From contig OPYK01000003.1 of NCBI GenBank assembly GCA_900343135.1, forward strand, positions 124,001 to 188,000: a DNA stretch of 64,000 nucleotides. Direction: 5' to 3'. The notes below the pieces were generated by a model that was given only the letters and a program-made list of their open reading frames with translations, did not search any database and had not been told where the DNA came from. Positions 1 through 64,000 of this stretch are shown in pieces (the stretch's first letter is position 1; each line of letters begins with the position of its first letter). The translations under genes were made by a program, and so were the position numbers. The DNA is from Atopobium massiliense. GTDB taxonomy: Bacteria; Actinomycetota; Coriobacteriia; Coriobacteriales; Atopobiaceae.

Positions 1-1
1 T

Positions 2-130
2 ATTGCTATTGTGCTCGAAATTAAAACGCGTAAGCGCTACAAAAACCATGCCAAACAAGAGGGCGATTTTGATTTATTCGACTCTGACGACGAAAGTGGT
101 TGGAGCGATTTTGAGGAAGATAATAAGTAG
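2..130 (+). CDS. 3' end of an unidentified protein (5' end outside window)
   Basis: An open frame enters from the left edge and stops at TAG 128-130. The visible 42 residues start with a short hydrophobic stretch (IAIVLEI), continue with a basic patch (KTRKRYKNH) and end in a strongly acidic tail rich in Asp, Glu and Ser. A hydrophobic segment followed at once by positive residues would fit the last membrane helix and cytoplasmic tail of a membrane protein, but this is inference. It converges with the minus-strand tRNA-Leu. I do not recognise the family. Confidence 0.5.
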   Translation: MAIVLEIKTRKRYKNHAKQEGDFDLFDSDDESGWSDFEEDNK

Positions 131-176
131 CAAGTAACATGCAAACCACGCACGCAGGCGCAGGTAATAAGGGAAA

Positions 177-263
177 TGGTGCGGGCGAAAGGACTTGAAC
201 CTTCACGAGGGAACCCTCATATGCACCTGAAGCATACGCGTCTGCCAATTCCGCCACGCCCGC
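177..263 (-). tRNA. tRNA-Leu(CAG)
   Basis: The reverse complement folds as a class II tRNA. The acceptor stem is GCGGGCG/CGCCCGC (257-263 with 181-187), and there is a long variable arm and a TTCAAGTC T-loop. The anticodon loop TTCAGGT, closed by TATGC/GCATA, gives anticodon CAG, which reads CUG Leu. The CCA end is encoded (177-179). A good promoter lies just upstream on the same strand. Confidence 0.95.
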
Positions 264-273
264 ATAGATGTTT

Positions 274-303
274 ATCTTACCGCAACAAGCCGCATGTGTG
301 CAA
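274..303 (-). promoter_or_regulatory. promoter of tRNA-Leu
   Basis: On the minus strand a -35 TTGCAC (298-303) is separated by 18 bp from a -10 TAAGAT (274-279). The -10 ends about 10 bp before the first base of the mature tRNA, the right geometry for a housekeeping sigma promoter driving it. The rest of the 264-537 gap holds no gene that I can see. Confidence 0.55.
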
Positions 304-537
304 GCTCCCATGCAACACACATCAAAATGTACAAAACGAACGCATAAACGGATATTAATAGATATAAACACGAGATGTAAGCACATACCACGCGTAACGC
401 AAGAACACAACGCATGAAAAACGAAGGGTCACATATATACGCACATCGGCACACGCGCGCAAGCTGCACGCAAGCACCACTGCGCACAACTGCACCGCCT
501 GCAACAAAGTCACCCATACCCACAAGAAAGCACCCCT

Positions 538-2532
538 ATGTTTCAACCTAACCAGCAACAACCACAACGCCCCCTGTATGCGCCACCAGGCATGATGCCG
601 CAAGGCGCAGCTCCAACCGACATGGTACTCGGTCGCTGGCGCATTATGGACGTGTGCACCACGGGCGGCTTTGGCGACGTGCTTATTTGTTGGGACACGC
701 GCTTGCAGCGCCGCGTTGCCATAAAGCGCATCGCGCTTGGCGATTATGTCGCACAAGGCACCAATGGCGAAGATGCAGGCTATGGCACCTATCCGCACAC
801 ACCATACCAGCAAGGCTCCTACCAGCCCAATTACACACCACAGCAGCCGTTGCAGCAGCAATTTCAGCAGCAATTTCAACAACCGTTTCAGCAGCAAGCA
901 CCCGCGCAAAGCGCGATGAGCGAGGCGCTTGCCGAAGCCCGCATGGCGTCGATGCTTTCTCACCCAAACATAGTAACTATGTACGATTTTGAAACCGACG
1001 GCGCATATGCCTACCTGGTAATGGAGTATATCGACGGCATTACCCTCTCTGAGCTACTCTCCCGCGTAGAAAACGGCTGCCTTACCGGCGATGAGGCGTG
1101 TTACGTTACCGATGCAATTTGCTCTGCGGTGGCTTGCGCGCACGAAAATAGGGTGCTTCACCTCGATATTAAGCCCGCTAACATCATGTTCGACCATACC
1201 GGTCGCGTAAAGCTCTGCGACTTTGGTATGGCAACCTTGGCGTCGGCCGCCGGGTATGGCGATGCACGCGGAGGCACCGTGGGCTACATGCCACTGGAGC
1301 AAATTGAAGGCGACTTGGTGGACGAGCGCAGCGATATTTTTTCGCTGGCCTGTGTTATTTGGCAGTCACTTACGTCGGTAAGTCCGTTTGCCGCCCAAGA
1401 CGCCGAGCACTCCTTAAAGCTCATCGAAAAAGGTCCAAAGCCGCCGTTATCGTCTTATCACCTTGATATACCTGCGGTTTCGCAAACACTGGTTGAGCAA
1501 ACCCTTACCCGCGCACTTGCGCCATATCCTCAAACGCGTTTGGCTCACGTAGACGAACTCAAAGGTGCACTGTGCTCAGTGTTAGGCGATGCTCAGGCGG
1601 GCAAGCGTTCTATTCAGCATTTGGTTGAGCAGGCGCTTGCCGATGACGAAACCGACGACGAAACCATAAAAGAAAAGCTACCCATAACGTTTCGCTATCC
1701 GTGGTTAGGCGGGGTGCTTAGCCGAGCTATTACCTGCGCGCTTTCGCTCCCCTTCGTGATAGTACTGTGCTTTACGCTCAACATGAACGGCTGGGTAAGC
1801 GCCCTGTTGTGTGCCGCCTGCGTTGCTGCAGGTATATGGTGGCAAGCGGGCTGCAGCCTTATTGGCATAGCGCTTGGTGCCTTTGCACTTATTTCAAGCC
1901 CAAGCATTCTTAGCCTGCCTGGCATTACGCTTCTGCTTCTGTACCTCATATGCGCTGGTGGATGGTGGTATATGGCAGGATGCACCAGTGAACATTCAGC
2001 CATATATGCCTATGCGCCCACCATAAGCGGCGCGCGGTTTATAAGCTGCATTCTTACGCCGCGCGCAAGCACGCCTATCGCAAGCGTAGTGCACCTTGTA
2101 TGGAGTACGCTGTGGTCGATGTGTATTCATGCACTCCTGGTTTGCACAGTAAACGGCGCTGCAGGTGCGGGTGCTGCAGGTATAAACGCCGAGGCTGCAG
2201 GCCTATTTCTTGCACATCGCATAACACCTAGCTTTATGTGTGCGCTTGCTTGGTGTGCAGCCGCCTGCGCGCTCAGCACATATATCTATCAACATAAATA
2301 CACAAAAGCGTGGCGCATAACCGCACAACTTATAGCTACCTGCGGTTTTATCGCCAGCTACGCCTGCTGCGGCACAGCATCACTCCATGAAGCTTTCGGT
2401 GTTTGGCAGGGTTTTGGTATATGGAGCATGATAATTGCGGTATGCTTAAGTGTACTTATGCTTATTTTTACCAGTAACACATCCACTCATCTAACACATG
2501 AGGAGGTAGACAGTGGCAGTGAACTTAATTAA
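538..2532 (+). CDS. Ser/Thr protein kinase (PknA-like) with polytopic membrane C-terminus
   Basis: A 664-residue eukaryotic-like Ser/Thr kinase opening the wall/division signalling cluster. The kinase domain covers about residues 31-350: a glycine loop weakened to TTGGFGDV, catalytic Lys63 (VAIK), a catalytic loop HLDIKPAN with Asp210 and Asn215, and DFG at 228-230. The usual HRD Arg is Leu, so it is a non-RD kinase, a class often not activated by loop phosphorylation. Between Lys63 and the alphaC Glu (about 133) sits a Gln/Tyr/Pro-rich insertion of roughly 50 residues. The C-terminal half (about 390-645) contains eight or nine hydrophobic segments instead of the usual single helix plus sensor, so this kinase is probably held in the membrane by a multi-pass domain of unknown function. 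It overlaps fhaA by 20 bp, indicating translational coupling. Confidence 0.9.
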   Translation: MFQPNQQQPQRPLYAPPGMMPQGAAPTDMVLGRWRIMDVCTTGGFGDVLICWDTRLQRRVAIKRIALGDYVAQGTNGEDAGYGTYPHTPYQQGSYQPNYTPQQPLQQQFQQQFQQPFQQQAPAQSAMSEALAEARMASMLSHPNIVTMYDFETDGAYAYLVMEYIDGITLSELLSRVENGCLTGDEACYVTDAICSAVACAHENRVLHLDIKPANIMFDHTGRVKLCDFGMATLASAAGYGDARGGTVGYMPLEQIEGDLVDERSDIFSLACVIWQSLTSVSPFAAQDAEHSLKLIEKGPKPPLSSYHLDIPAVSQTLVEQTLTRALAPYPQTRLAHVDELKGALCSVLGDAQAGKRSIQHLVEQALADDETDDETIKEKLPITFRYPWLGGVLSRAITCALSLPFVIVLCFTLNMNGWVSALLCAACVAAGIWWQAGCSLIGIALGAFALISSPSILSLPGITLLLLYLICAGGWWYMAGCTSEHSAIYAYAPTISGARFISCILTPRASTPIASVVHLVWSTLWSMCIHALLVCTVNGAAGAGAAGINAEAAGLFLAHRITPSFMCALAWCAAACALSTYIYQHKYTKAWRITAQLIATCGFIASYACCGTASLHEAFGVWQGFGIWSMIIAVCLSVLMLIFTSNTSTHLTHEEVDSGSELN

Positions 2533-3958
2533 AACGTTTGAGCAGCGCATGAACAGCGTATTTGGCGCCGGACAACAAGGTATCCGTGCACCGTTTTCCA
2601 TACGCAAGCTGGCAAAACATGCCGCGCGCGAAATGGAAGCACAAACGTACGAAATCGACGGCATTAACACCGCCCCTGCCCTGTACACCATTTTAGTTTC
2701 GAGCGGCGACGACGTTATTATGCGTTCGCTGTACGGCAAGTTTGCACAGGAAGTAGCCAGTTTTATCGAAGCAAAAGCGCAGTCGCGTGCCTATGTATTT
2801 TGTGGCAAACCGCTCGTACGTTTTATGGTAGATCCCGCACTTAAAAGTGGTAAGTTTGCCGTTTTTGCCGACAATATTGATACGCGCACCCTCGAAAAAT
2901 TGCGCTGCGAAGAAGACGCATTTTTGTCGGGGTCGCTTGGTTTAGGCGGCGCCGCAAGCGAGCAGCTTTCGGGCGAAGTGCGCATTATAAATCCCAAGCC
3001 AGCTGCACCTGCCGTTGCTGCTGCACCTGCACCGATGTCCGTGGCAACGCCCGAACCGGAACCTGTTGCTGCGCCCGTGGCACCAGCAGCACCCGCACCT
3101 GCGGCAACTCCCACGCCAGAAGCCACACGCAAGCCAACGCCGCGTAGTGCAACCGCACTCGAAAACCAAACGCCTGCACATAACGCAGCAAACGACGCTA
3201 TGCCCGCCATGCAGCCCATCATCCCTATCACCCCCACACTCGACGAAACAGCAGCGGGCGATTTTGCGCCGCTGGTGGGTCGCGATTTGGACGAATCGGC
3301 TGGTCTCAACGTTATTCCCGAAAATTATGCAAATTACGCTTCGGCAAACATTAACATGGCGCCCGTAAGCGTAAGCCCGCAGCGCGTGTCCGCAGCAATG
3401 CCAGCTGCCGCGCCAGCCGCAGTAACACCAGGTGCAGTGCCCTATACACCACAATCGAACTACTCACCAAACGTGCCATTAGTAAATATGCGCAGGCACA
3501 TGACTAACGCCGCCGCCTATAGCGCACAAGCCGCAGGCTCAGCTGCTGGCGCAGCCGGGTTAGCTGGAGCAGCAGCCATGCCGGGTGCACCGCTACAAGC
3601 GCAGGCACAAATACCTGACCAAGCAGCGCCAACGCAACGTCGCACGCCAGCACAAAACCCCTATGCACCGCGTGCCACCTTCCTTCTCATTAACCGCCAA
3701 ACAGGTGAAACGTATGAAGGTAGCGCCCCCTCTTGTACTATTGGGCGCGAAAAGGCAAGCAGTCAAATTGTGTTGCGCGATCCAAACATTTCGCGCTGTC
3801 ATGCCGAAATTACCTACAACCAGGGCGCCTGGTACATTCGCGACTGCGGCTCTACCAACGGCACGCTGGTAAACGATGTTGCAACCGAAACATGCCAGCT
3901 CAACGATGGCGACGTTATTACCCTCGCGCTTACAAACCTAGAGTTTAGAGGTAATTAG
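2513..3958 (+). CDS. fhaA: FhaA-like protein: DUF3662 plus FHA domain
   Basis: A 481-residue phosphothreonine-binding adaptor. The N-terminal ~115 residues match the DUF3662/FhaA N-domain (begins MAVNLIKTFEQRMNSVFG). A long Ala/Pro-rich linker (about 150-385) follows, then a C-terminal FHA domain (about 390-478) with the pThr-binding landmarks IGRE, ISRCHAEI and GSTNGT. The GTG start at 2513 is chosen because an AGGAGG lies 6 bp upstream at 2501-2506; it sits inside the end of the kinase gene. In mycobacteria FhaA docks onto phosphorylated wall-synthesis regulators such as the MviN pseudokinase. The same role downstream of the two kinases here is an inference from family and neighbourhood. 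Confidence 0.9.
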   Translation: MAVNLIKTFEQRMNSVFGAGQQGIRAPFSIRKLAKHAAREMEAQTYEIDGINTAPALYTILVSSGDDVIMRSLYGKFAQEVASFIEAKAQSRAYVFCGKPLVRFMVDPALKSGKFAVFADNIDTRTLEKLRCEEDAFLSGSLGLGGAASEQLSGEVRIINPKPAAPAVAAAPAPMSVATPEPEPVAAPVAPAAPAPAATPTPEATRKPTPRSATALENQTPAHNAANDAMPAMQPIIPITPTLDETAAGDFAPLVGRDLDESAGLNVIPENYANYASANINMAPVSVSPQRVSAAMPAAAPAAVTPGAVPYTPQSNYSPNVPLVNMRRHMTNAAAYSAQAAGSAAGAAGLAGAAAMPGAPLQAQAQIPDQAAPTQRRTPAQNPYAPRATFLLINRQTGETYEGSAPSCTIGREKASSQIVLRDPNISRCHAEITYNQGAWYIRDCGSTNGTLVNDVATETCQLNDGDVITLALTNLEFRGN

Positions 3959-3959
3959 T

Positions 3960-4373
3960 ATGGTTGACCTTTTACTCTTTGCGGGGCGCATTGTATTAGT
4001 TGTCTTTTTGTACTTGTTTTTATTCTTGGCAATGAAAACCGGTATTGGACTTGTGCGTATGCAGCGCAAAGACGACGCAATTTGGTTTGTTGATGTTGAA
4101 AAAGGCGCAAAAAAGCTGCGCGGTTTGCACGTAGACGTGCTGGGCCCCGTGGTTATTGGTCGCTCACCTTCATCCGACATTGTGTTGGACGAGCCATTTG
4201 TGTCTTCTACCCATGCGCGTTTTACCCTGCAGGGGCCAGCGCTTGTGCTTGAAGACTTGCAATCAACAAACGGTACGCTGGTAAATGGCTGTGGTATCGA
4301 TCAGCCAGTAACACTTCGTGATGGCGACGAAGTGCAAATTGGCGACACCATTATGAGGGTGAGCCGCCGATGA
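3960..4373 (+). CDS. fhaB: FhaB/FipA-like FHA-domain membrane protein
   Basis: A 137-residue protein with one N-terminal transmembrane helix (about 4-26) and a cytoplasmic FHA domain containing VIGRSPSSD, SSTHARF and the diagnostic STNGTLVNG. In mycobacteria the equivalent FipA/FhaB binds phosphorylated division partners and links PknA/PknB signalling to FtsZ and wall synthesis. It starts one base after fhaA stops and overlaps the phosphatase gene by ATGA (4370-4373), so it is part of a tightly coupled operon. Confidence 0.9.
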   Translation: MVDLLLFAGRIVLVVFLYLFLFLAMKTGIGLVRMQRKDDAIWFVDVEKGAKKLRGLHVDVLGPVVIGRSPSSDIVLDEPFVSSTHARFTLQGPALVLEDLQSTNGTLVNGCGIDQPVTLRDGDEVQIGDTIMRVSRR

Positions 4374-6310
4374 GCACGTTGCCGCATACCGATTCAACTG
4401 CATCACCTGCGGAAACTACGCCAGTTTCTGCTGCTATGCCTGTTGCTGCGGCTCCTGCTGCAGCTCCTGTAGCTGCGGCGCCCACAACAAGCCCCGACAC
4501 AACAGCCGACCTTGCCGATGCGCGCCTTGCACAAGCAGCACAAAGTGCACAAGATGCACAAAGTGCGCCTACGCCGGAGCCACCAACGCAACCAACGCAG
4601 GTACAGCAGGTACAGCAGGTGCAGCAACCAATGCAATCACCACAAACACATGGTGCAGCGCACACACAACCGCACCCGCGCACCGTGTCAGAAGGTTCAT
4701 CCCTAACAACTCCTGCAAGCGAAACGGTTACCACGCGCGCATACACACCCGAGCCAACAGACGCACAAGGTGCCTACGCCGCCTTTGCCCATGCCGTGCT
4801 AAGCTGGGTAAACCGCACAGCGCGTGCTGCACTTACACGCATCATCCCCAAAAAGGGTGCAAACGGCCATTTTTTTGCCGCACCGCAGCACAACACCGAT
4901 AACATGATGCCTGCCACAAGCCCGGGTCACAATTCAATCGACGTACACAAGCGTCGCGGAACCGACGCAAGGCGTGGCGCAGATGCGCAGCTCATATGGG
5001 GCGCGCGCAGCGACGTTGGTCTTGTGCGTGAACACAACGAAGACTCGTTTTTGGTGCAACCTCCCGTGTTTGCCGTATGCGATGGTATGGGCGGCCACGA
5101 AGCGGGCGAAGTTGCAAGCTTTATTGCCGTAGACACCATTGGGAAAAACGCTCCCCTGCAGGCAAACGACGTGCTGTTGGGTGCTGCCGTTGAATCGGCA
5201 AATACCGAAATTATCACCCAAGCGCAACACGGCGTAGGAAGGCCGGGCATGGGCTGCACAGCATCGGCAGTTGTTATCGAGAACAACAAGCTTGCCGTTG
5301 CGCACGTGGGCGACTCGCGCGTGTACCTTTTGCACCACGGCTGTTTGGTGCGCCTTACGCACGACCACTCGTTTGTAGAAGAGCTGGTAGATGCTGGTGA
5401 AATTACTGCCGACGAGGCCCGCGTTCACCCAAAGCGCTCCTACATTACGCGCGCGCTTGGCTCCGACCCCAACATGTATGCCGACCACTTTACCATCGAC
5501 GTTACCATCCAAGACCGCGTTATTATTTGTTCGGACGGCCTTTCGTCGATGATTGAAGATTCGCAGATAGAAGCCCTTGCCGTATCGAGTGCTCACCCGC
5601 AAAACTGCGCCGACAACCTTGTGGCGGCTGCACTGCAAGCAGGCGGCTATGACAACGTAAGCGTGGTTGTTATTGATATTAAAGACGACGGTGTACTTGA
5701 GCAGGGCAAAAAACTCCACCGTAAACGTTTTGCTATATTTGGCGCCCTTGCCGGCATTACGCTCGTTATTCTGTTTTTGGCAGGCATTTTGCTTGTTAAC
5801 AGCTCGTGGTACCTGGCAAGCAGCAACGACAAAGTGTGCATCTACCAGGGCATTAACGCAAAATTCCTGGGGCTTCCCCTTTCACACCTTTCAAGTACCA
5901 CCTCAATTACCGTAACCGACCTTCCCGCCATGGTGCAGGAATCGCTTGAGCGCGGACTTCGTGTTGATTCCGAAGCTGAAGCGCGTACGGTTGTTGAGAA
6001 TTATCGCGATCAAATTAATGAAGAAAAATCGGCGGCGGCAGTAGCTGCTAATAGAGCAGCTAACGGCACGCAAACATCGCCCGCAAATCCTGCCGAGCCG
6101 CAAGACACAGGCGACGCAGCAGCAGGCACAAGCGGTGCAATAGACACAAGTGACACAGCAAGCACGAGCGGCGCAAGTTTTTCGGGCGAAACAGGCAGCT
6201 CCGCAGCGCGCGATGCATCGTACACCAGCGAATGTACCAGCAACTGTAACGACACGTTCGATAACACTGCAGCAACACTCACTGCGCGCGAGGTGACGAA
6301 CCATGAATAG
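4370..6310 (+). CDS. pstP: PP2C-family Ser/Thr phosphatase with disordered N-terminal extension
   Basis: A 646-residue PPM phosphatase expected to reverse PknA/PknB phosphorylation. The catalytic domain is at about 208-445 with the metal-binding motifs: NED near 224, CDGMGGHEAG with Asp238, HVGDSRVYL, CSDGLSS and GYDNVSVVVI. One transmembrane helix (about 457-478) precedes an extracytoplasmic tail of about 165 residues rich in Ala/Ser/Thr. Unusual is the roughly 205-residue Ala/Pro/Gln/Thr-rich N-terminus with VQQ repeats ahead of the catalytic core; typical PstP proteins begin almost directly with the PP2C fold. The ATG overlaps the fhaB stop. It overlaps the next gene by 8 bp. Confidence 0.92.
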   Translation: MSTLPHTDSTASPAETTPVSAAMPVAAAPAAAPVAAAPTTSPDTTADLADARLAQAAQSAQDAQSAPTPEPPTQPTQVQQVQQVQQPMQSPQTHGAAHTQPHPRTVSEGSSLTTPASETVTTRAYTPEPTDAQGAYAAFAHAVLSWVNRTARAALTRIIPKKGANGHFFAAPQHNTDNMMPATSPGHNSIDVHKRRGTDARRGADAQLIWGARSDVGLVREHNEDSFLVQPPVFAVCDGMGGHEAGEVASFIAVDTIGKNAPLQANDVLLGAAVESANTEIITQAQHGVGRPGMGCTASAVVIENNKLAVAHVGDSRVYLLHHGCLVRLTHDHSFVEELVDAGEITADEARVHPKRSYITRALGSDPNMYADHFTIDVTIQDRVIICSDGLSSMIEDSQIEALAVSSAHPQNCADNLVAAALQAGGYDNVSVVVIDIKDDGVLEQGKKLHRKRFAIFGALAGITLVILFLAGILLVNSSWYLASSNDKVCIYQGINAKFLGLPLSHLSSTTSITVTDLPAMVQESLERGLRVDSEAEARTVVENYRDQINEEKSAAAVAANRAANGTQTSPANPAEPQDTGDAAAGTSGAIDTSDTASTSGASFSGETGSSAARDASYTSECTSNCNDTFDNTAATLTAREVTNHE

Positions 6311-9167
6311 CATTTCCAACACCCGCCGCGCCCTTGAACTGGGGCTTTTGTGCGCAAGCGCGATTCCAACAACCCTGCTGTACGTGCTGTACATAGTAAA
6401 CGCGCACATCCCGCTTACCATAGCTACGCTCGCTGTACCCATTGGGCTTTTTGTGGCGTTTGCCATCTGCCACATTGCCGTGCGCATCTACGCACCCGCG
6501 GCCGACCCCGTTATTTTGCCCCTTGTGTTTTTGCTCAGCGGCGTGGGCATTGCGTTTGTCACGCGCCTTGCGCCATCAGCGGCAATTAACCAAATTATCT
6601 GGCTGTTTATATCGGTAGCTGCGCTTGTTTGCACGCTCATTTTTGTGCCAAGCATTCACGATCTTGCAAACTACAAGTTTACGCTTGGTGTGGCGGGCAT
6701 ATTACTGCTGGTAGCACCCATGCTAATCGGCACCGAGCTCGGCGGCTCTAAGCTGTGGATTACCTTTGGCGGCTTCTCATTCCAACCAGGCGAGCTTGCC
6801 AAAATTCTCATCATTCTCTTCCTCGCGTTTTTCCTGGCCGAAAACCGCGAAATTCTCTCTGCCACAGCAATTTCCTGGGGGCCCATTCAACTACCACGCC
6901 CGCGCATGCTGGCACCGCTGCTCATCATGTGGTGTCTGAGCCTGCTTGTGGTTGTGTTCGAACGCGACCTTGGTAGCGCGCTGTTGTTCTTCTCGTTTTT
7001 TGTGGTTATGCTTTATGTGTGCACCGGCAAAGTGTCGTACGTTGTTATTTCGTGCGCGCTGCTCATCGCGGGCGGTGTGCTGTGCTATCACCTGTTTTCG
7101 CACGTACAAGTGCGTGTTAACATGTGGCTTAACCCCTTTAGCGATCCTAGCAACAAGGGCTTGCAAATTGTGCAATCGCTCTATTCACTTGCCGATGGCG
7201 GCATGGTTGGTGCAGGTATTGGGCGCGGACTTCCCACCCTCATTCCTGTTGTTGCATCCGACTTTATTTTCTCAGCCATAGGCGAAGAGCTGGGCTTTTT
7301 AGGCGCATCAAGCATTTTGCTTTGCTTTGTGCTCCTTGCGGTTCGCGGATTTACCACCGCTGCACGTGCAAAAAGCGACGTTGCTGCTTTTGCAGCCGCA
7401 GGCTTATGTGCTGCCCTTGTTATTCAGGCGTTTATCATCGTTGCAGGCACCACCAAGCTCTTGCCGCTTACCGGCGTTACGCTGCCCTTTATGAGCCAGG
7501 GTGGCTCATCTCTTCTCGCAAGCTTTATTACCGTTGGCTTGCTTCTTAAAGCGGGCGACGAAGGCACAGGTAGAAGCACACAAATCGATATGACAAACCA
7601 GGGTCAAAGCATGCTCAAAAGTGTTGGCAGCAAACTCATTAGCAATAAACTTGCCAACAACCCGCATGTGCGCGCACACTTTGCGCTCGACACACCCGAA
7701 TCGGGCGTGCTGGGTCGCGTTGCCCTCGGGCGCAGGCTCGTGCATCTGTTGGGTGCATGCTGCGTGCTATTTGCCCTGCTTATCACCAATCTTACCTACG
7801 TACAAATTGTTGATGCGCAGCGCTTGCAGTCGCTTCCAAGCAACAATCACACCATTAAGAAAAACTCCCACATAAAACGTGGTGCCATTATTAGCTCCGA
7901 TGGCGTAACACTTGCCGAATCGGTCCAGCAAGAAGATGGCCACTACGAGCGCTCTTATCCAAACGGCAATCTAGCTGCGCATACGCTGGGTTATGTGTCG
8001 CTACGTTACGGTACCTCGGGCATTGAGGCGCGCCTTAACGATACGCTCATTTCGCGCAAAAACTACTCGTCAATAGCCGATGTTGTGTACTCCATGGCGG
8101 GCATTGCAAAACCTGGTCCCTCGGCAGTGCTTACCATCAACTCGCAAATGCAAAAAGCGGCGCAGGCGGCGCTTAAGGGTTATACCGGCTCAATTGTTGC
8201 TATAAACCCAACAACAGGAGCTATTCTTGCCAAGGCGTCAAGTCCCTCCTACAATTTGCAGCACGTGGGCGAAGCACTTAAGGACGAATCGGGCACGGGC
8301 TCGCTTATCGACCGTTCAACGCATGTGCTGTATGCTCCGGGTTCAACCTTTAAGGTGGTAACGCTCGCCGCAGCACTCGAATCGGGTGCAGTTACACTCA
8401 GCAGCAAATTTAACGCACCCGCCAAGCTCACCGTTGACGGCGCGCAAATTACCAACTATAAAAACGAAGATTTTGGTACGATTAGCGTAAAAGATGCACT
8501 CAGCGTTTCTTCGAACACCGCATTTGCGCAGATTGTAGCCAAAGTTGGAGCCGATAAACTAGTAAACTATGCTCGCGCGTTTGGCTATGGTACCCCGCTT
8601 GGGATCGACTTTTCAACGCGCGCGGCACTCATGCCAAAACCCGAGGAGATGACGGGCTGGGAGCTTGCGTGGGCGGCGAGCGGACAGCCAGTTGGCATGC
8701 ACGAAAGCCCTGCAGGCCCTCAATCAACCACCATGCAAAACGCTGTTGTAGCTGCAACAATTGCAAATTCCGGCATTGCCATGAATCCGTTTGTGGTAGA
8801 TCATTTGCTAACCAGTGAAGGCGCAAGCATTGCAAAAACAACGCCGCGCACCCTGCAACAGGTAATAAGCGCTCAAACCGCCGACACTCTAAAAGAGGCA
8901 ATGCTCTATGTGGTTGAGAAGGGCACCGGACAAGCCGCTCGCATAAACGGCGTTAAAGTTGCGGGTAAAACGGGTACCGCCGAAGTTTCGCCAGGTGTTG
9001 CTAACTCGCACTTTATTGGTTTTGCCCCCTTTGACCAGCCCACCGTTGCCATTGCGGTAACCATTGAAGGTGCGCCCGGTCACGACGTACACGGTAAAGC
9101 AGCCGCCATTGCAGGTAAGGTACTTGCAGCCTGCCTTAACATTCAGGCATTGGGGGCGGCGAAATGA
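6303..9167 (+). CDS. Fused SEDS glycosyltransferase (RodA/FtsW) and class B penicillin-binding transpeptidase
   Basis: A 954-residue fusion of the two proteins that polymerise and crosslink peptidoglycan. Residues ~1-430 are a polytopic SEDS domain, with typical stretches such as ELGGSKLWI, FQPGELAK, FERDLGSALLFF, SDPSNKGLQIVQS and the late LPFMSQGGSSLL. A cytoplasmic linker leads to one more helix (about 475-497). Then follows a compact transpeptidase with all three active-site motifs: S681-T-F-K684, S736-S-N738 and K889-T-G. In most actinobacteria this position is held by separate rodA and pbpA genes, so this looks like a fusion of neighbouring genes that fixes a 1:1 complex. The even helix number of the SEDS part leaves its C-terminus inside, where the PBP N-terminus must start, so the topology is consistent. 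Confidence 0.93.
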   Translation: MNSISNTRRALELGLLCASAIPTTLLYVLYIVNAHIPLTIATLAVPIGLFVAFAICHIAVRIYAPAADPVILPLVFLLSGVGIAFVTRLAPSAAINQIIWLFISVAALVCTLIFVPSIHDLANYKFTLGVAGILLLVAPMLIGTELGGSKLWITFGGFSFQPGELAKILIILFLAFFLAENREILSATAISWGPIQLPRPRMLAPLLIMWCLSLLVVVFERDLGSALLFFSFFVVMLYVCTGKVSYVVISCALLIAGGVLCYHLFSHVQVRVNMWLNPFSDPSNKGLQIVQSLYSLADGGMVGAGIGRGLPTLIPVVASDFIFSAIGEELGFLGASSILLCFVLLAVRGFTTAARAKSDVAAFAAAGLCAALVIQAFIIVAGTTKLLPLTGVTLPFMSQGGSSLLASFITVGLLLKAGDEGTGRSTQIDMTNQGQSMLKSVGSKLISNKLANNPHVRAHFALDTPESGVLGRVALGRRLVHLLGACCVLFALLITNLTYVQIVDAQRLQSLPSNNHTIKKNSHIKRGAIISSDGVTLAESVQQEDGHYERSYPNGNLAAHTLGYVSLRYGTSGIEARLNDTLISRKNYSSIADVVYSMAGIAKPGPSAVLTINSQMQKAAQAALKGYTGSIVAINPTTGAILAKASSPSYNLQHVGEALKDESGTGSLIDRSTHVLYAPGSTFKVVTLAAALESGAVTLSSKFNAPAKLTVDGAQITNYKNEDFGTISVKDALSVSSNTAFAQIVAKVGADKLVNYARAFGYGTPLGIDFSTRAALMPKPEEMTGWELAWAASGQPVGMHESPAGPQSTTMQNAVVAATIANSGIAMNPFVVDHLLTSEGASIAKTTPRTLQQVISAQTADTLKEAMLYVVEKGTGQAARINGVKVAGKTGTAEVSPGVANSHFIGFAPFDQPTVAIAVTIEGAPGHDVHGKAAAIAGKVLAACLNIQALGAAK

Positions 9168-9305
9168 CGATACCAACACACCCGCAGCTTATACGCACCG
9201 CGCGCACTATGCATAAGCTGCATGAATACCCCGCACGAACCCAACGCGCCACGCTTGTGCGGCTTTCATTAAACGAACCATTCTCTCGTAGCGTTAGGAG
9301 AGTCA

Positions 9306-11252
9306 ATGCCAGATAGAATTCTTGGTGGACGATACATCATTCAAGACAAAATAGGCACCGGTGGCATGGCCGTTGTATATCGCGGGCTTGATAACCGGTT
9401 AGGAAGGCAAGTTGCCATCAAAACCATGCTGCCGCAATATGCAGCCGACCCCTCCTTTGCTGCACGATTTAAGCAAGAAGCGCAGGCTGCAGCTGCACTT
9501 CAAAGCCCCTACATCGTTTCGGTGTACGACTGGGGTAAAGACAACGATACCTACTTTATCGCCATGGAATATTTGCGCGGCACCGACCTTAAAAGTGGCG
9601 TGCGCAAGCACGGCGCCCTCGACAGCAAAAAAGTGGCGCAAATTGGCTCGCAAATAGCGCAAGCACTAAGCGTGGCTCACAAGCACGACATCATTCACCG
9701 CGACATTAAGCCGCAAAACATCATGGTGCAGCCCGATGGCAACATCAAGGTGATGGACTTTGGTATTGCTCACGCAAAAAATAGCCACCTTACTACCGAC
9801 AATTCCGTGCTTGGTACGGCACACTATGTGTCGCCCGAGCAAACACAAGGAAAACCACTTGGTCCTACCACCGACATTTACTCGTTGGGTATTGTTATGT
9901 ATGAGGCTGCAACCGGCGTTGTGCCGTTTGACGGTGATGATGCCATTACTGTTGCATTAAAGCAGGTAAACGAGCAGCCCATTCCCCCATCACAGCGTAA
10001 TCCGCGCGTAGATGCTGCGCTTGAGCAAATTATTTTGCGCTGCATGCAAAAAGATCCAGCCATGCGCTATCAGCATGCCGAAGATGTGTTTGCAGCATTG
10101 CGCGAATACCTAGCAGGTCGCATGCCCCAGCAGGTAGCACCCGCAGGCGCCACACTGCCTGTGATGTCGGCAACTCCGCTGGCAAGCCCCGTATCTTCGC
10201 CCAACAAAACAAAAACGCTACCACGCATTGCAAACGCAAACATAAGTAGTCCGCGAAAGCCACTAACAAGCGCCACGCAGCACGCGCAGCTTGCCGCTCA
10301 ACAGGAGCGCAAAAGCCGCAAAGCCAAAACCATTGCCGCTGTTATTGTGGGTATTCTTGCAGCTATTGGCGTTGCAGTTGCACTTGTTACCATGCTTGGG
10401 CAAACGGCCGACGAAAAACCCGTCCCCAACCTTATAAACCTCACCCAACAGGAAGCACTGTTTGCAATTGAGAACTCTGGCTATTTCCAAAAGGGCACCA
10501 TAAAAGAGGAATATTCAGACACAGTGGAAAAAGGTCGCGTGCTTGACCAAGATCCAAACGCAGGTAGAATGGCGAAAAAGGGCACGCCGATTAATTTTTC
10601 GGTATCGAAAGGCGCAGCTCCCGCTGCCGATGTTGTAGTTCCCGACCTTAAGGGAAAGTCGCCATCTGAGGCAGACGCACTTCTTGCCAAGGCGGGGCTA
10701 AAAAGCCAAGCGGGCGACTCGATTAATTCAACCGACGTAGAAATTGGCAAGATTGCTGCACAATCACCGGCGCCAAACGCGCAGGCAAAAGCAGGCGATA
10801 CCGTTACCTACCAGCTCTCGAAGGGCCCCGAAGAGGTAGACGTGCCATCGCAGGTAGGAAAAACTGAAAGCGCGGCCAGAAGCGCACTTGAGGGACTTGA
10901 GCTTAAAGTAGCCACCAAACAGGCAGAATCGGACAAACCGGAGGGCACGGTTCTTAAACAAGACGTTGTTGGAAAATCTACCAAGGGTTCAACCATTACA
11001 CTTACCATTGCCAAGAAAGCGGAGCAACAAGACCTCACGCAGTACGTACAACCGGGCGACGACGCGCAAAGCGCTATTTCAAAGCTCGAAGGCGCAGGGT
11101 TCACAGTAAACGTGCGACACAAAACAGATAGCAACGCTGCAAAAGGCACGGTTATTTCTGCGCCAAGCAAAGCACGTGCTGGTGGAACGGTAACAATTAC
11201 CGTGTCTGATGGCGCACAGGCGCAATCGAGCGATACACAACAGTCGCAGTAG
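9306..11252 (+). CDS. pknB: PASTA-domain Ser/Thr protein kinase PknB
   Basis: A 648-residue receptor kinase. The cytoplasmic kinase domain (about 7-275) is complete: glycine loop GTGGMAVVY, Lys39, HRDIKPQN with Asp133, DFG at 151-153 and an activation loop ending GTAHYVSPEQ. After a basic juxtamembrane stretch comes a transmembrane helix (about 342-362), then four PASTA repeats (starting near 373, 441, 509 and 574) that in this family bind muropeptides/lipid II outside the cell. A Ser/Gln-rich tail ends the protein. The start is chosen on TAGGAG 5 bp upstream. It closes the operon and is followed by a strong terminator. Confidence 0.95.
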   Translation: MPDRILGGRYIIQDKIGTGGMAVVYRGLDNRLGRQVAIKTMLPQYAADPSFAARFKQEAQAAAALQSPYIVSVYDWGKDNDTYFIAMEYLRGTDLKSGVRKHGALDSKKVAQIGSQIAQALSVAHKHDIIHRDIKPQNIMVQPDGNIKVMDFGIAHAKNSHLTTDNSVLGTAHYVSPEQTQGKPLGPTTDIYSLGIVMYEAATGVVPFDGDDAITVALKQVNEQPIPPSQRNPRVDAALEQIILRCMQKDPAMRYQHAEDVFAALREYLAGRMPQQVAPAGATLPVMSATPLASPVSSPNKTKTLPRIANANISSPRKPLTSATQHAQLAAQQERKSRKAKTIAAVIVGILAAIGVAVALVTMLGQTADEKPVPNLINLTQQEALFAIENSGYFQKGTIKEEYSDTVEKGRVLDQDPNAGRMAKKGTPINFSVSKGAAPAADVVVPDLKGKSPSEADALLAKAGLKSQAGDSINSTDVEIGKIAAQSPAPNAQAKAGDTVTYQLSKGPEEVDVPSQVGKTESAARSALEGLELKVATKQAESDKPEGTVLKQDVVGKSTKGSTITLTIAKKAEQQDLTQYVQPGDDAQSAISKLEGAGFTVNVRHKTDSNAAKGTVISAPSKARAGGTVTITVSDGAQAQSSDTQQSQ

Positions 11253-11350
11253 TGCTGTGACGGTGCCCGCAAGCGGGGCTGCACTGCTAGCACCCTGTGG
11301 TGCTCACCTGTGCTGCCGGCATCACGCATCATAATTCACCCAATACAACA

Positions 11351-11386
11351 GTACCCCGTGGGGCATGATTGCCGCCCACGGGGTAC
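11351..11386. terminator. rho-independent terminator between convergent pknB and ATPase genes
   Basis: A perfect 12-bp stem GTACCCCGTGGG/CCCACGGGGTAC (11351-11362 with 11375-11386) around a 12-nt loop. On the plus strand it is followed by the T-rich TATTTGTGTTTATT. It lies between convergent genes; the T-tract favours termination of the kinase operon, and it may serve the opposite strand as well. Confidence 0.8.
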
Positions 11387-11494
11387 TATTTGTGTTTATT
11401 GTAGCAAAGCGCACTGCCATATTAAAGCATAATGTGCACCTTTTTGAATATTTTGCCCAATTAGTTGGCTAATAGTTAATAGCTAATTGCTGCC

Positions 11495-13669
11495 CTATTC
11501 CAAAACGTCATCACCTTTCGCACGTAAAAGCCCGCGCATGTTGGCAAGCGTAAGTGCAAAGGTATATCCATTATGAATATACGCAGCGTGAATAGGCGAC
11601 ATTATACCAAGCAAGCCAAGCAGAATAAGCGAGCTGTTTACGCCTACAATTCCCACAAAGCCGTTGTGCACACGCTGCATAAGCAGCTGCGACGCCGTAC
11701 GCGCCACCACTAGTGAGTGGAGCTGTTGGTTGTGAATAGAAATATCCGCAACCGCGCGTGCAATATCGCTTGCATCCGAAAGAGCAATTGACACGTTTGC
11801 CTGCGCTAATGCGGGCGAATCGTTAATGCCGTCGCCCACCATGGCAACCGTATACCCCTCGCGCTGCGCCTGCTTAATAAACGCCAGCTTGTCCTCGGGC
11901 AACACCTGCGCCTTGTACTCATCAATATGAAGAGCCGAAGCAACCTGAGCAGCAATGTGCTCGCTATCACCCGTGAGCATAACCACGCGCGAAAAACCCT
12001 GGTCTTTAAGCGCGCAAATGGTCGCCGCAGCGTCCGCACGCAGCGGGTCGTTAATGCACAGCACACCCGCAAGCTGCTTGTCGTACGACATATAAATATA
12101 GCTTAGATGCGCTTTGTGCTTGCGTGCCACACCCGCAAGCTGCTCTTCCAAATTGGCAGGTTTAGCTGCGTGTTCAACGTCAAACACAAAACGGCTCGAG
12201 CCAACACACACCACCTTGCCATTCACGTGCGTTTTAATGCCGTGCGCCACCACATACTCAACCTTCGTGTGCACTTCCTTAGTATGGTCGAGGTGCTGTG
12301 CTGCAGCGGCGCTGGTAATGGCACGTGCCACGCTGTGCGGGAAATGCTCCTCGATGCACGCAGCAATGCGCAAAATTTCCGACGCCGGAAGTTCACAAAA
12401 ACTTATCACATCAACAAGCTCGGGCACCGCGCGGGTAAGCGTTCCGGTTTTGTCAAACACAATCATATCGGCCGCGGCCATGGCTTCAAAAAACTTACCG
12501 CCCTTCACCACAATGCCGTTTTTCACCATTTCGTCCATCGCACTTGCAATGGCAATGGGCACCGAAAGCTTAATCGCACACGAATAATCAACCATAAGCA
12601 CACTTAGAGCCTGGCGAATATTACGCGTGAGAAGCCCAACAACAAAAAATCCAATAAAGCTGTATGGCACCAGACCGTCGGCCAGGCGCTCTGCCTTCGA
12701 CTGTGCCTGCGCTTTGAGTTGAGCCGATTCTTCAACCATTTCAACAATGCTGTCGATGCGGGAATTGCCTGCTTGCGCAGTAGTGCGCACAATAATGTCG
12801 CCCGATTCAAGGGCTGTACCTGCATAAACACTATCTTCAGGGTCTTTGTGCACCAGGCGCGACTCACCCGTAAGCGAGGCCTCGTTTACCTCGGCTGCGC
12901 CCAGCACCACCACACCATCAACCGGAATAGACGCACCGCTTAGCACGTGAATTTCGTCGCCCGGCACAATACTCTCAAGCGCAACTTTGACGTCTTCGCC
13001 CAAAACGCGCTTCCACACCCATTGCGAGCGGCTCACAATGCCGCCCTTAAGCGACAGTTTGGTGCGTGCTTGCACATGCTGCTGTACGCAGTCGCTTAGG
13101 CTGAGCAAAAACATAATCGTTCCGGCGCTGGCAAGCTCGCCACGCGCAATCGAAATAGCAATAACACACGCGTCGAGCACCTCAACACGCAGCTCTTTTT
13201 CAGCAAGACTTTCAATACCTTTGCGAATAAAAAACCACGCCCGATACGCAATCCACGCAAAAAAGAGTGGTAGCGGCAAGGGAATACTGTGAATAATTAC
13301 GCGGTGGAACAACAGATGTGCCACGTTAAGCATAAACGTATTGTGTTCCTGCAAACTTTCGTACGCAAGCGCCTTTGAATTAAGCGCGGGCTCAGAAACC
13401 GCAGGCAAGCTAAGGCTCGTTGTGTTGGCAAGGTAGCTGCATACGTCCTCGTAGATGGCCTGATTTTGCAGCTGATTTTGCAACTGGTTTCGTGCATCAT
13501 CAAACTCAACAATAAGCGACATGTTAGCTGGATGAACGCTAGCGCGTACAACGCCCTCAAGCGCCATAATGTCATACGCAAGCCCGCGCGCCTCTGTTGC
13601 AGAAATAAATCCCGCATCAAGCACAAATCTCACGCGCGTACTCGTGCGCGATTGTATGGTAAATTGCAT
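11495..13669 (-). CDS. P1B-type heavy-metal-transporting ATPase with SCA instead of CPC
   Basis: A 724-residue P-type ATPase with the complete catalytic set: TGES in the actuator domain, DKTGTLT with the phosphorylated Asp, the P1B-specific HP dipeptide in EEHFPHSVARA, and GDGINDSPAL. The membrane metal-site helix reads VDYSCAIKLSVPIA, so the Cys-Pro-Cys of copper/zinc pumps is replaced by Ser-Cys-Ala. The N-terminus (1-80) resembles a degenerate HMA-like domain without a CxxC. The substrate is therefore unlikely to be Cu+ and could be Mn2+, Fe2+ or another divalent ion; sequence alone cannot decide. It lies 27 bp downstream of a small helical membrane protein, presumably in one transcript. 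Confidence 0.9.
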   Translation of the reverse strand: MQFTIQSRTSTRVRFVLDAGFISATEARGLAYDIMALEGVVRASVHPANMSLIVEFDDARNQLQNQLQNQAIYEDVCSYLANTTSLSLPAVSEPALNSKALAYESLQEHNTFMLNVAHLLFHRVIIHSIPLPLPLFFAWIAYRAWFFIRKGIESLAEKELRVEVLDACVIAISIARGELASAGTIMFLLSLSDCVQQHVQARTKLSLKGGIVSRSQWVWKRVLGEDVKVALESIVPGDEIHVLSGASIPVDGVVVLGAAEVNEASLTGESRLVHKDPEDSVYAGTALESGDIIVRTTAQAGNSRIDSIVEMVEESAQLKAQAQSKAERLADGLVPYSFIGFFVVGLLTRNIRQALSVLMVDYSCAIKLSVPIAIASAMDEMVKNGIVVKGGKFFEAMAAADMIVFDKTGTLTRAVPELVDVISFCELPASEILRIAACIEEHFPHSVARAITSAAAAQHLDHTKEVHTKVEYVVAHGIKTHVNGKVVCVGSSRFVFDVEHAAKPANLEEQLAGVARKHKAHLSYIYMSYDKQLAGVLCINDPLRADAAATICALKDQGFSRVVMLTGDSEHIAAQVASALHIDEYKAQVLPEDKLAFIKQAQREGYTVAMVGDGINDSPALAQANVSIALSDASDIARAVADISIHNQQLHSLVVARTASQLLMQRVHNGFVGIVGVNSSLILLGLLGIMSPIHAAYIHNGYTFALTLANMRGLLRAKGDDVLE

Positions 13670-13696
13670 GAGTATCTCTAAACACGCACGCGCGCA

Positions 13697-14050
13697 CTAA
13701 TGCGCAGCTTGTGGGGCCACTTCTGCGGCTGCTTGCGTGCACGCCGCAGTAGTTTCGTTGTGTGCAATGCCATATTTCGAAGCAAGTTCTGCACGAATAC
13801 CAGGTTCAAGTTCAGCCAAACGCGCACGTACAGCAGCATCGAGCTTTGCTTGCTCGCGCGCTTCTGCACGGACATCGGAAGCCTCGTCGATAATCGTTTG
13901 CAGCTCGCGTGTGCACGCGTCACTTACACGCATACCAAGCACCGTAGTGCGAACGGCAGCTTTGCGCATCGACTCTTTTGTGGTAATTCCAGCAACAACG
14001 CCTGCAAGTGCAACGCCTGCAGCAGCATAGAATGCATGTACATATTTCAT
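13697..14050 (-). CDS. small single-helix membrane protein paired with the metal ATPase (DUF6110-like)
   Basis: A 117-residue protein with an Ala/Gly/Val-rich N-terminal helix (about 5-25), a KESMRKAAVRTTVLGMRVSDAC stretch of amphipathic character split across residues ~28-50, and an acidic helical tail. The start at 14048-14050 is preferred because GAAGGAA precedes it at good spacing; a longer reading to 14131 would run through a terminator hairpin. It resembles the small DUF6110-type proteins that I recall next to this class of ATPase, but that match is from memory and was not searched. Function unknown; an accessory subunit or metal delivery factor is a guess. Confidence 0.75.
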   Translation of the reverse strand: MKYVHAFYAAAGVALAGVVAGITTKESMRKAAVRTTVLGMRVSDACTRELQTIIDEASDVRAEAREQAKLDAAVRARLAELEPGIRAELASKYGIAHNETTAACTQAAAEVAPQAAH

Positions 14051-14076
14051 AGCAATTCCTTCCCTGTGGGGTCTAT

Positions 14077-14133
14077 AAAAAACACGCTTGGATAAGCCAC
14101 GCGCAAAAGTGCGTGTCCTCTCGTTATCCAAGC
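14077..14133 (-). terminator. leader terminator (possible attenuator) upstream of the metal-ATPase operon
   Basis: On the minus strand a perfect 10-bp stem GCTTGGATAA/TTATCCAAGC (14124-14133 with 14086-14095) encloses a smaller ACGCAC/GCGCGT hairpin and is followed directly by TTTTTT (14077-14082). It ends about 27 nt before the start codon of the small protein. The next gene upstream on this strand is tRNA-Arg, which transcribes away toward it but has its own terminator at 14390-14413. The position thus suggests conditional termination inside the 5' leader. Confidence 0.6.
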
Positions 14134-14203
14134 TCGTGCTACTTTGAGCTTACCCACAATTACGCACGAAAACAAGGAGATTTTGTCTGAGTATTCTGTG
14201 TTT

Positions 14204-14219
14204 GTTAGCACATGTTAAC
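14204..14219. promoter_or_regulatory. candidate operator upstream of metal-ATPase operon
   Basis: A near-palindrome with outer arms GTTA and TAAC and inner CA/TG pairs (14204-14219), about 70 bp upstream of the leader terminator. It could be a repressor site for the operon. The surrounding stretch 14134-14389 holds no gene; I see no clear -35/-10 pair in it. Confidence 0.25.
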
Positions 14220-14389
14220 CTGTAACTAACTTTACCTGCGCAAACCATATTTACTGTTGACATCAGGTAACAATAATTGTTGGCAAGTTATGGTGGAATT
14301 GTGTGTACACGCGAGGAAAAACCGTGTCTTTACCGCGTTTAAGGAAAGCTATATCACAACTCTAGCCTCAGCGTTACCATCGCACGCAC

Positions 14390-14413
14390 AAAAAAGGCGC
14401 CCAAAGGACGCCT
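14390..14413 (-). terminator. terminator of tRNA-Arg
   Basis: The minus strand reads AGGCGTCC, a TTT loop, GGGCGCCT and then a T-run; the run is the six A on the plus strand at 14390-14395. It lies 11 bp past the encoded CCA of tRNA-Arg. Confidence 0.8.
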
Positions 14414-14424
14414 GTTATAGGTGA

Positions 14425-14500
14425 TGGTGACCCCGATTGGATTCGAACCAACGACACCAGGTTTAGGAAACCTGTGCTCTATCCCCTGAGCTACGAGGCC
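14425..14500 (-). tRNA. tRNA-Arg(CCT)
   Basis: The reverse complement is a complete cloverleaf: acceptor GGCCTCG/CGGGGTC, D-arm GCTCAGGGGATAGAGC, anticodon stem CAGGT/ACCTG with loop TTCCTAA (anticodon CCT, reads AGG), T-loop TTCGAAT, encoded CCA at 14425-14427. Confidence 0.95.
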
Positions 14501-14560
14501 AAAACTGTGTGAGCCGTGTTTATTATGACACAAGCCCGCGGCAGGTGCACGCCTGCCACA

Positions 14561-15262
14561 CTAACGCCTAAAAAATGCCTTAACCGATTGCAACAATCCG
14601 GGGTTAGCCTGTTTTTCGGCTTCAACGTGTGCAGCCTCATCGTTCAAGATAGAAATGAGCTTTTTGGTAGTCATGCCCGCAACACGATCGTCGGTAATGC
14701 GCCGAAGCGGACGTGTTGTGCGTATGTCGTAAATAAACGAAATAATAACCAGGGCATATGCAACAACAATTAACCCAATAACCACCATACCCGCAGGCGA
14801 CGTGGGCTCGTTGTACGCTTCCCTGTAGCACAAATTCACAATCCAGGAGCACACAATAGCGGCAAAGCCGGTGCCCAACATCGACCAGGTAATGTGCTGA
14901 TGGTGGCGATACTCGGGGTTGCGGTTGAGTAAAATACGCGACACCGTAAGACGCCTATCGCGATCATCGCGCTCTTGCGCACGGGCACGGCGGCGTTCAA
15001 CCTTGCTCATTTGCGACACAGGTGGTTTTTTCGACGCTTCGCGCACACCAGCTGCCTTCTCGCGCGCAGGTTTTGCACGCGCGCTCGACGATTTAAGTGC
15101 GCCCTTCTTCTCGCCTGCAGTTGCATTTGCGCTGGTTGCAGCATCACCACGAGTATCATGCGCGGCAGCGGCTGCCTCACCTTTGGTGTCGTTGCCAAAC
15201 GGAAGGGTGCCTGCGCGTTTCGCTTCTTCTTTAGCTGCATTAATGGTGTCTAACAGTGACAT
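14561..15262 (-). CDS. membrane protein of unknown function, two helices
   Basis: A 233-residue protein that I do not recognise. Residues 1-105 are hydrophilic and low in complexity: Ala/Lys/Glu-rich, then a highly basic RRRARAQERDDRDRR stretch. Two transmembrane helices follow (about 127-145 and 157-178) with a short loop, and a basic/acidic cytoplasmic tail ends in FFRR. The basic stretch before the first helix suggests that the N-terminus is inside. It stands alone between tRNA-Arg and the two-component system. Confidence 0.7.
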   Translation of the reverse strand: MSLLDTINAAKEEAKRAGTLPFGNDTKGEAAAAAHDTRGDAATSANATAGEKKGALKSSSARAKPAREKAAGVREASKKPPVSQMSKVERRRARAQERDDRDRRLTVSRILLNRNPEYRHHQHITWSMLGTGFAAIVCSWIVNLCYREAYNEPTSPAGMVVIGLIVVAYALVIISFIYDIRTTRPLRRITDDRVAGMTTKKLISILNDEAAHVEAEKQANPGLLQSVKAFFRR

Positions 15263-15456
15263 GCCTACTCCTTACCACCACGAAAACGCCTTGTGCGCGG
15301 TGGTGTTGTTCATTGGTTGCGTATATGAGCGTATCACATACTACAACACTTTCTCAACCAATTTTTGAGCTGCACTACCCATGTGAGTAAAAAGACGGCA
15401 GCTCGCTCCACGTTCATCTTCATCTCCGCACGGGGTTCAATGTCCGGGAGCGTGTG

Positions 15457-15535
15457 GTTCAAGTTCAGGTTCAAGTTCAAGTTCAATGCGCACGCAGTTC
15501 AAGTTCAGGTTCAACTCGCGCGCAGTTCAAGTTCA
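15457..15535. repeat. degenerate hexamer repeat GTTCAA/AGTTCA
   Basis: Within about 80 bp the unit GTTCAA/GTTCAG recurs roughly ten times in two blocks (15457-15486 and 15497-15514) and a short third (15524-15535), interrupted by GC-rich spacers ATGCGCACGCA and CTCGCGCGCA. It fills the end of the 289-bp gap downstream of the histidine kinase stop codon. No gene is seen in the gap 15263-15551. Confidence 0.8.
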
Positions 15536-15551
15536 CCGTAACAGCGAGCGC

Positions 15552-17198
15552 CTACATGGTTATGGCATGCGTTTGCCCTTCCTCCACGGGTTGAACAAGG
15601 GGGATACTCAGCGTAAACGTAGTACCCTTTCCCAGAGTTGATTCAACCGAAATGCGTCCGTGGTGCTTATCGATAATTTCCTTCGTAAGCGCAAGACCAA
15701 TGCCCAAGCCGCCCGAAACGCGCCCGCGGCTTGCGTCAGAGCGCCAAAAGCGCGCAAATACACGCGGAATATCCTCTTTTGCAATACCAATACCCGTGTC
15801 GCTCACAAAAATGTTCACTTCACTACGTGTTTTCGAAATACCCGCAACAACCCAGCCGTTGCTTGGTGTATAGCGAAGCGCGTTTGACAAAATGTTGGTA
15901 ACCGCCTCACGAATAAGGTCGCTATCCATTTCTACCATGCATTCATGCTCGTTTGTTTTGTCGTCAAAGCGCAAACGCAAGCCCCGCTCAGAAAACATTT
16001 GCTGCTGCATGGCAACAAGGCTTTTTACCAGGTACACGGCATCAGACGACTCAATTTTAAGGGCACGCGTGCCGTTTTCAATACGCGACAGGCGAAGCAT
16101 GGCATCTACCAGGCGCGATAGGCGTCTTACCTCGGCTGCAACAGTTTCGTAGTGCTCGTTATCGGCAGGAAGCACACCGTCTTGCATACCTTCCACTGTT
16201 GCCAGCATCGCCATAAGCGGCGTACGCAGCTCGTGGGCAACATCCGACGTAAGCCTATGTTCAAATTTAATGTCACGTTCAAGTTCGCTTGCCATGCTAT
16301 CAAATGTTTCGGCAAGTCGACCAATTTCGTCGTCGCCCTTAAGCCCTGTTCGCGCAGTTAAATCACCATTTCGTATTTGCGCCGCGGTAGACGTAATACG
16401 CTTTATCGGCTTGGTAAATGCGTGCGATGCGCCATACGAAAGCGCGCAGGCAAGCAAAATAGCAATGGTTGCAGCTGCTAAAATTGCAGCGTACGAATTA
16501 CGGCGAAACACATCGTCGCTTTTTGTTACAAGCGATTCAGAGCCAAACGCCCACAGACGAACCGAACCCAAATATTCGCCCTCACGAGACAAAATATCCG
16601 CAGATGCAGTAGCGTTTTCGCTGATGGGCTGCCCGTCGTCGTTGGTAGGCACGGGAACCGAACGCGACGTTTGTGCATCGCGCGACGGCAGCGCCTCGCC
16701 CACCTTAGAACCAACAAGCACGTTGCCATACAGCACGTTGCCTTGTTCATCGGTAATTTCAATACCTACGTCACTTGGCAAGGCAAGCGATGCTGCACCC
16801 GTTATTACCGAATTTTCCCAGCCCCCATTGCGTGAATACTGTTTGCCCAGCGTAGTGGCTATTTTTTGTGCCATGTGCTGCATACCACTACGCGTGTACG
16901 ACTGAAACTGGTCTTCCCATACAACAGCCAACACAATGCTTAAAATAACCGCAGTCATAAACGCCGTAAGCGCAAAATACGCAGTCATACGTCCTGTAAA
17001 GGTTTTTGCGGGACGCGTTGAGGCATTGTGCCCCATGGTGTTAAACAACACTTTTGCGGGGTCGTCTACCTCACCGCGAAAATCGGCATACAGCGCATCC
17101 TGCATCGTTTCATACAACTCTTTCTGAGGTGCTGACGATGATGTCTGCGTATTGTTATCGTTAGGTTGAGTGGGCGACTCATTGGTGGGTTGGGTCAT
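15552..17198 (-). CDS. sensor histidine kinase of a two-component system
   Basis: A 548-residue membrane histidine kinase. Order: a cytoplasmic, Asn/Thr/Gln-rich N-terminus (1-70), TM1 (about 72-93), an extracytoplasmic sensor region of about 140 residues, TM2 (about 234-255), HAMP, HisKA with the phosphoaccepting His in DVAHELRTPLMAML, then HATPase_c with the N-box VTNILSNALRYT, G1 DTGIGI and G2 GGLGIGLALTKEI. The ATG at 17196-17198 is chosen because GAGGTGATT precedes it. It is the partner of the response regulator upstream on the same strand, but a terminator stands between the two genes. The signal sensed is not evident. Confidence 0.92.
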   Translation of the reverse strand: MTQPTNESPTQPNDNNTQTSSSAPQKELYETMQDALYADFRGEVDDPAKVLFNTMGHNASTRPAKTFTGRMTAYFALTAFMTAVILSIVLAVVWEDQFQSYTRSGMQHMAQKIATTLGKQYSRNGGWENSVITGAASLALPSDVGIEITDEQGNVLYGNVLVGSKVGEALPSRDAQTSRSVPVPTNDDGQPISENATASADILSREGEYLGSVRLWAFGSESLVTKSDDVFRRNSYAAILAAATIAILLACALSYGASHAFTKPIKRITSTAAQIRNGDLTARTGLKGDDEIGRLAETFDSMASELERDIKFEHRLTSDVAHELRTPLMAMLATVEGMQDGVLPADNEHYETVAAEVRRLSRLVDAMLRLSRIENGTRALKIESSDAVYLVKSLVAMQQQMFSERGLRLRFDDKTNEHECMVEMDSDLIREAVTNILSNALRYTPSNGWVVAGISKTRSEVNIFVSDTGIGIAKEDIPRVFARFWRSDASRGRVSGGLGIGLALTKEIIDKHHGRISVESTLGKGTTFTLSIPLVQPVEEGQTHAITM

Positions 17199-17261
17199 AT
17201 AATCACCTCGGATACCGTGAATGATGTGCACGAGTTATACGCCGTGCAAAAACCGTGCAAA

Positions 17262-17295
17262 AAACCCTGAGCCCACACAAGCGGGCGCAGGGTTT
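17262..17295 (-). terminator. terminator between response regulator and histidine kinase
   Basis: The minus strand has AAACCCTG/CAGGGTTT (17288-17295 with 17262-17269) and an inner GCCC/GGGC pairing, followed by a T-run (A-run at 17260-17264 on the plus strand). It would end or reduce transcription after the response regulator, so the kinase may depend on read-through or its own promoter. Confidence 0.7.
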
Positions 17296-17310
17296 ATAAC
17301 TATCAACGTG

Positions 17311-17350
17311 GCAGCTAATCGTGCAGCTAATCGTGCAACTAATCGTGCAG
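17311..17350. repeat. 12-bp tandem repeat, three copies
   Basis: GCAGCTAATCGT is present twice in perfect tandem and once more with one change (GCAACTAATCGT), plus four further bases. It lies between the response regulator stop codon and the terminator hairpin. Confidence 0.85.
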
Positions 17351-17360
17351 CACGCACGCG

Positions 17361-18083
17361 CTACGATTGTGCAGAAGCCGATGCACCCGCAGGAGCTTCA
17401 AAACGATACCCAACGCCATGCACGGTGTATAACCAGCGCGGATTGCGCGGATCGTCGCCCAGCTTTGCACGAAGATTCTTTACGTGGCTATCAATCGTGC
17501 GCTCGTAGCCCTCAAAATCGTAACCGAGCACTTTCTCAACAAGCTCCATGCGCGTATACACGCGTCCCGGATAGCGGGCAAGGGTGGTGAGCAGCTTAAA
17601 CTCCGATGCCGTAAGGTCGATTTCTTTGTTTTCAACAAGAACTTTATGACCCGAAATATCAATAACAAGCTGACCAAAGTCGAGCACCTCAAGCGCGGGT
17701 TCTACTTCGCTATGAGCACGACGCAAAAGTGCACGTACACGAGCCACAAGCTCACGCGGAGAGAACGGCTTAATGAGATAATCGTCGGCACCAAGCTCAA
17801 GACCAATAATCCTGTCTTCTACCTCGCCTTTTGCGGTAAGCATAATAATAGGGACGTTAGAAGTTTCGCGCACGGCACGACATACGCGCTCGCCCGAAAG
17901 TTTGGGCAGCATAAGGTCGAGGATAATAAGATCGAATGAATGCTTCTCAAATTCCTCAAGAGCGTTTTGACCATCGCCAACACCGCGAACGAAATAACCT
18001 TCACGCTCAAGATATGCACTCACTGCTTCGCGAATGGTTTTCTCGTCTTCTACTAAAAGTATGCGCTTTTCATCTGAAGCCAT
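17361..18083 (-). CDS. OmpR/PhoB-family response regulator
   Basis: A 240-residue two-domain regulator. The receiver domain (7-118) has the acidic pair Glu12-Asp13, phosphoacceptor Asp56 (LIILDLMLP), the conserved Thr in MLTAKG and Lys in LIKPFSP. The C-terminal winged helix (about 137-232) shows LTASEFKLLTTLARYPGRVYTR and RTIDSHVKNLRAKLGDD, so it binds direct repeats in DNA. The ATG at 18081-18083 is chosen on a perfect AGGAGG just upstream. Cognate kinase: the next gene on this strand. Confidence 0.95.
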   Translation of the reverse strand: MASDEKRILLVEDEKTIREAVSAYLEREGYFVRGVGDGQNALEEFEKHSFDLIILDLMLPKLSGERVCRAVRETSNVPIIMLTAKGEVEDRIIGLELGADDYLIKPFSPRELVARVRALLRRAHSEVEPALEVLDFGQLVIDISGHKVLVENKEIDLTASEFKLLTTLARYPGRVYTRMELVEKVLGYDFEGYERTIDSHVKNLRAKLGDDPRNPRWLYTVHGVGYRFEAPAGASASAQS

Positions 18084-18176
18084 GGAGGCCTCCTTTACTA
18101 TCGAGAAGATACATGTTTGCAATCAGAATTTTACATATATAGTTTAACATCAAAATTAGCGCGCAAGAGCGTAATA

Positions 18177-19445
18177 TTACATGCTAAACAAACGTACCAC
18201 CATATTTTTTGGATAGCCGGTGTCTTTGTCCTTAATGGTTGCATAGGTAACAAAGGTTTTTTGCTCACCCGCGCACGCGGGGTACTCGCCAAAGTCGCTA
18301 CACCGGTTTGCCGCAGGCAGCACCGAATAGCTCTTGGTAGCTGTGTTAATCACAAAGTACGACGTGCGGTTGCGCACAATAAACGTGTCGCCATAGCCAC
18401 ACACGGGCGCGGACGGCTCGCGCGCAAGCACGCACAGCCCGTCTGTAGTGCCAATATACGTGCCCATTTTGCCCAATAAACCACCCGATTGATAATTTGC
18501 TGCAATCGAAAATGCAAATTTATTCGAAATATATTGAACATCAAGCGGTGCAACGCCGCTCGGCAGCGTAAGCGTAGCTGTGGTTGAACTAAACCCACTC
18601 GACAGCGTATACGCATTCATGCAATAAAGCTGGCTTTTTTGCACCGTTAAGCGAGGAACCAGCACGCACGTACCCTTTGAAATGCTCGGCGGGCACGCAA
18701 ACTTCCCGTTTGACTCAACTACCTGCTGCGCTTGCTCATCGCCAAGCTTCCATATATATGCATACGAATGAGAACGCGCCTTCGACTTTTTTGGATGCGG
18801 GCACACCTGCCACACCACGCTCGACCCCGAAACCGCAAACTGCGCGGGCAAATAATCGCTGGTAGATTGCCACAATTCCAACACGCTGCCATGGGTGGCA
18901 CCGTTTGCCATTGCCTGGGCATACAACGACCAGTTGTGCGTTACCACATCAAGCTCAATCCATGCATACAGCGCGTTTGAGCAGCGCACATCATAAATCA
19001 CATAATTTGCGCTGTCTTTGGTATACACATCGGCAATAACGTCGCTTATCGTGCCTTTTTCGAGCGACAACACGCAGCCCTTAACCATAGGCAGCGCCAG
19101 CGCCGAAGGACTAATGGCAGCAATCATGGTGCCGTCCGACGGGTAAAACGTGGTGCCGCGCGGAAACTCCCAGGCAGAGCCCGCTTTAAGCGGCATGTCA
19201 ACCACGTTGTAATTACTCTCGTTGGTTTGCGGGTCAATGATGTAGTCGGCGGGAATATCGGTTACCACACCCGGTTGAGAAGGCACACTCGCACGCTTAC
19301 ATCCGCTGGTAGATACCGCAATTGCCGCAAGGGTGCCTACTGCTGAGGTTGCACGCAAAAAACCTCGGCGGCTAAGACCCCACCTGCCGCGCGCCGCGGC
19401 CGGGTGGTCATGTGTGTCAGTATCCAATATGCGGGGTAACTTCAT
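18177..19445 (-). CDS. Tat-type exported lipoprotein of unknown function
   Basis: A 422-residue protein with a twin-arginine signal (SRRGFLR at 25-31), a hydrophobic core and a lipobox-like TSGC, lipidated Cys49. This predicts folding in the cytoplasm, Tat export and membrane anchoring. The mature part is rich in beta-like Tyr/Val/Ser stretches, with repeated blade-like segments (for instance YVIYDVRCSNALYAWIELD and TYIGTTDGLCVLAREP), which would suit a beta-propeller, although I cannot assign a family. The ATG at 19443-19445 gives the expected signal-peptide length; its ribosome site is weak. It lies between purB and the two-component genes on the same strand, so it could be a regulon member of the latter (inference). 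Confidence 0.75.
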   Translation of the reverse strand: MKLPRILDTDTHDHPAAARGRWGLSRRGFLRATSAVGTLAAIAVSTSGCKRASVPSQPGVVTDIPADYIIDPQTNESNYNVVDMPLKAGSAWEFPRGTTFYPSDGTMIAAISPSALALPMVKGCVLSLEKGTISDVIADVYTKDSANYVIYDVRCSNALYAWIELDVVTHNWSLYAQAMANGATHGSVLELWQSTSDYLPAQFAVSGSSVVWQVCPHPKKSKARSHSYAYIWKLGDEQAQQVVESNGKFACPPSISKGTCVLVPRLTVQKSQLYCMNAYTLSSGFSSTTATLTLPSGVAPLDVQYISNKFAFSIAANYQSGGLLGKMGTYIGTTDGLCVLAREPSAPVCGYGDTFIVRNRTSYFVINTATKSYSVLPAANRCSDFGEYPACAGEQKTFVTYATIKDKDTGYPKNMVVRLFSM

Positions 19446-19520
19446 ACTCAAACTTTCTTTATGCGCGAGGAGCTTAAACACGGCGTAGCAGCTCAACCAC
19501 CGTGGCATTGCTCACGCGCG

Positions 19521-20864
19521 CTAAAACTCCAAGCCTTTCAACCTGTCAAATACCACATCAACGTGGTGCAAAAACGTATGCGGATCAAAAATTGCATCAA
19601 GCGTAGCAGCCGAAAGCGTGCAGCGCTCGTCCTTCTCAAGAAAATCACGCAACGTATGCTGACCTGTACAATGCTGAATTTCGTGCCACGTGCTCATCGA
19701 AGCTTTTTGCACCACAGCGTAGGCGTCTTCGCGCGTAATACCCGTATCTACCAGCGCAAGCAGCACCTTCGACGAAAAAATAAGGCCACGCGTTTGGTTC
19801 AAATTGTATTTCATGCGCTCCTGATACAGCACAAGCCCCTTCACAATCCGCAACAAACAGTGCAGCATGTGGTCAAGAGCAATAAAACTATCCGCCTGCG
19901 CCACACGCTCAGCCGAAGAGTGACTAATATCGCGCTCGTGCCACAGCGCCACGTTATCATAAGCTACCTGCGCGTTTGCCTTCACGACGCGCGCAAGACC
20001 GCATACCTTTTCGCAGGTAATGGGGTTGCGTTTATGCGGCATAGCACTCGACCCCTTCTGACCTGCGCGAAATGGCTCTTCTGCTTCAAGCGTATCCGTT
20101 TTTTGCAGCGCGCGAATTTCAGTTGCAATACGCTCGCACGTTGCCGCGCAACATGCCAGCACGCTCGCAACAAACGCATGGTGATCGCGGCTAATTACCT
20201 GCGTAGACACCGGATCTACCGCAAGATGCAAGCGCTCACACACAAACTGCTCAACACGCGGATCGATAGACGAATACGTGCCCACCGCACCAGAAATTGC
20301 ACCATAAGCAATGTTCTGCCGCGCAAGCTGCAGCCGCTCGTAAGCGCGCTTAAGCTCCCACGCCCAGCTTGCAAACTTCAAGCCAAACACCATCGGCTCA
20401 GCGTGAATACCATGGGTTCTACCCACACACAAGGTGTCGCGCTCTTCAAACGCGCGCGTTTTGCACACCTCACCCAAGCTGCGCACTCGCTCAGATAAGC
20501 GGTCGATGGCCTGCGTTAAAATGTAGCACAGCGCCGTATCACCCAAATCGGTGCTCGTCATGCCATAATGCACCCAACGGCTCGGCTTTGGCGCGCCCGG
20601 CTCCACATCGGCATCGATATACTGAGCCATGTTCGTTAAAAACGCAATCACGTCGTGGTTGGTAACCTTTTCAATTTCGTCAATTTCATGGGCATCTACC
20701 TGCGCATGCGCACGTATCCACGCCGCCTCCTGCTTCGTTATGCCACTGTCGCCAATCTCCGCATGCGCCTCACACGCCAAAACTTCAACTTCCTGCCACA
20801 CCTTATATTTATGAGCGAGCGAAAAAAGCTCCCCCATTTCGGGCTCTGTATACCTATCAATCAT
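19521..20864 (-). CDS. purB: adenylosuccinate lyase
   Basis: A 447-residue member of the fumarase/aspartase superfamily. It begins MIDRYTEPEMGELFSLAHKY as in bacterial PurB and has the TSTDLGDTA segment, the GRTHGIHAEP His region and the superfamily signature GSSAMPHKRNP. It acts twice in purine synthesis: release of fumarate from SAICAR and from adenylosuccinate. Length is normal for the family. Confidence 0.97.
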   Translation of the reverse strand: MIDRYTEPEMGELFSLAHKYKVWQEVEVLACEAHAEIGDSGITKQEAAWIRAHAQVDAHEIDEIEKVTNHDVIAFLTNMAQYIDADVEPGAPKPSRWVHYGMTSTDLGDTALCYILTQAIDRLSERVRSLGEVCKTRAFEERDTLCVGRTHGIHAEPMVFGLKFASWAWELKRAYERLQLARQNIAYGAISGAVGTYSSIDPRVEQFVCERLHLAVDPVSTQVISRDHHAFVASVLACCAATCERIATEIRALQKTDTLEAEEPFRAGQKGSSAMPHKRNPITCEKVCGLARVVKANAQVAYDNVALWHERDISHSSAERVAQADSFIALDHMLHCLLRIVKGLVLYQERMKYNLNQTRGLIFSSKVLLALVDTGITREDAYAVVQKASMSTWHEIQHCTGQHTLRDFLEKDERCTLSAATLDAIFDPHTFLHHVDVVFDRLKGLEF

Positions 20865-20950
20865 GCAAACCTCGCTTTAGCAACTCATCGTTATGGTTAT
20901 ATCTACAGCGCATGCAACGTACATACAGCCGCACCACGCTCCATCAGCGA

Positions 20951-21763
20951 CTATTTTCCCTGCTTAATGGTTGAAAGCGGTGTAAGATCCGCAACATCAT
21001 ATGCATCATCCCACGAAAGCTTTTGCCACTGACTCGCCTCAAAATCGCCTGCACCGTCGCCATCCTGATATGTTTTCTCGCTCACCTTTTTAAGCGTGTT
21101 GCTAAAAAATGCATACAGCTCCGACTGGCACACGCCGTCTTTTTTGCGCGTATACAGCAGTGTTTCGTGTTTTACATTGCGGCTTAAATATGCCTCAACT
21201 TTGCCGCCTTTTTCCAGGTTAAATGTTGTTTTTGGGTGAGTAAACGAGTCTTCATAACCGCCCGACATAAGCACAGCTGCACTGTACGACGAAGGATTAT
21301 CAGCGTTGCCGTCGGTGCCCAAAAGCACCACGTCGGCAATATTGTTTTTGTCAATATCGCACATAAGATACTTGTATGTTTTAAATGCCGCGCCGCCCTT
21401 TTTCGCAAGGTACGTTTGCGGATTCTTCAACGCTTGTTCGTACTGCGTGTAAGCAACTTCAAGCTCTTTTTTACCGCTGTCACCATTAGCATCACCGGCA
21501 CCGTTCTTATCTTTTTTATTATCATCTACCTGCGGCTGCGTTTGTGCGGGCTGCGATTGGGCAACTTGTTGCGCGGTTTGATTTTGTTGGCGCGTCTGCT
21601 GCTGCGTTGCATACACGTATGCACCAAATGCAACAATTCCCACAACTAACACGCCACAAACCCCGTAAAGCAACCACGGACGTTTGGGTTTTTGCGTGTC
21701 GATGTCGGTAAATTGCCCCGGCTGATTAGACTGCGCAGGCGTGGGGTTGTTAAATGTAGCCAT
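20951..21763 (-). CDS. single-helix anchored protein of unknown function
   Basis: A 270-residue protein with a short Pro/Gln-rich cytoplasmic N-terminus, one transmembrane helix (about 28-49), a Gln/Thr-rich stalk (about 50-80) and an acidic Asp/Lys/Gly spacer. The extracytoplasmic domain (about 100-270) contains CDIDKNNIADVVLLGTDG, similar to FG-GAP/EF-hand-like or DUF-type repeats that bind Ca2+. The ATG at 21761-21763 is chosen for AGAAGGAA upstream. Function unknown. The flank 21764-22081 contains no gene or clear signal. Confidence 0.7.
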   Translation of the reverse strand: MATFNNPTPAQSNQPGQFTDIDTQKPKRPWLLYGVCGVLVVGIVAFGAYVYATQQQTRQQNQTAQQVAQSQPAQTQPQVDDNKKDKNGAGDANGDSGKKELEVAYTQYEQALKNPQTYLAKKGGAAFKTYKYLMCDIDKNNIADVVLLGTDGNADNPSSYSAAVLMSGGYEDSFTHPKTTFNLEKGGKVEAYLSRNVKHETLLYTRKKDGVCQSELYAFFSNTLKKVSEKTYQDGDGAGDFEASQWQKLSWDDAYDVADLTPLSTIKQGK

Positions 21764-22081
21764 AATTCCTTCTAACGTCATAGGTTTGTAAGGCGATATA
21801 TCTATTGTATCTAAAATAGCGATCGAAGATGTCCGCAACATCGCTGCGCCGTGCCTGTGGCTCGCATGCGCCTAGCGTTCAGCAGGTATACCAGCTGCTC
21901 TATGTGCGCGGCATGCGTGTAACGTGGTCGAGCTTCACGCGCGTTTCACGCGCACAGCACAAGTCGTGGATTTCTCTTCACAAATAAACACTTTTTTACT
22001 TTTTTGGGTGCATTTCTTCTCGTTTTGTAGGAAAATAATCTAGCTTATTGAGCACACCGTGCGCATAAGCGCGTGTGATGT

Positions 22082-22157
22082 GGGTCGTTAGCTCAGTTGG
22101 TAGAGCAGGGGACTTTTAATCCCAAGGTCAAGGGTTCGACTCCCTTACGACCCACCA
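22082..22157 (+). tRNA. tRNA-Lys(TTT)
   Basis: Cloverleaf with acceptor GGGTCGT/ACGACCC, D-arm GCTCAGTTGGTAGAGC, anticodon loop CTTTTAA (anticodon TTT), T-loop TTCGACT and encoded CCA at 22155-22157. The top pair of the anticodon stem is a G-A mismatch. A T-rich tract follows. Confidence 0.95.
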
Positions 22158-22384
22158 CGTTTTTTCTTTTCTCTCCTTTTTCTTCCCCTTTTCTTACATA
22201 TCTTCTTTCATGTTATATAACAGGCTTAATGTAAAGCCATTAGTATATTCACCATAAACAAAAATTAGGACTTAAAGTTTGCAGAATTGCAAACAGATTA
22301 ACGCGGAGTTCCAAAACCTCAAATTAACGGAAGGTAAAAAATGTTACATGTTGATTTCAGTTTGGGGCAAACTTTAAATAATGG

Positions 22385-22413
22385 TTGATATTCTTTACTT
22401 CTCGTACTTAAAT
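22385..22413 (+). promoter_or_regulatory. promoter of the trp operon
   Basis: TTGATA (22385-22390), a 17-bp spacer and TTAAAT (22408-22413) place the transcription start near 22420, just ahead of the T-box leader. The preceding stretch 22158-22384 is AT-rich without a visible gene. Confidence 0.55.
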
Positions 22414-22429
22414 AGTGGCAATCGAATAC

Positions 22430-22738
22430 ACCAAACCGTTGAAGCGGAGATAACGGCAGTGATGCCTCTACAGAGAGTCTGCGATGCTGAGAATCAGGCG
22501 AGAAACAAGCTGTCAAATGGACCGCTGAGGGCGCAGTCAAATGAAGTATCAGAGCGCACGCGCGCAACTTCAGAGTATTCTGCGACGTAAGACGCACGTT
22601 ACGCGCCGGAAATGTGTTGGCATTTCTTAAGAGCACAAACAATGTTTGTGAATCAAGGTGGCACCGCGGATAGCACTTGCACTATGCATGCAGCATTCGT
22701 CCTTGATGGAGCATATCCATGAGGGGCGATTTTTGTTT
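22430..22738 (+). promoter_or_regulatory. tryptophan T-box riboswitch
   Basis: A T-box leader controlling trpE. The conserved T-box AGGTGGCACCGCGG is at 22656-22669. Stem I landmarks are present: AGAGAGT (AG bulge) at about 22471, a GCTGAGAATCAGGC apical region, and a specifier TGG at 22518-22520 followed by the usual A. The TGGC of the antiterminator bulge would pair with the GCCA end of tRNA-Trp, whose discriminator is G. The terminator CGTCCTTGATGG/CCATGAGGGGCG (from 22698) followed by ATTTTTG competes with the antiterminator. Uncharged tRNA-Trp therefore should stabilise read-through into the biosynthetic genes. Confidence 0.93.
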
Positions 22739-22840
22739 GCTCGACATTTGCTCGACATTATTACCGCAGGTACAACGGTGTAACGCCACAGCTAATCGGC
22801 ACATCACTCCTTATGGTGCACATGCACAAAGGAGGCTACC

Positions 22841-24436
22841 ATGTGCACTCACACCGCAGATAACACACGTACCACCGCCGGCACGCAACCCCATACCCAC
22901 CATGCGCCAATTGAGGTGTTTCCCACACTTGACACGCTTACAGAGCTTGCCCGCCAGCAAACATACACAATAGCTCCAATTGCATGCGAGCTTGATTCAC
23001 ACTTTACAACGCCGCTTGACGTGTTGCGCGTGCTTCAAACAGTATCGCACCACGTGTACCTGCTAGAATCGGCGCGCCAGTCGCATGAGCGCGGGCGTTA
23101 TTCGTTCTTAGGCTTTAGTCCCAAGCTTACTATTTTTTGCGAGAATGAAACGCTGCACATTGGCGATGTAGAGCTTCCCGCCCGCAATCCAACCGAGGCA
23201 ATTCGCCAGCTGCTGCGCAAATACAAAAGTCCGCACCTTCCCAACATGCCATCATTTACCGGCGGGTTAGTGGGATACATTGCGTTTGAGTACCTGCGCT
23301 ACAAGGAGCCCACCCTGACGGCAGCACTCGGCGCAACAAATGCAGCAGCACCCGGCACAACCGCAAACGCAACCACAACCGCAAACCCGCCTATGCAGCA
23401 AACCCCTGCGCGCGACCTCGACCTTATGCTTTTCGACAAGGTAATTGCCTTCGACAACAAAACGCACAAACTTATACTCATTGTAAACATCAAGCTTAAC
23501 CACGTTGAGGAGCATTATCGCAAAGGCGTATTTGAGCTTAACGAACTCATACAATTACTTAATACGCCAGCACCCCTGCGCAACGAGGAGGGGCACGTTA
23601 CAAGCCCCATCACGGCGGCGTTTACCAAACAGGAATTTTGCAACACGGTGCGCCGCGTGCAAAAACACATACAAAACGGGGATATATTTCAGCTTGTTCT
23701 CTCAAACCAAATGAGCGCGAGCTTTACGGGAAGTTTGCTTGGCACCTATCGTGAGCTGCGGCGTATTAACCCAAGTCCCTACATGTTTTACTTGTGCGGC
23801 ACTGATATTGAAGTTGCAGGAGCGTCGCCCGAAACACTTGTTGAACTAAAAGAAGGCGTCCTGCACACCTACCCACTTGCCGGCACACGACCGCGCGGCG
23901 CTACGCCACAAGAAGACGACGTGCGCGCAGCAGAGCTGCTTACCGATGAAAAGGAGTGCGCTGAGCACAATATGCTTGTTGACCTCGGCAGAAACGACCT
24001 TGGGCGCATTTCAACATTTGGCAGCGTAGTAGTAGAAAAATTCCACGCTATCGAAAAGTTTTCGCACGTTATGCACATTGGCTCAACGGTGCGCGGACAC
24101 ATACAACACAACTTTGATGCGCTCGATGCCATCGAAGCGGTTATGCCTGCGGGCACCCTAAGCGGCGCGCCAAAAATACGTGCCTGCGAACTTATTGGCA
24201 CGTTTGAGAAGGTAAAACGCGGTATCTACGGCGGCGCCCTTGGTTACATCGACTTTACCGGCAACATGGACATGTGCATTGGTATACGGCTTATCTACAA
24301 AAAAGCCGGCCGCGTTTTTGTGCACACGGGCGCAGGTATTGTAGCCGATTCTGTTCCTGAGCACGAATTTAACGAGTGTATCCATAAAGCAAAGTCGTCG
24401 TTTGCAGCACTTGGATACACCGGGGAGGTTGAGTAG
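22841..24436 (+). CDS. trpE: anthranilate synthase component I
   Basis: A 531-residue chorismate-using enzyme that, with TrpG, makes anthranilate. The N-terminal LLES motif (about 74-77) is the tryptophan feedback site. The chorismate-binding C-terminal domain has GASPE, LAGTRPRG, DEKECAEHNMLVDLGRND, PAGTLSGAPK and the terminal GAGIVADSVPEHEF. The ATG is preceded by AAAGGAGG. A Thr/Ala-rich insert near 160-190 looks unstructured. First gene of the operon. Confidence 0.97.
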   Translation: MCTHTADNTRTTAGTQPHTHHAPIEVFPTLDTLTELARQQTYTIAPIACELDSHFTTPLDVLRVLQTVSHHVYLLESARQSHERGRYSFLGFSPKLTIFCENETLHIGDVELPARNPTEAIRQLLRKYKSPHLPNMPSFTGGLVGYIAFEYLRYKEPTLTAALGATNAAAPGTTANATTTANPPMQQTPARDLDLMLFDKVIAFDNKTHKLILIVNIKLNHVEEHYRKGVFELNELIQLLNTPAPLRNEEGHVTSPITAAFTKQEFCNTVRRVQKHIQNGDIFQLVLSNQMSASFTGSLLGTYRELRRINPSPYMFYLCGTDIEVAGASPETLVELKEGVLHTYPLAGTRPRGATPQEDDVRAAELLTDEKECAEHNMLVDLGRNDLGRISTFGSVVVEKFHAIEKFSHVMHIGSTVRGHIQHNFDALDAIEAVMPAGTLSGAPKIRACELIGTFEKVKRGIYGGALGYIDFTGNMDMCIGIRLIYKKAGRVFVHTGAGIVADSVPEHEFNECIHKAKSSFAALGYTGEVE

Positions 24437-24437
24437 C

Positions 24438-25061
24438 ATGACGTTATTAATCGACAATTACGATAGCTTTACCTACAACTTGTATCAATACATTGGCAGC
24501 ATAAACCCAAATATAACTACCGTACGCAACGATGAGCTGCGCATTGAGGACATTGCCACGCTGGCGCCTGACCGCATTGTTATTTCACCCGGTCCTGGAG
24601 CCCCACGCGATGCCGGGTGCATCGAAGCCGTTGTCCGCACATATGCAATCAGCGTGCCAATTCTTGGCGTGTGCCTTGGTCATCAAGCAATTTGCGAGGC
24701 ATTTGGTGCGCGCATCGTGCACGCAAAAACCCTCATGCATGGCAAAACATCTACCGTTGCCATCAACAACCATGTGCCCATATTTGCAGGTTTACCAGGC
24801 CAAATAGAGGTTGCACGCTATCATTCCCTTGCGGTTGATGAACAAACGCTGCCAGCGCAGCTTCAGGTGTGTGCCCGCGCGCAGGATGGCGAGGTAATGG
24901 CAGTAGCACACGTGTCACAGCCCGTATACGGCGTGCAATTTCACCCCGAATCGATAATGACGCCGTGTGGCATGCAAATTCTTAAAAATTTTATGAAGCT
25001 ACGGGGAACTATGACACCAAACGCAGATATGCAGACACCAGTGCAGCAAACGTGCACCTAA
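24438..25061 (+). CDS. trpG: anthranilate synthase glutamine amidotransferase
   Basis: A 207-residue class I glutamine amidotransferase that supplies ammonia to TrpE. Nucleophile Cys is in GVCLGHQAI and the His-Glu pair in VQFHPESIMT; the first block is LLIDNYDSFTYNL and the oxyanion loop SPGPGAP. ATG 24438 is used rather than the longer reading because it starts one base after the trpE stop and matches the family N-terminus. The GEMVAVAH-like region (DGEVMAVAH) is typical of TrpG. Confidence 0.96.
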   Translation: MTLLIDNYDSFTYNLYQYIGSINPNITTVRNDELRIEDIATLAPDRIVISPGPGAPRDAGCIEAVVRTYAISVPILGVCLGHQAICEAFGARIVHAKTLMHGKTSTVAINNHVPIFAGLPGQIEVARYHSLAVDEQTLPAQLQVCARAQDGEVMAVAHVSQPVYGVQFHPESIMTPCGMQILKNFMKLRGTMTPNADMQTPVQQTCT

Positions 25062-25124
25062 CCCCACCACAGCACATATCACCAGTACATATATCTACCA
25101 ACCTATCACAGCAAGGAGTTTCTC

Positions 25125-26153
25125 ATGATTAGCGAAGCAATTAAAAAAATCGTAAACAAAGAAGACCTCACATACGATGAGTCGTATATGGTTATGAACG
25201 AAATAATGGACGGCGCTACAACAGCCACGCAAAACGCAGCCTTTTTAGCTGCACTTTCAACAAAAAGTACGCGCGCCGAAACCATCGATGAAATTTGCGG
25301 CTGCGCGCAGGCGATGCGCGAGCACGCGCGCACGGTAACCCCTCACTGCAACGTAATGGAGCTTGTAGGCACGGGCGGCGACGGGTCAAACAGCTTTAAC
25401 ATATCAACTACCTCGGCATTTGTGGTGGCAGCAGCGGGCGTACCAGTTGCCAAACACGGCAATCGCGCTGCCTCGTCGGCAACGGGTGCCGCCGATTGCC
25501 TCGAAGCGCTCGGTGTTACCATTACGCAAAGCCCTGCCCTCTGCGAAGACCTCCTCAAAACTGTTGGCATGTGCTTTATGTTTGCTCAGGCGTATCACAG
25601 CTCCATGAAGTATGTGGCTCCCATCCGCAAAGAGCTGGGCGTGCGCACTGTATTTAACATTTTGGGGCCGCTCACCAACCCTGCACACCCAACAATGCAG
25701 CTGCTTGGCGTGTATGACGAATACCTGGTTGAACCCTTGGCGCAGGTGCTCATAAAGTTGGGTGTTACACGCGGCATGGTGGTGTACGGCAAGGACGGCA
25801 TGGATGAACTTTCAATAAGTGCGCCTTCGGTTGTGTGCGAAATAACAAACGACACCACGCGTACGTATGAAATTACCCCCGAGGAAGCCGGTCTCAAGCG
25901 TTACAACAAAAACGACATCCGCGGCGGAAATCCGCAGCGCAATGCACAAATTACCCGCGATGTACTGGCTGGCAAACCCGGTGCCTATCGCGATGCAACG
26001 CTGCTTAATGCGGGCGCAGCGCTTGTTATTGCAGGTAAAGCCGCCACAATGGCGCAGGGCGCGGAGCTTGCTGCCAAGCTCATTGATACGCATAAAGCTC
26101 AGCATGTGTTAGATGAATTTATCGAAAAAAGCGCATCTTGCGTGGGTGAATAG
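25125..26153 (+). CDS. trpD: anthranilate phosphoribosyltransferase
   Basis: A 342-residue enzyme that joins anthranilate to PRPP. Family motifs are clear: [14 protein letters not shown] (PRPP site), [18 protein letters not shown]-like segment, [36 protein letters not shown] and DGMDELS. The start has AAGGAG upstream. It is separated from trpC by a structured 125-bp spacer, in contrast to the tight packing of the other trp genes. Confidence 0.97.
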
Positions 26154-26212
26154 TCGCTAGCTGGAGCAGGTACACGCAGGCGATCCAGCTAAAACCGCAG
26201 GTAAAGCGACTA
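26151..26212 (+). other. nested inverted repeat between trpD and trpC
   Basis: Outer arms TAGTCGCT (26151-26158) and AGCGACTA (26205-26212) and inner arms AGCTGGA (26159-26165) and TCCAGCT (26184-26190) can form a hairpin that contains the trpD stop codon. There is no T-run, so processing, mRNA stability or translational uncoupling is likelier than termination. Confidence 0.6.
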
Positions 26213-26278
26213 AGCACAGCGTGCACCATCGGAAAACACTGTCACTATCAACCACAGCATTACATGAAAGGAGCATTC

Positions 26279-27241
26279 GTGGAGTCTATTTTGTACGAAT
26301 TAGCAAACACTGCAAAACAGCGTGTAGCTGCGCAGCAGCGCATGTGTTCACGCGGCGCCATGCGTCTGCGCGCAGAAGAAGCGCTTGCGCGTGACAACGC
26401 ACGCGACGCACTCGGCAGCACGCACGACACCGCGCACAACACAGCAAATCACACTCACTACCCCTTCGAAACAGCACTTGCGTGCGGCCGCCTTGCTGCT
26501 ATTTGCGAATGCAAAAAAGCGAGCCCATCAAAAGGCGTTATCGCCCCCAATTTTCCCTATCTATCCATAGCGCAAAGTTATGTTGAGGCTGGTGCAGCCG
26601 CTATCTCGGTGTTAACTGAGCCAACCCAGTTTCAAGGGTCCATAACCTATTTGCGTGAGATTGCAACGCAGGTATCCCTTCCCTGTCTGCGTAAAGATTT
26701 TATTGTAGACGACTACATGATTTACGAGGCAAAAGCCCAGGGCGCAGCTGCGGTGCTCCTCATTGTGAGCATTCTTAGCGACGCTGAACTTGCGCGCTTT
26801 ATACGCGTATGCGACAGCCTGGCTCTTTCGGCATTGGTAGAAGTTCACAATGAGAACGAGGCTCACCGCGCCATTGCAGCAGGCGCGCGGATTATTGGCA
26901 TCAATAATCGCAATCTTCACGATTTTAGTGTTGATATTCACCAAACGGAGCACGTGCGTGCGCGTATCCCCAGCTCAATACTGGTGGTTTCGGAAAGCGG
27001 CATACATACCGCACACGACATTGCATACCTTTACAGCTGCAATGTTAACGCGGTGCTTATTGGGGAAGCGCTGATGCGCGCACGCGACAAAAAAGCTACG
27101 CTTGCGGCGCTCTTTTCAAAACTCCCCCAAGCTGCACACCAAAGCAAAAACACACAGGTAAACACATATGCAGCCAAAAATGCGAACCACGCTGCGGACG
27201 AACCAACCGGCCCAGGCGCTATTGGCAGGAGCGCACTATGA
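26279..27241 (+). CDS. trpC: indole-3-glycerol-phosphate synthase
   Basis: A TIM-barrel enzyme converting CdRP to indole-3-glycerol phosphate. Motifs: ICECKKASPSKGVI (catalytic Lys), SVLTEPTQFQGS, LRKDFIVDDYMIYEA, GINNRNLHDFSVD, VSESGI and AVLIGEALMRA. GTG 26279 is preferred over ATG 26264, since that ATG overlaps the AAAGGAG that positions ribosomes on the GTG. The N-terminus carries a Thr/His-rich insertion (near 45-65) and the C-terminus a ~35-residue Ala/Asn/His tail beyond the barrel. It overlaps trpF by ATGA. Confidence 0.95.
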   Translation: MESILYELANTAKQRVAAQQRMCSRGAMRLRAEEALARDNARDALGSTHDTAHNTANHTHYPFETALACGRLAAICECKKASPSKGVIAPNFPYLSIAQSYVEAGAAAISVLTEPTQFQGSITYLREIATQVSLPCLRKDFIVDDYMIYEAKAQGAAAVLLIVSILSDAELARFIRVCDSLALSALVEVHNENEAHRAIAAGARIIGINNRNLHDFSVDIHQTEHVRARIPSSILVVSESGIHTAHDIAYLYSCNVNAVLIGEALMRARDKKATLAALFSKLPQAAHQSKNTQVNTYAAKNANHAADEPTGPGAIGRSAL

Positions 27242-27885
27242 TTGGTACAAAATTGTGTGGCATCACAAACCCGGCAATTATTCCCTGCATTAACGCATGC
27301 ATGCCCACCTATGTTGGGTTTATGTTTTATCAACAAAGCAAACGTTTTATACCTATGGACGCGGCACGCGCTCTTAAAGCTCAGCTCAACCCCCATATAA
27401 CCTGTGTTGGCGTGTTTGTAAATGCTGAGCCTAACGCCGTGGCTCAGGCGCTTGAACGTGGCGTGTGCGATGTGGCGCAGCTTCATGGCACAGAGAACAA
27501 CGCCTACATACGCGCGCTTACCCGCCTTACACATAAGCCCATTATCCAGGCGTTTTGCGTGAAGGACAAAAACACAATTCTCCGCGCTAACAACAGCATT
27601 GCGCCCATGGTACTCCTCGATGCGGGCGGTGGCAGCGGCACCTGCTTTGATTGGCGCTTGCTGTGCAGTGTGAACCGCCCCTACATTCTTGCGGGTGGTC
27701 TTGCGCCGCACAACGTGTACCAGGCGCTCTGCACGGCAAGCAGGTACCATGCACCCGTTGCTGTAGACGTAAGCAGCGGAATTGAAACAAACGGTGTAAA
27801 AGACGCCAACAAAATTACAGCGTTTATGCATGAAGTTACGCGGTTTAATCGCGAACATGCAAACGAACACGCATACACGCACTAA
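27238..27885 (+). CDS. trpF: phosphoribosylanthranilate isomerase
   Basis: A 215-residue TIM barrel for the Amadori step from PRA to CdRP. The catalytic-Cys motif is TKLCGITN at the N-terminus; VGFMFYQQSKRFI, VGVFVN, AQLHGTE, LLDAGGGSGTCFDW, LAGGLAPHNV and AVDVSSGIETNGVKD follow the family order. The start overlaps the trpC stop (ATGA). Confidence 0.96.
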   Translation: MIGTKLCGITNPAIIPCINACMPTYVGFMFYQQSKRFIPMDAARALKAQLNPHITCVGVFVNAEPNAVAQALERGVCDVAQLHGTENNAYIRALTRLTHKPIIQAFCVKDKNTILRANNSIAPMVLLDAGGGSGTCFDWRLLCSVNRPYILAGGLAPHNVYQALCTASRYHAPVAVDVSSGIETNGVKDANKITAFMHEVTRFNREHANEHAYTH

Positions 27886-27900
27886 CCGAAAGGACATCTC

Positions 27901-29151
27901 ATGGAACAAAAATCACAGGTACACGGACAGGTACACGCACAGGCAGCCCCGCAAGCAGCTACACCCCACAAAAAGGGTCGCTTCGGCGCATTTGGCGGTC
28001 AGTACATTCCCGAAACGCTCATGTATGCCGTCCAAGAACTCGACGACGCCTACACAACATACAAAAACGACCCTGCCTTCAACGCAGAATTGCACAACCT
28101 GCTCAACAATTACGCAGGTAGACCCTCGCTTTTGTATTACGCTCAAAAAATGACGGAAGATTTAGGCGGCGCAAAAATTTACCTTAAACGAGAAGACCTC
28201 AACCACACGGGCGCGCACAAAATTAACAACGTGCTGGGTCAGGCTCTTCTCGCGAAAAAAATGGGCAAAACACGCCTTATTGCCGAAACAGGAGCAGGTC
28301 AGCACGGCGTTGCCACAGCCACAGCGGCGGCGCTTTTCAACATGCAGTGCACCATTTTTATGGGGAAACACGACACTGAACGCCAGGCGCTTAACGTGTA
28401 TAAGATGCGCTTGTTGGGTGCCGACGTGCGCGCCGTTTCGTCGGGCACTGCAACGCTAAAAGACGCGGTAAACGAAGCGCTGCGCGAGTGGACGCGACGC
28501 ATCGACGACACGCACTATTGCATAGGTTCGGTTATGGGGCCGCACCCCTTCCCCACAATGGTTCGCGATTTTCAGGCTGTTATCTCAAAAGAAATTAAGG
28601 AGCAAATGCGCGCGCTCGAAGGAAAACTGCCCGATGCCGTGTGTGCATGCGTGGGCGGAGGCTCAAACGCCATAGGATCGTTTTATCACTTTATAAACGA
28701 TCCGCAGGTGGCGCTTTATGGTTGCGAAGCCGCAGGTAGAGGTGCCGATAGCCCCGATACCGCAGCCACGCTCACCACAGGAAGCACGGGTATTTTTCAT
28801 GGCATGAAGTCGATTTTTTGCCAGGACACGTACGGTCAAATAGCACCCGTCTACTCCATTTCGGCAGGTCTCGATTACCCAGGCATTGGCCCTGAGCACG
28901 CCTATTTGCACGAGATTGGCAGAGCGCACTACGTTCCTATTACCGATACTCAAGCGGTGGATGCCTTTGAATATCTTTCAAAAACAGAGGGCATTATTCC
29001 TGCTATCGAGTCGGCTCACGCGTTGGCATTTGCCATGCAACTTGCTAAAACTATGGACAAAACAAAAACCATCGTGGTAACGATTTCTGGACGCGGCGAT
29101 AAAGATTGCGCTGCTATTGCACGGTATAAAGGAGAAGATATTCATGACTAG
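27901..29151 (+). CDS. trpB: tryptophan synthase beta chain
   Basis: A 416-residue PLP enzyme condensing indole and serine. The start of the fold is [16 protein letters not shown], the PLP-lysine lies in [15 protein letters not shown], the Gly-rich phosphate loop is [10 protein letters not shown], and [12 protein letters not shown] and [14 protein letters not shown] are intact. A Gln/Ala/His-rich leader of about 25 residues precedes the fold. This is the standard TrpB1 type that works with TrpA. It overlaps trpA by 8 bp. Confidence 0.98.
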
Positions 29152-29947
29152 TATTGCAGAAGCGTTTAACACACCAGCACACAACACCCCCGAAAACCGC
29201 ACGTCACACAAAGCTGCATTTATCCCCTTTGTTACCTGCGGCGATCCTAATATTGAAACCACCAAGCGCATCATTCTTGCCATGCAGGATGCAGGAGCCT
29301 CTCTTATTGAGCTGGGTATTCCCTTTTCCGATCCCACGGCCGAAGGCCCCGTTATTCAGGCAGCTAACGTACGCGCGCTTGCGGCAGGCACCACAACCGA
29401 CGCCATTTTTACCATGCTGAGTGAAATGCAGGGCTCCATTCATGTGCCGCTCGTCTTTATGACCTACGCTAACGTTGTATTTTCGTATGGTAAAGAAAAG
29501 TTTATGCAGCGCTGCCAAGAAGTTGGCATAGCAGGCATTATTCTTCCCGATGTGCCTTTCGAAGAAAAAGACGAGTTTGAAGCGGTGTGCGAGCGCTACA
29601 ACGTTGCTCTTATATCGCTCATTGCACCCACATCGCACGAGCGTATTGCCACAATTGCAAAAGACGCACGCGGGTTTATCTATCTTGTTTCGAGCTTGGG
29701 CACAACAGGCGAGCGCAGCCACATTACCACCGATTTGGCGTCTATTGTGCGCACTATCCGCACGTACACCACTGTTCCGTGCGCCATCGGCTTTGGTATT
29801 TCGCAGCCGCAGCAGGCAGCGCACATGGGGGCAATTGCCGATGGTGTTATTGTTGGCTCGGCCATAGTTAAGCTGGTAGAACGCTATAAAGACGATGCTG
29901 CGCGGTATATTCATGAGTATATAACGTCGATGATAGAAGCGATGTAA
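29144..29947 (+). CDS. trpA: tryptophan synthase alpha chain
   Basis: A 267-residue TIM barrel releasing indole from indole-3-glycerol phosphate. The catalytic Glu lies in [19 protein letters not shown] and the catalytic Asp in [11 protein letters not shown]; the phosphate site is FGISQP and [13 protein letters not shown] 29144 is used because AAAGGAG precedes it and the N-terminus then fits the family. Last gene of the trp operon. Confidence 0.97.
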
Positions 29948-29972
29948 GCCGCGTGCAGGCACGCCTAAAGCC

Positions 29973-30004
29973 GCCCGCAGGCACCCGGGTGCACGTGTGC
30001 GGGC
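29973..30004. other. strong GC-rich hairpin after trpA
   Basis: GCCCGCA/TGCGGGC (29973-29979 with 29998-30004) encloses a perfect 12-bp palindrome GCACCCGGGTGC (29981-29992). No T-run follows, so it may protect the trp mRNA 3' end rather than terminate. The rest of the 458-bp gap to metQ is GC-rich and then AT-rich; no known SAM riboswitch or T-box signature is visible in it. Confidence 0.45.
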
Positions 30005-30365
30005 TGCGAAGTGTGTGCTGTACGCAGGTGCGTGCGTGTGCGCACGCGCGCGTTCCACGAGCTTGCGAGGCGCGGCTCCACAAAAACCCGTACAATTGCA
30101 CACAGAATGCTCGCAACTCGCAGCGTTTGTTTCGAGTTGTTTACGGATTCAGACAATTTTAATATTTGGAACGTGTCCGCACGCGGGCTGCCCTATCATT
30201 TTTTATGAGCTGAAACCAGCTGCTGTATGCAAACTAAGTTATACAACTTCAGTTTTATGCATATTGCACACCTGAGCAGCGATTCACATCGCATGCCAGA
30301 CAAGGGGTGCGCACACGCTAGAACTCGTTGGCGTGGCATATTGCACGCAGCACATGTATTCATTC

Positions 30366-30386
30366 GAATATGCACCAGGCATATTC
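30366..30386. promoter_or_regulatory. candidate operator immediately upstream of metQ
   Basis: A perfect inverted repeat GAATATGC-N5-GCATATTC sits just ahead of the metQ ribosome site (AAGGAGG). Two direct copies of the related GCATATTGCAC occur at 30259-30269 and 30336-30346. This arrangement looks like a cluster of binding sites for a repressor of the methionine transporter. The regulator is not identified in the window. Confidence 0.45.
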
Positions 30387-30405
30387 AATACCTTAAGGAG
30401 GCGTT

Positions 30406-31461
30406 ATGGCTCAGCAAACACATTCAGCAGATACTAACCAACCACAAAGTGTGCAGAACTCCATGCACACACAACAGAGCGCAGCCATGCGCCCCGATGC
30501 GAGTAGTTTATTCGACCAAGATGTAAGCCAAGTGGTACGCACTAAGCGCACCTTGCCGCTTAAACTTATCGCGGTGGTTGCAGCCGTGCTGGTAGTTGCC
30601 TGTGTTGCCTGGTTTGCACAGCCGCACAAGGCAGACGTTGCTAAAAAAGGCACAAAAGACAACCCCGTTGTTGTTGGCGTGGTGGGTGCAAACGATCCAC
30701 AGTGGCGTACCTTTGTCGATGAAGCGCAAAAACAGGGAATTTATGTGGAGCTTAAAAACTTCACCGACTACACGTCCGAAAACCCCGCGCTGGCGCAAGG
30801 CTCGCTCGACCTCAATGAGTTTCAACACATTTTGTACCTTGCAAACTACAACGTGAAAAACGACCAGGATTTGCAGCCTATTGGCGGTGTTGCCATTTAC
30901 CCGCTTGGCCTGTATTCCAAGCAGTTTAAGGCAAAAGAGGATATTCCTGCAAATACCACGGTTACCATTCCAAACGACGAAACCAACCAGGCGCGCGCCC
31001 TCGGCGTGCTCGAAAGCGCTGGTTTAATCAAAATTAAAAACGGATGGACGCCGTTTGTAACTCCGCGCGACATTGACAAAGAGCACTCACGTGTTCATGT
31101 TCAGCCGGTTGAGGCAGCAAAAGTTGCAAACTCGCTGTCCGACCCTTCGGTAAGCGCGGCGGTTATCAACAACGACTACATTAAAGACGCTGGTATTAAG
31201 GCGCAAGATGCACTCTTCCGCGACAGCGCCGAAACCGACACGGCAAAACCCTACGTAAACGTGTGGGTGTCGCGCAAGGAAGACGCAAACAACGAAACCT
31301 ACAAAAAGCTTGTAGAGATTTGGCATAGTGACGCTGTTTCGAAGGCGTTGTCCGACAAGCTCGACAACACGGGCGTGCTCAACAACGACAGTCCCGAAGC
31401 GCTGCAAGAAACGCTCGAAAAAACGCAGGAAGCGCTTAAAGCCTCCCTTGCATCCAAGTAA
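30406..31461 (+). CDS. metQ: methionine ABC transporter substrate-binding protein
   Basis: A 351-residue NlpA/MetQ-family protein, which binds methionine outside the membrane. The binding domain starts near 85 (VVVGVVGANDPQWRTFVDEA) and includes GSLDLNEFQHILYLANYN, IYPLGLYSKQ and TIPNDETNQARAL. The N-terminus is odd: about 50 polar residues precede the hydrophobic segment (54-69), with VVAC at 63-66 as a possible lipobox. Either it is a lipoprotein with a very long n-region or it is anchored by an uncleaved helix. It is followed by metN and metI, so the transporter is complete. Confidence 0.93.
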   Translation: MAQQTHSADTNQPQSVQNSMHTQQSAAMRPDASSLFDQDVSQVVRTKRTLPLKLIAVVAAVLVVACVAWFAQPHKADVAKKGTKDNPVVVGVVGANDPQWRTFVDEAQKQGIYVELKNFTDYTSENPALAQGSLDLNEFQHILYLANYNVKNDQDLQPIGGVAIYPLGLYSKQFKAKEDIPANTTVTIPNDETNQARALGVLESAGLIKIKNGWTPFVTPRDIDKEHSRVHVQPVEAAKVANSLSDPSVSAAVINNDYIKDAGIKAQDALFRDSAETDTAKPYVNVWVSRKEDANNETYKKLVEIWHSDAVSKALSDKLDNTGVLNNDSPEALQETLEKTQEALKASLASK

Positions 31462-31481
31462 ACACAATAGGTTATACTCAA

Positions 31482-31510
31482 AGAGCGCCCGGCGTAATGT
31501 CGGGCTCTCT
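31482..31510 (+). other. intercistronic hairpin between metQ and metN
   Basis: A 12-pair stem with one mismatch (31482-31493 with 31499-31510) and a 5-nt loop GTAAT. There is no clear T-tract. A stable hairpin here would give more binding protein than ATPase, as in many ABC operons, by partial termination or 3'-end protection. Confidence 0.55.
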
Positions 31511-31585
31511 TGCATACCGTGCGCATCGTACACCACGCACACCATGCATACTTTTCAAAACATACCTTTCGCAAACGAGGTCACT

Positions 31586-32815
31586 ATGATAACAGCAGAA
31601 GAACAACGCCCGTCGCAGGGTACAACAGATAGCGAGGCACAAACCGCCCCGCAAGACACCGCGCCTCTCATTTCGTTCAAACACGCCCATAAGGTGTTTA
31701 CAACCGGCACGTTTTCAAACAAACAGCAAAAAATCGCCCTCAACGATGTGTCACTCGACATCTACGAAGGCGACATCTTTGGTATTATCGGCTTTTCGGG
31801 CGCGGGCAAATCCACGCTCCTGCGCCTTATCAACGGGCTCGAAAAACCAACGTCGGGCAGCGTTACCGTGTTTGGAAACGACATCACCCACTACAGCGAA
31901 TCGCAGCTTCGCCCCATTCGTCAAAAAATTGGCATGATTTTCCAGCAGTTTAATCTGTTTTCGTCCAAAACAGTGGCGCAAAATGTTGAGTACCCACTCA
32001 TTCAAGACAATTGGCGAAAAGATTTTCGTCAAAAGCGTGTTGACGCACTGCTGGCATACGTAGGGCTTTCCGATTTTGCAAACAGCTATCCCGACCAGCT
32101 CTCAGGCGGCCAAAAGCAGCGTGTGGGTATTGCCCGCGCGCTTGCGCTTCAGCCAAAAATTTTGCTTGCCGACGAAGCAACCAGTGCACTCGACCCGCAA
32201 ACCACAGACGAGGTGCTCAGCCTGCTTTTGCGTGTTAACCGCGAGCTCGGCATTACCGTTGTGCTTATCACCCACCAAATGAGCGTGGTGTCGAGCATTG
32301 CGCAGCGTGTGTGCGTTATGGAAACCGGTAAAGTGGTTGAAGCGGGCAACGTCTACTCAGTATTTGCTCGTCCGCAGCAGCCCATTACCCGCACGTTTGT
32401 AGCATCGGCCATTAATACGATTCCAAGCGAGGAAACAATTGCACAGCTGCGTAGCAAACACGCAGGTAGACTCCTTACAGTTATTATGCGTGATGCCGAT
32501 GCAACAAATGGCATTGCCGATTCGGGTACGCGCATCTCGGCCATGCTCACCCACCGCAACATCACCAATAACATTTTGTGTGGCGGCGTTGACCCTGTTG
32601 CCGGCAAATCGCTTGGCTCGTTTACCTATGAGCTCTATGGCGATGCAGACCAAATGGACAGCTACATAGCCCAGCTTGCGCAGGCAAACACCGTGGTAGA
32701 TTTTGGCTCTGCCGATAACCCCATTGCCTATGCGCAGGCGTGTGAAACAGCAATTGCGCTCGATGAAGCGCGCTGCACGGCGTACATGCAATCGCTTTCT
32801 GCGCGCTCGCTTTAA
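31586..32815 (+). CDS. metN: methionine ABC transporter ATP-binding protein
   Basis: A 409-residue ATPase. Walker A is GFSGAGKST, the signature LSGGQKQR, Walker B ILLADEATSALD, the Q-loop FQQFNLF and the switch His LITHQM. The C-terminal ~85 residues form a NIL domain, the methionine-sensing regulatory domain found in MetN, which trans-inhibits transport. ATG 31586 is chosen because GAGG precedes it; longer readings run through the intercistronic hairpin. A 35-residue Gln/Thr-rich leader precedes the fold. Confidence 0.95.
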   Translation: MITAEEQRPSQGTTDSEAQTAPQDTAPLISFKHAHKVFTTGTFSNKQQKIALNDVSLDIYEGDIFGIIGFSGAGKSTLLRLINGLEKPTSGSVTVFGNDITHYSESQLRPIRQKIGMIFQQFNLFSSKTVAQNVEYPLIQDNWRKDFRQKRVDALLAYVGLSDFANSYPDQLSGGQKQRVGIARALALQPKILLADEATSALDPQTTDEVLSLLLRVNRELGITVVLITHQMSVVSSIAQRVCVMETGKVVEAGNVYSVFARPQQPITRTFVASAINTIPSEETIAQLRSKHAGRLLTVIMRDADATNGIADSGTRISAMLTHRNITNNILCGGVDPVAGKSLGSFTYELYGDADQMDSYIAQLAQANTVVDFGSADNPIAYAQACETAIALDEARCTAYMQSLSARSL

Positions 32816-32903
32816 TATGCACGCTAGACGCACCTGCTAGACGCATTCATCCACATGCTCAAGCGTTACAAACACGCAAACGCTCCAACCAAAGGACACA
32901 CAC

Positions 32904-33629
32904 ATGCTAAACACACTTCTCGGACCTACCACGCGGCTTGTTGCTGGCACAGCAAGCTGGAACGATTTTCTTGCCTACCTTAACGAAGGCTCCATTACCA
33001 GCGCAATTATCGAAACGCTCAACATTGTTGCAGTAACGCTTATTGCGGGCGGCATTATTGGCCTTGCCATCGGCGTTATTTTGTGGGGCACGCGCAAAGG
33101 TAGCTTGTTTGAAAACGCCCTCGTATACCGCGTGCTCGACCTTATTATTAACCTTATTCGCCCTATTCCGTTTATCATTTTTCTTGCCGCTGCGCAGCCA
33201 CTCACCATTGCAATTATCGGCACATCGATAGGAACAACTGCGGTGTTGTGCCCCATGATTGTGGTGTGTGGCGTAGCGTCGTCGCGCCTGGTGGAGCAAA
33301 ACCTGTTGTCGGTTGACCCCGGCATGATAGAAGCCGCACGCGCGATGGGTGTTTCTCGCTGGAATATTATTACGTCGGTGCTTATTCCCGAAGCGCTCGC
33401 GCCGCTTATTTTGAGTTATGCATTTTTGTTTATTTCGGTGCTTGATATGAGCGCGATGGCCGGCTACATCGGCGGTGGCGGCCTGGGTAACTTTGCCATT
33501 GCGTACGGTTACCAAAAGTTTAACCCCTACGTTACCTGGTGCGCTGTTGTTATCATGATTGTGCTGGTGCAAATTGTGCAGCTGCTTGCTAACGCGTTTG
33601 CCACGCACCTGCTGCGTCGTACGCATTAA
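32904..33629 (+). CDS. metI: methionine ABC transporter permease
   Basis: A 241-residue permease with about five transmembrane helices and the MetI signature LIRPIPFIIFLAA. The EAA loop that docks on MetN reads IEAARAMGVSRWNIITSVLIPEAL. The conserved end AGYIGGGGLGNFAIAYGYQ is intact. It is preceded by AAAGGA at close spacing and followed by a terminator. Confidence 0.96.
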   Translation: MLNTLLGPTTRLVAGTASWNDFLAYLNEGSITSAIIETLNIVAVTLIAGGIIGLAIGVILWGTRKGSLFENALVYRVLDLIINLIRPIPFIIFLAAAQPLTIAIIGTSIGTTAVLCPMIVVCGVASSRLVEQNLLSVDPGMIEAARAMGVSRWNIITSVLIPEALAPLILSYAFLFISVLDMSAMAGYIGGGGLGNFAIAYGYQKFNPYVTWCAVVIMIVLVQIVQLLANAFATHLLRRTH

Positions 33630-33687
33630 CGTTTTGCACATAATTGCTGGTATATAGCGATCACTGGAACATAATTGCTGGCAAAGG

Positions 33688-33748
33688 GCGAGGTTTGTCT
33701 GTTTGTACTTGAGCATGGTACTCAACGCAAAAGACACCTCGCTTTTTT
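33688..33748 (+). terminator. terminator of the met transporter operon
   Basis: GCGAGGT (33688-33694) pairs with ACCTCGC (33736-33742), extended by a TGTCT/AGACA-type pairing and an inner TTGAG/CTCAA hairpin; TTTTTT follows at 33743-33748. The enclosed structure is branched rather than a simple hairpin. Confidence 0.75.
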
Positions 33749-33766
33749 GGCGCAAAAACAGTACTG

Positions 33767-34360
33767 TCACGCTTTGTTCCTTACATCACTATCCAATTTC
33801 CATTTCATTGACTGTAAAAGGCGAATCTTTCCTACAGTTCCTTTCCAGCATAAAATTCCTAAGAAAAAGAAAATAACCGCCGATAACAATCCCACCAAAA
33901 GAGCAGGAATCCCTGTTAATTCGTAGATGAAAACAATAAATTGCGTCTTATCAATAAGCGGAATATGCAGGAAGCCTTTAAGCAATCCCATTGCCCCGGC
34001 AAGAACGCTGACGCCACACGAAAAGAAAAACGAAGCCGAACATATAGCTAATGCAGGAATCAGCGAAACCCACGCTAATGAAGCAAAAGAGTAGAATCCT
34101 AAAGCCATCATAAAATGTCTGAATGAAAAATTTTTATTCTCGACAATAGCCTTGCCAAGGTAGCTTAATGCGAAGTCCTTTGCCGGTCCCATTTCCGCAA
34201 TAATATCGTTTTCTGTCTGCCCCTGTTCCATGCGCTCATAAAATGAACTCTTGAGCTCACTTAAAATGTCAGTCTTTTCGGAAACGGGCATATATTTTAA
34301 ATATTTGTCTACCTGCGACAAATATTTCTCTAATGCACTATTGTTTGACTTGTTTCCCAT
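33767..34360 (-). CDS. DUF1700/HAAS-type membrane protein, partner of PadR regulator
   Basis: A 197-residue protein with a short helical N-terminus (KYLKYMPVSEKTDILSELKSSFYER, then ENDIIAEMGPAKDFALSYL) typical of the HAAS/DUF1700 signalling domain. Three or four transmembrane helices follow (from about 85). Such proteins are usually encoded directly behind PadR repressors, as here with a 2-bp gap, and are thought to work as one regulatory module. Base composition is clearly more AT-rich than the neighbours. Confidence 0.8.
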   Translation of the reverse strand: MGNKSNNSALEKYLSQVDKYLKYMPVSEKTDILSELKSSFYERMEQGQTENDIIAEMGPAKDFALSYLGKAIVENKNFSFRHFMMALGFYSFASLAWVSLIPALAICSASFFFSCGVSVLAGAMGLLKGFLHIPLIDKTQFIVFIYELTGIPALLVGLLSAVIFFFLGILCWKGTVGKIRLLQSMKWKLDSDVRNKA

Positions 34361-34362
34361 TG

Positions 34363-34695
34363 TTATAACTCCTTCCTTAGCTTAGAAATATCTTTCGTCA
34401 GTGTCTTCCAGTCACTGTTCAACTCATCAAGATAAGAACACCCTGATTCAGTTATTCGATAATACTTTCTCGGTGGCACACCGTCATCCGTGTTCCGCCA
34501 ATACGATTCAAGATATCCATTTTTTAATAATCGTCGTAGCAATGGATAAACCGTGTTTTCCTTTGTTTTAAGCATGGGGTAATCATCTAATGTTTGTATC
34601 AAGTCATATCCGTATCTATCTCCATCTTTAATCAGGAGAAGAATGGCATATTCAAGTGTTCCTCTTTTAATTTGCGAAATCCATTCTTCATTCAT
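34363..34695 (-). CDS. PadR-family transcriptional regulator
   Basis: A 110-residue winged-helix repressor. The N-terminal signature ISQIKRGTLEYAILLLIKDGDRYGYDL, the recognition region ENTVYPLLRRLLKNGYL and the wing region RKYYRITESG are typical of the short PadR class. ATG 34693-34695 is chosen since family members begin MNE-W and GGTGG lies upstream; a GTG at 34705-34707 is an alternative. It precedes the DUF1700 gene and probably represses this pair. The AT-rich composition suggests transfer, probably from a Firmicute-like source. Confidence 0.88.
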   Translation of the reverse strand: MNEEWISQIKRGTLEYAILLLIKDGDRYGYDLIQTLDDYPMLKTKENTVYPLLRRLLKNGYLESYWRNTDDGVPPRKYYRITESGCSYLDELNSDWKTLTKDISKLRKEL

Positions 34696-34743
34696 CAACT
34701 CCACCACCTTTCGTCAAATACGGTGCTACTGTGCCTTGACAAG

Positions 34744-34764
34744 TATAGTGTACCACACAGTATA
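34744..34764. promoter_or_regulatory. candidate PadR operator/promoter
   Basis: An imperfect inverted repeat with ends TATAGTGT and ACAGTATA lies about 50 bp upstream of the padR start, where autoregulation would be expected. TTGACA at 34736-34741 reads in the opposite direction. From here to 35063 I see no gene; it contains only AT-rich sequence. Confidence 0.35.
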
Positions 34765-35063
34765 GACGTTGTTACATAGTATCATCTGCATAACAAAAAA
34801 CACCCGCCCGTTGCCGAGTGCCTTGAACATTTGTATTCTGGTATGCCCGTATCTTCGTGCCGTCCCGGAAAGCAACCGTAATATAACTAGCTCAACCTAA
34901 AGTAGCCATTAGGTGCAATTCTGCATTGATGTGTTACTTCATACCATGTTTGTAGTACATTCAGGCTAATCTGCTCTATCTACCAGGAAAAACAATGCAC
35001 AGGGAAAATCTCGATTGCATGTTAAACACAAGGCAAGTATTTGTTTAACAAAAAAGTTGAGCG

Positions 35064-35255
35064 ATATTAGAAAATTACCCCACTTTGACACGCGTTTTGA
35101 GCCCAAAAATTGGTCCTTGGGGCAAAATTGCGAAGTAGTCAAAAATGCCCCAACGCTCCTGCCTGGGCATTTGCAAAACGCAGTTTTTTGCAGCGTGCTG
35201 CGGTGCGCTTGAGCGACGCCGAAACGCGTGTCAAAGTGGGGTAATTTTCTAATAT
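35064..35255. mobile_element. MITE-like element with perfect 34-bp terminal inverted repeats
   Basis: Positions 35064-35097 and 35222-35255 are exact inverted copies (beginning ATATTAGAAAATTACCCC). The 124-bp interior has no credible gene but carries further pairings, such as GGGGCA/TGCCCC and repeated GCAAAA/TTTTGC words. The size, terminal repeats and absence of a transposase fit a non-autonomous element mobilised in trans. A clear target-site duplication is not visible. It lies between the transferred padR module and tRNA-Gly. An open frame running across it is a by-product of the inverted repeat. Confidence 0.7.
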
Positions 35256-35305
35256 GAGGCAAAAAGTTTTGTAAGCGTGTATGGTAAAAAGCACCGCGCA
35301 CTATT

Positions 35306-35348
35306 AAAAAGCGCTGCAACGAGCATAAACTCGTCTGCAACGCTTTTT
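35306..35348 (-). terminator. terminator of tRNA-Gly
   Basis: AAAAAGCG...CGCTTTTT with an inner ACGAG/CTCGT stem and loop CATAAA. On the minus strand it ends in GCTTTTTAAT and lies 17 bp past the tRNA 3' end. The symmetry lets it act on both strands. Confidence 0.8.
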
Positions 35349-35364
35349 CTTTAATCGCAATATA

Positions 35365-35439
35365 TGGAGCGGGCAACGGGATTCGAACCCGCGCATGATG
35401 GCTTGGGAAGCCATTGCCTTACCACTTGGCGATGCCCGC
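35365..35439 (-). tRNA. tRNA-Gly(CCC)
   Basis: The reverse complement has acceptor GCGGGCA/TGCCCGC, anticodon stem ATGGC/GCCAT with loop TTCCCAA (anticodon CCC, reads GGG), T-loop TTCGAAT, discriminator T as usual for tRNA-Gly, and encoded CCA. Confidence 0.95.
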
Positions 35440-35560
35440 ATAATACCTGGTTAACGAAGGTGCAGCCAAACTCAAGCGCATACAACGCAACCACAACCGT
35501 ATTGTACCATGCACGCACGCACGAGCACAACACGCGCACAACATCCACGCGTCACTACAC

Positions 35561-38500
35561 CTACGCCCTGCGAATAACCTCGCTTACCAGCTGCGCTACC
35601 TGCTTTACCTGCTTATCGTCGATATTCTCAGCCACATCTTCGTTAGTGCCGCGGAACGCCGGCAGACCATTTGCATCCAAACCCATCAGCGTAAGCGAAC
35701 GCACAGAGCAGCGCATCGCCTCAGTAGCGTCGGTTTGCGCATAGTCGTAGGGTGCCTCGTCGAGCTCAATGTGCAAATTCTCGGCAACGCGCTTGCACAA
35801 ACGCGAAATACGCCTGTCGCACGCGCGCGTGTCGTCCAGTCCCTCGCGCGAAAGAATCGAAAGTGAACCCGCGCCCACCGCGTCAAGGTTAATAAGGAAG
35901 CAGCCGCGAATGTCGCGCTTGTGGTCGCGCAAAAACGCATGCATACCTGCGCATCCAAGCTCCGACGCGCCGGCAGCTACAAACCAAATATCATGACAGC
36001 GCAGCTCGTCGTTACCCATCGAAAGTACCGCGTCCACTTCGTCTGTGTGGTCGCGCGCGTCTTTCGCCTTGGCATCAAGCTCCTTTTGCTCGGCAAAATT
36101 CTCCGGGTGATTATCAGCTGCCTCTTGCAGCACCTCAGCAGCATTAACGGGCGCCGCCGGCGTCGCAACGTCGCGCGCCTCGTTACCCGTCGCGTCTGCT
36201 GCAGCTGGCGTTTGGAACAGCTCCACCACACCGTCTTTTACAAAGGGATTATTTTTAAGCGACAGCCCATCACCCGCAGCACGTGTCGATGCATTGTAGC
36301 TGCCCTCTTCATTGGTCGAAGCAAACGCAGCGCTGCCCGCATGTTCATCATCTGCGCCCGCGCCGCCTTCTACCACGCGAAATGCACCGCCATGAGCAGC
36401 ATCTGCCGGAGCATCTGTCGGAGCGTCAGCGCCAGGATTTTTACCGCCTTCAATTACGCGCAAGCCCTTACGCGTGGTTGCGCCACCTTTCCAGGTTCCG
36501 CGCTTTGCGGCATCTGCGGCGTCAGCAACATCGGCTGTGGCAGGTGCATCACCAGTAGCAGCATCGCTGCTAGAAAGGGATTCACTTGCGCCGGTAGCAA
36601 ATGGATCCTGAGGCTTTTCCATCGGGTTTGGTAAATCAAACAACGCTGCGCGGCGTGCCATGGTGTTCGATTCATCCAATACCGTTTCACGCTCTTTATC
36701 AAACGCCGCTTGCACCGCGGCGGCAGATAACCCCTCGTGGGTACCGTCGGTTACGTGTGCAGCAGTCTTGCCGTCAGCAGCGGCGGGTGCATCTACCTCA
36801 GCGGTTTTCGTTTCAATAATTTGTACGGGTGAATATGCCTGTGTTTTATCGGGCGAAGGCACAGCGGCAGCACCTAACGCTGCTTTGTCCTCACCTTTCG
36901 CAGCATGTGTACCATGAGCACCTGCCTGCGCACCTGCAGCAGCGTCTGCAACATCCGCAGTAGCGGCAACTTCAGCATCAGCACCAGCGGTGTCCGTAGC
37001 AGCAGTTTTAGCTGCAGCAGGCAATTCGCTTTCGTCGCACGGTTCCCATGCAGCTTCGGGGAATTGCTCTTCGTAGCTCATCATCACCACTGCACGTGTG
37101 CGGCGTGCACGTGCAGCACGCAGCGTTTCAGAAATCTTCATGGCATCTGGGTCACTCGCTTCATCAGATTGAGCGGTTTCCATAGCATCCTGCGGCGTAA
37201 GTGTTGTAAGCGGCATGCGCTCTTGTGGCAGTGCAGGCTCCACAAACAGCTCGGGATGCAGCGGTTTTATGTCAACATCATACGAAACACTACAGGTTTC
37301 GGGCAAAAGACCAAGTGCAAGCAACTCATCTTTACCGCGGCGCGTAGAGCCTTCAGCCACATCGTAGGTAAACTCATGCATGCGCGCTACATCGTGGGCG
37401 TTAAGGCACGCAGGCACATTATCAACAGCAGTAGGTACAGCGCTGCCAGCTTCGGGCACATCACCGTTGGTCACAGCCTCATCAGCCACAGCCTCTGTAG
37501 CAGCGGAGACATCAGCGTTTTCAGCGTCTGTTGCGGTTGAAACTTCTTGGTCGTTTGCAGTAGTAGCCAAAACAGCCGCAGCTACATCGTCCCCACTTTG
37601 AGCACGCTCGGCAACAGCAGCTCCAACCACGGCTTCACCATCGACTTTAACTGCAGCGGCAACCTCAGCACCGGCTGCGGCAACGCCTTCACCAGCACCT
37701 TCACCGGCACCTTCAACAGCAGCTTCACCAGAAGCGGCAGCGGCTTCAACCTCCACGCCAGCGGGCTTGCTACTCTCTGCAGCCCCTTCATCTTTACCAG
37801 CATCAGCAAATGCAACTTCCATGTCAGCAGCCGCTGTACCAGTAGCTCCACCAACGCCCGTTTGCCACTGCTTAGCACTGTCGTTACCAGGCTTAAGTGT
37901 GTCGATAATGCTCAACATCGCTGCAAGCGACGCCTTATTACTATTGGCGCCCTCGGTGCATGCAGAAAACTTTTTATACACGGTGTTTACACCCACGGCG
38001 AGCATGGGGATAGCACATAGCACGCCAAGCAGCCAAAACACGCGACGCACAGCGTCGGGAATAAATGCCAAAAAACTAATTTGCATAATTACGCATACAA
38101 TAGTAACAATGCACGACATGGGAACAAGTTTTTTTAGGCGCGCAGCATATGGCGCCAGCTGCAGCTGCGTTAACACTTCCTCGCGCGGTGTGTCGTAGTG
38201 CGCCACAATAACAATGGGACGCACGCCCTTTATGCACAATGGACCTGTGCCTTTATGAAAACCAATAATATTTTGACTTTGTGCCATCGGACCAAGCGTA
38301 CTTACAACGTGAATACCAGCGCGTTCGCAAAAAATAATCACCGCGCACACGATGCACAGCAGCACGCCAATATGACCAACCACCGTACCAACAAAGCCGC
38401 TGAGCAGCATCGCCACAAACATAAGCAGCAATAACGCGTCGTGAATAAGCGTACCCAACGCTGGGGTTACAACGTCTTGCTGCGACACAGCAAGGTTGTG

Positions 38501-38614
38501 CTCGCTCATAAGCGTTTGAATCATGGTTGCGGCGTCAAGCTCTTCTTGGCTGTTAGCAGGTGCAATATCAATATGCTTAGTAATGTAGTTAAGGTAGGTG
38601 CGTGTGGCTGCCAT
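35561..38614 (-). CDS. degenerate M28-family membrane peptidase-like protein with giant acidic insertion
   Basis: A 1017-residue protein with four hydrophobic segments (about 57-78, 80-96, 166-186, 190-210). The M28 metallopeptidase fold is recognisable but split. The first part has AHYDTP (His139-x-Asp141) and GANSNKASLAAML, where the bridging metal Asp of the usual GxxDN is Ser225. The second part has AAGASELGCAG, in which the catalytic Glu of the EE pair is Ser884, then NLDAVG (Asp911), and FRGTNEDVAENID with Arg988 where the last His ligand is expected. Three of six active-site positions thus appear lost, suggesting a non-catalytic protein. Between the halves (about 245-830) lies an Ala/Glu/Asp/Thr-rich, apparently disordered insertion of nearly 600 residues. 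Confidence 0.75.
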   Translation of the reverse strand: MAATRTYLNYITKHIDIAPANSQEELDAATMIQTLMSEHNLAVSQQDVVTPALGTLIHDALLLLMFVAMLLSGFVGTVVGHIGVLLCIVCAVIIFCERAGIHVVSTLGPMAQSQNIIGFHKGTGPLCIKGVRPIVIVAHYDTPREEVLTQLQLAPYAARLKKLVPMSCIVTIVCVIMQISFLAFIPDAVRRVFWLLGVLCAIPMLAVGVNTVYKKFSACTEGANSNKASLAAMLSIIDTLKPGNDSAKQWQTGVGGATGTAAADMEVAFADAGKDEGAAESSKPAGVEVEAAAASGEAAVEGAGEGAGEGVAAAGAEVAAAVKVDGEAVVGAAVAERAQSGDDVAAAVLATTANDQEVSTATDAENADVSAATEAVADEAVTNGDVPEAGSAVPTAVDNVPACLNAHDVARMHEFTYDVAEGSTRRGKDELLALGLLPETCSVSYDVDIKPLHPELFVEPALPQERMPLTTLTPQDAMETAQSDEASDPDAMKISETLRAARARRTRAVVMMSYEEQFPEAAWEPCDESELPAAAKTAATDTAGADAEVAATADVADAAAGAQAGAHGTHAAKGEDKAALGAAAVPSPDKTQAYSPVQIIETKTAEVDAPAAADGKTAAHVTDGTHEGLSAAAVQAAFDKERETVLDESNTMARRAALFDLPNPMEKPQDPFATGASESLSSSDAATGDAPATADVADAADAAKRGTWKGGATTRKGLRVIEGGKNPGADAPTDAPADAAHGGAFRVVEGGAGADDEHAGSAAFASTNEEGSYNASTRAAGDGLSLKNNPFVKDGVVELFQTPAAADATGNEARDVATPAAPVNAAEVLQEAADNHPENFAEQKELDAKAKDARDHTDEVDAVLSMGNDELRCHDIWFVAAGASELGCAGMHAFLRDHKRDIRGCFLINLDAVGAGSLSILSREGLDDTRACDRRISRLCKRVAENLHIELDEAPYDYAQTDATEAMRCSVRSLTLMGLDANGLPAFRGTNEDVAENIDDKQVKQVAQLVSEVIRRA

Positions 38615-38839
38615 ATAGTCTTCCTTTTAACTGTGCATACAATAGTGTTAGTTGTAGTATACGTCTTTATATGTATATTTGCAGGTGGCATTCTAGCATT
38701 ACATGGCAATATAATGGGTTGTATCATAATTATTCAAGCAAATTTGCACGAATAAACGCAGTCGCTACAGCACGCACAGCAATGCATCCCGCGCGCCTTT
38801 AGCCACGGTATGCACGCACCCACACGCAATCGAGGTACC

Positions 38840-41263
38840 ATGCCACACAACACCGCATCAAACAGCAGGTCAAACACCATATCAGCTGTAGCGAACGCGC
38901 AAGAACAAGTGGTGCACACAAAGCAGCCCGCTAAACGCAAAACCGTACGCACGCGCTTGGTGGAACTTGGCTACTATTTTATGAATGCCCAGGGCGCAAT
39001 ACCAACAGCCGACATTTATGCAAAATTTTATCCCAACACACCATCACTCGCTTCATGCGAAAAAGCGTTTTCGCGTGACCGCAAAGCCCTGGAAGAGTTT
39101 GGTTTTTCAATCGAACAAATAAAAGAGGGTAATAATGCCTACTATTGGCGTGTAAACCAGAGTAAGTCGTTTTTGTCGCAAACAATTACAGCGCTGCAGG
39201 CGCAATACCTCATAACCTTGCTGCAGCCACTGGTAGACGACCCAAGTTTTGCGCGCAGTGCCGATTTGCACTATGCACTTATGCGGCTTGCGAGCATATC
39301 AACAAACGCGCACCAGGCGCTTGCAGCGTGTACGCCTACGAATAATGCCGCAGATAGCAAGGACAACACAAGCAACATGCGTACAAGCAATAAAACGGGC
39401 GAGCAAACCCTTCGTGCCCGCGAAAAACAGTTAATCAACACGCACATGCTCGAAGTAGTAACCGATGCGCAGCGCACAAAACACCTCGTAGATGCAACGT
39501 ACACCACCTCAGATGGTACAACCAAAAAATACCTGCTTGCAGTCCTCGGCGTGTTTGGCGTGTATTCGCACTTGTACGTATCGGCAGAAAAGTACAACTA
39601 TCCGCCAAACAGCACGTCATCACATAACGCTGTTCCCACAGGCGCCATTCGCACGTTTCGTTTAAGCCGCTTTGTAAGCGGGCACATAACCACTCTGCGA
39701 CAAGCAGCTACCAACATACCAAACAATCGCAGCTCATCAAAACTCCCCATTCACCTGGGAAAACCTCAGCAAACGGTAACACTTATTGTGCAGCCTGCCG
39801 ATTTTGAGCGCCTACACAGCTATATTAACAATAAAGACGTAACCCCCATCACAAACAACGCCAAGGACACCACGCCCGTTGCATATCGCTGGCATACCAC
39901 CATGAGATGCACGGAAAGCACCTATCGCTGGCTTATTGAGCAGAGCATCATTCCCCTTGGGCCACAACATGTGCGAGACGCATGGTATGAGCTGCTCACC
40001 CACGCTGAAAACACGATTGCACAGCGCAACAACGCTGGCGCATATAAAGCATGTATGCCGCAAAAGAACCATACCGATGCAATAGTGGGTGACCAAACAC
40101 AGTCACAAAACACTGCACTTACCCGCGCATATGACAAACTGCAGGCACCTAAACTTACGCGCAAATACGTGCCGCGCAAATCGATTGAAGAAGAAACGCG
40201 CATTATGCTCAGTTTGCTTTCGCGGCTCAAGCATAATGGCGACAGCATTCAAAAAGACGAAATTGTTGCGCAGTACGCATGCACACCTCAAGAGGCGCAA
40301 ACCTATCTTGAGCGCTTGCTTGAGCTTTCAAACGTAACAAACGACATCTACCTGCCTATTACCTACTACGAAGCAGCAAAAACAACACAGCAAAGCGAAG
40401 ACGGTGATACGAGCAACAGCACCACGAATACGCCGGGCACTAAGGACGAGGAAAACGACATTATTGAGGCTGTTGTGTTGCAAAACCAAACCAATGACGA
40501 GTGTATATACGCAGGTAAATCCCTTGCGTTTCCCGTACGCGAAATAGAAGCGCTGCAAGAGGGATTTCTAACGCTTGGTATCACAAGCGCGCAGCAAGCA
40601 GAAGACACGCAAAACGCGCAAGATACGACAGATGCGCAAGACGCTAAGCAGGCGCAATACGCAAAAACACCCTTCCCCACCTGCGCAAACAACCACATAA
40701 CCTCACCCACAACAGAAGCGCTCAAAACGATTGCTCATGCCATTGTGCACAGGCAAGCGCTGGTATTTTTGTATCCTACAAAAAACGCGGGCGAGAAGGC
40801 AGATCGCCTGGTATGGCCGCTATGCACCACGTATGCAAATCAAACGTGGTATATGCACGGGTGGGATATGCACGAAGGTGCGCACAAAACCTATGCGTGT
40901 AGCCGCATGCAGCAGGTGCACGCGCAAACGGCGGCGCAACCAGAAATACCGCAGCTTCCCGAAGACACAACCGAGCCGGTGCGCTGCATTGTAAGCAAAC
41001 GCTTGCTCGACAATTTGTGGTGGCCGCAAGAAAGCATTATTGAGCAGGAAAGTAGCGCCAATGTGGTACTGCGCATAACGGCATTTAGCAGCATTTGGCT
41101 TACAAAACGCCTGGTAGCATATGCCGACGAGATTATTCCGCTCGAAACAACAAGCACCAGCAACTACATTAATTTGCTGGCGTGGATAGGCACGTGTAAA
41201 AACCTGTTTGAACAATCGGCGGCGTGGGATTCATCGCGGGAAACGGCATCGCAGGACGAGTAA
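38840..41263 (+). CDS. tandem WYL-domain transcriptional regulator (PafBC-like fusion)
   Basis: An 807-residue protein that seems to be two WYL regulators in one chain. First unit: a winged-helix-like N-terminus (about 35-110: TRLVELGYYFMNAQGAIPTADI, AFSRDRKALEEFGF) followed by a WYL-type sensor and C-terminal region. Second unit: a helical DNA-binding-like part (MLSLLSRLKHNGDSIQKDEIVAQYACT) and a WYL domain (VFLYPTKN...RLVWPLCTTYANQTWYMHGWD...YACSRMQQV). Mycobacterial PafB and PafC are neighbouring WYL proteins that act as a heterodimer in the DNA damage response, so a fused form is plausible, but the target here is unknown. ATG 38840 is chosen for GAGG upstream; 38810 has none. Confidence 0.75.
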   Translation: MPHNTASNSRSNTISAVANAQEQVVHTKQPAKRKTVRTRLVELGYYFMNAQGAIPTADIYAKFYPNTPSLASCEKAFSRDRKALEEFGFSIEQIKEGNNAYYWRVNQSKSFLSQTITALQAQYLITLLQPLVDDPSFARSADLHYALMRLASISTNAHQALAACTPTNNAADSKDNTSNMRTSNKTGEQTLRAREKQLINTHMLEVVTDAQRTKHLVDATYTTSDGTTKKYLLAVLGVFGVYSHLYVSAEKYNYPPNSTSSHNAVPTGAIRTFRLSRFVSGHITTLRQAATNIPNNRSSSKLPIHLGKPQQTVTLIVQPADFERLHSYINNKDVTPITNNAKDTTPVAYRWHTTMRCTESTYRWLIEQSIIPLGPQHVRDAWYELLTHAENTIAQRNNAGAYKACMPQKNHTDAIVGDQTQSQNTALTRAYDKLQAPKLTRKYVPRKSIEEETRIMLSLLSRLKHNGDSIQKDEIVAQYACTPQEAQTYLERLLELSNVTNDIYLPITYYEAAKTTQQSEDGDTSNSTTNTPGTKDEENDIIEAVVLQNQTNDECIYAGKSLAFPVREIEALQEGFLTLGITSAQQAEDTQNAQDTTDAQDAKQAQYAKTPFPTCANNHITSPTTEALKTIAHAIVHRQALVFLYPTKNAGEKADRLVWPLCTTYANQTWYMHGWDMHEGAHKTYACSRMQQVHAQTAAQPEIPQLPEDTTEPVRCIVSKRLLDNLWWPQESIIEQESSANVVLRITAFSSIWLTKRLVAYADEIIPLETTSTSNYINLLAWIGTCKNLFEQSAAWDSSRETASQDE

Positions 41264-41358
41264 CTACACAGGACGAGTAGCTAATCTCTCGCGCACGCAG
41301 CTCTACCCCAGCTCAAGGCCAGATCAAGCCAACACCAATCGCCGTGCACGCTACAACA

Positions 41359-44300
41359 CTATGCCTCGTTATCACACGCCTGAGGTGCCGCCGCCGGGTG
41401 CGATTGTTGCCAAAGCGCCATCACACTATCAATCGTTTCGCGCGTTACCTGCGTATAATGCTGCGTGGGAAGCGACCGTAAAAACACCTTACCGTAATTT
41501 TTATAACACACGCGCCCATCGGCAAGCACAATAAAACCCGCATCGTGCGACGTGCGAATAAGCCTGCCTGCCGCCTGTTTTACCTGCATAACCGCCTCGG
41601 GCAAACACACCGTCCACCACGCGCGCGAATTGCGGCTCATGAGCTCCTGCATAACAGGTTCATCGGGCAGCGCAAACGGAAGCCGCGTAATAACCACGCA
41701 ACGCAACGTAGCGCCAGGTGCATCAATGCCCTCCCAAAACGTTTTAAGCGCCATGAGCGACGCGTGCGGCGACTTACAAAAACGCGACAGCAAATAGCGC
41801 GCACTCACCTTCGGCGCCTGATACAGCAGCTCAAGCCCCTCTTTTTCGAGCCGCGCCTGCAAACGTTTGTGCATATATTCCATGTCGCGCCTATTGGTAA
41901 ACAGCGTAAGCACCGAGCCCTGCATGCGCACATGTATGTCAAACAGCAAATCCTCAAGCTCGCGCCTATAGGCCTGCTCACCCGGAAGCGCCATATTCGA
42001 AGGCACCAGCACGCACATGTTTTCATCGTAATGAAACACGGGCGGCACGCTGCAGCTATTCACCCGCTCGTCGGCAAGCAAATCAAGACCAACCGCATGT
42101 TTAAAGTATGAAAACGACGAATCAATCGACAGTGTTGCCGAAGTAAACACCACGCTATCCATCTCGTTGTACCACAACGCAGCCAGGCGCCCGCCCACAT
42201 CCAAGCAGGTTGCGCTCACGCCATAGCTGGTGGTATGCATAGCGGTTGTAATATCAAGTGTATACACGTATGAGTCGTCGCCCCCAACGCAGATAAACTG
42301 TAGGGTTAGCTCAAAATCCTGAAGAGTGCTTGCACACGATGCAATATCTTTTATAAAATCGCTCGCAGGCGTTTGCTTAAGCTGCGCTGCAAGTTTACCA
42401 AGTGCGCGCGCAGCGTCATGCAGCTGCACCATCAGTTCCTGCGCCGCCGCACAAAACAGCTGCCAGGCATTGTCAGCACGTATAGCTGCATCAATGCGCA
42501 CACTGCGGGTTTGCGCCGTGTCATAATACGCGTTTTGCGCATCGGGAACGCGCACATCGGCAAGCCGTGCAAATGCCGCCTGCGCGCAGGTATCAAGCCC
42601 TTCTAGGGCATCAAACAGCGGATATACAATACTATGAATAAGCGCTTTTTGGTCGCTATGCGCAAACAGATGCACAACACTCGAAAGAAGCCCCGCGCGC
42701 GCACTGCCAAGCGTGCGTATTGTTTCACGAATAATCCGCGGATGCGCGCTTTTTGCCCACATCGTGCGCGCTGTTTCCGAAAAGCCGTGCGACTCGTCCA
42801 CAATCCAGTTAGTTATCTGCGGAAATATTGCAAAATCGTTTTGCATGTCAACAAGCAACAGCGCATGATTTGTTACTACAATGTCGCATTGCTGAGCGCG
42901 AGCACGCAGCTCCTGCATAAGATAGTTCGAGTTTACGGCAATCTTCATCTGCGCTGCATTGTCGCTGGTAGCATTCGAAATCATGCTGTGCGTAACATAT
43001 TTCCAGCGAATGCCCAAATCGTCAATATCAAGCTCTGGCTTCTCACATGCAGCGGCAAATACCAGCGCAAACGCTGTCAGTGTTTCAGCCGCCGCCAAAA
43101 GCTCCGAACCAAACTGTGTTTTAAGCTGCTTTTTGTCAAACGGACGCGTTGCCCAGTACAAACAGGTTTCAAGCGACGGGTAATGCTGCGCGCCCTTAAG
43201 CGCCACATATCGCAAGGGCGTATCACAGCTGCTTGCCAGCGCAGCTGCCAGCGCGGGCAAATCCTTATGCACAAGCTGGTCGGCAAGGGCGTTTGTTTTT
43301 GTGGCAATACCAATAGATACGTGCTCAAATAAGGCTTTTTTTATCGAGGGCACCAAATACGCCACGCTTTTACCTACGCCTGTTGGCGCCTCAATAATCG
43401 CATGCTTGTGCATGTGCTGCGCTTTTCCAACCTCAAGTGCCATGGTTTTTTGGCTTGGTCGAGGTTCATAGCTGCATCCTGCGTGGCTGGTCGCGTCATG
43501 CGCGTGTGCTCCATTCGTGCCTGAGCCACTCGCACCAGCGCCATTCGTGCCAGCTCCACTCGCACGCACGCCAAACATCGCTTCCACACAACCGCCCGGC
43601 TCAAACTCGCGCATAACGTCAGCAGGTTCAAGTGGTTTGGGCGGACGCGCGGCTTGTTCTACCTGCGTTTTTTGCAAATCGGCGAGCACATACGTTGCAC
43701 GCGCATGCTTAATTGCCGAAAACACCCTACCATACGACACACTCCCCTTGTCTTCGCTCGAATTTTCGCCCGAGCACACAAGCGCCTCTACGCCCGCAAA
43801 CACATCCGCATATGTCCACTCGCTGCGCATACCGTCATCCTCGTGCATATGCGCAAACAAGTGCACAAGCGGCTCCGGCAGCTGGCACAACGCGCGCATC
43901 ATATAGTGCCACACGTCAGCAAGCGCCTTGCAATCGTCGTCGGCACGGTGTGTAACACGTGCACAGCCAAAAAGCACCGCTAAGTCTTCGAGCTTATGCG
44001 TGTTAAACGAAGGAAAGGCAATTTTAGAAAGTGCAAGCGAATCTATCCAGGTAGACGACACTGTTTGGTGCTGCAACACACCCTCAACAAAGGTTTTGTC
44101 AAAAGTGGCATTGTGCGCCACGATTGGTGCACCACCAACAAATTGCGCAAGCGCAAGCACCGCCTCTTTAGGCTTGGGAGCTGCGGCAACGTCGGCATTA
44201 TAAATGTTGGTAAGCTTGCTTATGTGCGCCGGTATTGGTTTTGGTGGATGCACAAAAGTGCAAAATGTGTCAAACGTGCCATCGGCGCGGCGTTTTACCG

Positions 44301-44613
44301 CAGCAATTTGCGTAAGCGAGTCATCAGCAAACGAAAGACCTGTAGTTTCGGTGTCGAGAAACACAAGCCCCTGCTCCAAGGGAGTGGTATCCACATCCCA
44401 CGCATCGTGCATAAGCTGCTCGTAGCGCGCGACGACACGCGCAGGTGTGTTCGCATACAGCACGCCTGTAAGACGTGCGGCATAGTCTGCCTGCGCGTTT
44501 GTGTGCGGATGCGTGCTTGTTTTTGGCGTTATTGAACTGCCGCCTGTAGTAGTGCTGGCGGCAGCTGGTGCATCACGCGTTTGTTTCTCGCTCAAATCGG
44601 CCGAATCACTCAT
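41359..44613 (-). CDS. dinG: DnaQ-like exonuclease / DinG-type helicase fusion
   Basis: An 1084-residue protein. The exonuclease domain (about 80-240) is a DEDDh nuclease with FLDTETTG (Asp87, Glu89), HNATFD (Asp172) and HRADDD (His222, Asp226). The superfamily 2 helicase domain (from about 385) has Walker A EAPTGVGKS (408-416), VTNHALL, DESH box VDESHGF and the late motif VKQAAGRLIR. The four-Cys Fe-S cluster of XPD and E. coli DinG is not apparent, as in Bacillus-type DinG, which works as a nuclease with a motor-like domain. A Gly/Ala/Thr/Asn-rich linker is at 350-380. The start overlaps the end of ddl by 8 bp. Confidence 0.9.
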   Translation of the reverse strand: MSDSADLSEKQTRDAPAAASTTTGGSSITPKTSTHPHTNAQADYAARLTGVLYANTPARVVARYEQLMHDAWDVDTTPLEQGLVFLDTETTGLSFADDSLTQIAAVKRRADGTFDTFCTFVHPPKPIPAHISKLTNIYNADVAAAPKPKEAVLALAQFVGGAPIVAHNATFDKTFVEGVLQHQTVSSTWIDSLALSKIAFPSFNTHKLEDLAVLFGCARVTHRADDDCKALADVWHYMMRALCQLPEPLVHLFAHMHEDDGMRSEWTYADVFAGVEALVCSGENSSEDKGSVSYGRVFSAIKHARATYVLADLQKTQVEQAARPPKPLEPADVMREFEPGGCVEAMFGVRASGAGTNGAGASGSGTNGAHAHDATSHAGCSYEPRPSQKTMALEVGKAQHMHKHAIIEAPTGVGKSVAYLVPSIKKALFEHVSIGIATKTNALADQLVHKDLPALAAALASSCDTPLRYVALKGAQHYPSLETCLYWATRPFDKKQLKTQFGSELLAAAETLTAFALVFAAACEKPELDIDDLGIRWKYVTHSMISNATSDNAAQMKIAVNSNYLMQELRARAQQCDIVVTNHALLLVDMQNDFAIFPQITNWIVDESHGFSETARTMWAKSAHPRIIRETIRTLGSARAGLLSSVVHLFAHSDQKALIHSIVYPLFDALEGLDTCAQAAFARLADVRVPDAQNAYYDTAQTRSVRIDAAIRADNAWQLFCAAAQELMVQLHDAARALGKLAAQLKQTPASDFIKDIASCASTLQDFELTLQFICVGGDDSYVYTLDITTAMHTTSYGVSATCLDVGGRLAALWYNEMDSVVFTSATLSIDSSFSYFKHAVGLDLLADERVNSCSVPPVFHYDENMCVLVPSNMALPGEQAYRRELEDLLFDIHVRMQGSVLTLFTNRRDMEYMHKRLQARLEKEGLELLYQAPKVSARYLLSRFCKSPHASLMALKTFWEGIDAPGATLRCVVITRLPFALPDEPVMQELMSRNSRAWWTVCLPEAVMQVKQAAGRLIRTSHDAGFIVLADGRVCYKNYGKVFLRSLPTQHYTQVTRETIDSVMALWQQSHPAAAPQACDNEA

Positions 44614-45586
44614 GGTAGTGCAGATAATCCTCGTGATCTTCGCAGGCACACTCAATTAAATAGGTGCACAGCTCACTAAACGACATGCCGTCATGGCGAG
44701 CAGCATCGGGAATAAGGCTATGCGCCGTCATACCCGGAATATTATTGGTTTCAAGAATATAGGGCTCGCCTGTAGCATCAACAATAAAATCGCTGCGTGA
44801 AACACCAGTGCAACCAAGGGCACGGTGAGCGCGCACAGCAAGCTCCTGCGCACGACTGTACGCCGCGGCTGACAAATTCGCAGGTATAACATGGTGAAGC
44901 GCGGCTGGCTCATTTTTTGCGTCAAGGTCGTAAATGGGTGCTTCATACCTAATTTCAACCACGGGCAGCGCATGCGGATTTTTTGTACCAATCACAGGCA
45001 CGGTAATTTCGGTACCAATAATGCGCTCCTCAACAAGAACACCACTATTTTTACCGCGGGCAGACGCAATGGCCGAAGCCAGCGTTGCGGCATCGTTAAC
45101 AAGATGCACACCAAAACTGGAGCCGTTATCCGTTGGTTTTACCACATACGGAAGCGTAAGCTCATGTGCAATATGCTGCACAAGCGCATCATCAATTACC
45201 TGGTGAGAAGGCACATACACATCGCGCGGCGCAGGAATGTTTGCGCTGCGATATACAAATTTTGCCATGTTTTTATGCATTGACAGCGCCGAAGCGAGCA
45301 CACCCGAGCCAGTGTACGGGATATGTAGCGTTTCGAGCAACCCCTGAATACAACCATCTTCGCCAAATTTACCATGCATAGCAACAAACACAACGTCAAA
45401 TTCGCGAGCAGCAAGGCGGGAAACAAAGCTCAAATCCTTAACGTCGAAGAGCTCAACATGACGAAACCCAGCTTCTTGCAGCGCTTTTGTGCACTCGGTG
45501 CCCGATTGCATCGAAATATCGCGTTCGTCCGACCAGCCCCCTGCCAAAACAGCAACGGAATAATGTGTTACATCAGTATTCTGCAT
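44606..45586 (-). CDS. ddl: D-alanine--D-alanine ligase
   Basis: A 326-residue ATP-grasp enzyme making D-Ala-D-Ala for peptidoglycan. Motifs: VAVLAGGWSDERDISMQSG, MHGKFGEDGCIQGLLETLHIPYTGSGVLASALSMHKNM, VVKPTDNGSSFGVHLV, GCTGVSRSDFIVD and ETNNIPGMT. The ATG at 45584-45586 is chosen for GAAGGA upstream. The binding-site Tyr region (GSGVLASALSM) has no Phe/Tyr marker that I could use to judge vancomycin-type D-Lac specificity with confidence. Confidence 0.95.
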   Translation of the reverse strand: MQNTDVTHYSVAVLAGGWSDERDISMQSGTECTKALQEAGFRHVELFDVKDLSFVSRLAAREFDVVFVAMHGKFGEDGCIQGLLETLHIPYTGSGVLASALSMHKNMAKFVYRSANIPAPRDVYVPSHQVIDDALVQHIAHELTLPYVVKPTDNGSSFGVHLVNDAATLASAIASARGKNSGVLVEERIIGTEITVPVIGTKNPHALPVVEIRYEAPIYDLDAKNEPAALHHVIPANLSAAAYSRAQELAVRAHRALGCTGVSRSDFIVDATGEPYILETNNIPGMTAHSLIPDAARHDGMSFSELCTYLIECACEDHEDYLHYHE

Positions 45587-45802
45587 GTGAAATCCTTCCA
45601 ACATGGTTGTTTTGCGCTACACTCAATCACATGTAAAGCAACACGTGACGTGGCTGCAAACCACGCCTGTCTGCGGCATACCAGCATAGCTTGCATCAAA
45701 GCATAGCTAAAAGCAACCGGCACGCTGTGTGCGGCGGGCACGCGTGTGCGCTTGTTAGTAGAATACCTAATACCACGCAATAAGTATATGGAGAGGCTTA
45801 AA

Positions 45803-47002
45803 ATGTGCGATATAACCATTAAACAGAGCAACGCGCCCGTGGAAATGCCTACACCCATGCATCCTGAGGTACACGCACATAACGCGGATGCGGGGTTAGC
45901 AACCAATGGTGCAAATAATGATGCAAACCTTGGTCCAAACCAGAGCGAAGTGGCGCGCACCAATCTACGCCGACTTTCTCACGACGACCTTATCTACCAG
46001 CTAAAACTCATGCACCTACCATCGTTTCGAGCGAAGCAAATTGAAGACTGGCTGTGGCACTACAACATAGGCTCCTTTGACGATATGACCAATATTTCAA
46101 AAGCGCTGCGTGCGCAGCTTGCCAAGCAGTTTTACCTCTATGCGCCCCGCGCTATAAGCAAGCAGGTTTCACAGGATGGTAGCCGCAAATACCTGCTTCT
46201 TCTCGAGGATGGTATTTCGGTTGAATGTGTTGGTATGCCAAATGGTGATAAACTTTCAGTTTGTGTATCGTCGCAGGCAGGATGTGCCATAGGCTGCATA
46301 TTTTGTGCCACAGGCAAGGCGGGGTTGCGCCGCAATTTGTTTGCCGACGAAATTTATCAGCAGGCGCTGTATATACGCGACGACTTCGACGGTATGCGTA
46401 TAAGCAACATTGTGCTGATGGGTCAGGGCGAGCCACTCACCAACTACACGCAGGCGCTGCGCGCGCTGCGGCTTTTTAATAACCCGCTGGGTTTGGGTAT
46501 TGGCGCCCGTCATCTTACGCTTTCTACCTGCGGTATTATTCCAAATATTGCTAAATTTGCGCAAGAAGAAGAGCAGTTTACTCTGGCGGTATCGCTTCAC
46601 TCCGCCGTACAAAAAACCCGCGACTACCTTATGCCTGGCCTAAAGAAGTTTTCGCTTGTTAATTTATACAACATGATGCAAACCTATGTGCAAAAAACGA
46701 AGCGCCGCCCAAGCTACGAATACGCCCTCATAAAAGGGGTAAACGATACCCCCGAAGAACTGCAAGCGCTGTGCGATTTTTGCCGCGGTACCCTCTGCCA
46801 TGTTAATCTTATTCAGCTTAACGAAATAGACGATTCACCCTTTAAGCCTACAAGCGAAAAACGCGCACAAGAATTTGTACGCGCGCTTAATGCATGCGGT
46901 GTAGAAGCTACCATTCGCGTGTCGCGTGGACAAGATATTGATGCTGCTTGTGGCCAGCTCCAGCAGCGCAGCTGTCCGTTAAATAAACAAAAGCGCAGTT
47001 AG
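45803..47002 (+). CDS. rlmN: 23S rRNA (adenine2503-C2)/tRNA methyltransferase RlmN
   Basis: A 399-residue radical SAM methylase. The cluster motif is CAIGCIFC (CxxxCxxC), the first mechanistic Cys lies in LSVCVSSQAG and the second in DIDAACGQLQ, matching Cys118 and Cys355 of E. coli RlmN. GEPLTNY, the SLHSA and SYEYALIKGVND segments fit the family; Cfr is less likely given the housekeeping context. The ATG follows GGAGAGG. An unstructured ~45-residue leader precedes the N-terminal helical domain. Confidence 0.96.
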   Translation: MCDITIKQSNAPVEMPTPMHPEVHAHNADAGLATNGANNDANLGPNQSEVARTNLRRLSHDDLIYQLKLMHLPSFRAKQIEDWLWHYNIGSFDDMTNISKALRAQLAKQFYLYAPRAISKQVSQDGSRKYLLLLEDGISVECVGMPNGDKLSVCVSSQAGCAIGCIFCATGKAGLRRNLFADEIYQQALYIRDDFDGMRISNIVLMGQGEPLTNYTQALRALRLFNNPLGLGIGARHLTLSTCGIIPNIAKFAQEEEQFTLAVSLHSAVQKTRDYLMPGLKKFSLVNLYNMMQTYVQKTKRRPSYEYALIKGVNDTPEELQALCDFCRGTLCHVNLIQLNEIDDSPFKPTSEKRAQEFVRALNACGVEATIRVSRGQDIDAACGQLQQRSCPLNKQKRS

Positions 47003-47055
47003 TACTAGGTTTATGCATAGTTTTGTATAGCCAAAACATAAAACATATCAACAAT

Positions 47056-47087
47056 AAAAACGTACCGGCAATCGTCGGTACGTTTTT
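47056..47087. terminator. bidirectional terminator after rlmN
   Basis: AAAAACGTACCG, a loop, CGGTACGTTTTT: a symmetric hairpin (47061-47067 with 47076-47082, extendable) flanked by A- and T-runs. It ends rlmN on the plus strand and may also stop transcripts of the small minus-strand gene. Confidence 0.88.
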
Positions 47088-47214
47088 GTATACAGTGTTA
47101 CTCTTCCCTATTGTTGTAGAACGAGTATTGGTATGACCGCTAGAATCTCTGGTGCACGCCGCTCGTAACAGCGGCTTACAAGCACGTACTAATAGTGCGT
47201 GTTAAAAATACGTG

Positions 47215-47445
47215 TTAATAACGCGTGCCGCACACCCGATCCCACTTTTCATACGTTTCTTGCGTATCTACGCCCGTGTTCATAGCACTGCATAGAGCGT
47301 CGTACGCCACATTACGCACGTGAGATATGCGGGTGCACACACGAGTTATCAGCGCGTCTTGTTCTTCATGAGAACGGGTTGCAAACCACGCTGCAGCAGC
47401 AACTGCTGCACCTAAAAGCACCGCCTTACCAGCCTTGCATTTCAT
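47215..47445 (-). CDS. small membrane-associated protein of unknown function
   Basis: A 76-residue protein: a short basic N-terminus (MKCKAGK), one Ala/Val-rich hydrophobic segment (about 8-21) and a mixed charged helical remainder with three Cys. It stands alone downstream of parB on the same strand with an acceptable start context. In outline (tiny N-terminal helix, amphipathic tail) it is similar to the small protein encoded before the metal ATPase, though I see no real sequence match. Confidence 0.5.
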   Translation of the reverse strand: MKCKAGKAVLLGAAVAAAAWFATRSHEEQDALITRVCTRISHVRNVAYDALCSAMNTGVDTQETYEKWDRVCGTRY

Positions 47446-47525
47446 CTGCTATCCAATCTCTCTGTTATGCATTACACAAATCAGTGTCTTTACACGGTAA
47501 CACACGTGCGAAACTTGTTTAATCC

Positions 47526-48401
47526 TTATAACTCGTCATTTTCGTCTTCATATCCCCGCTCAAGAGCACGCACCACGCGTGCAAGCATTGCATCGGAGTC
47601 AAACTCAATCTCAATTTTGTTCTTCTCGCCCACGCGTTTTACTTTTACCTTGGCATGTAAAATACTACGCAGCTGCTTTGCGGCGCGCTTATAACTTTGC
47701 GGTGTTGTTGCACGAGGTTTTCTATCCTGTGTACTGCCAAGAAGCAACGATGCAAGGTTTTCTGTCGAACGTACGCTTAAATGCTCTGTTACTACCTTTT
47801 GCGCGAGCTGCTGTTGGGCAGCAGTATCGCTTACAGCAAGCAATGCGCGCGCATGACCCGCTGTAATAACACCTTCAACCATGAGCTGCTGTATGTCCTG
47901 TGGTAAATCAAGAAGGCGCATCGTGTTAGCAATTGCTGAGCGCGATTTCGAAAGGGTAACTCCCAGCTCCTCTTGCGTAAGGGCAAGCTCGTCAATTAAT
48001 TGCTTATACGCGCGTGCTTCTTCAATCGGGTTAAGATCGCTGCGCTGTAAGTTTTCAATAAGCGCTAATTTTAGTGTTTGGTCGTCTTTAATGTCTTTAA
48101 TAACAGCAGGAACCTTTTTAAGCCCCGCGCGTTTCGATGCCTGATAGCGTCGCTCCCCCGCCACAATCTCATACACAGTGCCCTTCTTACGCACTAAAAT
48201 TGGCTGAAGTACACCATGCTCTTTAATAGATTGGGTAAGCTCCTCAAGCTCACGCTCATCAAAGTGCTTACGCGGCTGACTTTTGTTAACACGAATGCTC
48301 GAAAGTGGCAACTCAAGCTGCTGCTGCGAAATGCCTGTTTCGGCATCAGCACCACTCATAAGCGACTCGAGTCCTTTTCCTAATCCCGTTTTTTTAGCCA
48401 C
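47526..48401 (-). CDS. parB: chromosome partitioning protein ParB (Spo0J)
   Basis: A 291-residue CTPase clamp that loads at parS. The N-terminal motif is KKTGLGKGLESLM, the nuclease-like domain has QPRKHFDERELEELTQSIKEHGVLQPILVR and the CTP-binding GERRYQASKRAG, and ENLQRSDLNPIEEA is followed by the helix-turn-helix (TQEELGVTLSKSRSAIANTMRLL). It overlaps parA by 8 bp. Two perfect parS sites lie upstream. Confidence 0.97.
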   Translation of the reverse strand: MAKKTGLGKGLESLMSGADAETGISQQQLELPLSSIRVNKSQPRKHFDERELEELTQSIKEHGVLQPILVRKKGTVYEIVAGERRYQASKRAGLKKVPAVIKDIKDDQTLKLALIENLQRSDLNPIEEARAYKQLIDELALTQEELGVTLSKSRSAIANTMRLLDLPQDIQQLMVEGVITAGHARALLAVSDTAAQQQLAQKVVTEHLSVRSTENLASLLLGSTQDRKPRATTPQSYKRAAKQLRSILHAKVKVKRVGEKNKIEIEFDSDAMLARVVRALERGYEDENDEL

Positions 48402-49185
48402 GACGACTCACTTCCCTTGCTAATTTAAGGTAGGCCATTGAGCCCGCGCTAAAGCGTGCATATTTATTTACCGGCACACCATGACTTGGTGCCTCAGAAA
48501 GCTTAACGCTGCGCGGAATAATTGTCTTAAATACCTTTGTACCAAAATACTTGCGCACTTCATTTGCAACATCCTTCGAGAGTGTTGTGCGCGAATCATA
48601 CATCGTAAGAACAACCCCAAACACTTCAAGGTTTGGATTTAAGCGCGTTTGGATCATTTTCATTGATTCAAGGAGTTTGCTAACACCTTCCAGCGCGTAA
48701 AACTCGCACTGGATAGGAATTATAAGGCTATCAGCAGCAACTAACGCATTAATCGTAAGCAATCCAAGTGACGGCGGACAATCAATAAAAATATAGTCGT
48801 AGTTAGAGCGAATGGGTTCTATAAGCCCTTTAAGAATATTTTCACGCGCGATGGTAGAAACAAGCTCAATTTCTGCACCAGCAAGCTGAATGGTAGCAGG
48901 TACCACCTCTACCCTATCTTGTGATGTGGGGCAAATAACATCCTCAAGCGGAACATTTTGCATTAAACAGTTATACACATCCTGTTCAAGCTCGTTTTTA
49001 TTAATGCCAAAACCCGAACTTGTATTGCCTTGCGGGTCAAGGTCAATTACAAGAACGCGCTTTTTTTGTTCACCCAAGCATGCAGCAAGGTTTATAGCGG
49101 TTGTAGACTTACCAACTCCGCCTTTTTGGTTGATAATGGGGATAACATTGCCCCTATATTTTTTTGTAGCGGTTTCCTCGGCCAT
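48394..49185 (-). CDS. parA: chromosome partitioning ATPase ParA (Soj)
   Basis: A 263-residue deviant Walker ATPase with INQKGGVGKSTTAINLAA, DLDPQGN, FIDCPPSLG and GVVLTMYDSRT. It forms nucleoid-bound gradients that move ParB-parS complexes. A parS site lies only 14 bp before its start codon, so ParB loading may affect its promoter. Confidence 0.97.
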   Translation of the reverse strand: MAEETATKKYRGNVIPIINQKGGVGKSTTAINLAACLGEQKKRVLVIDLDPQGNTSSGFGINKNELEQDVYNCLMQNVPLEDVICPTSQDRVEVVPATIQLAGAEIELVSTIARENILKGLIEPIRSNYDYIFIDCPPSLGLLTINALVAADSLIIPIQCEFYALEGVSKLLESMKMIQTRLNPNLEVFGVVLTMYDSRTTLSKDVANEVRKYFGTKVFKTIIPRSVKLSEAPSHGVPVNKYARFSAGSMAYLKLAREVSRRG

Positions 49186-49199
49186 GCTTCTCCTGTCAA

Positions 49200-49215
49200 T
49201 GTTTCACGTGAAACA
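49200..49215. promoter_or_regulatory. parS: parS centromere site 1
   Basis: An exact copy of the universal 16-bp parS TGTTTCACGTGAAACA in the short gap between parA and rsmG. Confidence 0.97.
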
Positions 49216-49216
49216 A

Positions 49217-50194
49217 TTATAGTGGTTTGTGTACTGCCATTCCCACCTTACGCGGTAGCTTAATTGTAGCAGGCTTGCATTTTTGAAACACGACAATCTC
49301 ACGATATCCAAACTCAAGAGGAAGCTCGTATGTTTCACGTGAAACAAATTCAAAACCACAGAGTTTAGCAGCGTTTTTAGCGTCGAGAAGTTCCTGTTCA
49401 CATTGTTGCGATTTAGAACAAAGTAGTATGCCGTCACGCGTGAGTAGGGGTGCAGCGTATTCCAAAAGGGTGCGAATCGGCGCAACCGCACGCGCGATGA
49501 TGAGGGGAGTTTTATAGCCTTGTGAGGGCAAATCCTCAAACCGCATGCTAGAAGTGGAAAGGGAAGCACGTAAATCGAGTGAATCAATAAAGGAAGAAAC
49601 GCAGGCAATTTTCTTTTTAACCGAATCAACCAGAAGGCCACTTTTACCAGTAAGTAAAGCAAAAGGAATGCCTGGAAAACCAGCGCCGGTACCTAAATCA
49701 ATAAAGGAAACAAGAGAACCATGGGATATTGATTGTGCTTTGATAGAAGATAACGGAGTAAAGGCAGATACACTCGCACACGTACTGGTTGCAGATAGCG
49801 CATTGTAGGCATGGACCACTAAAAACGAATCCACATAATGCAAAATAAGCGCAGCGAGCGGTTCGGTTATACGTGTTAGATTAATGCTTTTATTTGTTTC
49901 TACCAATAAGGAATAGTGCTTATAAAGTGCGGTAATCTGAGCGTCCGAAATAGGCGCATTAAATGGCGCGGTAAACGCTAAAAACAGCTGCTTAAAATCA
50001 TCCTCAGAAAAGCTCTCACCTGCATATGCATACGCGTGTCGGTCAGAAGAACTACCGTCACGCAAGGCAATACGCGTTTGCACATCAGCAGAAAGAGAGG
50101 AATATGTTTGTGGAGGCACAGGCACTCCATGAACCGTAGTGAAAGAAGATGAACAAGCAGACCCGCGCGATGATGGGGTAGAAAAGGCAACCAT
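49217..50194 (-). CDS. rsmG: 16S rRNA (guanine527-N7)-methyltransferase
   Basis: A 325-residue GidB/RsmG enzyme. The core begins near 85 with YKHYSLLVETNKSINLTRI; the SAM-binding loop is FIDLGTGAGFPGIPFAL, followed by LVDSVKKKIACV and IIARAVAPI. Family members are usually 210-240 residues; here a Ser/Thr-rich N-terminal extension of ~80 residues and an insert near 140-160 enlarge it. The ATG at 50192-50194 is chosen for CAGGAG upstream. A parS site is embedded in its coding sequence. Confidence 0.93.
   Translation of the reverse strand: MVAFSTPSSRGSACSSSFTTVHGVPVPPQTYSSLSADVQTRIALRDGSSSDRHAYAYAGESFSEDDFKQLFLAFTAPFNAPISDAQITALYKHYSLLVETNKSINLTRITEPLAALILHYVDSFLVVHAYNALSATSTCASVSAFTPLSSIKAQSISHGSLVSFIDLGTGAGFPGIPFALLTGKSGLLVDSVKKKIACVSSFIDSLDLRASLSTSSMRFEDLPSQGYKTPLIIARAVAPIRTLLEYAAPLLTRDGILLCSKSQQCEQELLDAKNAAKLCGFEFVSRETYELPLEFGYREIVVFQKCKPATIKLPRKVGMAVHKPL
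49331..49346. promoter_or_regulatory. parS: parS centromere site 2, inside rsmG
   Basis: A second exact TGTTTCACGTGAAACA, 131 bp from the first and within the rsmG reading frame. An intragenic parS in this gene is known from other bacteria. Confidence 0.97.
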
Positions 50195-50278
50195 TATAAC
50201 TCCTGTCTTTTGATACATACAGCATACCATGGAGCATTATGTGCACTGCCAAAAAACCTCGTATCGGGAAGTTTTGAC

Positions 50279-50304
50279 AAAAAAAGGGGGAATTAATCCC
50301 CCTT
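50279..50304 (-). terminator. terminator downstream of jag
   Basis: On the minus strand AAGGGGG, loop ATTAATT, CCCCCTT and a run of T (A-run 50279-50285 on the plus strand). It separates jag from rsmG, so rsmG-parA-parB likely has its own promoter. Confidence 0.85.
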
Positions 50305-50365
50305 AAACGCATATACCGATATTTGCGTGGTAACACGTGTGCAGTACGTAGCACCGTGCGGAGCT

Positions 50366-51418
50366 CTACTGCTCGCGATTACCATGCTTTCTTCTTCTTA
50401 CAGCAGTAACAACTACACGTCGGTTTGGCTCATACCCTTCAGAATGCGTAGTAACTTCCGTATCATTAATAAGAGCAATATGCACAAGACGTCTATCTGC
50501 TGGGCTCATAGGCGCAAGCACCACGCGGCATCCACGGCGTTTTGCGCGGGCAGCAGCAGAAAGAGCAATAGCTTGAATTTTTTCTTTTCTGCGTTCCTTA
50601 TATCCCTCAACATCGAGCGAAATAGGGTAGTAAAAGTGCAGCGCGTTGCTCAAAAACGCATTAATTATAGATTGGAGCGCATCAAGCGTGTGACCATGAT
50701 GACCAATAAGTACCGCTAAATCATCACCAAAGATGTCAAAGATAAGGCTATGATCATCGGTTTCGTACTCATCAATACGAACATTTCGCTCACCAAAAAA
50801 CGACAGTGTTTCTTCAATTTTACGGGTAACAATGTCGCCAATAAAGTTCTTTTCTTCGTCGGAAAGCGGCTCATGAGCAACCATATGATCGTGAATCGCG
50901 TTAATAACGGGATTATCTGAAGGCACGTAGGTATCAACATGTTCTTCAACCAGCACGTCATCGTTTAAAAGCTCAGCAGGCACATCAGCATTATCCATCA
51001 CAACATCACGCTCAGATGCCACAACAGCAAAGGCTTTATCACCGCTGCCAGCATTACGCGTAGATTTTTTACTACGTTTCGATGCACGCTCACTTTGCTC
51101 ATTGCGCACGCTACGCTCATCACGCTCATCACTGCGAGTACGCTTAAAACGCGCGTGATTAGACGAACTAGTAAGTTCTCCCAGCTCACGCAAGGTGTTG
51201 TCCTTGGGATCGTCGTTTGTTACGTAGTGCGCAGAATCGGGCGAGGAGGGCGATGTTTGCTCAATCTCGGTAAAGAAACCGCTCTCATGCTCCTGAGCTA
51301 AAAAGGCATCAAGCGACGCCTTTGTGGTTTCATACATTGAAGAGTCGCTATATACATGCTCTGGCGTATCCTGCCAATCATCAAACGAATCGGGTGTAAA
51401 TGTTGTTTTGTCACCCAT
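50366..51418 (-). CDS. jag: Jag/KhpB-type RNA-binding protein
   Basis: A 350-residue protein with a C-terminal KH domain (LIGHHGHTLDALQSIINAFLSNAL, GHHG in place of the usual GxxG) and R3H domain (SPADRRLVHIAL, then the EGYEPNRRVVV end). The first ~170 residues are acidic, Ser/Asp/Glu-rich with a basic island (RSKRST-like, KRSKKSTRN) and look disordered; the Jag-N domain is not apparent. Of two successive ATGs the second (51416-51418) has better spacing to AGGAGG. In its usual place behind yidC; it binds RNA and, in relatives, affects division and cell-wall elongation. Confidence 0.92.
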   Translation of the reverse strand: MGDKTTFTPDSFDDWQDTPEHVYSDSSMYETTKASLDAFLAQEHESGFFTEIEQTSPSSPDSAHYVTNDDPKDNTLRELGELTSSSNHARFKRTRSDERDERSVRNEQSERASKRSKKSTRNAGSGDKAFAVVASERDVVMDNADVPAELLNDDVLVEEHVDTYVPSDNPVINAIHDHMVAHEPLSDEEKNFIGDIVTRKIEETLSFFGERNVRIDEYETDDHSLIFDIFGDDLAVLIGHHGHTLDALQSIINAFLSNALHFYYPISLDVEGYKERRKEKIQAIALSAAARAKRRGCRVVLAPMSPADRRLVHIALINDTEVTTHSEGYEPNRRVVVTAVRRRKHGNREQ

Positions 51419-51493
51419 CATAACCTCCTAAACACGCGCAGCCTGCCAATACCAAACAAAACCTGCAGGTACACGCACACGTCATACCATCAA

Positions 51494-52255
51494 CTACTTA
51501 TCTTTTTTGTGGGGACGCGCCACTTTTTCTTTGCGAACAACGTCAACATGCACACCCTCACGGGCAAGTTGCTGCTCGGTTTCCTCTTTTACGCGCTTCA
51601 TTACGCGGTCGGTAACAAGTTTTTGTTGAACAATTTGCCATAAACTCGAAGTGTTGTAGTACAAAAGCACGGCAGTTGGCACCGTCCAACCAAACCACAA
51701 CATAAAGCAACTCATCACAACACCCATGGTAATTGTTTGAGAACGCTGCTGCTCAGAGGTATTTTTAAGGTTCATTACCATAGGAATAAACGTGGTAACA
51801 GCAAAAAGCACCACCAAAAAGATGTACACCGCAGCCGTTTGAATACCCTGTGTCTTAAAAACATCAGCAGGGGAGAGCGAAATGGTTGGCAACAATGAGA
51901 AAAAGCTCGCATCTTGAGGAATTTTACTTGCAACGGTAAACAAACCAAAAAACACGGGCATTTGAAGCACCATCGGTAAACAACCACCAAGCATATTAAA
52001 CTTGTGCTCCGAGTAGAACTTTTGCATTTCCTCGTTCATACGCGCGGGGTCGTCGGAATATTTATCCTTAATTGCCTGCATTTGCGGCTGCAACGCTTGC
52101 ATGCGCGCGCTCGACTCAGTCGACTTTGTCATAAGCGGAATAAGAATAACGCGAATAATAAGCGTTAAAATAATAACCGCTAAACCCCAGTCACCACAAA
52201 ACTGCTTAATACCTTCAAGCACTTGGGTAAGTAAGGTAATAAAAATGTCCCACAT
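51494..52255 (-). CDS. yidC: membrane protein insertase YidC/OxaI
   Basis: A 253-residue insertase of the Gram-positive/short type without the large periplasmic domain. About five helices; GLAVIILTLIIRVILIPL places the conserved Arg in the first helix groove, and KYSDDPARMNEEMQKFYSEHKFNMLGGCLPMVLQMPVFFGLF is the family core with its cytoplasmic hairpin. The basic C-terminus (VRKEKVARPHKKDK) probably contacts ribosomes. It lacks an evident lipobox. Confidence 0.96.
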   Translation of the reverse strand: MWDIFITLLTQVLEGIKQFCGDWGLAVIILTLIIRVILIPLMTKSTESSARMQALQPQMQAIKDKYSDDPARMNEEMQKFYSEHKFNMLGGCLPMVLQMPVFFGLFTVASKIPQDASFFSLLPTISLSPADVFKTQGIQTAAVYIFLVVLFAVTTFIPMVMNLKNTSEQQRSQTITMGVVMSCFMLWFGWTVPTAVLLYYNTSSLWQIVQQKLVTDRVMKRVKEETEQQLAREGVHVDVVRKEKVARPHKKDK

Positions 52256-52324
52256 AGCCCCTCCGAAAGCGAATCAGTAGATCACCACGCAAGCATAGTA
52301 CGCATGCTAAGCGCGGTAAACAAG

Positions 52325-52621
52325 CTAAACAAGCGGATCGTATCCACCGGCATGAAATGAATGACAGCGACACAGGCGTTTAAGTGCAAGCCACAAGCCG
52401 CGTGCAATACCATAACGTTCAAGCGCTAAGAGCGCATATTGCGAACAAGTTGGCTCATAAATACAATGCGCACGTAAATACATTGAGCTAAAACGTTGGT
52501 AGATATGGATACATGCACAAATCACAGCAAGCACGCGTGCACACGCAGCACGCTTTTGCGTTGTGCGCGAGGCGTGTAACCCTGTTACACCTGCACATTG
52601 TGTTTGTTGCGCTTGAGCCAT
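52325..52621 (-). CDS. yidD: membrane insertion efficiency factor YidD
   Basis: A 98-residue protein with the family core CIYEPTCSQYALLALERYGIARG and the RLCRCHSFHAGGYDPL end, in the canonical rnpA-yidD-yidC order. The usual Pro residues of SPxxxxxCRFxPTCS are partly replaced (SSMYLRAHCIYEPTCS), so it is a divergent member. The ATG at 52619-52621 gives a family-like length; an ATG at 52672 is an alternative. Confidence 0.88.
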   Translation of the reverse strand: MAQAQQTQCAGVTGLHASRTTQKRAACARVLAVICACIHIYQRFSSMYLRAHCIYEPTCSQYALLALERYGIARGLWLALKRLCRCHSFHAGGYDPLV

Positions 52622-52680
52622 ATATTGCTGCCTTTTGTCTTTGCATACATGCGCACACCGTACACGCTGCATGTATACGT

Positions 52681-52710
52681 AAAACCACCTTTAGTTATAA
52701 AGGTGGTTTT
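52681..52710 (-). terminator. terminator overlapping the end of rnpA
   Basis: AAAACCACCTTT/AAAGGTGGTTTT forms a 12-bp stem with a 6-nt loop and a T-rich end on the minus strand. The rnpA stop codon lies inside it. It should limit read-through from rpmH-rnpA into yidD-yidC. Confidence 0.8.
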
Positions 52711-53033
52711 GTATCGCGAATTGTTCCTATAAGGCGAGTAAGTTCTTTGGCGATAGATGCCGGGTGAGCATATTGTGTTGCACTCGTAGCAAAAAACAAG
52801 AAGTTGTACCCTGCAGAAAATGTTGTAGGTAACATGTCACGCACCGCTGCGCGCAGCAGGCGTTTACACCTATTGCGCACTGGCGCCGTGCCAATACGCT
52901 TTCCCGCAGCAAAAGCAACACGTGCATACGGAAGTGTTCCATTGATATACACAACACGAACGTACTTACCGCGAAGCTGCTTTCCACACATGTAGACCTT
53001 ATTAAAGTCGATTTTAGACTTTATGGTCTTCAT
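52695..53033 (-). CDS. rnpA: ribonuclease P protein component
   Basis: A 112-residue basic protein that with the catalytic RNA trims tRNA 5' ends. The RNR-type motif RIGTAPVRNRCKRLLRAAVRD is present, with the N-terminal FNKVYMCGKQLRG and VRVVYI strands. It starts 19 bp after rpmH. Confidence 0.95.
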   Translation of the reverse strand: MKTIKSKIDFNKVYMCGKQLRGKYVRVVYINGTLPYARVAFAAGKRIGTAPVRNRCKRLLRAAVRDMLPTTFSAGYNFLFFATSATQYAHPASIAKELTRLIGTIRDTKPPL

Positions 53034-53052
53034 ATCTATCGAGCCTAAATAC

Positions 53053-53193
53053 TTAGATGCTTACACACAAACGCTTGCGACCCTTGGCGCGACGACGTGC
53101 AAGCACCAAACGGCCACCCTTAGTAGCCATGCGAGCACGAAAACCGTGTGACTTAGCACGCTTCGATTTATTTGGTTGATAAGTGCGTTTCAT
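53053..53193 (-). CDS. rpmH: ribosomal protein bL34
   Basis: A 46-residue protein starting [19 protein letters not shown] and ending [10 protein letters not shown], the unmistakable L34 sequence. About 40 percent of residues are Arg or Lys. It opens the leftward operon rpmH-rnpA from the origin and has a strong promoter. Confidence 0.98.
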
Positions 53194-53256
53194 AATAAAA
53201 CCCCTTTATAACAATAACCACAAGTAATTATCTATATTGCTCTGACAAGCTAAAAA

Positions 53257-53285
53257 AGTATAGGTGTTTGTGCAGGTGTAGTCAA
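53257..53285 (-). promoter_or_regulatory. promoter of rpmH-rnpA
   Basis: On the minus strand TTGACT (53280-53285), a 17-bp spacer and TATACT (53257-53262), about 65 bp upstream of the rpmH start. A close match to the housekeeping consensus. Confidence 0.75.
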
Positions 53286-53739
53286 TTGTTTTCTTCTATA
53301 AACGCATATTTTTATATGTGCGTATCGTTTCATCCGTAGTGTTGTGATTATTGTTTGAAGAAAACCCACATCTCTCACGCTGTGCAGACAACAGGCACGC
53401 AGCAATACACGCTTGAGGCGCTATGTTTCATGTGTACCTATGGTTGGTTATTCAATGTATAGATACTGCAAACTGTGCGCATACATCGTGAAATTTACAA
53501 GGTATTACCTGCACGTTTATTATTTCTCTTTCATGTTTTATTCACCATTAAATCCTGTTATTCACCATGTTATTAACATTTGTTCATCAATTGTTGAAAA
53601 CTTTCATACGTGTTTATTTCAGTTTGAATACTTTTGAACAAATGTTGAACAATTGTTGAAAACTTTACCAGACACTCAGCAACTATTCGTGTAAGATAAA
53701 CATACGCTACTGACTAACACAAACACATAAAGGGGGATT
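53286..53739. other. left part of the replication origin region (rpmH side)
   Basis: An AT-rich 454-bp stretch without genes between divergent rpmH and the GHKL-wHTH gene. It carries TTATTCACC twice (53538-53546, 53558-53566), TGTTGAAAA twice (53592-53600, 53654-53662) and TGTTGAACA (53643-53651). Their complement TTTTCAACA is a variant of the DnaA box TTATCCACA. A 16-bp unit AATTGTTGAAAACTTT is exactly repeated at 53589-53604 and 53651-53666. A likely -10 TAAGAT for the next gene is at 53692-53697. Origin assignment rests on the divergent gene arrangement and these boxes, and was not tested by GC skew. Confidence 0.6.
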
Positions 53740-54801
53740 ATGGCGCATGCGTTTTATCCGTTTGTAGAAAACAGAGATAACGAACAACAACATACCAGCT
53801 CAACAGCTACACCACAGCCAAACAGTGCGCTTACCCCCACATATGCAGCGCGTATTGCAGTTGTTGACACCCCGTACGCGCAGCCGCGCGTGGTTGTCAT
53901 CGACCCGTGTAATACCCGCGAATACCTCGAAGAAATTACTGCAACAGTGGCAAAACTCGCCAGTGAGCAGGGAAGTTCTATTCCATTTATGGTTATTCGC
54001 GAAATTGTTGAAAACTTTATTCATGCATATTTTGTTGAGCCAACGATAAGTATTCTTAACCACGGCAACACGATTCGTTTTGCCGATCAGGGGCCAGGTA
54101 TAAAAGAAAAGGAAAAAGCCTTTGCGTTTGGAACCACCAGCGCAACCCAAGACATGAAAAAATTTATACGTGGTGTGGGCTCAGGATTGCCATATGTACG
54201 TGCATATATGGAACAAACACACGGAAGTATTGTGGTAGAAGATAACATCGCAGGTGGCACTATTGTTACGCTTAACGCGCATACAAGCGAGGAAACACCC
54301 GATAAAGAAAAACAATCTGGTGCACAGATTGCGCCGGCACAGGTACCACAGGTACAACAAATGCAACAGATGCAGCAACAACAGCAGCAACCATATACGC
54401 AGCCTATATATACACAACCGATATACGCGCAGCCAACATACGCAACAAATCCATACATAAATGCTGCAGCTGAAAACCCTGTTTATACAAACCCTGCAAA
54501 CACAGGTCATCAACCTGCACAAATGCCGGTACAACAGCCTAGTATGCAGCCCGCGCAACAAGCTGTAACACCAGGATTGTCAGAACGTGCAGTGTGTGTA
54601 CTTCGTGCGGTGTGCACTTATGGCGCAATTGGTCCAAGTGAGCTTGCGCGAATGTTTGGATTTTCTCAACCAACGTGGTCACGTGAATTACAAGCGCTTG
54701 AAACTATGGGTGTGTTACACCGTGCAGCAAAAGAGCAAAAGCGCACGTTAACACAGCTTGGGCAGGATTTTGTGCGCCAGCACAATATTACACCGCTTTA
54801 A
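53740..54801 (+). CDS. GHKL-type ATPase fused to a winged helix, adjacent to oriC
   Basis: A 353-residue protein with three parts. Residues ~50-180 are a Bergerat-fold ATPase: N-box REIVENFIHA (Glu88, Asn92, the Glu/Asn pattern of gyrase and SpoIIAB rather than of histidine kinases), G1 ADQGPG (Asp116, Gly118, Gly120) and a GVGSGLPYVRAYMEQTHGSI glycine lid. Residues ~195-275 are a flexible Gln/Pro/Tyr linker with QPIYTQPIYAQPTY repeats. Residues ~278-350 are a winged helix (LSERAVCVLRAV, PSELARMFGFSQPTWSRELQALETMGVLHR). No His-phosphotransfer domain is present, so it is not a histidine kinase. RBS AAAGGGGG. It takes the place between rpmH and dnaA. Function unknown: an ATP-dependent regulator of initiation, segregation or transcription is an inference. 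Confidence 0.8.
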   Translation: MAHAFYPFVENRDNEQQHTSSTATPQPNSALTPTYAARIAVVDTPYAQPRVVVIDPCNTREYLEEITATVAKLASEQGSSIPFMVIREIVENFIHAYFVEPTISILNHGNTIRFADQGPGIKEKEKAFAFGTTSATQDMKKFIRGVGSGLPYVRAYMEQTHGSIVVEDNIAGGTIVTLNAHTSEETPDKEKQSGAQIAPAQVPQVQQMQQMQQQQQQPYTQPIYTQPIYAQPTYATNPYINAAAENPVYTNPANTGHQPAQMPVQQPSMQPAQQAVTPGLSERAVCVLRAVCTYGAIGPSELARMFGFSQPTWSRELQALETMGVLHRAAKEQKRTLTQLGQDFVRQHNITPL

Positions 54802-55013
54802 GGGCGCGGGTGTTGAATGTGCTTTGCAGCCGCTACATGTTATACACTGCATGTTATACACTGCACGGCGCGTGGCATGTGCGTATAATGATAAACACCA
54901 TACCGGTTAGCACTTAATACAAACCATACGGTACAATAGCCAAACAGATATACGTTATTCATAGTACAATATCAAAAACCAACAGGTATACGCACTAGGT
55001 AAAGGAGTTTGCC

Positions 55014-57092
55014 GTGAAAGTTGCACCCAATAGTAATGGCATGCAGGCGTCATCAAATGAATCTGACGTCATACTACAACCTGCGTTTATACTGTGGGAA
55101 GACTGTGTTGAATTTTTAGATGATGACGGGTATCTTCCGTCAATTCTTTCTATTCTTCGTAACTGTGGTATAGGTGAACTTAGTGATGATTCACTTACAC
55201 TTTATACGCCTTATACGTTTACTCGTAAAAAAATACGGGAACATCTCGGTGTTATTGAAGGGTATTTGCAAGAAGTTGCCGGACATTACGTTCATATTAT
55301 TATTTCGCTTGTGTCTCCAGAAGAAGCTGCTAAGTTTCCAAAGTTGCAGGATTATGCCTATGGTCCACAGGTAGATGATGGTGATGTTAATCAAGAAGAT
55401 GTAAACGATGATAACGATAATGATGACGAGCAAGCGTATCTTCAAGAAAAAGCTGATTTGGATGCTGAAGATAACGCAATAAAGCAGTCTTATGATGAAC
55501 ATTTATCTAGCACAAACAGCAAAAACACCACGAATGCTGGAAATGCAGACTTTTTTGCGGATTACCTGCATTTTCTCGAAACAACAAACATATTACAACA
55601 AGGAAATACGCTTAATGCTGAAGAAGTAAACCAGCAATATTTGGCATATAGAGCACGCATGGAAGCGCAGACACAAGCAAACGCAAAAAAGCAGCATAAA
55701 CCAATGCGCCGCGTAAAAACATCAACCGATGCCAAAACTGCCACACCTACTAAAAAAAGTGTAGGTTCATCTAAAAAAAAACCGACTACTAGGCTTATAA
55801 GTGTTGAAACACGTGTAACAAAAGATGAGTTATTGCGCGAAGAACAGCGGCACGCGGGTATAGATGCAGGTATAACCGCAGGTAATACAGGTAATGTAGA
55901 TAATGCAGACGTCTCGTACACCTACGCAGCTGTAAATTCGCAGGAACCCGCGCAAACGGGCGTGAAAACGCATGTAAACACGCAAAAAAACCCATATCAA
56001 GAGGCAGTTCCAAATGTTGTTGGTTCAAAACTTACTTTTGATAGGTTTGTCCAGGGTGAAGAAAACATGTTTGCGTTTCAAGCGGCGCAGCAGGTAGCAT
56101 GTGGTATTAATAGCCAGTCGTATAATCCACTCTTTATTTATAGTAAAAGCGGCCTTGGTAAAACACACCTACTTCGTGCTATTCAAAACTACATTATTCA
56201 AAACGATCCCGAGCGTGTGTGCGTATATAAAACAGCAACAGAGTTTGTGGATGAATATACACGTGCATGGCAGTCGATAGAACATAAAGGGGCACTGTAC
56301 GAGCGCTACAAGCATATTGACGTGCTTATTATCGACGACATACAAAACATGCGCACGGCAGCAGGTACTATTAAGTTTTTCTTTGATACGTTTAATACAC
56401 TTATGGCAAGTGGTAAACAAATTGTACTTGCTGCTGATAGAAGCCCGCAAGAGCTACAGATGGGCGAGAGTAAGTTTGATGAGCGTGAAACAAGCCGCAT
56501 GGATTCGGGTGTTACGGTAACCATTCAGGTGCCTAACTACGAGCTAAAATATAACCTTATTAACAGCTTTTACGATTACATGCACCATGACGCAGCAAAT
56601 AATGCTGAGAAAGATATGCTTGGCACCATAACGCCTGAACAGAGGGCATATATGGCGCGTTTAGCAGGTAGTAATATCCGTGTTATTGAGGGGTTTGTTC
56701 ACACCTGTTTAATGCAGGCAGGCCGTCTTAAACACCTTAAAAAACAGCTTACCGATGCTGATATTTTAGCAATTGCCGAGAAAAAATGGCCAAAGCAACA
56801 AAAAACGGTAACAATGGAGCAAGTACAGCATGTCATTGAAATGCGATATGGTGTAGATCATAGCGATCTTATTGGAAATAAGCGCAATAAGGAGCTTATG
56901 GAGCCGCGCCATGTGTGCATTTGGCTTATTCGTGAGCTTACTGATAGTACACTTGCCGATATTGGTGATAAGTTTGGAAATCGCACGCACGCCACTATAA
57001 AACATAGTATTACCTGGGTAAATGCTAAAAAGAAAGAAGATCGTTTGTTTTATGACAGGCTTGTGTCTATAAAACAAGAAATACAGGAGTAA
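55014..57092 (+). CDS. dnaA: chromosomal replication initiator DnaA, divergent and enlarged
   Basis: A 692-residue initiator, well above the usual 440-520. Domain I is about 21-102. Domain II is expanded to ~230 residues with an acidic Asp/Asn run (about 121-140) and Lys/Thr-rich parts. Domain III starts at LTFDRFVQGEENMFAF; Walker A is SKSGLGKT (377-384) and Walker B LIIDDIQNM. Domain IV has IGNKRNKELMEPRHVCIWLIREL and NRTHATIKHSI, where most DnaA proteins read GxRDHTTVxHA. These changes lie in the DNA-reading signature. The GTG start follows AAAGGAG. Position before dnaN-recF-gyrBA makes the identity secure despite divergence. Confidence 0.95.
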   Translation: MKVAPNSNGMQASSNESDVILQPAFILWEDCVEFLDDDGYLPSILSILRNCGIGELSDDSLTLYTPYTFTRKKIREHLGVIEGYLQEVAGHYVHIIISLVSPEEAAKFPKLQDYAYGPQVDDGDVNQEDVNDDNDNDDEQAYLQEKADLDAEDNAIKQSYDEHLSSTNSKNTTNAGNADFFADYLHFLETTNILQQGNTLNAEEVNQQYLAYRARMEAQTQANAKKQHKPMRRVKTSTDAKTATPTKKSVGSSKKKPTTRLISVETRVTKDELLREEQRHAGIDAGITAGNTGNVDNADVSYTYAAVNSQEPAQTGVKTHVNTQKNPYQEAVPNVVGSKLTFDRFVQGEENMFAFQAAQQVACGINSQSYNPLFIYSKSGLGKTHLLRAIQNYIIQNDPERVCVYKTATEFVDEYTRAWQSIEHKGALYERYKHIDVLIIDDIQNMRTAAGTIKFFFDTFNTLMASGKQIVLAADRSPQELQMGESKFDERETSRMDSGVTVTIQVPNYELKYNLINSFYDYMHHDAANNAEKDMLGTITPEQRAYMARLAGSNIRVIEGFVHTCLMQAGRLKHLKKQLTDADILAIAEKKWPKQQKTVTMEQVQHVIEMRYGVDHSDLIGNKRNKELMEPRHVCIWLIRELTDSTLADIGDKFGNRTHATIKHSITWVNAKKKEDRLFYDRLVSIKQEIQE

Positions 57093-57510
57093 GAGGCGAT
57101 TATAAGTAGTGTGCTGTAATAATAGTCGTGTTTAAAACTCTGTTAATAACATGATTACTTATGATGAAAACTGACAATTTTGTTATGAAAGTTTTTCGTA
57201 AGCTCGGGCGTACGTTGAAAATGATAAAAAGATGTAACATGTTTAAAGTGTAATTTTTAGGCGATACGCTGCGTAAATGCAAGTTATTAACATTTCAACA
57301 CAGCATATTAATACTTATCTTTTACTTAAATACATATATATAAATAAGAATAGGGGTGGGGAATGCCGTTAAATTTACACGTGACGTCTTTCTAAGCTTG
57401 CAGTAAACGCGCGCGCTACAATAAACGAGCGTAAAACAAACACACAACCTCTTAACCATACAGTCGCTGCAAGGCGTATACTACAACCAACACCAATCAA
57501 AGGAGACATC
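57093..57510. other. right part of the origin region (dnaA-dnaN gap) with AT-rich unwinding candidate
   Basis: 418 bp without a gene. Variant boxes CGTTGAAAA (57213-57221) and ATTTCAACA (57292-57300) each differ at one base from TTTTCAACA or its complement. GTTATTAACATTT occurs here (57283-57295) and in the rpmH-side gap, and GTTAATAACATG occurs near 57141. The stretch 57304-57356 is almost pure A/T with a TATATATA core, a plausible DNA unwinding element. The dnaN ribosome site AAAGGAG is at the right end. Confidence 0.55.
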
Positions 57511-58620
57511 ATGAAGTTTTCGGTTAGCCAAACATCGTTTAACCAAGCGCTTTCAATTGTGTGTAGGGGATTATCCTCACAAAACACGATGGCAATCCTT
57601 GCAGGTGTGTATATTCATGCAAGTGAGGGCACCCTTACCCTGCAAACAACCGATCTTAAAGTTTCTATTAAGCATGCAATTTCTGCAGCTGTCGAAGAAG
57701 AAGGAAGTGTTGTGGTATCGGGTGCACTCCTGCTAAAAATTGTTAAAAACCTGCCCGACGCTGCGATAACTCTTACTTCAACCGACACTCAAGCGCAACT
57801 TACCTGCCAAAAAGCAAGCTTTACTCTAGCAACTCTTAACCCCGACGATTTCCCAGAATTTCCTGTGCTTAACCCCAATCAAGTGGTTGAGCTTCCCACC
57901 AGCCTGCTTACTTCTATGGTAGATAAAGTGTTTCGCGTTACAAAAGACGACATCGCAAACCCCATTTTATCAGGCATTACGCTGGTTGCACACGAAAATA
58001 AACTCTCGATGTACGCTACCGATTCCCACCGGTTGGTAATTATTGACACAAGCACCGAAACATCAAGCTTAACCGAAGAATTTAACGCAATTATTCCCGC
58101 AACTGCATTTCATGAGCTACTGTCGCTACCATCACTTACAGACACTATTACCTTAGGATTGTGTGACAATCAAATAGTGTTTAGCTGTGAAAACACCACC
58201 TTTGTTACTCTTAAAATTGAAGGCATGTTCCCCAATTTTAAAAACCTCTTCCCAACTACCTGTGCAACAAAGCTTACCTGCAATCCAACTGAGCTTTCTG
58301 CAGTTATTCGCCGTGTTGCACTTGTTACTACTAACAGCGATTTAGGCGTGGTGTTTGATATTAACCCGCAAACACAAACACTTACCCTTAAGGCTGATTC
58401 CGTTGAGTATGGTACCTCGCAAGAGGAATTTGCCGTGCATATTGAGGGCGCGCCTGTGCAATTCTCAATGAATTACCAGTTTATTACCGAATGTACCAAA
58501 TCGTGCACTAACAAAGACGAAATTACGTTTGAAATTGTAGATAACATGCAGCCCATTGTTGTAAAGTCGTTTGGCACTATTAACTACCAGTGCCTACTTA
58601 TTCCGCTGCGCACTAATTAA
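57511..58620 (+). CDS. dnaN: DNA polymerase III beta clamp
   Basis: A 369-residue sliding clamp of three similar domains. It begins MKFSVSQTSFNQALSIVCRGLSS and has TDLKVSIKHAI, LLKIVKNLPDAAI, DDFPEFP, ATDSHRLVI and the C-terminal QCLLIPLRTN, matching the partner-binding pocket end (MPxRxx) of the family. Normal length. Confidence 0.97.
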   Translation: MKFSVSQTSFNQALSIVCRGLSSQNTMAILAGVYIHASEGTLTLQTTDLKVSIKHAISAAVEEEGSVVVSGALLLKIVKNLPDAAITLTSTDTQAQLTCQKASFTLATLNPDDFPEFPVLNPNQVVELPTSLLTSMVDKVFRVTKDDIANPILSGITLVAHENKLSMYATDSHRLVIIDTSTETSSLTEEFNAIIPATAFHELLSLPSLTDTITLGLCDNQIVFSCENTTFVTLKIEGMFPNFKNLFPTTCATKLTCNPTELSAVIRRVALVTTNSDLGVVFDINPQTQTLTLKADSVEYGTSQEEFAVHIEGAPVQFSMNYQFITECTKSCTNKDEITFEIVDNMQPIVVKSFGTINYQCLLIPLRTN

Positions 58621-58652
58621 CTAGTCAACTCACTGTCTACACACACGCAACC

Positions 58653-59861
58653 ATGAGTTTGGTGTTACAACAGCTGCAACTGTATAACTGGAAAAACATT
58701 GCTTCAGCCACGCTTGAGTTTTCACCGTGTGCAACCATTTTGTATGGTCCAAATGCCGCAGGTAAAACAAATATTATTGAAGCTATTCATCAGTGCACAA
58801 CAGGGGTAAGTTTTAAACATACCCCCGCTGCAGCCTACATATCGCAAGGTGCATCACGGTGTAGCGCCACAGCAACGCTTATTGACGCTGCGCGTACTAT
58901 TACCCTTGCATGTAAAGTTGAAGCTCCTACACCTATAGTTTCATCTGAGAATGTACCAACGCCGCGTGCCAAACGCACACTGTTTGCAAATGGCAAACCT
59001 GCGCGACCATACACACTCTCGGCATATGCACCGTCCATTGTGTTTACCCCCGATGATCTGCAGTGCATTAAACAATCAGCAAAAGCGCGTCGTGATGAGT
59101 TTGATGTATTTGCAAAAACAATCACCCGCGAGTATCAACACATATACACTACCTATACGCATTGTGTTGAACAAAGAAATACCCTCCTTAAGCAGGGGAT
59201 ATCACATGATGTACGTGCAGCATGGGATGAGTCGTTTATGCGCGGCGCAGCGACGCTTATGTATGCGCGCATGCGGCTTCTTGAGCGACTTTATACCCAT
59301 ATAACCGATGTATATCGCACGATTGCACCCAGTGAAACGCTTACCTACCAATATGTGCCATCATGGCTGCGTTTGCCCGCGCACACACCACTAACAATAC
59401 AAAAATCAGCTCACACACCCTTCTTACCTGGTGAAACACCCACAAAAGATGAGTTATACACCCTTTTTTCAACGCTTCAACCACAAGTACAAAACCTAGA
59501 AGCGCAGCGCATGCAAACACTATTAGGTCCGCAGCGCGACGACGTGCAATTTTTTATTAATGGTATGGATGCACGCACCTGCGCTTCACAAGGCCAGCAG
59601 CGCTCAATAATTCTTGCTATAAAAATTGCGCAGGTACTGCTCACCCAGGAAATCCACGGATTTTACCCCATCTTGCTGTTAGATGATGTTATGAGTGAGC
59701 TTGATGAGCTGCGCCGTAATACTATTTTTTCACTCATACATAATGGCATCCAAGCTATAATTACAACCACAAATCTTGGGTATTTTTCACCCGAAATACA
59801 AGCGCGTGCAAAGGTTGTTGATTTATATGACGCAAACACACCCATCAAACATATATCGTGA
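58653..59861 (+). CDS. recF: DNA replication and repair protein RecF
   Basis: A 402-residue SMC-like ABC ATPase for gap repair. Walker A is GPNAAGKTN, the signature CASQGQQRSIILA and Walker B PILLLDDVMSELD, with the D-loop. It starts QLQLYNWKNIASATLEFSP, a usual RecF opening. It overlaps the DUF721 gene by 35 bp. Confidence 0.95.
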   Translation: MSLVLQQLQLYNWKNIASATLEFSPCATILYGPNAAGKTNIIEAIHQCTTGVSFKHTPAAAYISQGASRCSATATLIDAARTITLACKVEAPTPIVSSENVPTPRAKRTLFANGKPARPYTLSAYAPSIVFTPDDLQCIKQSAKARRDEFDVFAKTITREYQHIYTTYTHCVEQRNTLLKQGISHDVRAAWDESFMRGAATLMYARMRLLERLYTHITDVYRTIAPSETLTYQYVPSWLRLPAHTPLTIQKSAHTPFLPGETPTKDELYTLFSTLQPQVQNLEAQRMQTLLGPQRDDVQFFINGMDARTCASQGQQRSIILAIKIAQVLLTQEIHGFYPILLLDDVMSELDELRRNTIFSLIHNGIQAIITTTNLGYFSPEIQARAKVVDLYDANTPIKHIS

Positions 59862-60210
59862 GCTGGGCGCACACCAGTATAAACCACGCCGCCCGCAAAG
59901 CCTTAAAGATATTCTGCGCGACACGTTGCAAAATCCGCAGGTAAACAGTAAGCTTACCGAAGCGGCACGCGCGCACCACGCACTATTTAGCATTCTTTCA
60001 AGCACTGAGCGCGCGCATGTGTGTGGCGTATTTGTGTTTAAGCATGCGCCGTATACCCCCCGTAAGCTCGGTGTTTATATCGATTCCTCACCCATGCTTG
60101 CCGATTTTACCATCAATAAAGAGCTTTACATTGAGAAGCTTGCTGCGGTTGGGTTTGCGGTGTGTGATATTGAGTTTAAGCATTCAAAATACCCGCCGCG
60201 TCGTTCATAA
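59827..60210 (+). CDS. DUF721 protein, DciA-like candidate helicase loader
   Basis: A 127-residue protein in the actinobacterial recF-DUF721-gyrB position. DUF721 proteins are related to DciA, the widespread ancestral loader of the replicative helicase DnaB. The conserved beta core (KLGVYIDSSPMLADFTINKELYIEKLAAVGFAVCDIEFKHSKYPP) is visible; a basic segment near the N-terminus (QYKPRRPQSLKDILRD) could bind DNA. ATG 59827 overlaps the end of recF. Confidence 0.82.
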   Translation: MTQTHPSNIYRELGAHQYKPRRPQSLKDILRDTLQNPQVNSKLTEAARAHHALFSILSSTERAHVCGVFVFKHAPYTPRKLGVYIDSSPMLADFTINKELYIEKLAAVGFAVCDIEFKHSKYPPRRS

Positions 60211-60301
60211 AACACGCGTCAAAGTACCTTGCGCGTGCATAACGTGTATATCCTCACATCCAAGCGCCTGCGTCCAAACACACTAAAATTTTTGCGTTGA
60301 G

Positions 60302-60395
60302 CGCGGTTTTATGCTGCACACCCGCTGTGATTTGTGCACAGCTCATAGTATTTTTACGCAAAACGCAGCTAAAACCAAAACTGCATAAAACCGCG
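60302..60395. repeat. 13-bp inverted repeat upstream of gyrB
   Basis: CGCGGTTTTATGC (60302-60314) and its exact complement GCATAAAACCGCG (60383-60395) flank 68 bp. The interior has a smaller hairpin GCTGTG/CACAGC (60324-60342). The right arm ends about 10 bp before a TAAAAT that may be the gyrB -10. A DNA loop, cruciform or long leader hairpin linked to supercoiling control of gyrBA is possible. Confidence 0.75.
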
Positions 60396-60440
60396 GGCAA
60401 ACTGGCGTAAAATACAACTATCTATCAAAAGGAGGAATGC

Positions 60441-62387
60441 GTGACTACACCATCAAACTCATATACCGGTAACGAAATTAAGGTACTCGAAGGCCTCGAC
60501 CCTGTGCGTAAGCGTCCGGGTATGTACATTGGTACTACGTCTGCTGCCGGTTTACATCACCTTGTATGGGAGATTGTTGATAACTCGGTGGACGAAGCTA
60601 TGGCTGGCTTTTGTACATCTATCGAGGTTACCGTTCATCCCGATAATTCTATTTCGGTAAAAGACAACGGTCGCGGTATCCCCGTAGAAATTCATCCGCA
60701 AAAGAAAATCCCAACGCTCGAGGTAGTACTTACTATCTTGCACGCAGGCGGCAAGTTTGACAACGCAGCGTACAAAGTATCAGGCGGCCTTCACGGTGTT
60801 GGTGTTTCGGTAGTAAACGCACTTTCAAAGCGTCTTATTGCAACAGTTGAGCGCGATGGCGGCATTTTTCAAATGGAGTTTGAGCGCGGTAAAGTAACAA
60901 AAAAGATGCAGCAAATTGGTACCTCATCAAAAACAGGCACTACCATTACATTTTGGCCCGACGACCTTATTTTTGAAACTACGGTATACAATTTTGAAAC
61001 CCTGCAAAACCGCCTGCAAGAAACAGCATTTCTCAACAAAAACCTGCATATTCGCATAACCGATGAGCGCGAGGAAACCCCACGCGTGGAGGAGTATTGC
61101 TACTCGGGCGGTATTATTGACTTTGTTAAATTCTTAAACGAAGAAAAAACACCTCTACCTGGCCTTACCACACCAATTTATATTGAAGGACAGTCGGATG
61201 AATCGGCGCCCCTTACACAAAAAGGCGAGGTAGAAGTTGCCATTCAGTGGAACACCAGCTATTCAGAATATGTAATGTCGTTTGCAAACGATATCTACAC
61301 CGATGAAGGCGGTATGCACCTTGAGGGCTTCCGCACCGCGCTTACTAAAACCGTAAACGACTACGCGCGTGCTCACAACCTGCTTAAAGAAAAAGATTCA
61401 AACCTTACGGGCGACGATATTCGTGAAGGCTTGTGTGCGGTTATTTCGGTAAAGCTGCCCGATCCGCAGTTTGAAGGCCAAACAAAAGCCAAGCTCGGAA
61501 GCTCCTACATGCGCTCGCTTACCAACAAAATTGTTGCGGCTGGGCTTACTGAATATTTCGAAGAGCACCCCAACCAAGCAAAAGAAATTTTCAAAAAAGC
61601 AGCGCAGGCGGCAAAGGGTCGTTTAGCTGCGCAAAAAGCGCGTCAGGTGGCACGCCGCAAAGGTTTGCTCGAAAGCGCCTCTTTGCCTGGTAAGCTTGCC
61701 GATTGCTCGGTTCGTGATGCCGAAATGACAGAGCTCTTTATTGTTGAGGGTGATTCCGCAGGTGGTTCTGCAAAAATGGCGCGCGACCGCTCCATTCAGG
61801 CGGTCCTTCCTTTGCGCGGTAAAATTCTTAACGTGGAGCGCGTACAGCAGGATAGAGCGCTTTCGTCCGAAACCATTACCTCGCTTATCACAGCAATTGG
61901 TACAGGTGTGGGTAATGAATTTAATATTGAAAAGGCGCGCTATCACAAAATTGTAATTATGACCGATGCCGATGTTGACGGCGCTCACATTCGTATTTTG
62001 CTCCTTACCTTCTTCTACAGATACATGAAACCGCTGGTAGATGCCGGGTTCATTTATGTTGCTCAGCCGCCGCTTTATCAAATAAAAGCAAAAGGCAAAA
62101 AGTATGGCAAATACCTGTACACCGATGAAGAGCTTGCAATTGAAGCGCGTGAGTACGACGACCCAAGCAAATACACTGTTCAGCGCTACAAAGGTTTGGG
62201 TGAAATGGACCCCGAGCAGTTGTGGAGCACCACGATGGAGCCAAAAAACCGCATTATGCTGCGCGTTACCATCGAAGATGCCCGCGATGCCGAGCGTGCT
62301 GTTGCCAACCTTATGGGCTCTCAGGTAGAAAAGCGTAAAGACTTTATTCAAACACACGCAAAAGACGTACGTTTCTTGGATATTTAA
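60441..62387 (+). CDS. gyrB: DNA gyrase subunit B
   Basis: A 648-residue ATPase subunit. Motifs: KVLEGLDPVRKRPGMYIGTT, EIVDNSVDEAMAGFC (Glu/Asn of the ATP site), DNGRGIPVEIHP, GGLHGVGVSVVNALS, QTKAKLGSS, the TOPRIM EGDSAGGSAK, LPLRGKILNVE and DADVDGAHIRILLLTFF, and the QRYKGLGEMDPEQLW end. The GTG start follows AAAGGAGG. No quinolone- or novobiocin-resistance conclusion is drawn. Confidence 0.98.
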   Translation: MTTPSNSYTGNEIKVLEGLDPVRKRPGMYIGTTSAAGLHHLVWEIVDNSVDEAMAGFCTSIEVTVHPDNSISVKDNGRGIPVEIHPQKKIPTLEVVLTILHAGGKFDNAAYKVSGGLHGVGVSVVNALSKRLIATVERDGGIFQMEFERGKVTKKMQQIGTSSKTGTTITFWPDDLIFETTVYNFETLQNRLQETAFLNKNLHIRITDEREETPRVEEYCYSGGIIDFVKFLNEEKTPLPGLTTPIYIEGQSDESAPLTQKGEVEVAIQWNTSYSEYVMSFANDIYTDEGGMHLEGFRTALTKTVNDYARAHNLLKEKDSNLTGDDIREGLCAVISVKLPDPQFEGQTKAKLGSSYMRSLTNKIVAAGLTEYFEEHPNQAKEIFKKAAQAAKGRLAAQKARQVARRKGLLESASLPGKLADCSVRDAEMTELFIVEGDSAGGSAKMARDRSIQAVLPLRGKILNVERVQQDRALSSETITSLITAIGTGVGNEFNIEKARYHKIVIMTDADVDGAHIRILLLTFFYRYMKPLVDAGFIYVAQPPLYQIKAKGKKYGKYLYTDEELAIEAREYDDPSKYTVQRYKGLGEMDPEQLWSTTMEPKNRIMLRVTIEDARDAERAVANLMGSQVEKRKDFIQTHAKDVRFLDI

Positions 62388-62475
62388 TGAACGGTACGCA
62401 TTACACCTGTGTTCACCACGCGTTTTGTATGGTGTAGCTAAGTTTTTAACACGCATTACAAACGCCCTACGTGAG

Positions 62476-62491
62476 TGTTTTTCGTGAAACA
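62476..62491. promoter_or_regulatory. degenerate parS-like palindrome between gyrB and gyrA
   Basis: TGTTTTTCGTGAAACA matches 14 of 16 bases of parS and lies in a longer GTGAG...CTCAC inverted repeat (62471-62498) just ahead of gyrA. It may be a weak ParB site or only a leader hairpin. Confidence 0.45.
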
Positions 62492-62535
62492 CGCTCACAC
62501 CACATTGCAAACGCACGCAAAAGAAAGGTGCCACA

Positions 62536-64000
62536 TTGGCAAACGATACACACAATAACCCATCATCTGCCAATCACGATGATGATGTAACAGGCGGTTT
62601 TACCGGCGATGGCGCTGGTAGCAATAGTAGTGCAAACAGCACTAATCCATCCGACCAAAGCACTCGTGACGATCGCGACAGTCTAAACGATCTGTTGCGC
62701 GACATGGACGATGCCGACGGCGCAGCAGATGACTCTACCACCAACACCAACGTCGACGCAGTAGACGATGACGACGTAGACACCGACACTGACACCGACA
62801 CCGACGATCTCGACAACCTCGACGCACCCAACCAGCAAGACGAGCTTCTTAACCTTGCTGGCGCAAACTTAAGCCACACGCTTACCGATGAGGCTGGTAC
62901 GCGCCTTGATTTGTCGGACATTCATGGAGGCACACTTAAGCCAACCGACCTTTCCGAAGAAATGAAAGCGTCGTTTTTGGAATACTCCATGTCGGTTATC
63001 GTTGCTCGCGCCCTGCCCGACGTGCGCGACGGTTTAAAGCCGGTACACCGCCGCATTTTATACGCCATGAATGAAGCACACATTGTGCCAAGCCGTCCTC
63101 ACAAAAAGTCGGCATGGACCGTGGGTGAAGTAATGGGTAAGTACCACCCGCACGGCGACTCATCCATCTACGAGGCAATGGTGCGTATGGCGCAAGACTT
63201 TTCAATGCGTCTACCCCTTATCGACGGTCACGGTAACTTTGGTTCTATCGATGGCGACCCTGCCGCAGCTATGCGTTACACCGAGTCGCGTCTTACGCAT
63301 GCTGCTATGGACATGCTCCGCGATCTCGACAAAGAAACCGTTGATTTGCAACCTAACTATGATGAATCGCTGCAAGAGCCTGCTGTGTTGCCTGCGCGTT
63401 TTCCAAACCTGCTGGTAAACGGTTCAAATGGTATTGCCGTTGGTATGGCAACCAACGTGCCGCCTCACAACCTGCAAGAAGTTGCACGTGCAGTGTGCTG
63501 CATGATTGACAACCCCAACTCCACGCTCGAAGACCTTATGGCATGTTTGCCTGGCCCCGATTTCCCAACAGGTGGCATTATCATGGGCACCGACGGCATT
63601 AAAGATGCCTACAAAACAGGTCGCGGCACTCTTACCATTCGCTCAAAAGTGCATATCGAAAACACGGGTCGCGCTGGCAGGCAGCGTCTTGTTATTACCG
63701 AAATTCCTTATCAGGTAAACAAATCTCTGCTTCAGGAGCGCATCGCGCAGCAGGTAAACGAAAAGAAAATCGAAGGCATCTCCGACATGCGCGACGAATC
63801 AAACCGCAAGGGTATGCGCATTGTTATCGACCTTAAGCAAGGTGCTGTGCCGCAGGTGGTGCTCAACAACCTCTACAAGCGCACGCAGCTCCAAACGAGC
63901 TTTAGTGTTATCGACATTGCCCTGGTAGACGGCGTGCCACGCACGTTAAGCCTGCACGACATGATTCGCTACTACATAAAGCACCAGCAAGACGTGGTTA
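62536..64000 (+). CDS. gyrA: DNA gyrase subunit A with acidic N-terminal extension (3' end outside window)
   Basis: The first 488 codons of gyrA. The core starts near residue 140 ([37 protein letters not shown]) with the catalytic Tyr248 in [10 protein letters not shown] and the quinolone pocket [15 protein letters not shown] unmutated at the Ser. Before it lies an unusual ~135-residue extension, extremely rich in Asp, Asn, Ser and Thr, with a Thr-Asp repeat ([10 protein letters not shown]). The TTG start is inferred from AAAGGTG 5 bp upstream and continuous frame; the first in-frame ATG is at 62704 inside the acidic part and has no ribosome site. Confidence 0.92.

Follow-up and report, generated by a model that had tools for sequence, protein, structure and literature searches.

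Organization of the rpmH-dnaA region

Analysis of the window, by which we mean the whole 64,000-nucleotide stretch of Atopobium massiliense DNA, showed a gene encoding a GHKL ATPase joined to a winged helix (hereafter the GHKL gene) between a divergent rpmH and dnaA, and the coordinates of the three genes agree with the placement given in an earlier note on this DNA (Table 1). The sequence AAAGGGGG lies immediately 5' of its ATG start. In the product of the downstream gene, DnaA, a very long acidic, low-complexity segment separates the N-terminal domain from the AAA+ domain. Further along the window, an ORF of the DUF721/DciA type (59776-60210) sits between recF and gyrB, which we take to be DciA-like and likely a helicase operator.

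Table 1. Coordinates of genes, intergenic features and protein domains at the locus (window positions).
Feature	Position	Strand	Characteristics
rpmH (L34), divergent flank	53059..53193	-	
Intergenic region rpmH-GHKL, probably oriC plus the operon promoter	53194..53739	.	DnaA-type boxes in this gap at 62 of 64 loci
32-nt inverted repeat	53569..53663	.	arms 53569-53600 and 53632-53663, 81% complementary
Gene of GHKL ATPase - linker - winged-helix protein	53740..54801	+	ATG start, 353 aa
GHKL (Bergerat-fold) domain, residues 34-184	53839..54291	+	HATPase_c 3.2e-9; pLDDT >90; DIP2311 Z 15.4, SpoIIAB Z 11.4
N-box E88-x3-N92-x2-H95-A96	54001..54027	+	N92 and H95 invariant; Glu88 retained by 114 of 116 distinct family members
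G1 box D116-QGPG-I121	54085..54102	+	D116, G118 and G120 invariant
ATP lid and G2 box, residues 131-151 (GTTSATQDMKKFIRGVGSGLP)	54130..54192	+	G131, G145 and G149 invariant
Low-complexity Q/P/Y linker, residues 187-276	54298..54567	+	24 Q and 14 P in 90 residues
C-terminal winged helix, residues 277-349	54568..54786	+	pLDDT >90; MarR-type 3nrv match
GHKL-dnaA gap, 212 bp	54802..55013	.	two TTATACACT sites (54840-54848, 54854-54862)
dnaA, 692 aa, long N-terminal/linker region	55014..57092	+	Bac_DnaA 1.8e-46, Bac_DnaA_C 3.7e-20

The inverted repeat upstream of the GHKL gene stops about 75 bp 5' of the start codon and contains two TTTTCAACA-type DnaA boxes, both on the minus strand (53592-53600 and 53654-53662). 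It is a degenerate version of a 31-nt inverted repeat that is perfect in a related Olsenella (L003:4878-4959), where it carries TTTTCAACA boxes and lies 5' of the GHKL gene. No strict TTWTNCACA box occurs in the rpmH-GHKL gap of the window, and the GC skew of the window makes no clean switch near this gap; because the boxes are degenerate and the skew is uninformative, the origin of the window was placed mainly by gene order and by comparison with relatives. When DnaA-type boxes (TTWTNCACA or TTWTCVACA) were counted with related genomes included, they were present inside the rpmH-GHKL gap at 62 of 64 loci, and at all 29 of the loci marked as deep. Coding sequence carried them at a density of 0.2 per kb, compared with 4.7 per kb in this gap and 3.8 per kb between dnaA and dnaN. 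The rpmH-GHKL gap of Rubrobacter xylanophilus carries TTTATCCACAGCCTGTGGATAAACCTGTGGATAAA.

Domain architecture of the predicted protein

Pfam searches placed HATPase_c, above its cut-off, on residues 84-179, while winged-helix families matched residues 279-347 weakly and under the cut-off. An AlphaFold2 model built from a 47-member alignment had pLDDT values above 90 at residues 31-180 and approximately 281-345, separated by a linker that is predicted to be disordered and lies mostly below 60; N-terminal to the GHKL domain the model shows about 30 disordered residues and nothing more. The N-box reads E88-IVE-N92-FI-H95, G2 corresponds to G145-VGSG-L150 and G3 lies around G172-G173, and the residues N92, H95, D116, G118, G120, G131, G145, G149 and G173 are invariant among the 47 diverse members. 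The Pfam match, the invariant residues, the model and the fold matches together identify the N-box Asn, a DxGxG G1, a GxGxG G2, a G3 and a Bergerat fold, that is, the features of the GHKL superfamily, and bear out the GHKL fold, the Glu88/Asn92 N-box and the complete G-boxes that the earlier note had read from the letters.

The C-terminal winged helix proposed in the same note was likewise recovered, with a match to the MarR-type structure 3nrv at Z 12.4 and an rmsd of 1.1 over 70 residues. Family and fold matches assign it to the MarR/TrmB type, and a T-x-x-R-(D/E)-L motif in the recognition-helix region is conserved across most members. The Gln/Pro/Tyr tether between the two domains is present in the window as described, but is lineage-specific: in most deep relatives the linker is short and unrelated, and the total length of deep members is about 220-310 residues.

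Distribution and inheritance of the family

The window protein had a match in 178 of 199 Coriobacteriia genomes; of the 172 good genomes among them, 164 were positive. The one scan of genome contigs relied on sequence patterns taken from this protein. The whole-genome survey covered Actinomycetota. Of 296 genomes drawn from the whole phylum, 119 contained the family by profile, usually as a single copy; every positive genome gave a match to the family with an E value of 6e-42 or lower, and the remaining matches above the 1e-15 limit were second pieces only. Among the positives is a genome (G237) that we take to be R. xylanophilus, as its rhodopsin is identical over 219 residues to PDB 6kfq, a structure from this organism. 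A single-contig genome of 9.2 Mb and many others in the 296-genome sample gave no family match. In a few lineages (L093, L094 and L095) the rpmH-dnaA region is uninterrupted but the GHKL gene is missing, which shows that the gene is not universally required and can be lost; lineages without it still have dnaA and DnaA boxes.

Pairwise distances of the GHKL proteins co-varied with those of DnaA (Mantel r 0.82 for 80 members, 0 of 1000 permutations; r 0.62 for the deep members alone), which fits common descent rather than mobility of the family. A phage origin was rejected, no relatives being found among viral contigs scanned with one pattern, and a plasmid origin was also rejected, the search giving a single weak partial match to a Streptomyces ATP-binding protein. 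Chance as the source of the ORF is excluded, because sequence, architecture and position are conserved across several deep lineages. The protein is best explained as the window's copy of an undescribed Actinomycetota family that is usually single-copy and vertically inherited, and consists of a GHKL domain followed by a C-terminal winged helix.

Linkage to dnaA

The earlier note had made its interpretation depend on whether relatives keep the gene at the origin, and the linkage proved nearly complete. Among the 119 Coriobacteriia genomes with both genes listed, the GHKL gene adjoins dnaA in 117: it lies directly upstream on the same strand in 107, is adjacent but inverted in 2, and falls at a contig end in 8, where the contig starts near dnaA and the GHKL gene lies near the other end, so that adjacency is inferred across the circle. 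In the other two genomes, the two genes are on separate contigs. Outside the class, 37 genomes were inspected, and the gene adjoins dnaA in all 33 in which the contig is long enough for the comparison, with the order rpmH(-), GHKL gene(+), dnaA(+) wherever rpmH is present. In the closed chromosomes G237, G271 and G378, the GHKL gene runs to the final bases of the sequence and dnaA starts at the first. Local inversions at the origin were observed in four Eggerthellaceae-type genomes: in L035 and L091, the GHKL gene and dnaA are jointly inverted between rpmH and dnaN, and the gene follows dnaA and not rpmH, while in L089 and L090 the GHKL gene alone is inverted.

With the start codons of relatives set by a simple ribosome-site rule, the spacing between the GHKL gene and dnaA in deep lineages is usually 5-30 bp, with a median of about 15 bp. 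This spacing, together with the DnaA boxes upstream, suggests that the dnaA operon begins with the GHKL gene. In Atopobiaceae and Coriobacteriaceae, the gap is typically 60-220 bp and sometimes contains boxes; co-transcription is less clear in Atopobiaceae because of this wider gap (212 bp in the window). The link to the origin is strengthened by the near-zero spacing in deep lineages, the boxes upstream and the joint inversion in two lineages.

A position beside dnaA could also persist through gene dosage or because few rearrangements occur near the origin, and the protein might then act globally, as a transcription factor or nucleoid protein, with a location that reflects ancestral linkage and dosage rather than a role at oriC or dnaA. 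The gene order of the origin region is kept in any case (parAB, rsmG, jag, yidC, rnpA, rpmH), the winged helix is of a generic type and the GHKL gene is missing from a few lineages, all of which agree with such a role. However, the near-zero spacing to dnaA recurs in many lineages, the gene was inverted together with dnaA away from rpmH, and no relocation was seen among genomes of several deep lineages, and we consider this explanation unlikely.

Comparison with known GHKL proteins

No naming model in Pfam or NCBIfam covers the full-length protein, and no literature on the gene was found among open-licence papers. Structurally, the GHKL domain of the window protein came closest to DIP2311 (PDB 3lmm) from Corynebacterium diphtheriae, at 2.6 A across 151 residues, followed by SpoIIAB and histidine-kinase domains. 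DIP2311 and the Rubrobacter protein have the GHKL domain and the winged helix in the same order and align over 208 residues with Z 14.5; the overall rmsd of 9.9 probably results from domain orientation. The domain content of DIP2311 is AlbA_2 - HATPase_c_4 (PF13749) - winged helix. Unlike DIP2311, the present family has no AlbA_2: the window protein matched neither this domain nor HATPase_c_4, and both are absent from the 25 families that ranked highest for the 47 members. Membership in the DIP2311 type was therefore rejected despite the common domain order and fold match. Profile similarity was nearly tied between HATPase_c_4 (91.6%) and the SpoIIAB-type HATPase_c_2 (89.9%), which is why we place the family on a separate branch within the GHKL proteins. 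HATPase_c_4 proteins also differ from it in being patchy in distribution, often multi-copy and unlinked to dnaA. The genome to which the window belongs encodes, outside the window, a DIP2311-type HATPase_c_4 protein broken by a TAG stop (G000:C14:65948-66190).

The comparison with SpoIIAB, GyrB and RsbW suggested in the earlier note confirmed the Bergerat fold and found no GyrB-type transducer. A GyrB/MutL identity was rejected, since no S5-like transducer domain follows the GHKL domain, and a linker and winged helix take this place in both models. A histidine kinase was rejected as well: Pfam gave no HisKA, HPt or receiver match and no DHp precedes the GHKL domain, in agreement with the earlier view that this is not a standard signal kinase.

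The likeness to SpoIIAB and RsbW is closer, and comprises a Bergerat fold without DHp and a Glu four residues ahead of the N-box Asn. SpoIIAB is, however, a single domain with sigma or STAS partners, whereas the present protein has a winged helix and is encoded next to dnaA and rpmH. Of the anti-sigma factor kinase model TIGR01925, no match was obtained in the window protein and only weak ones (best 5.2e-6) in 14 of the 47 members, and no sigma or STAS gene lies beside the GHKL gene, which is flanked by rpmH and dnaA at almost every locus inspected. The missing TIGR01925 match, the extra winged helix and the lack of a sigma or STAS neighbor led us to reject a SpoIIAB/RsbW anti-sigma kinase.

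Another regulator that joins a GHKL domain to a helix-turn-helix module is found in the CapK/CapS system. CapK, a GHKL kinase activated by ssDNA, has the order HTH-STAS-GHKL, and its target is a distinct STAS-wHTH protein that represses defence operons (PMC13373217). In contrast to CapK, the present protein has no STAS and its gene is a chromosomal fixture; a CapK-type kinase was rejected, as no STAS match was obtained within the window protein. A 250-aa ORF elsewhere in the genome of the window (G000:C7:187588-188304) combines STAS with a SpoIIAB-type HATPase, in a VapK-like STAS-GHKL arrangement.

A looser version of these comparisons is a protein kinase of SpoIIAB or CapK type tethered at the origin, in which the winged helix would anchor the protein or sense ssDNA and the GHKL domain would phosphorylate or sequester a partner, e.g., DnaA. 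SpoIIAB ranks with the nearest folds of known structure, the E-x3-N arrangement is the SpoIIAB/gyrase-type N-box, and CapK offers a precedent for an ssDNA-activated GHKL kinase acting on a repressor (PMC13373217). The neighborhood without STAS or sigma genes and the TIGR01925 results argue against such a kinase, as does the presence of a separate STAS-GHKL ORF in the genome of the window, and it seems improbable.

Proposed function

The data taken together are best accommodated by a regulator that binds DNA in response to ATP and acts on the dnaA operon, the adjacent origin or both, to which we assign a probability of about 0.5. In GHKL proteins, a Glu at this N-box position is the general base, and ATP-driven closure of the lid often brings about dimerisation. 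In the proposed mechanism, the GHKL domain would bind ATP and close its lid, and the ATP would be hydrolysed with Glu88 as the base; the nucleotide state, perhaps through dimerisation, would set the binding of the winged helix to DNA in the rpmH-GHKL intergenic region, and this binding would tune the expression of its own operon, hence of dnaA, and/or the access of DnaA to the adjacent origin. The analysis shows the family, its architecture and conserved active site, the position of the gene, its spacing to dnaA and the DnaA boxes; we infer ATP binding and hydrolysis, dimerisation, the DNA target and the effect on dnaA or initiation. Regulation at this site has a parallel in Mycobacterium tuberculosis, where PrpR binds the rpmH-dnaA region, represses dnaA and couples propionate metabolism to it (PMC3982210); the likeness is limited to a regulator at this region, PrpR being an unrelated protein encoded elsewhere.

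A direct replication factor, with the GHKL ATPase remodelling either DnaA or the DNA of the origin or aiding helicase delivery, would agree with the deep conservation in the dnaA operon and with the gyrase/MutL-type catalytic Glu. The absence of a transducer domain, the DciA-like ORF between recF and gyrB in the window, and the persistence of dnaA and DnaA boxes in lineages without the GHKL gene all speak against it, and this role is very improbable. Because some lineages do without the gene, a regulator or accessory factor is more likely than a core replication protein.

Its retention beside the origin and dnaA in several lineages of Actinomycetota makes the GHKL gene a strong candidate for encoding a new protein that would regulate dnaA or the start of replication. 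The dnaA neighborhood is among the best-studied sites of bacterial chromosomes, yet this gene, kept beside dnaA throughout Coriobacteriia (including gut genera such as Olsenella), in Rubrobacter and in several other lineages, yielded neither a family model nor a paper in the searches made. If the protein indeed regulates dnaA or origin firing, it would represent a lineage-wide control that is missing from the Escherichia coli, Bacillus subtilis, Mycobacterium and Streptomyces models, would tie initiation to a nucleotide switch besides DnaA, and would offer a way into the cell cycle of gut Coriobacteriia. More tentatively, and with somewhat more doubt than belief, the family could constitute an unrecognised class of ATP-switched origin/dnaA regulators, encoded by the first gene of the dnaA operon, that predates the split of several Actinomycetota classes and was lost in others; it would then be the first GHKL protein dedicated to the control of chromosome initiation.

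Search for a winged-helix binding site

Two motifs were considered as possible operators. The first, AGATTGTA, is common in the rpmH-GHKL gap, but was discarded as the -10 box of rpmH on the opposite strand. The second, CCTGCAAA, is not claimed as an operator of the GHKL protein, given that it is rare in other lineages and that a similar GCAGGA persists in L095, which lacks the GHKL gene. It is nonetheless enriched in the origin regions of Rubrobacteraceae (L180-L198 and L103), with 19 copies at 13 of 19 loci against 0.4 in shuffles, and flanks the DnaA-box cluster there on both sides, which makes it a putative binding site of a second protein at the origin.
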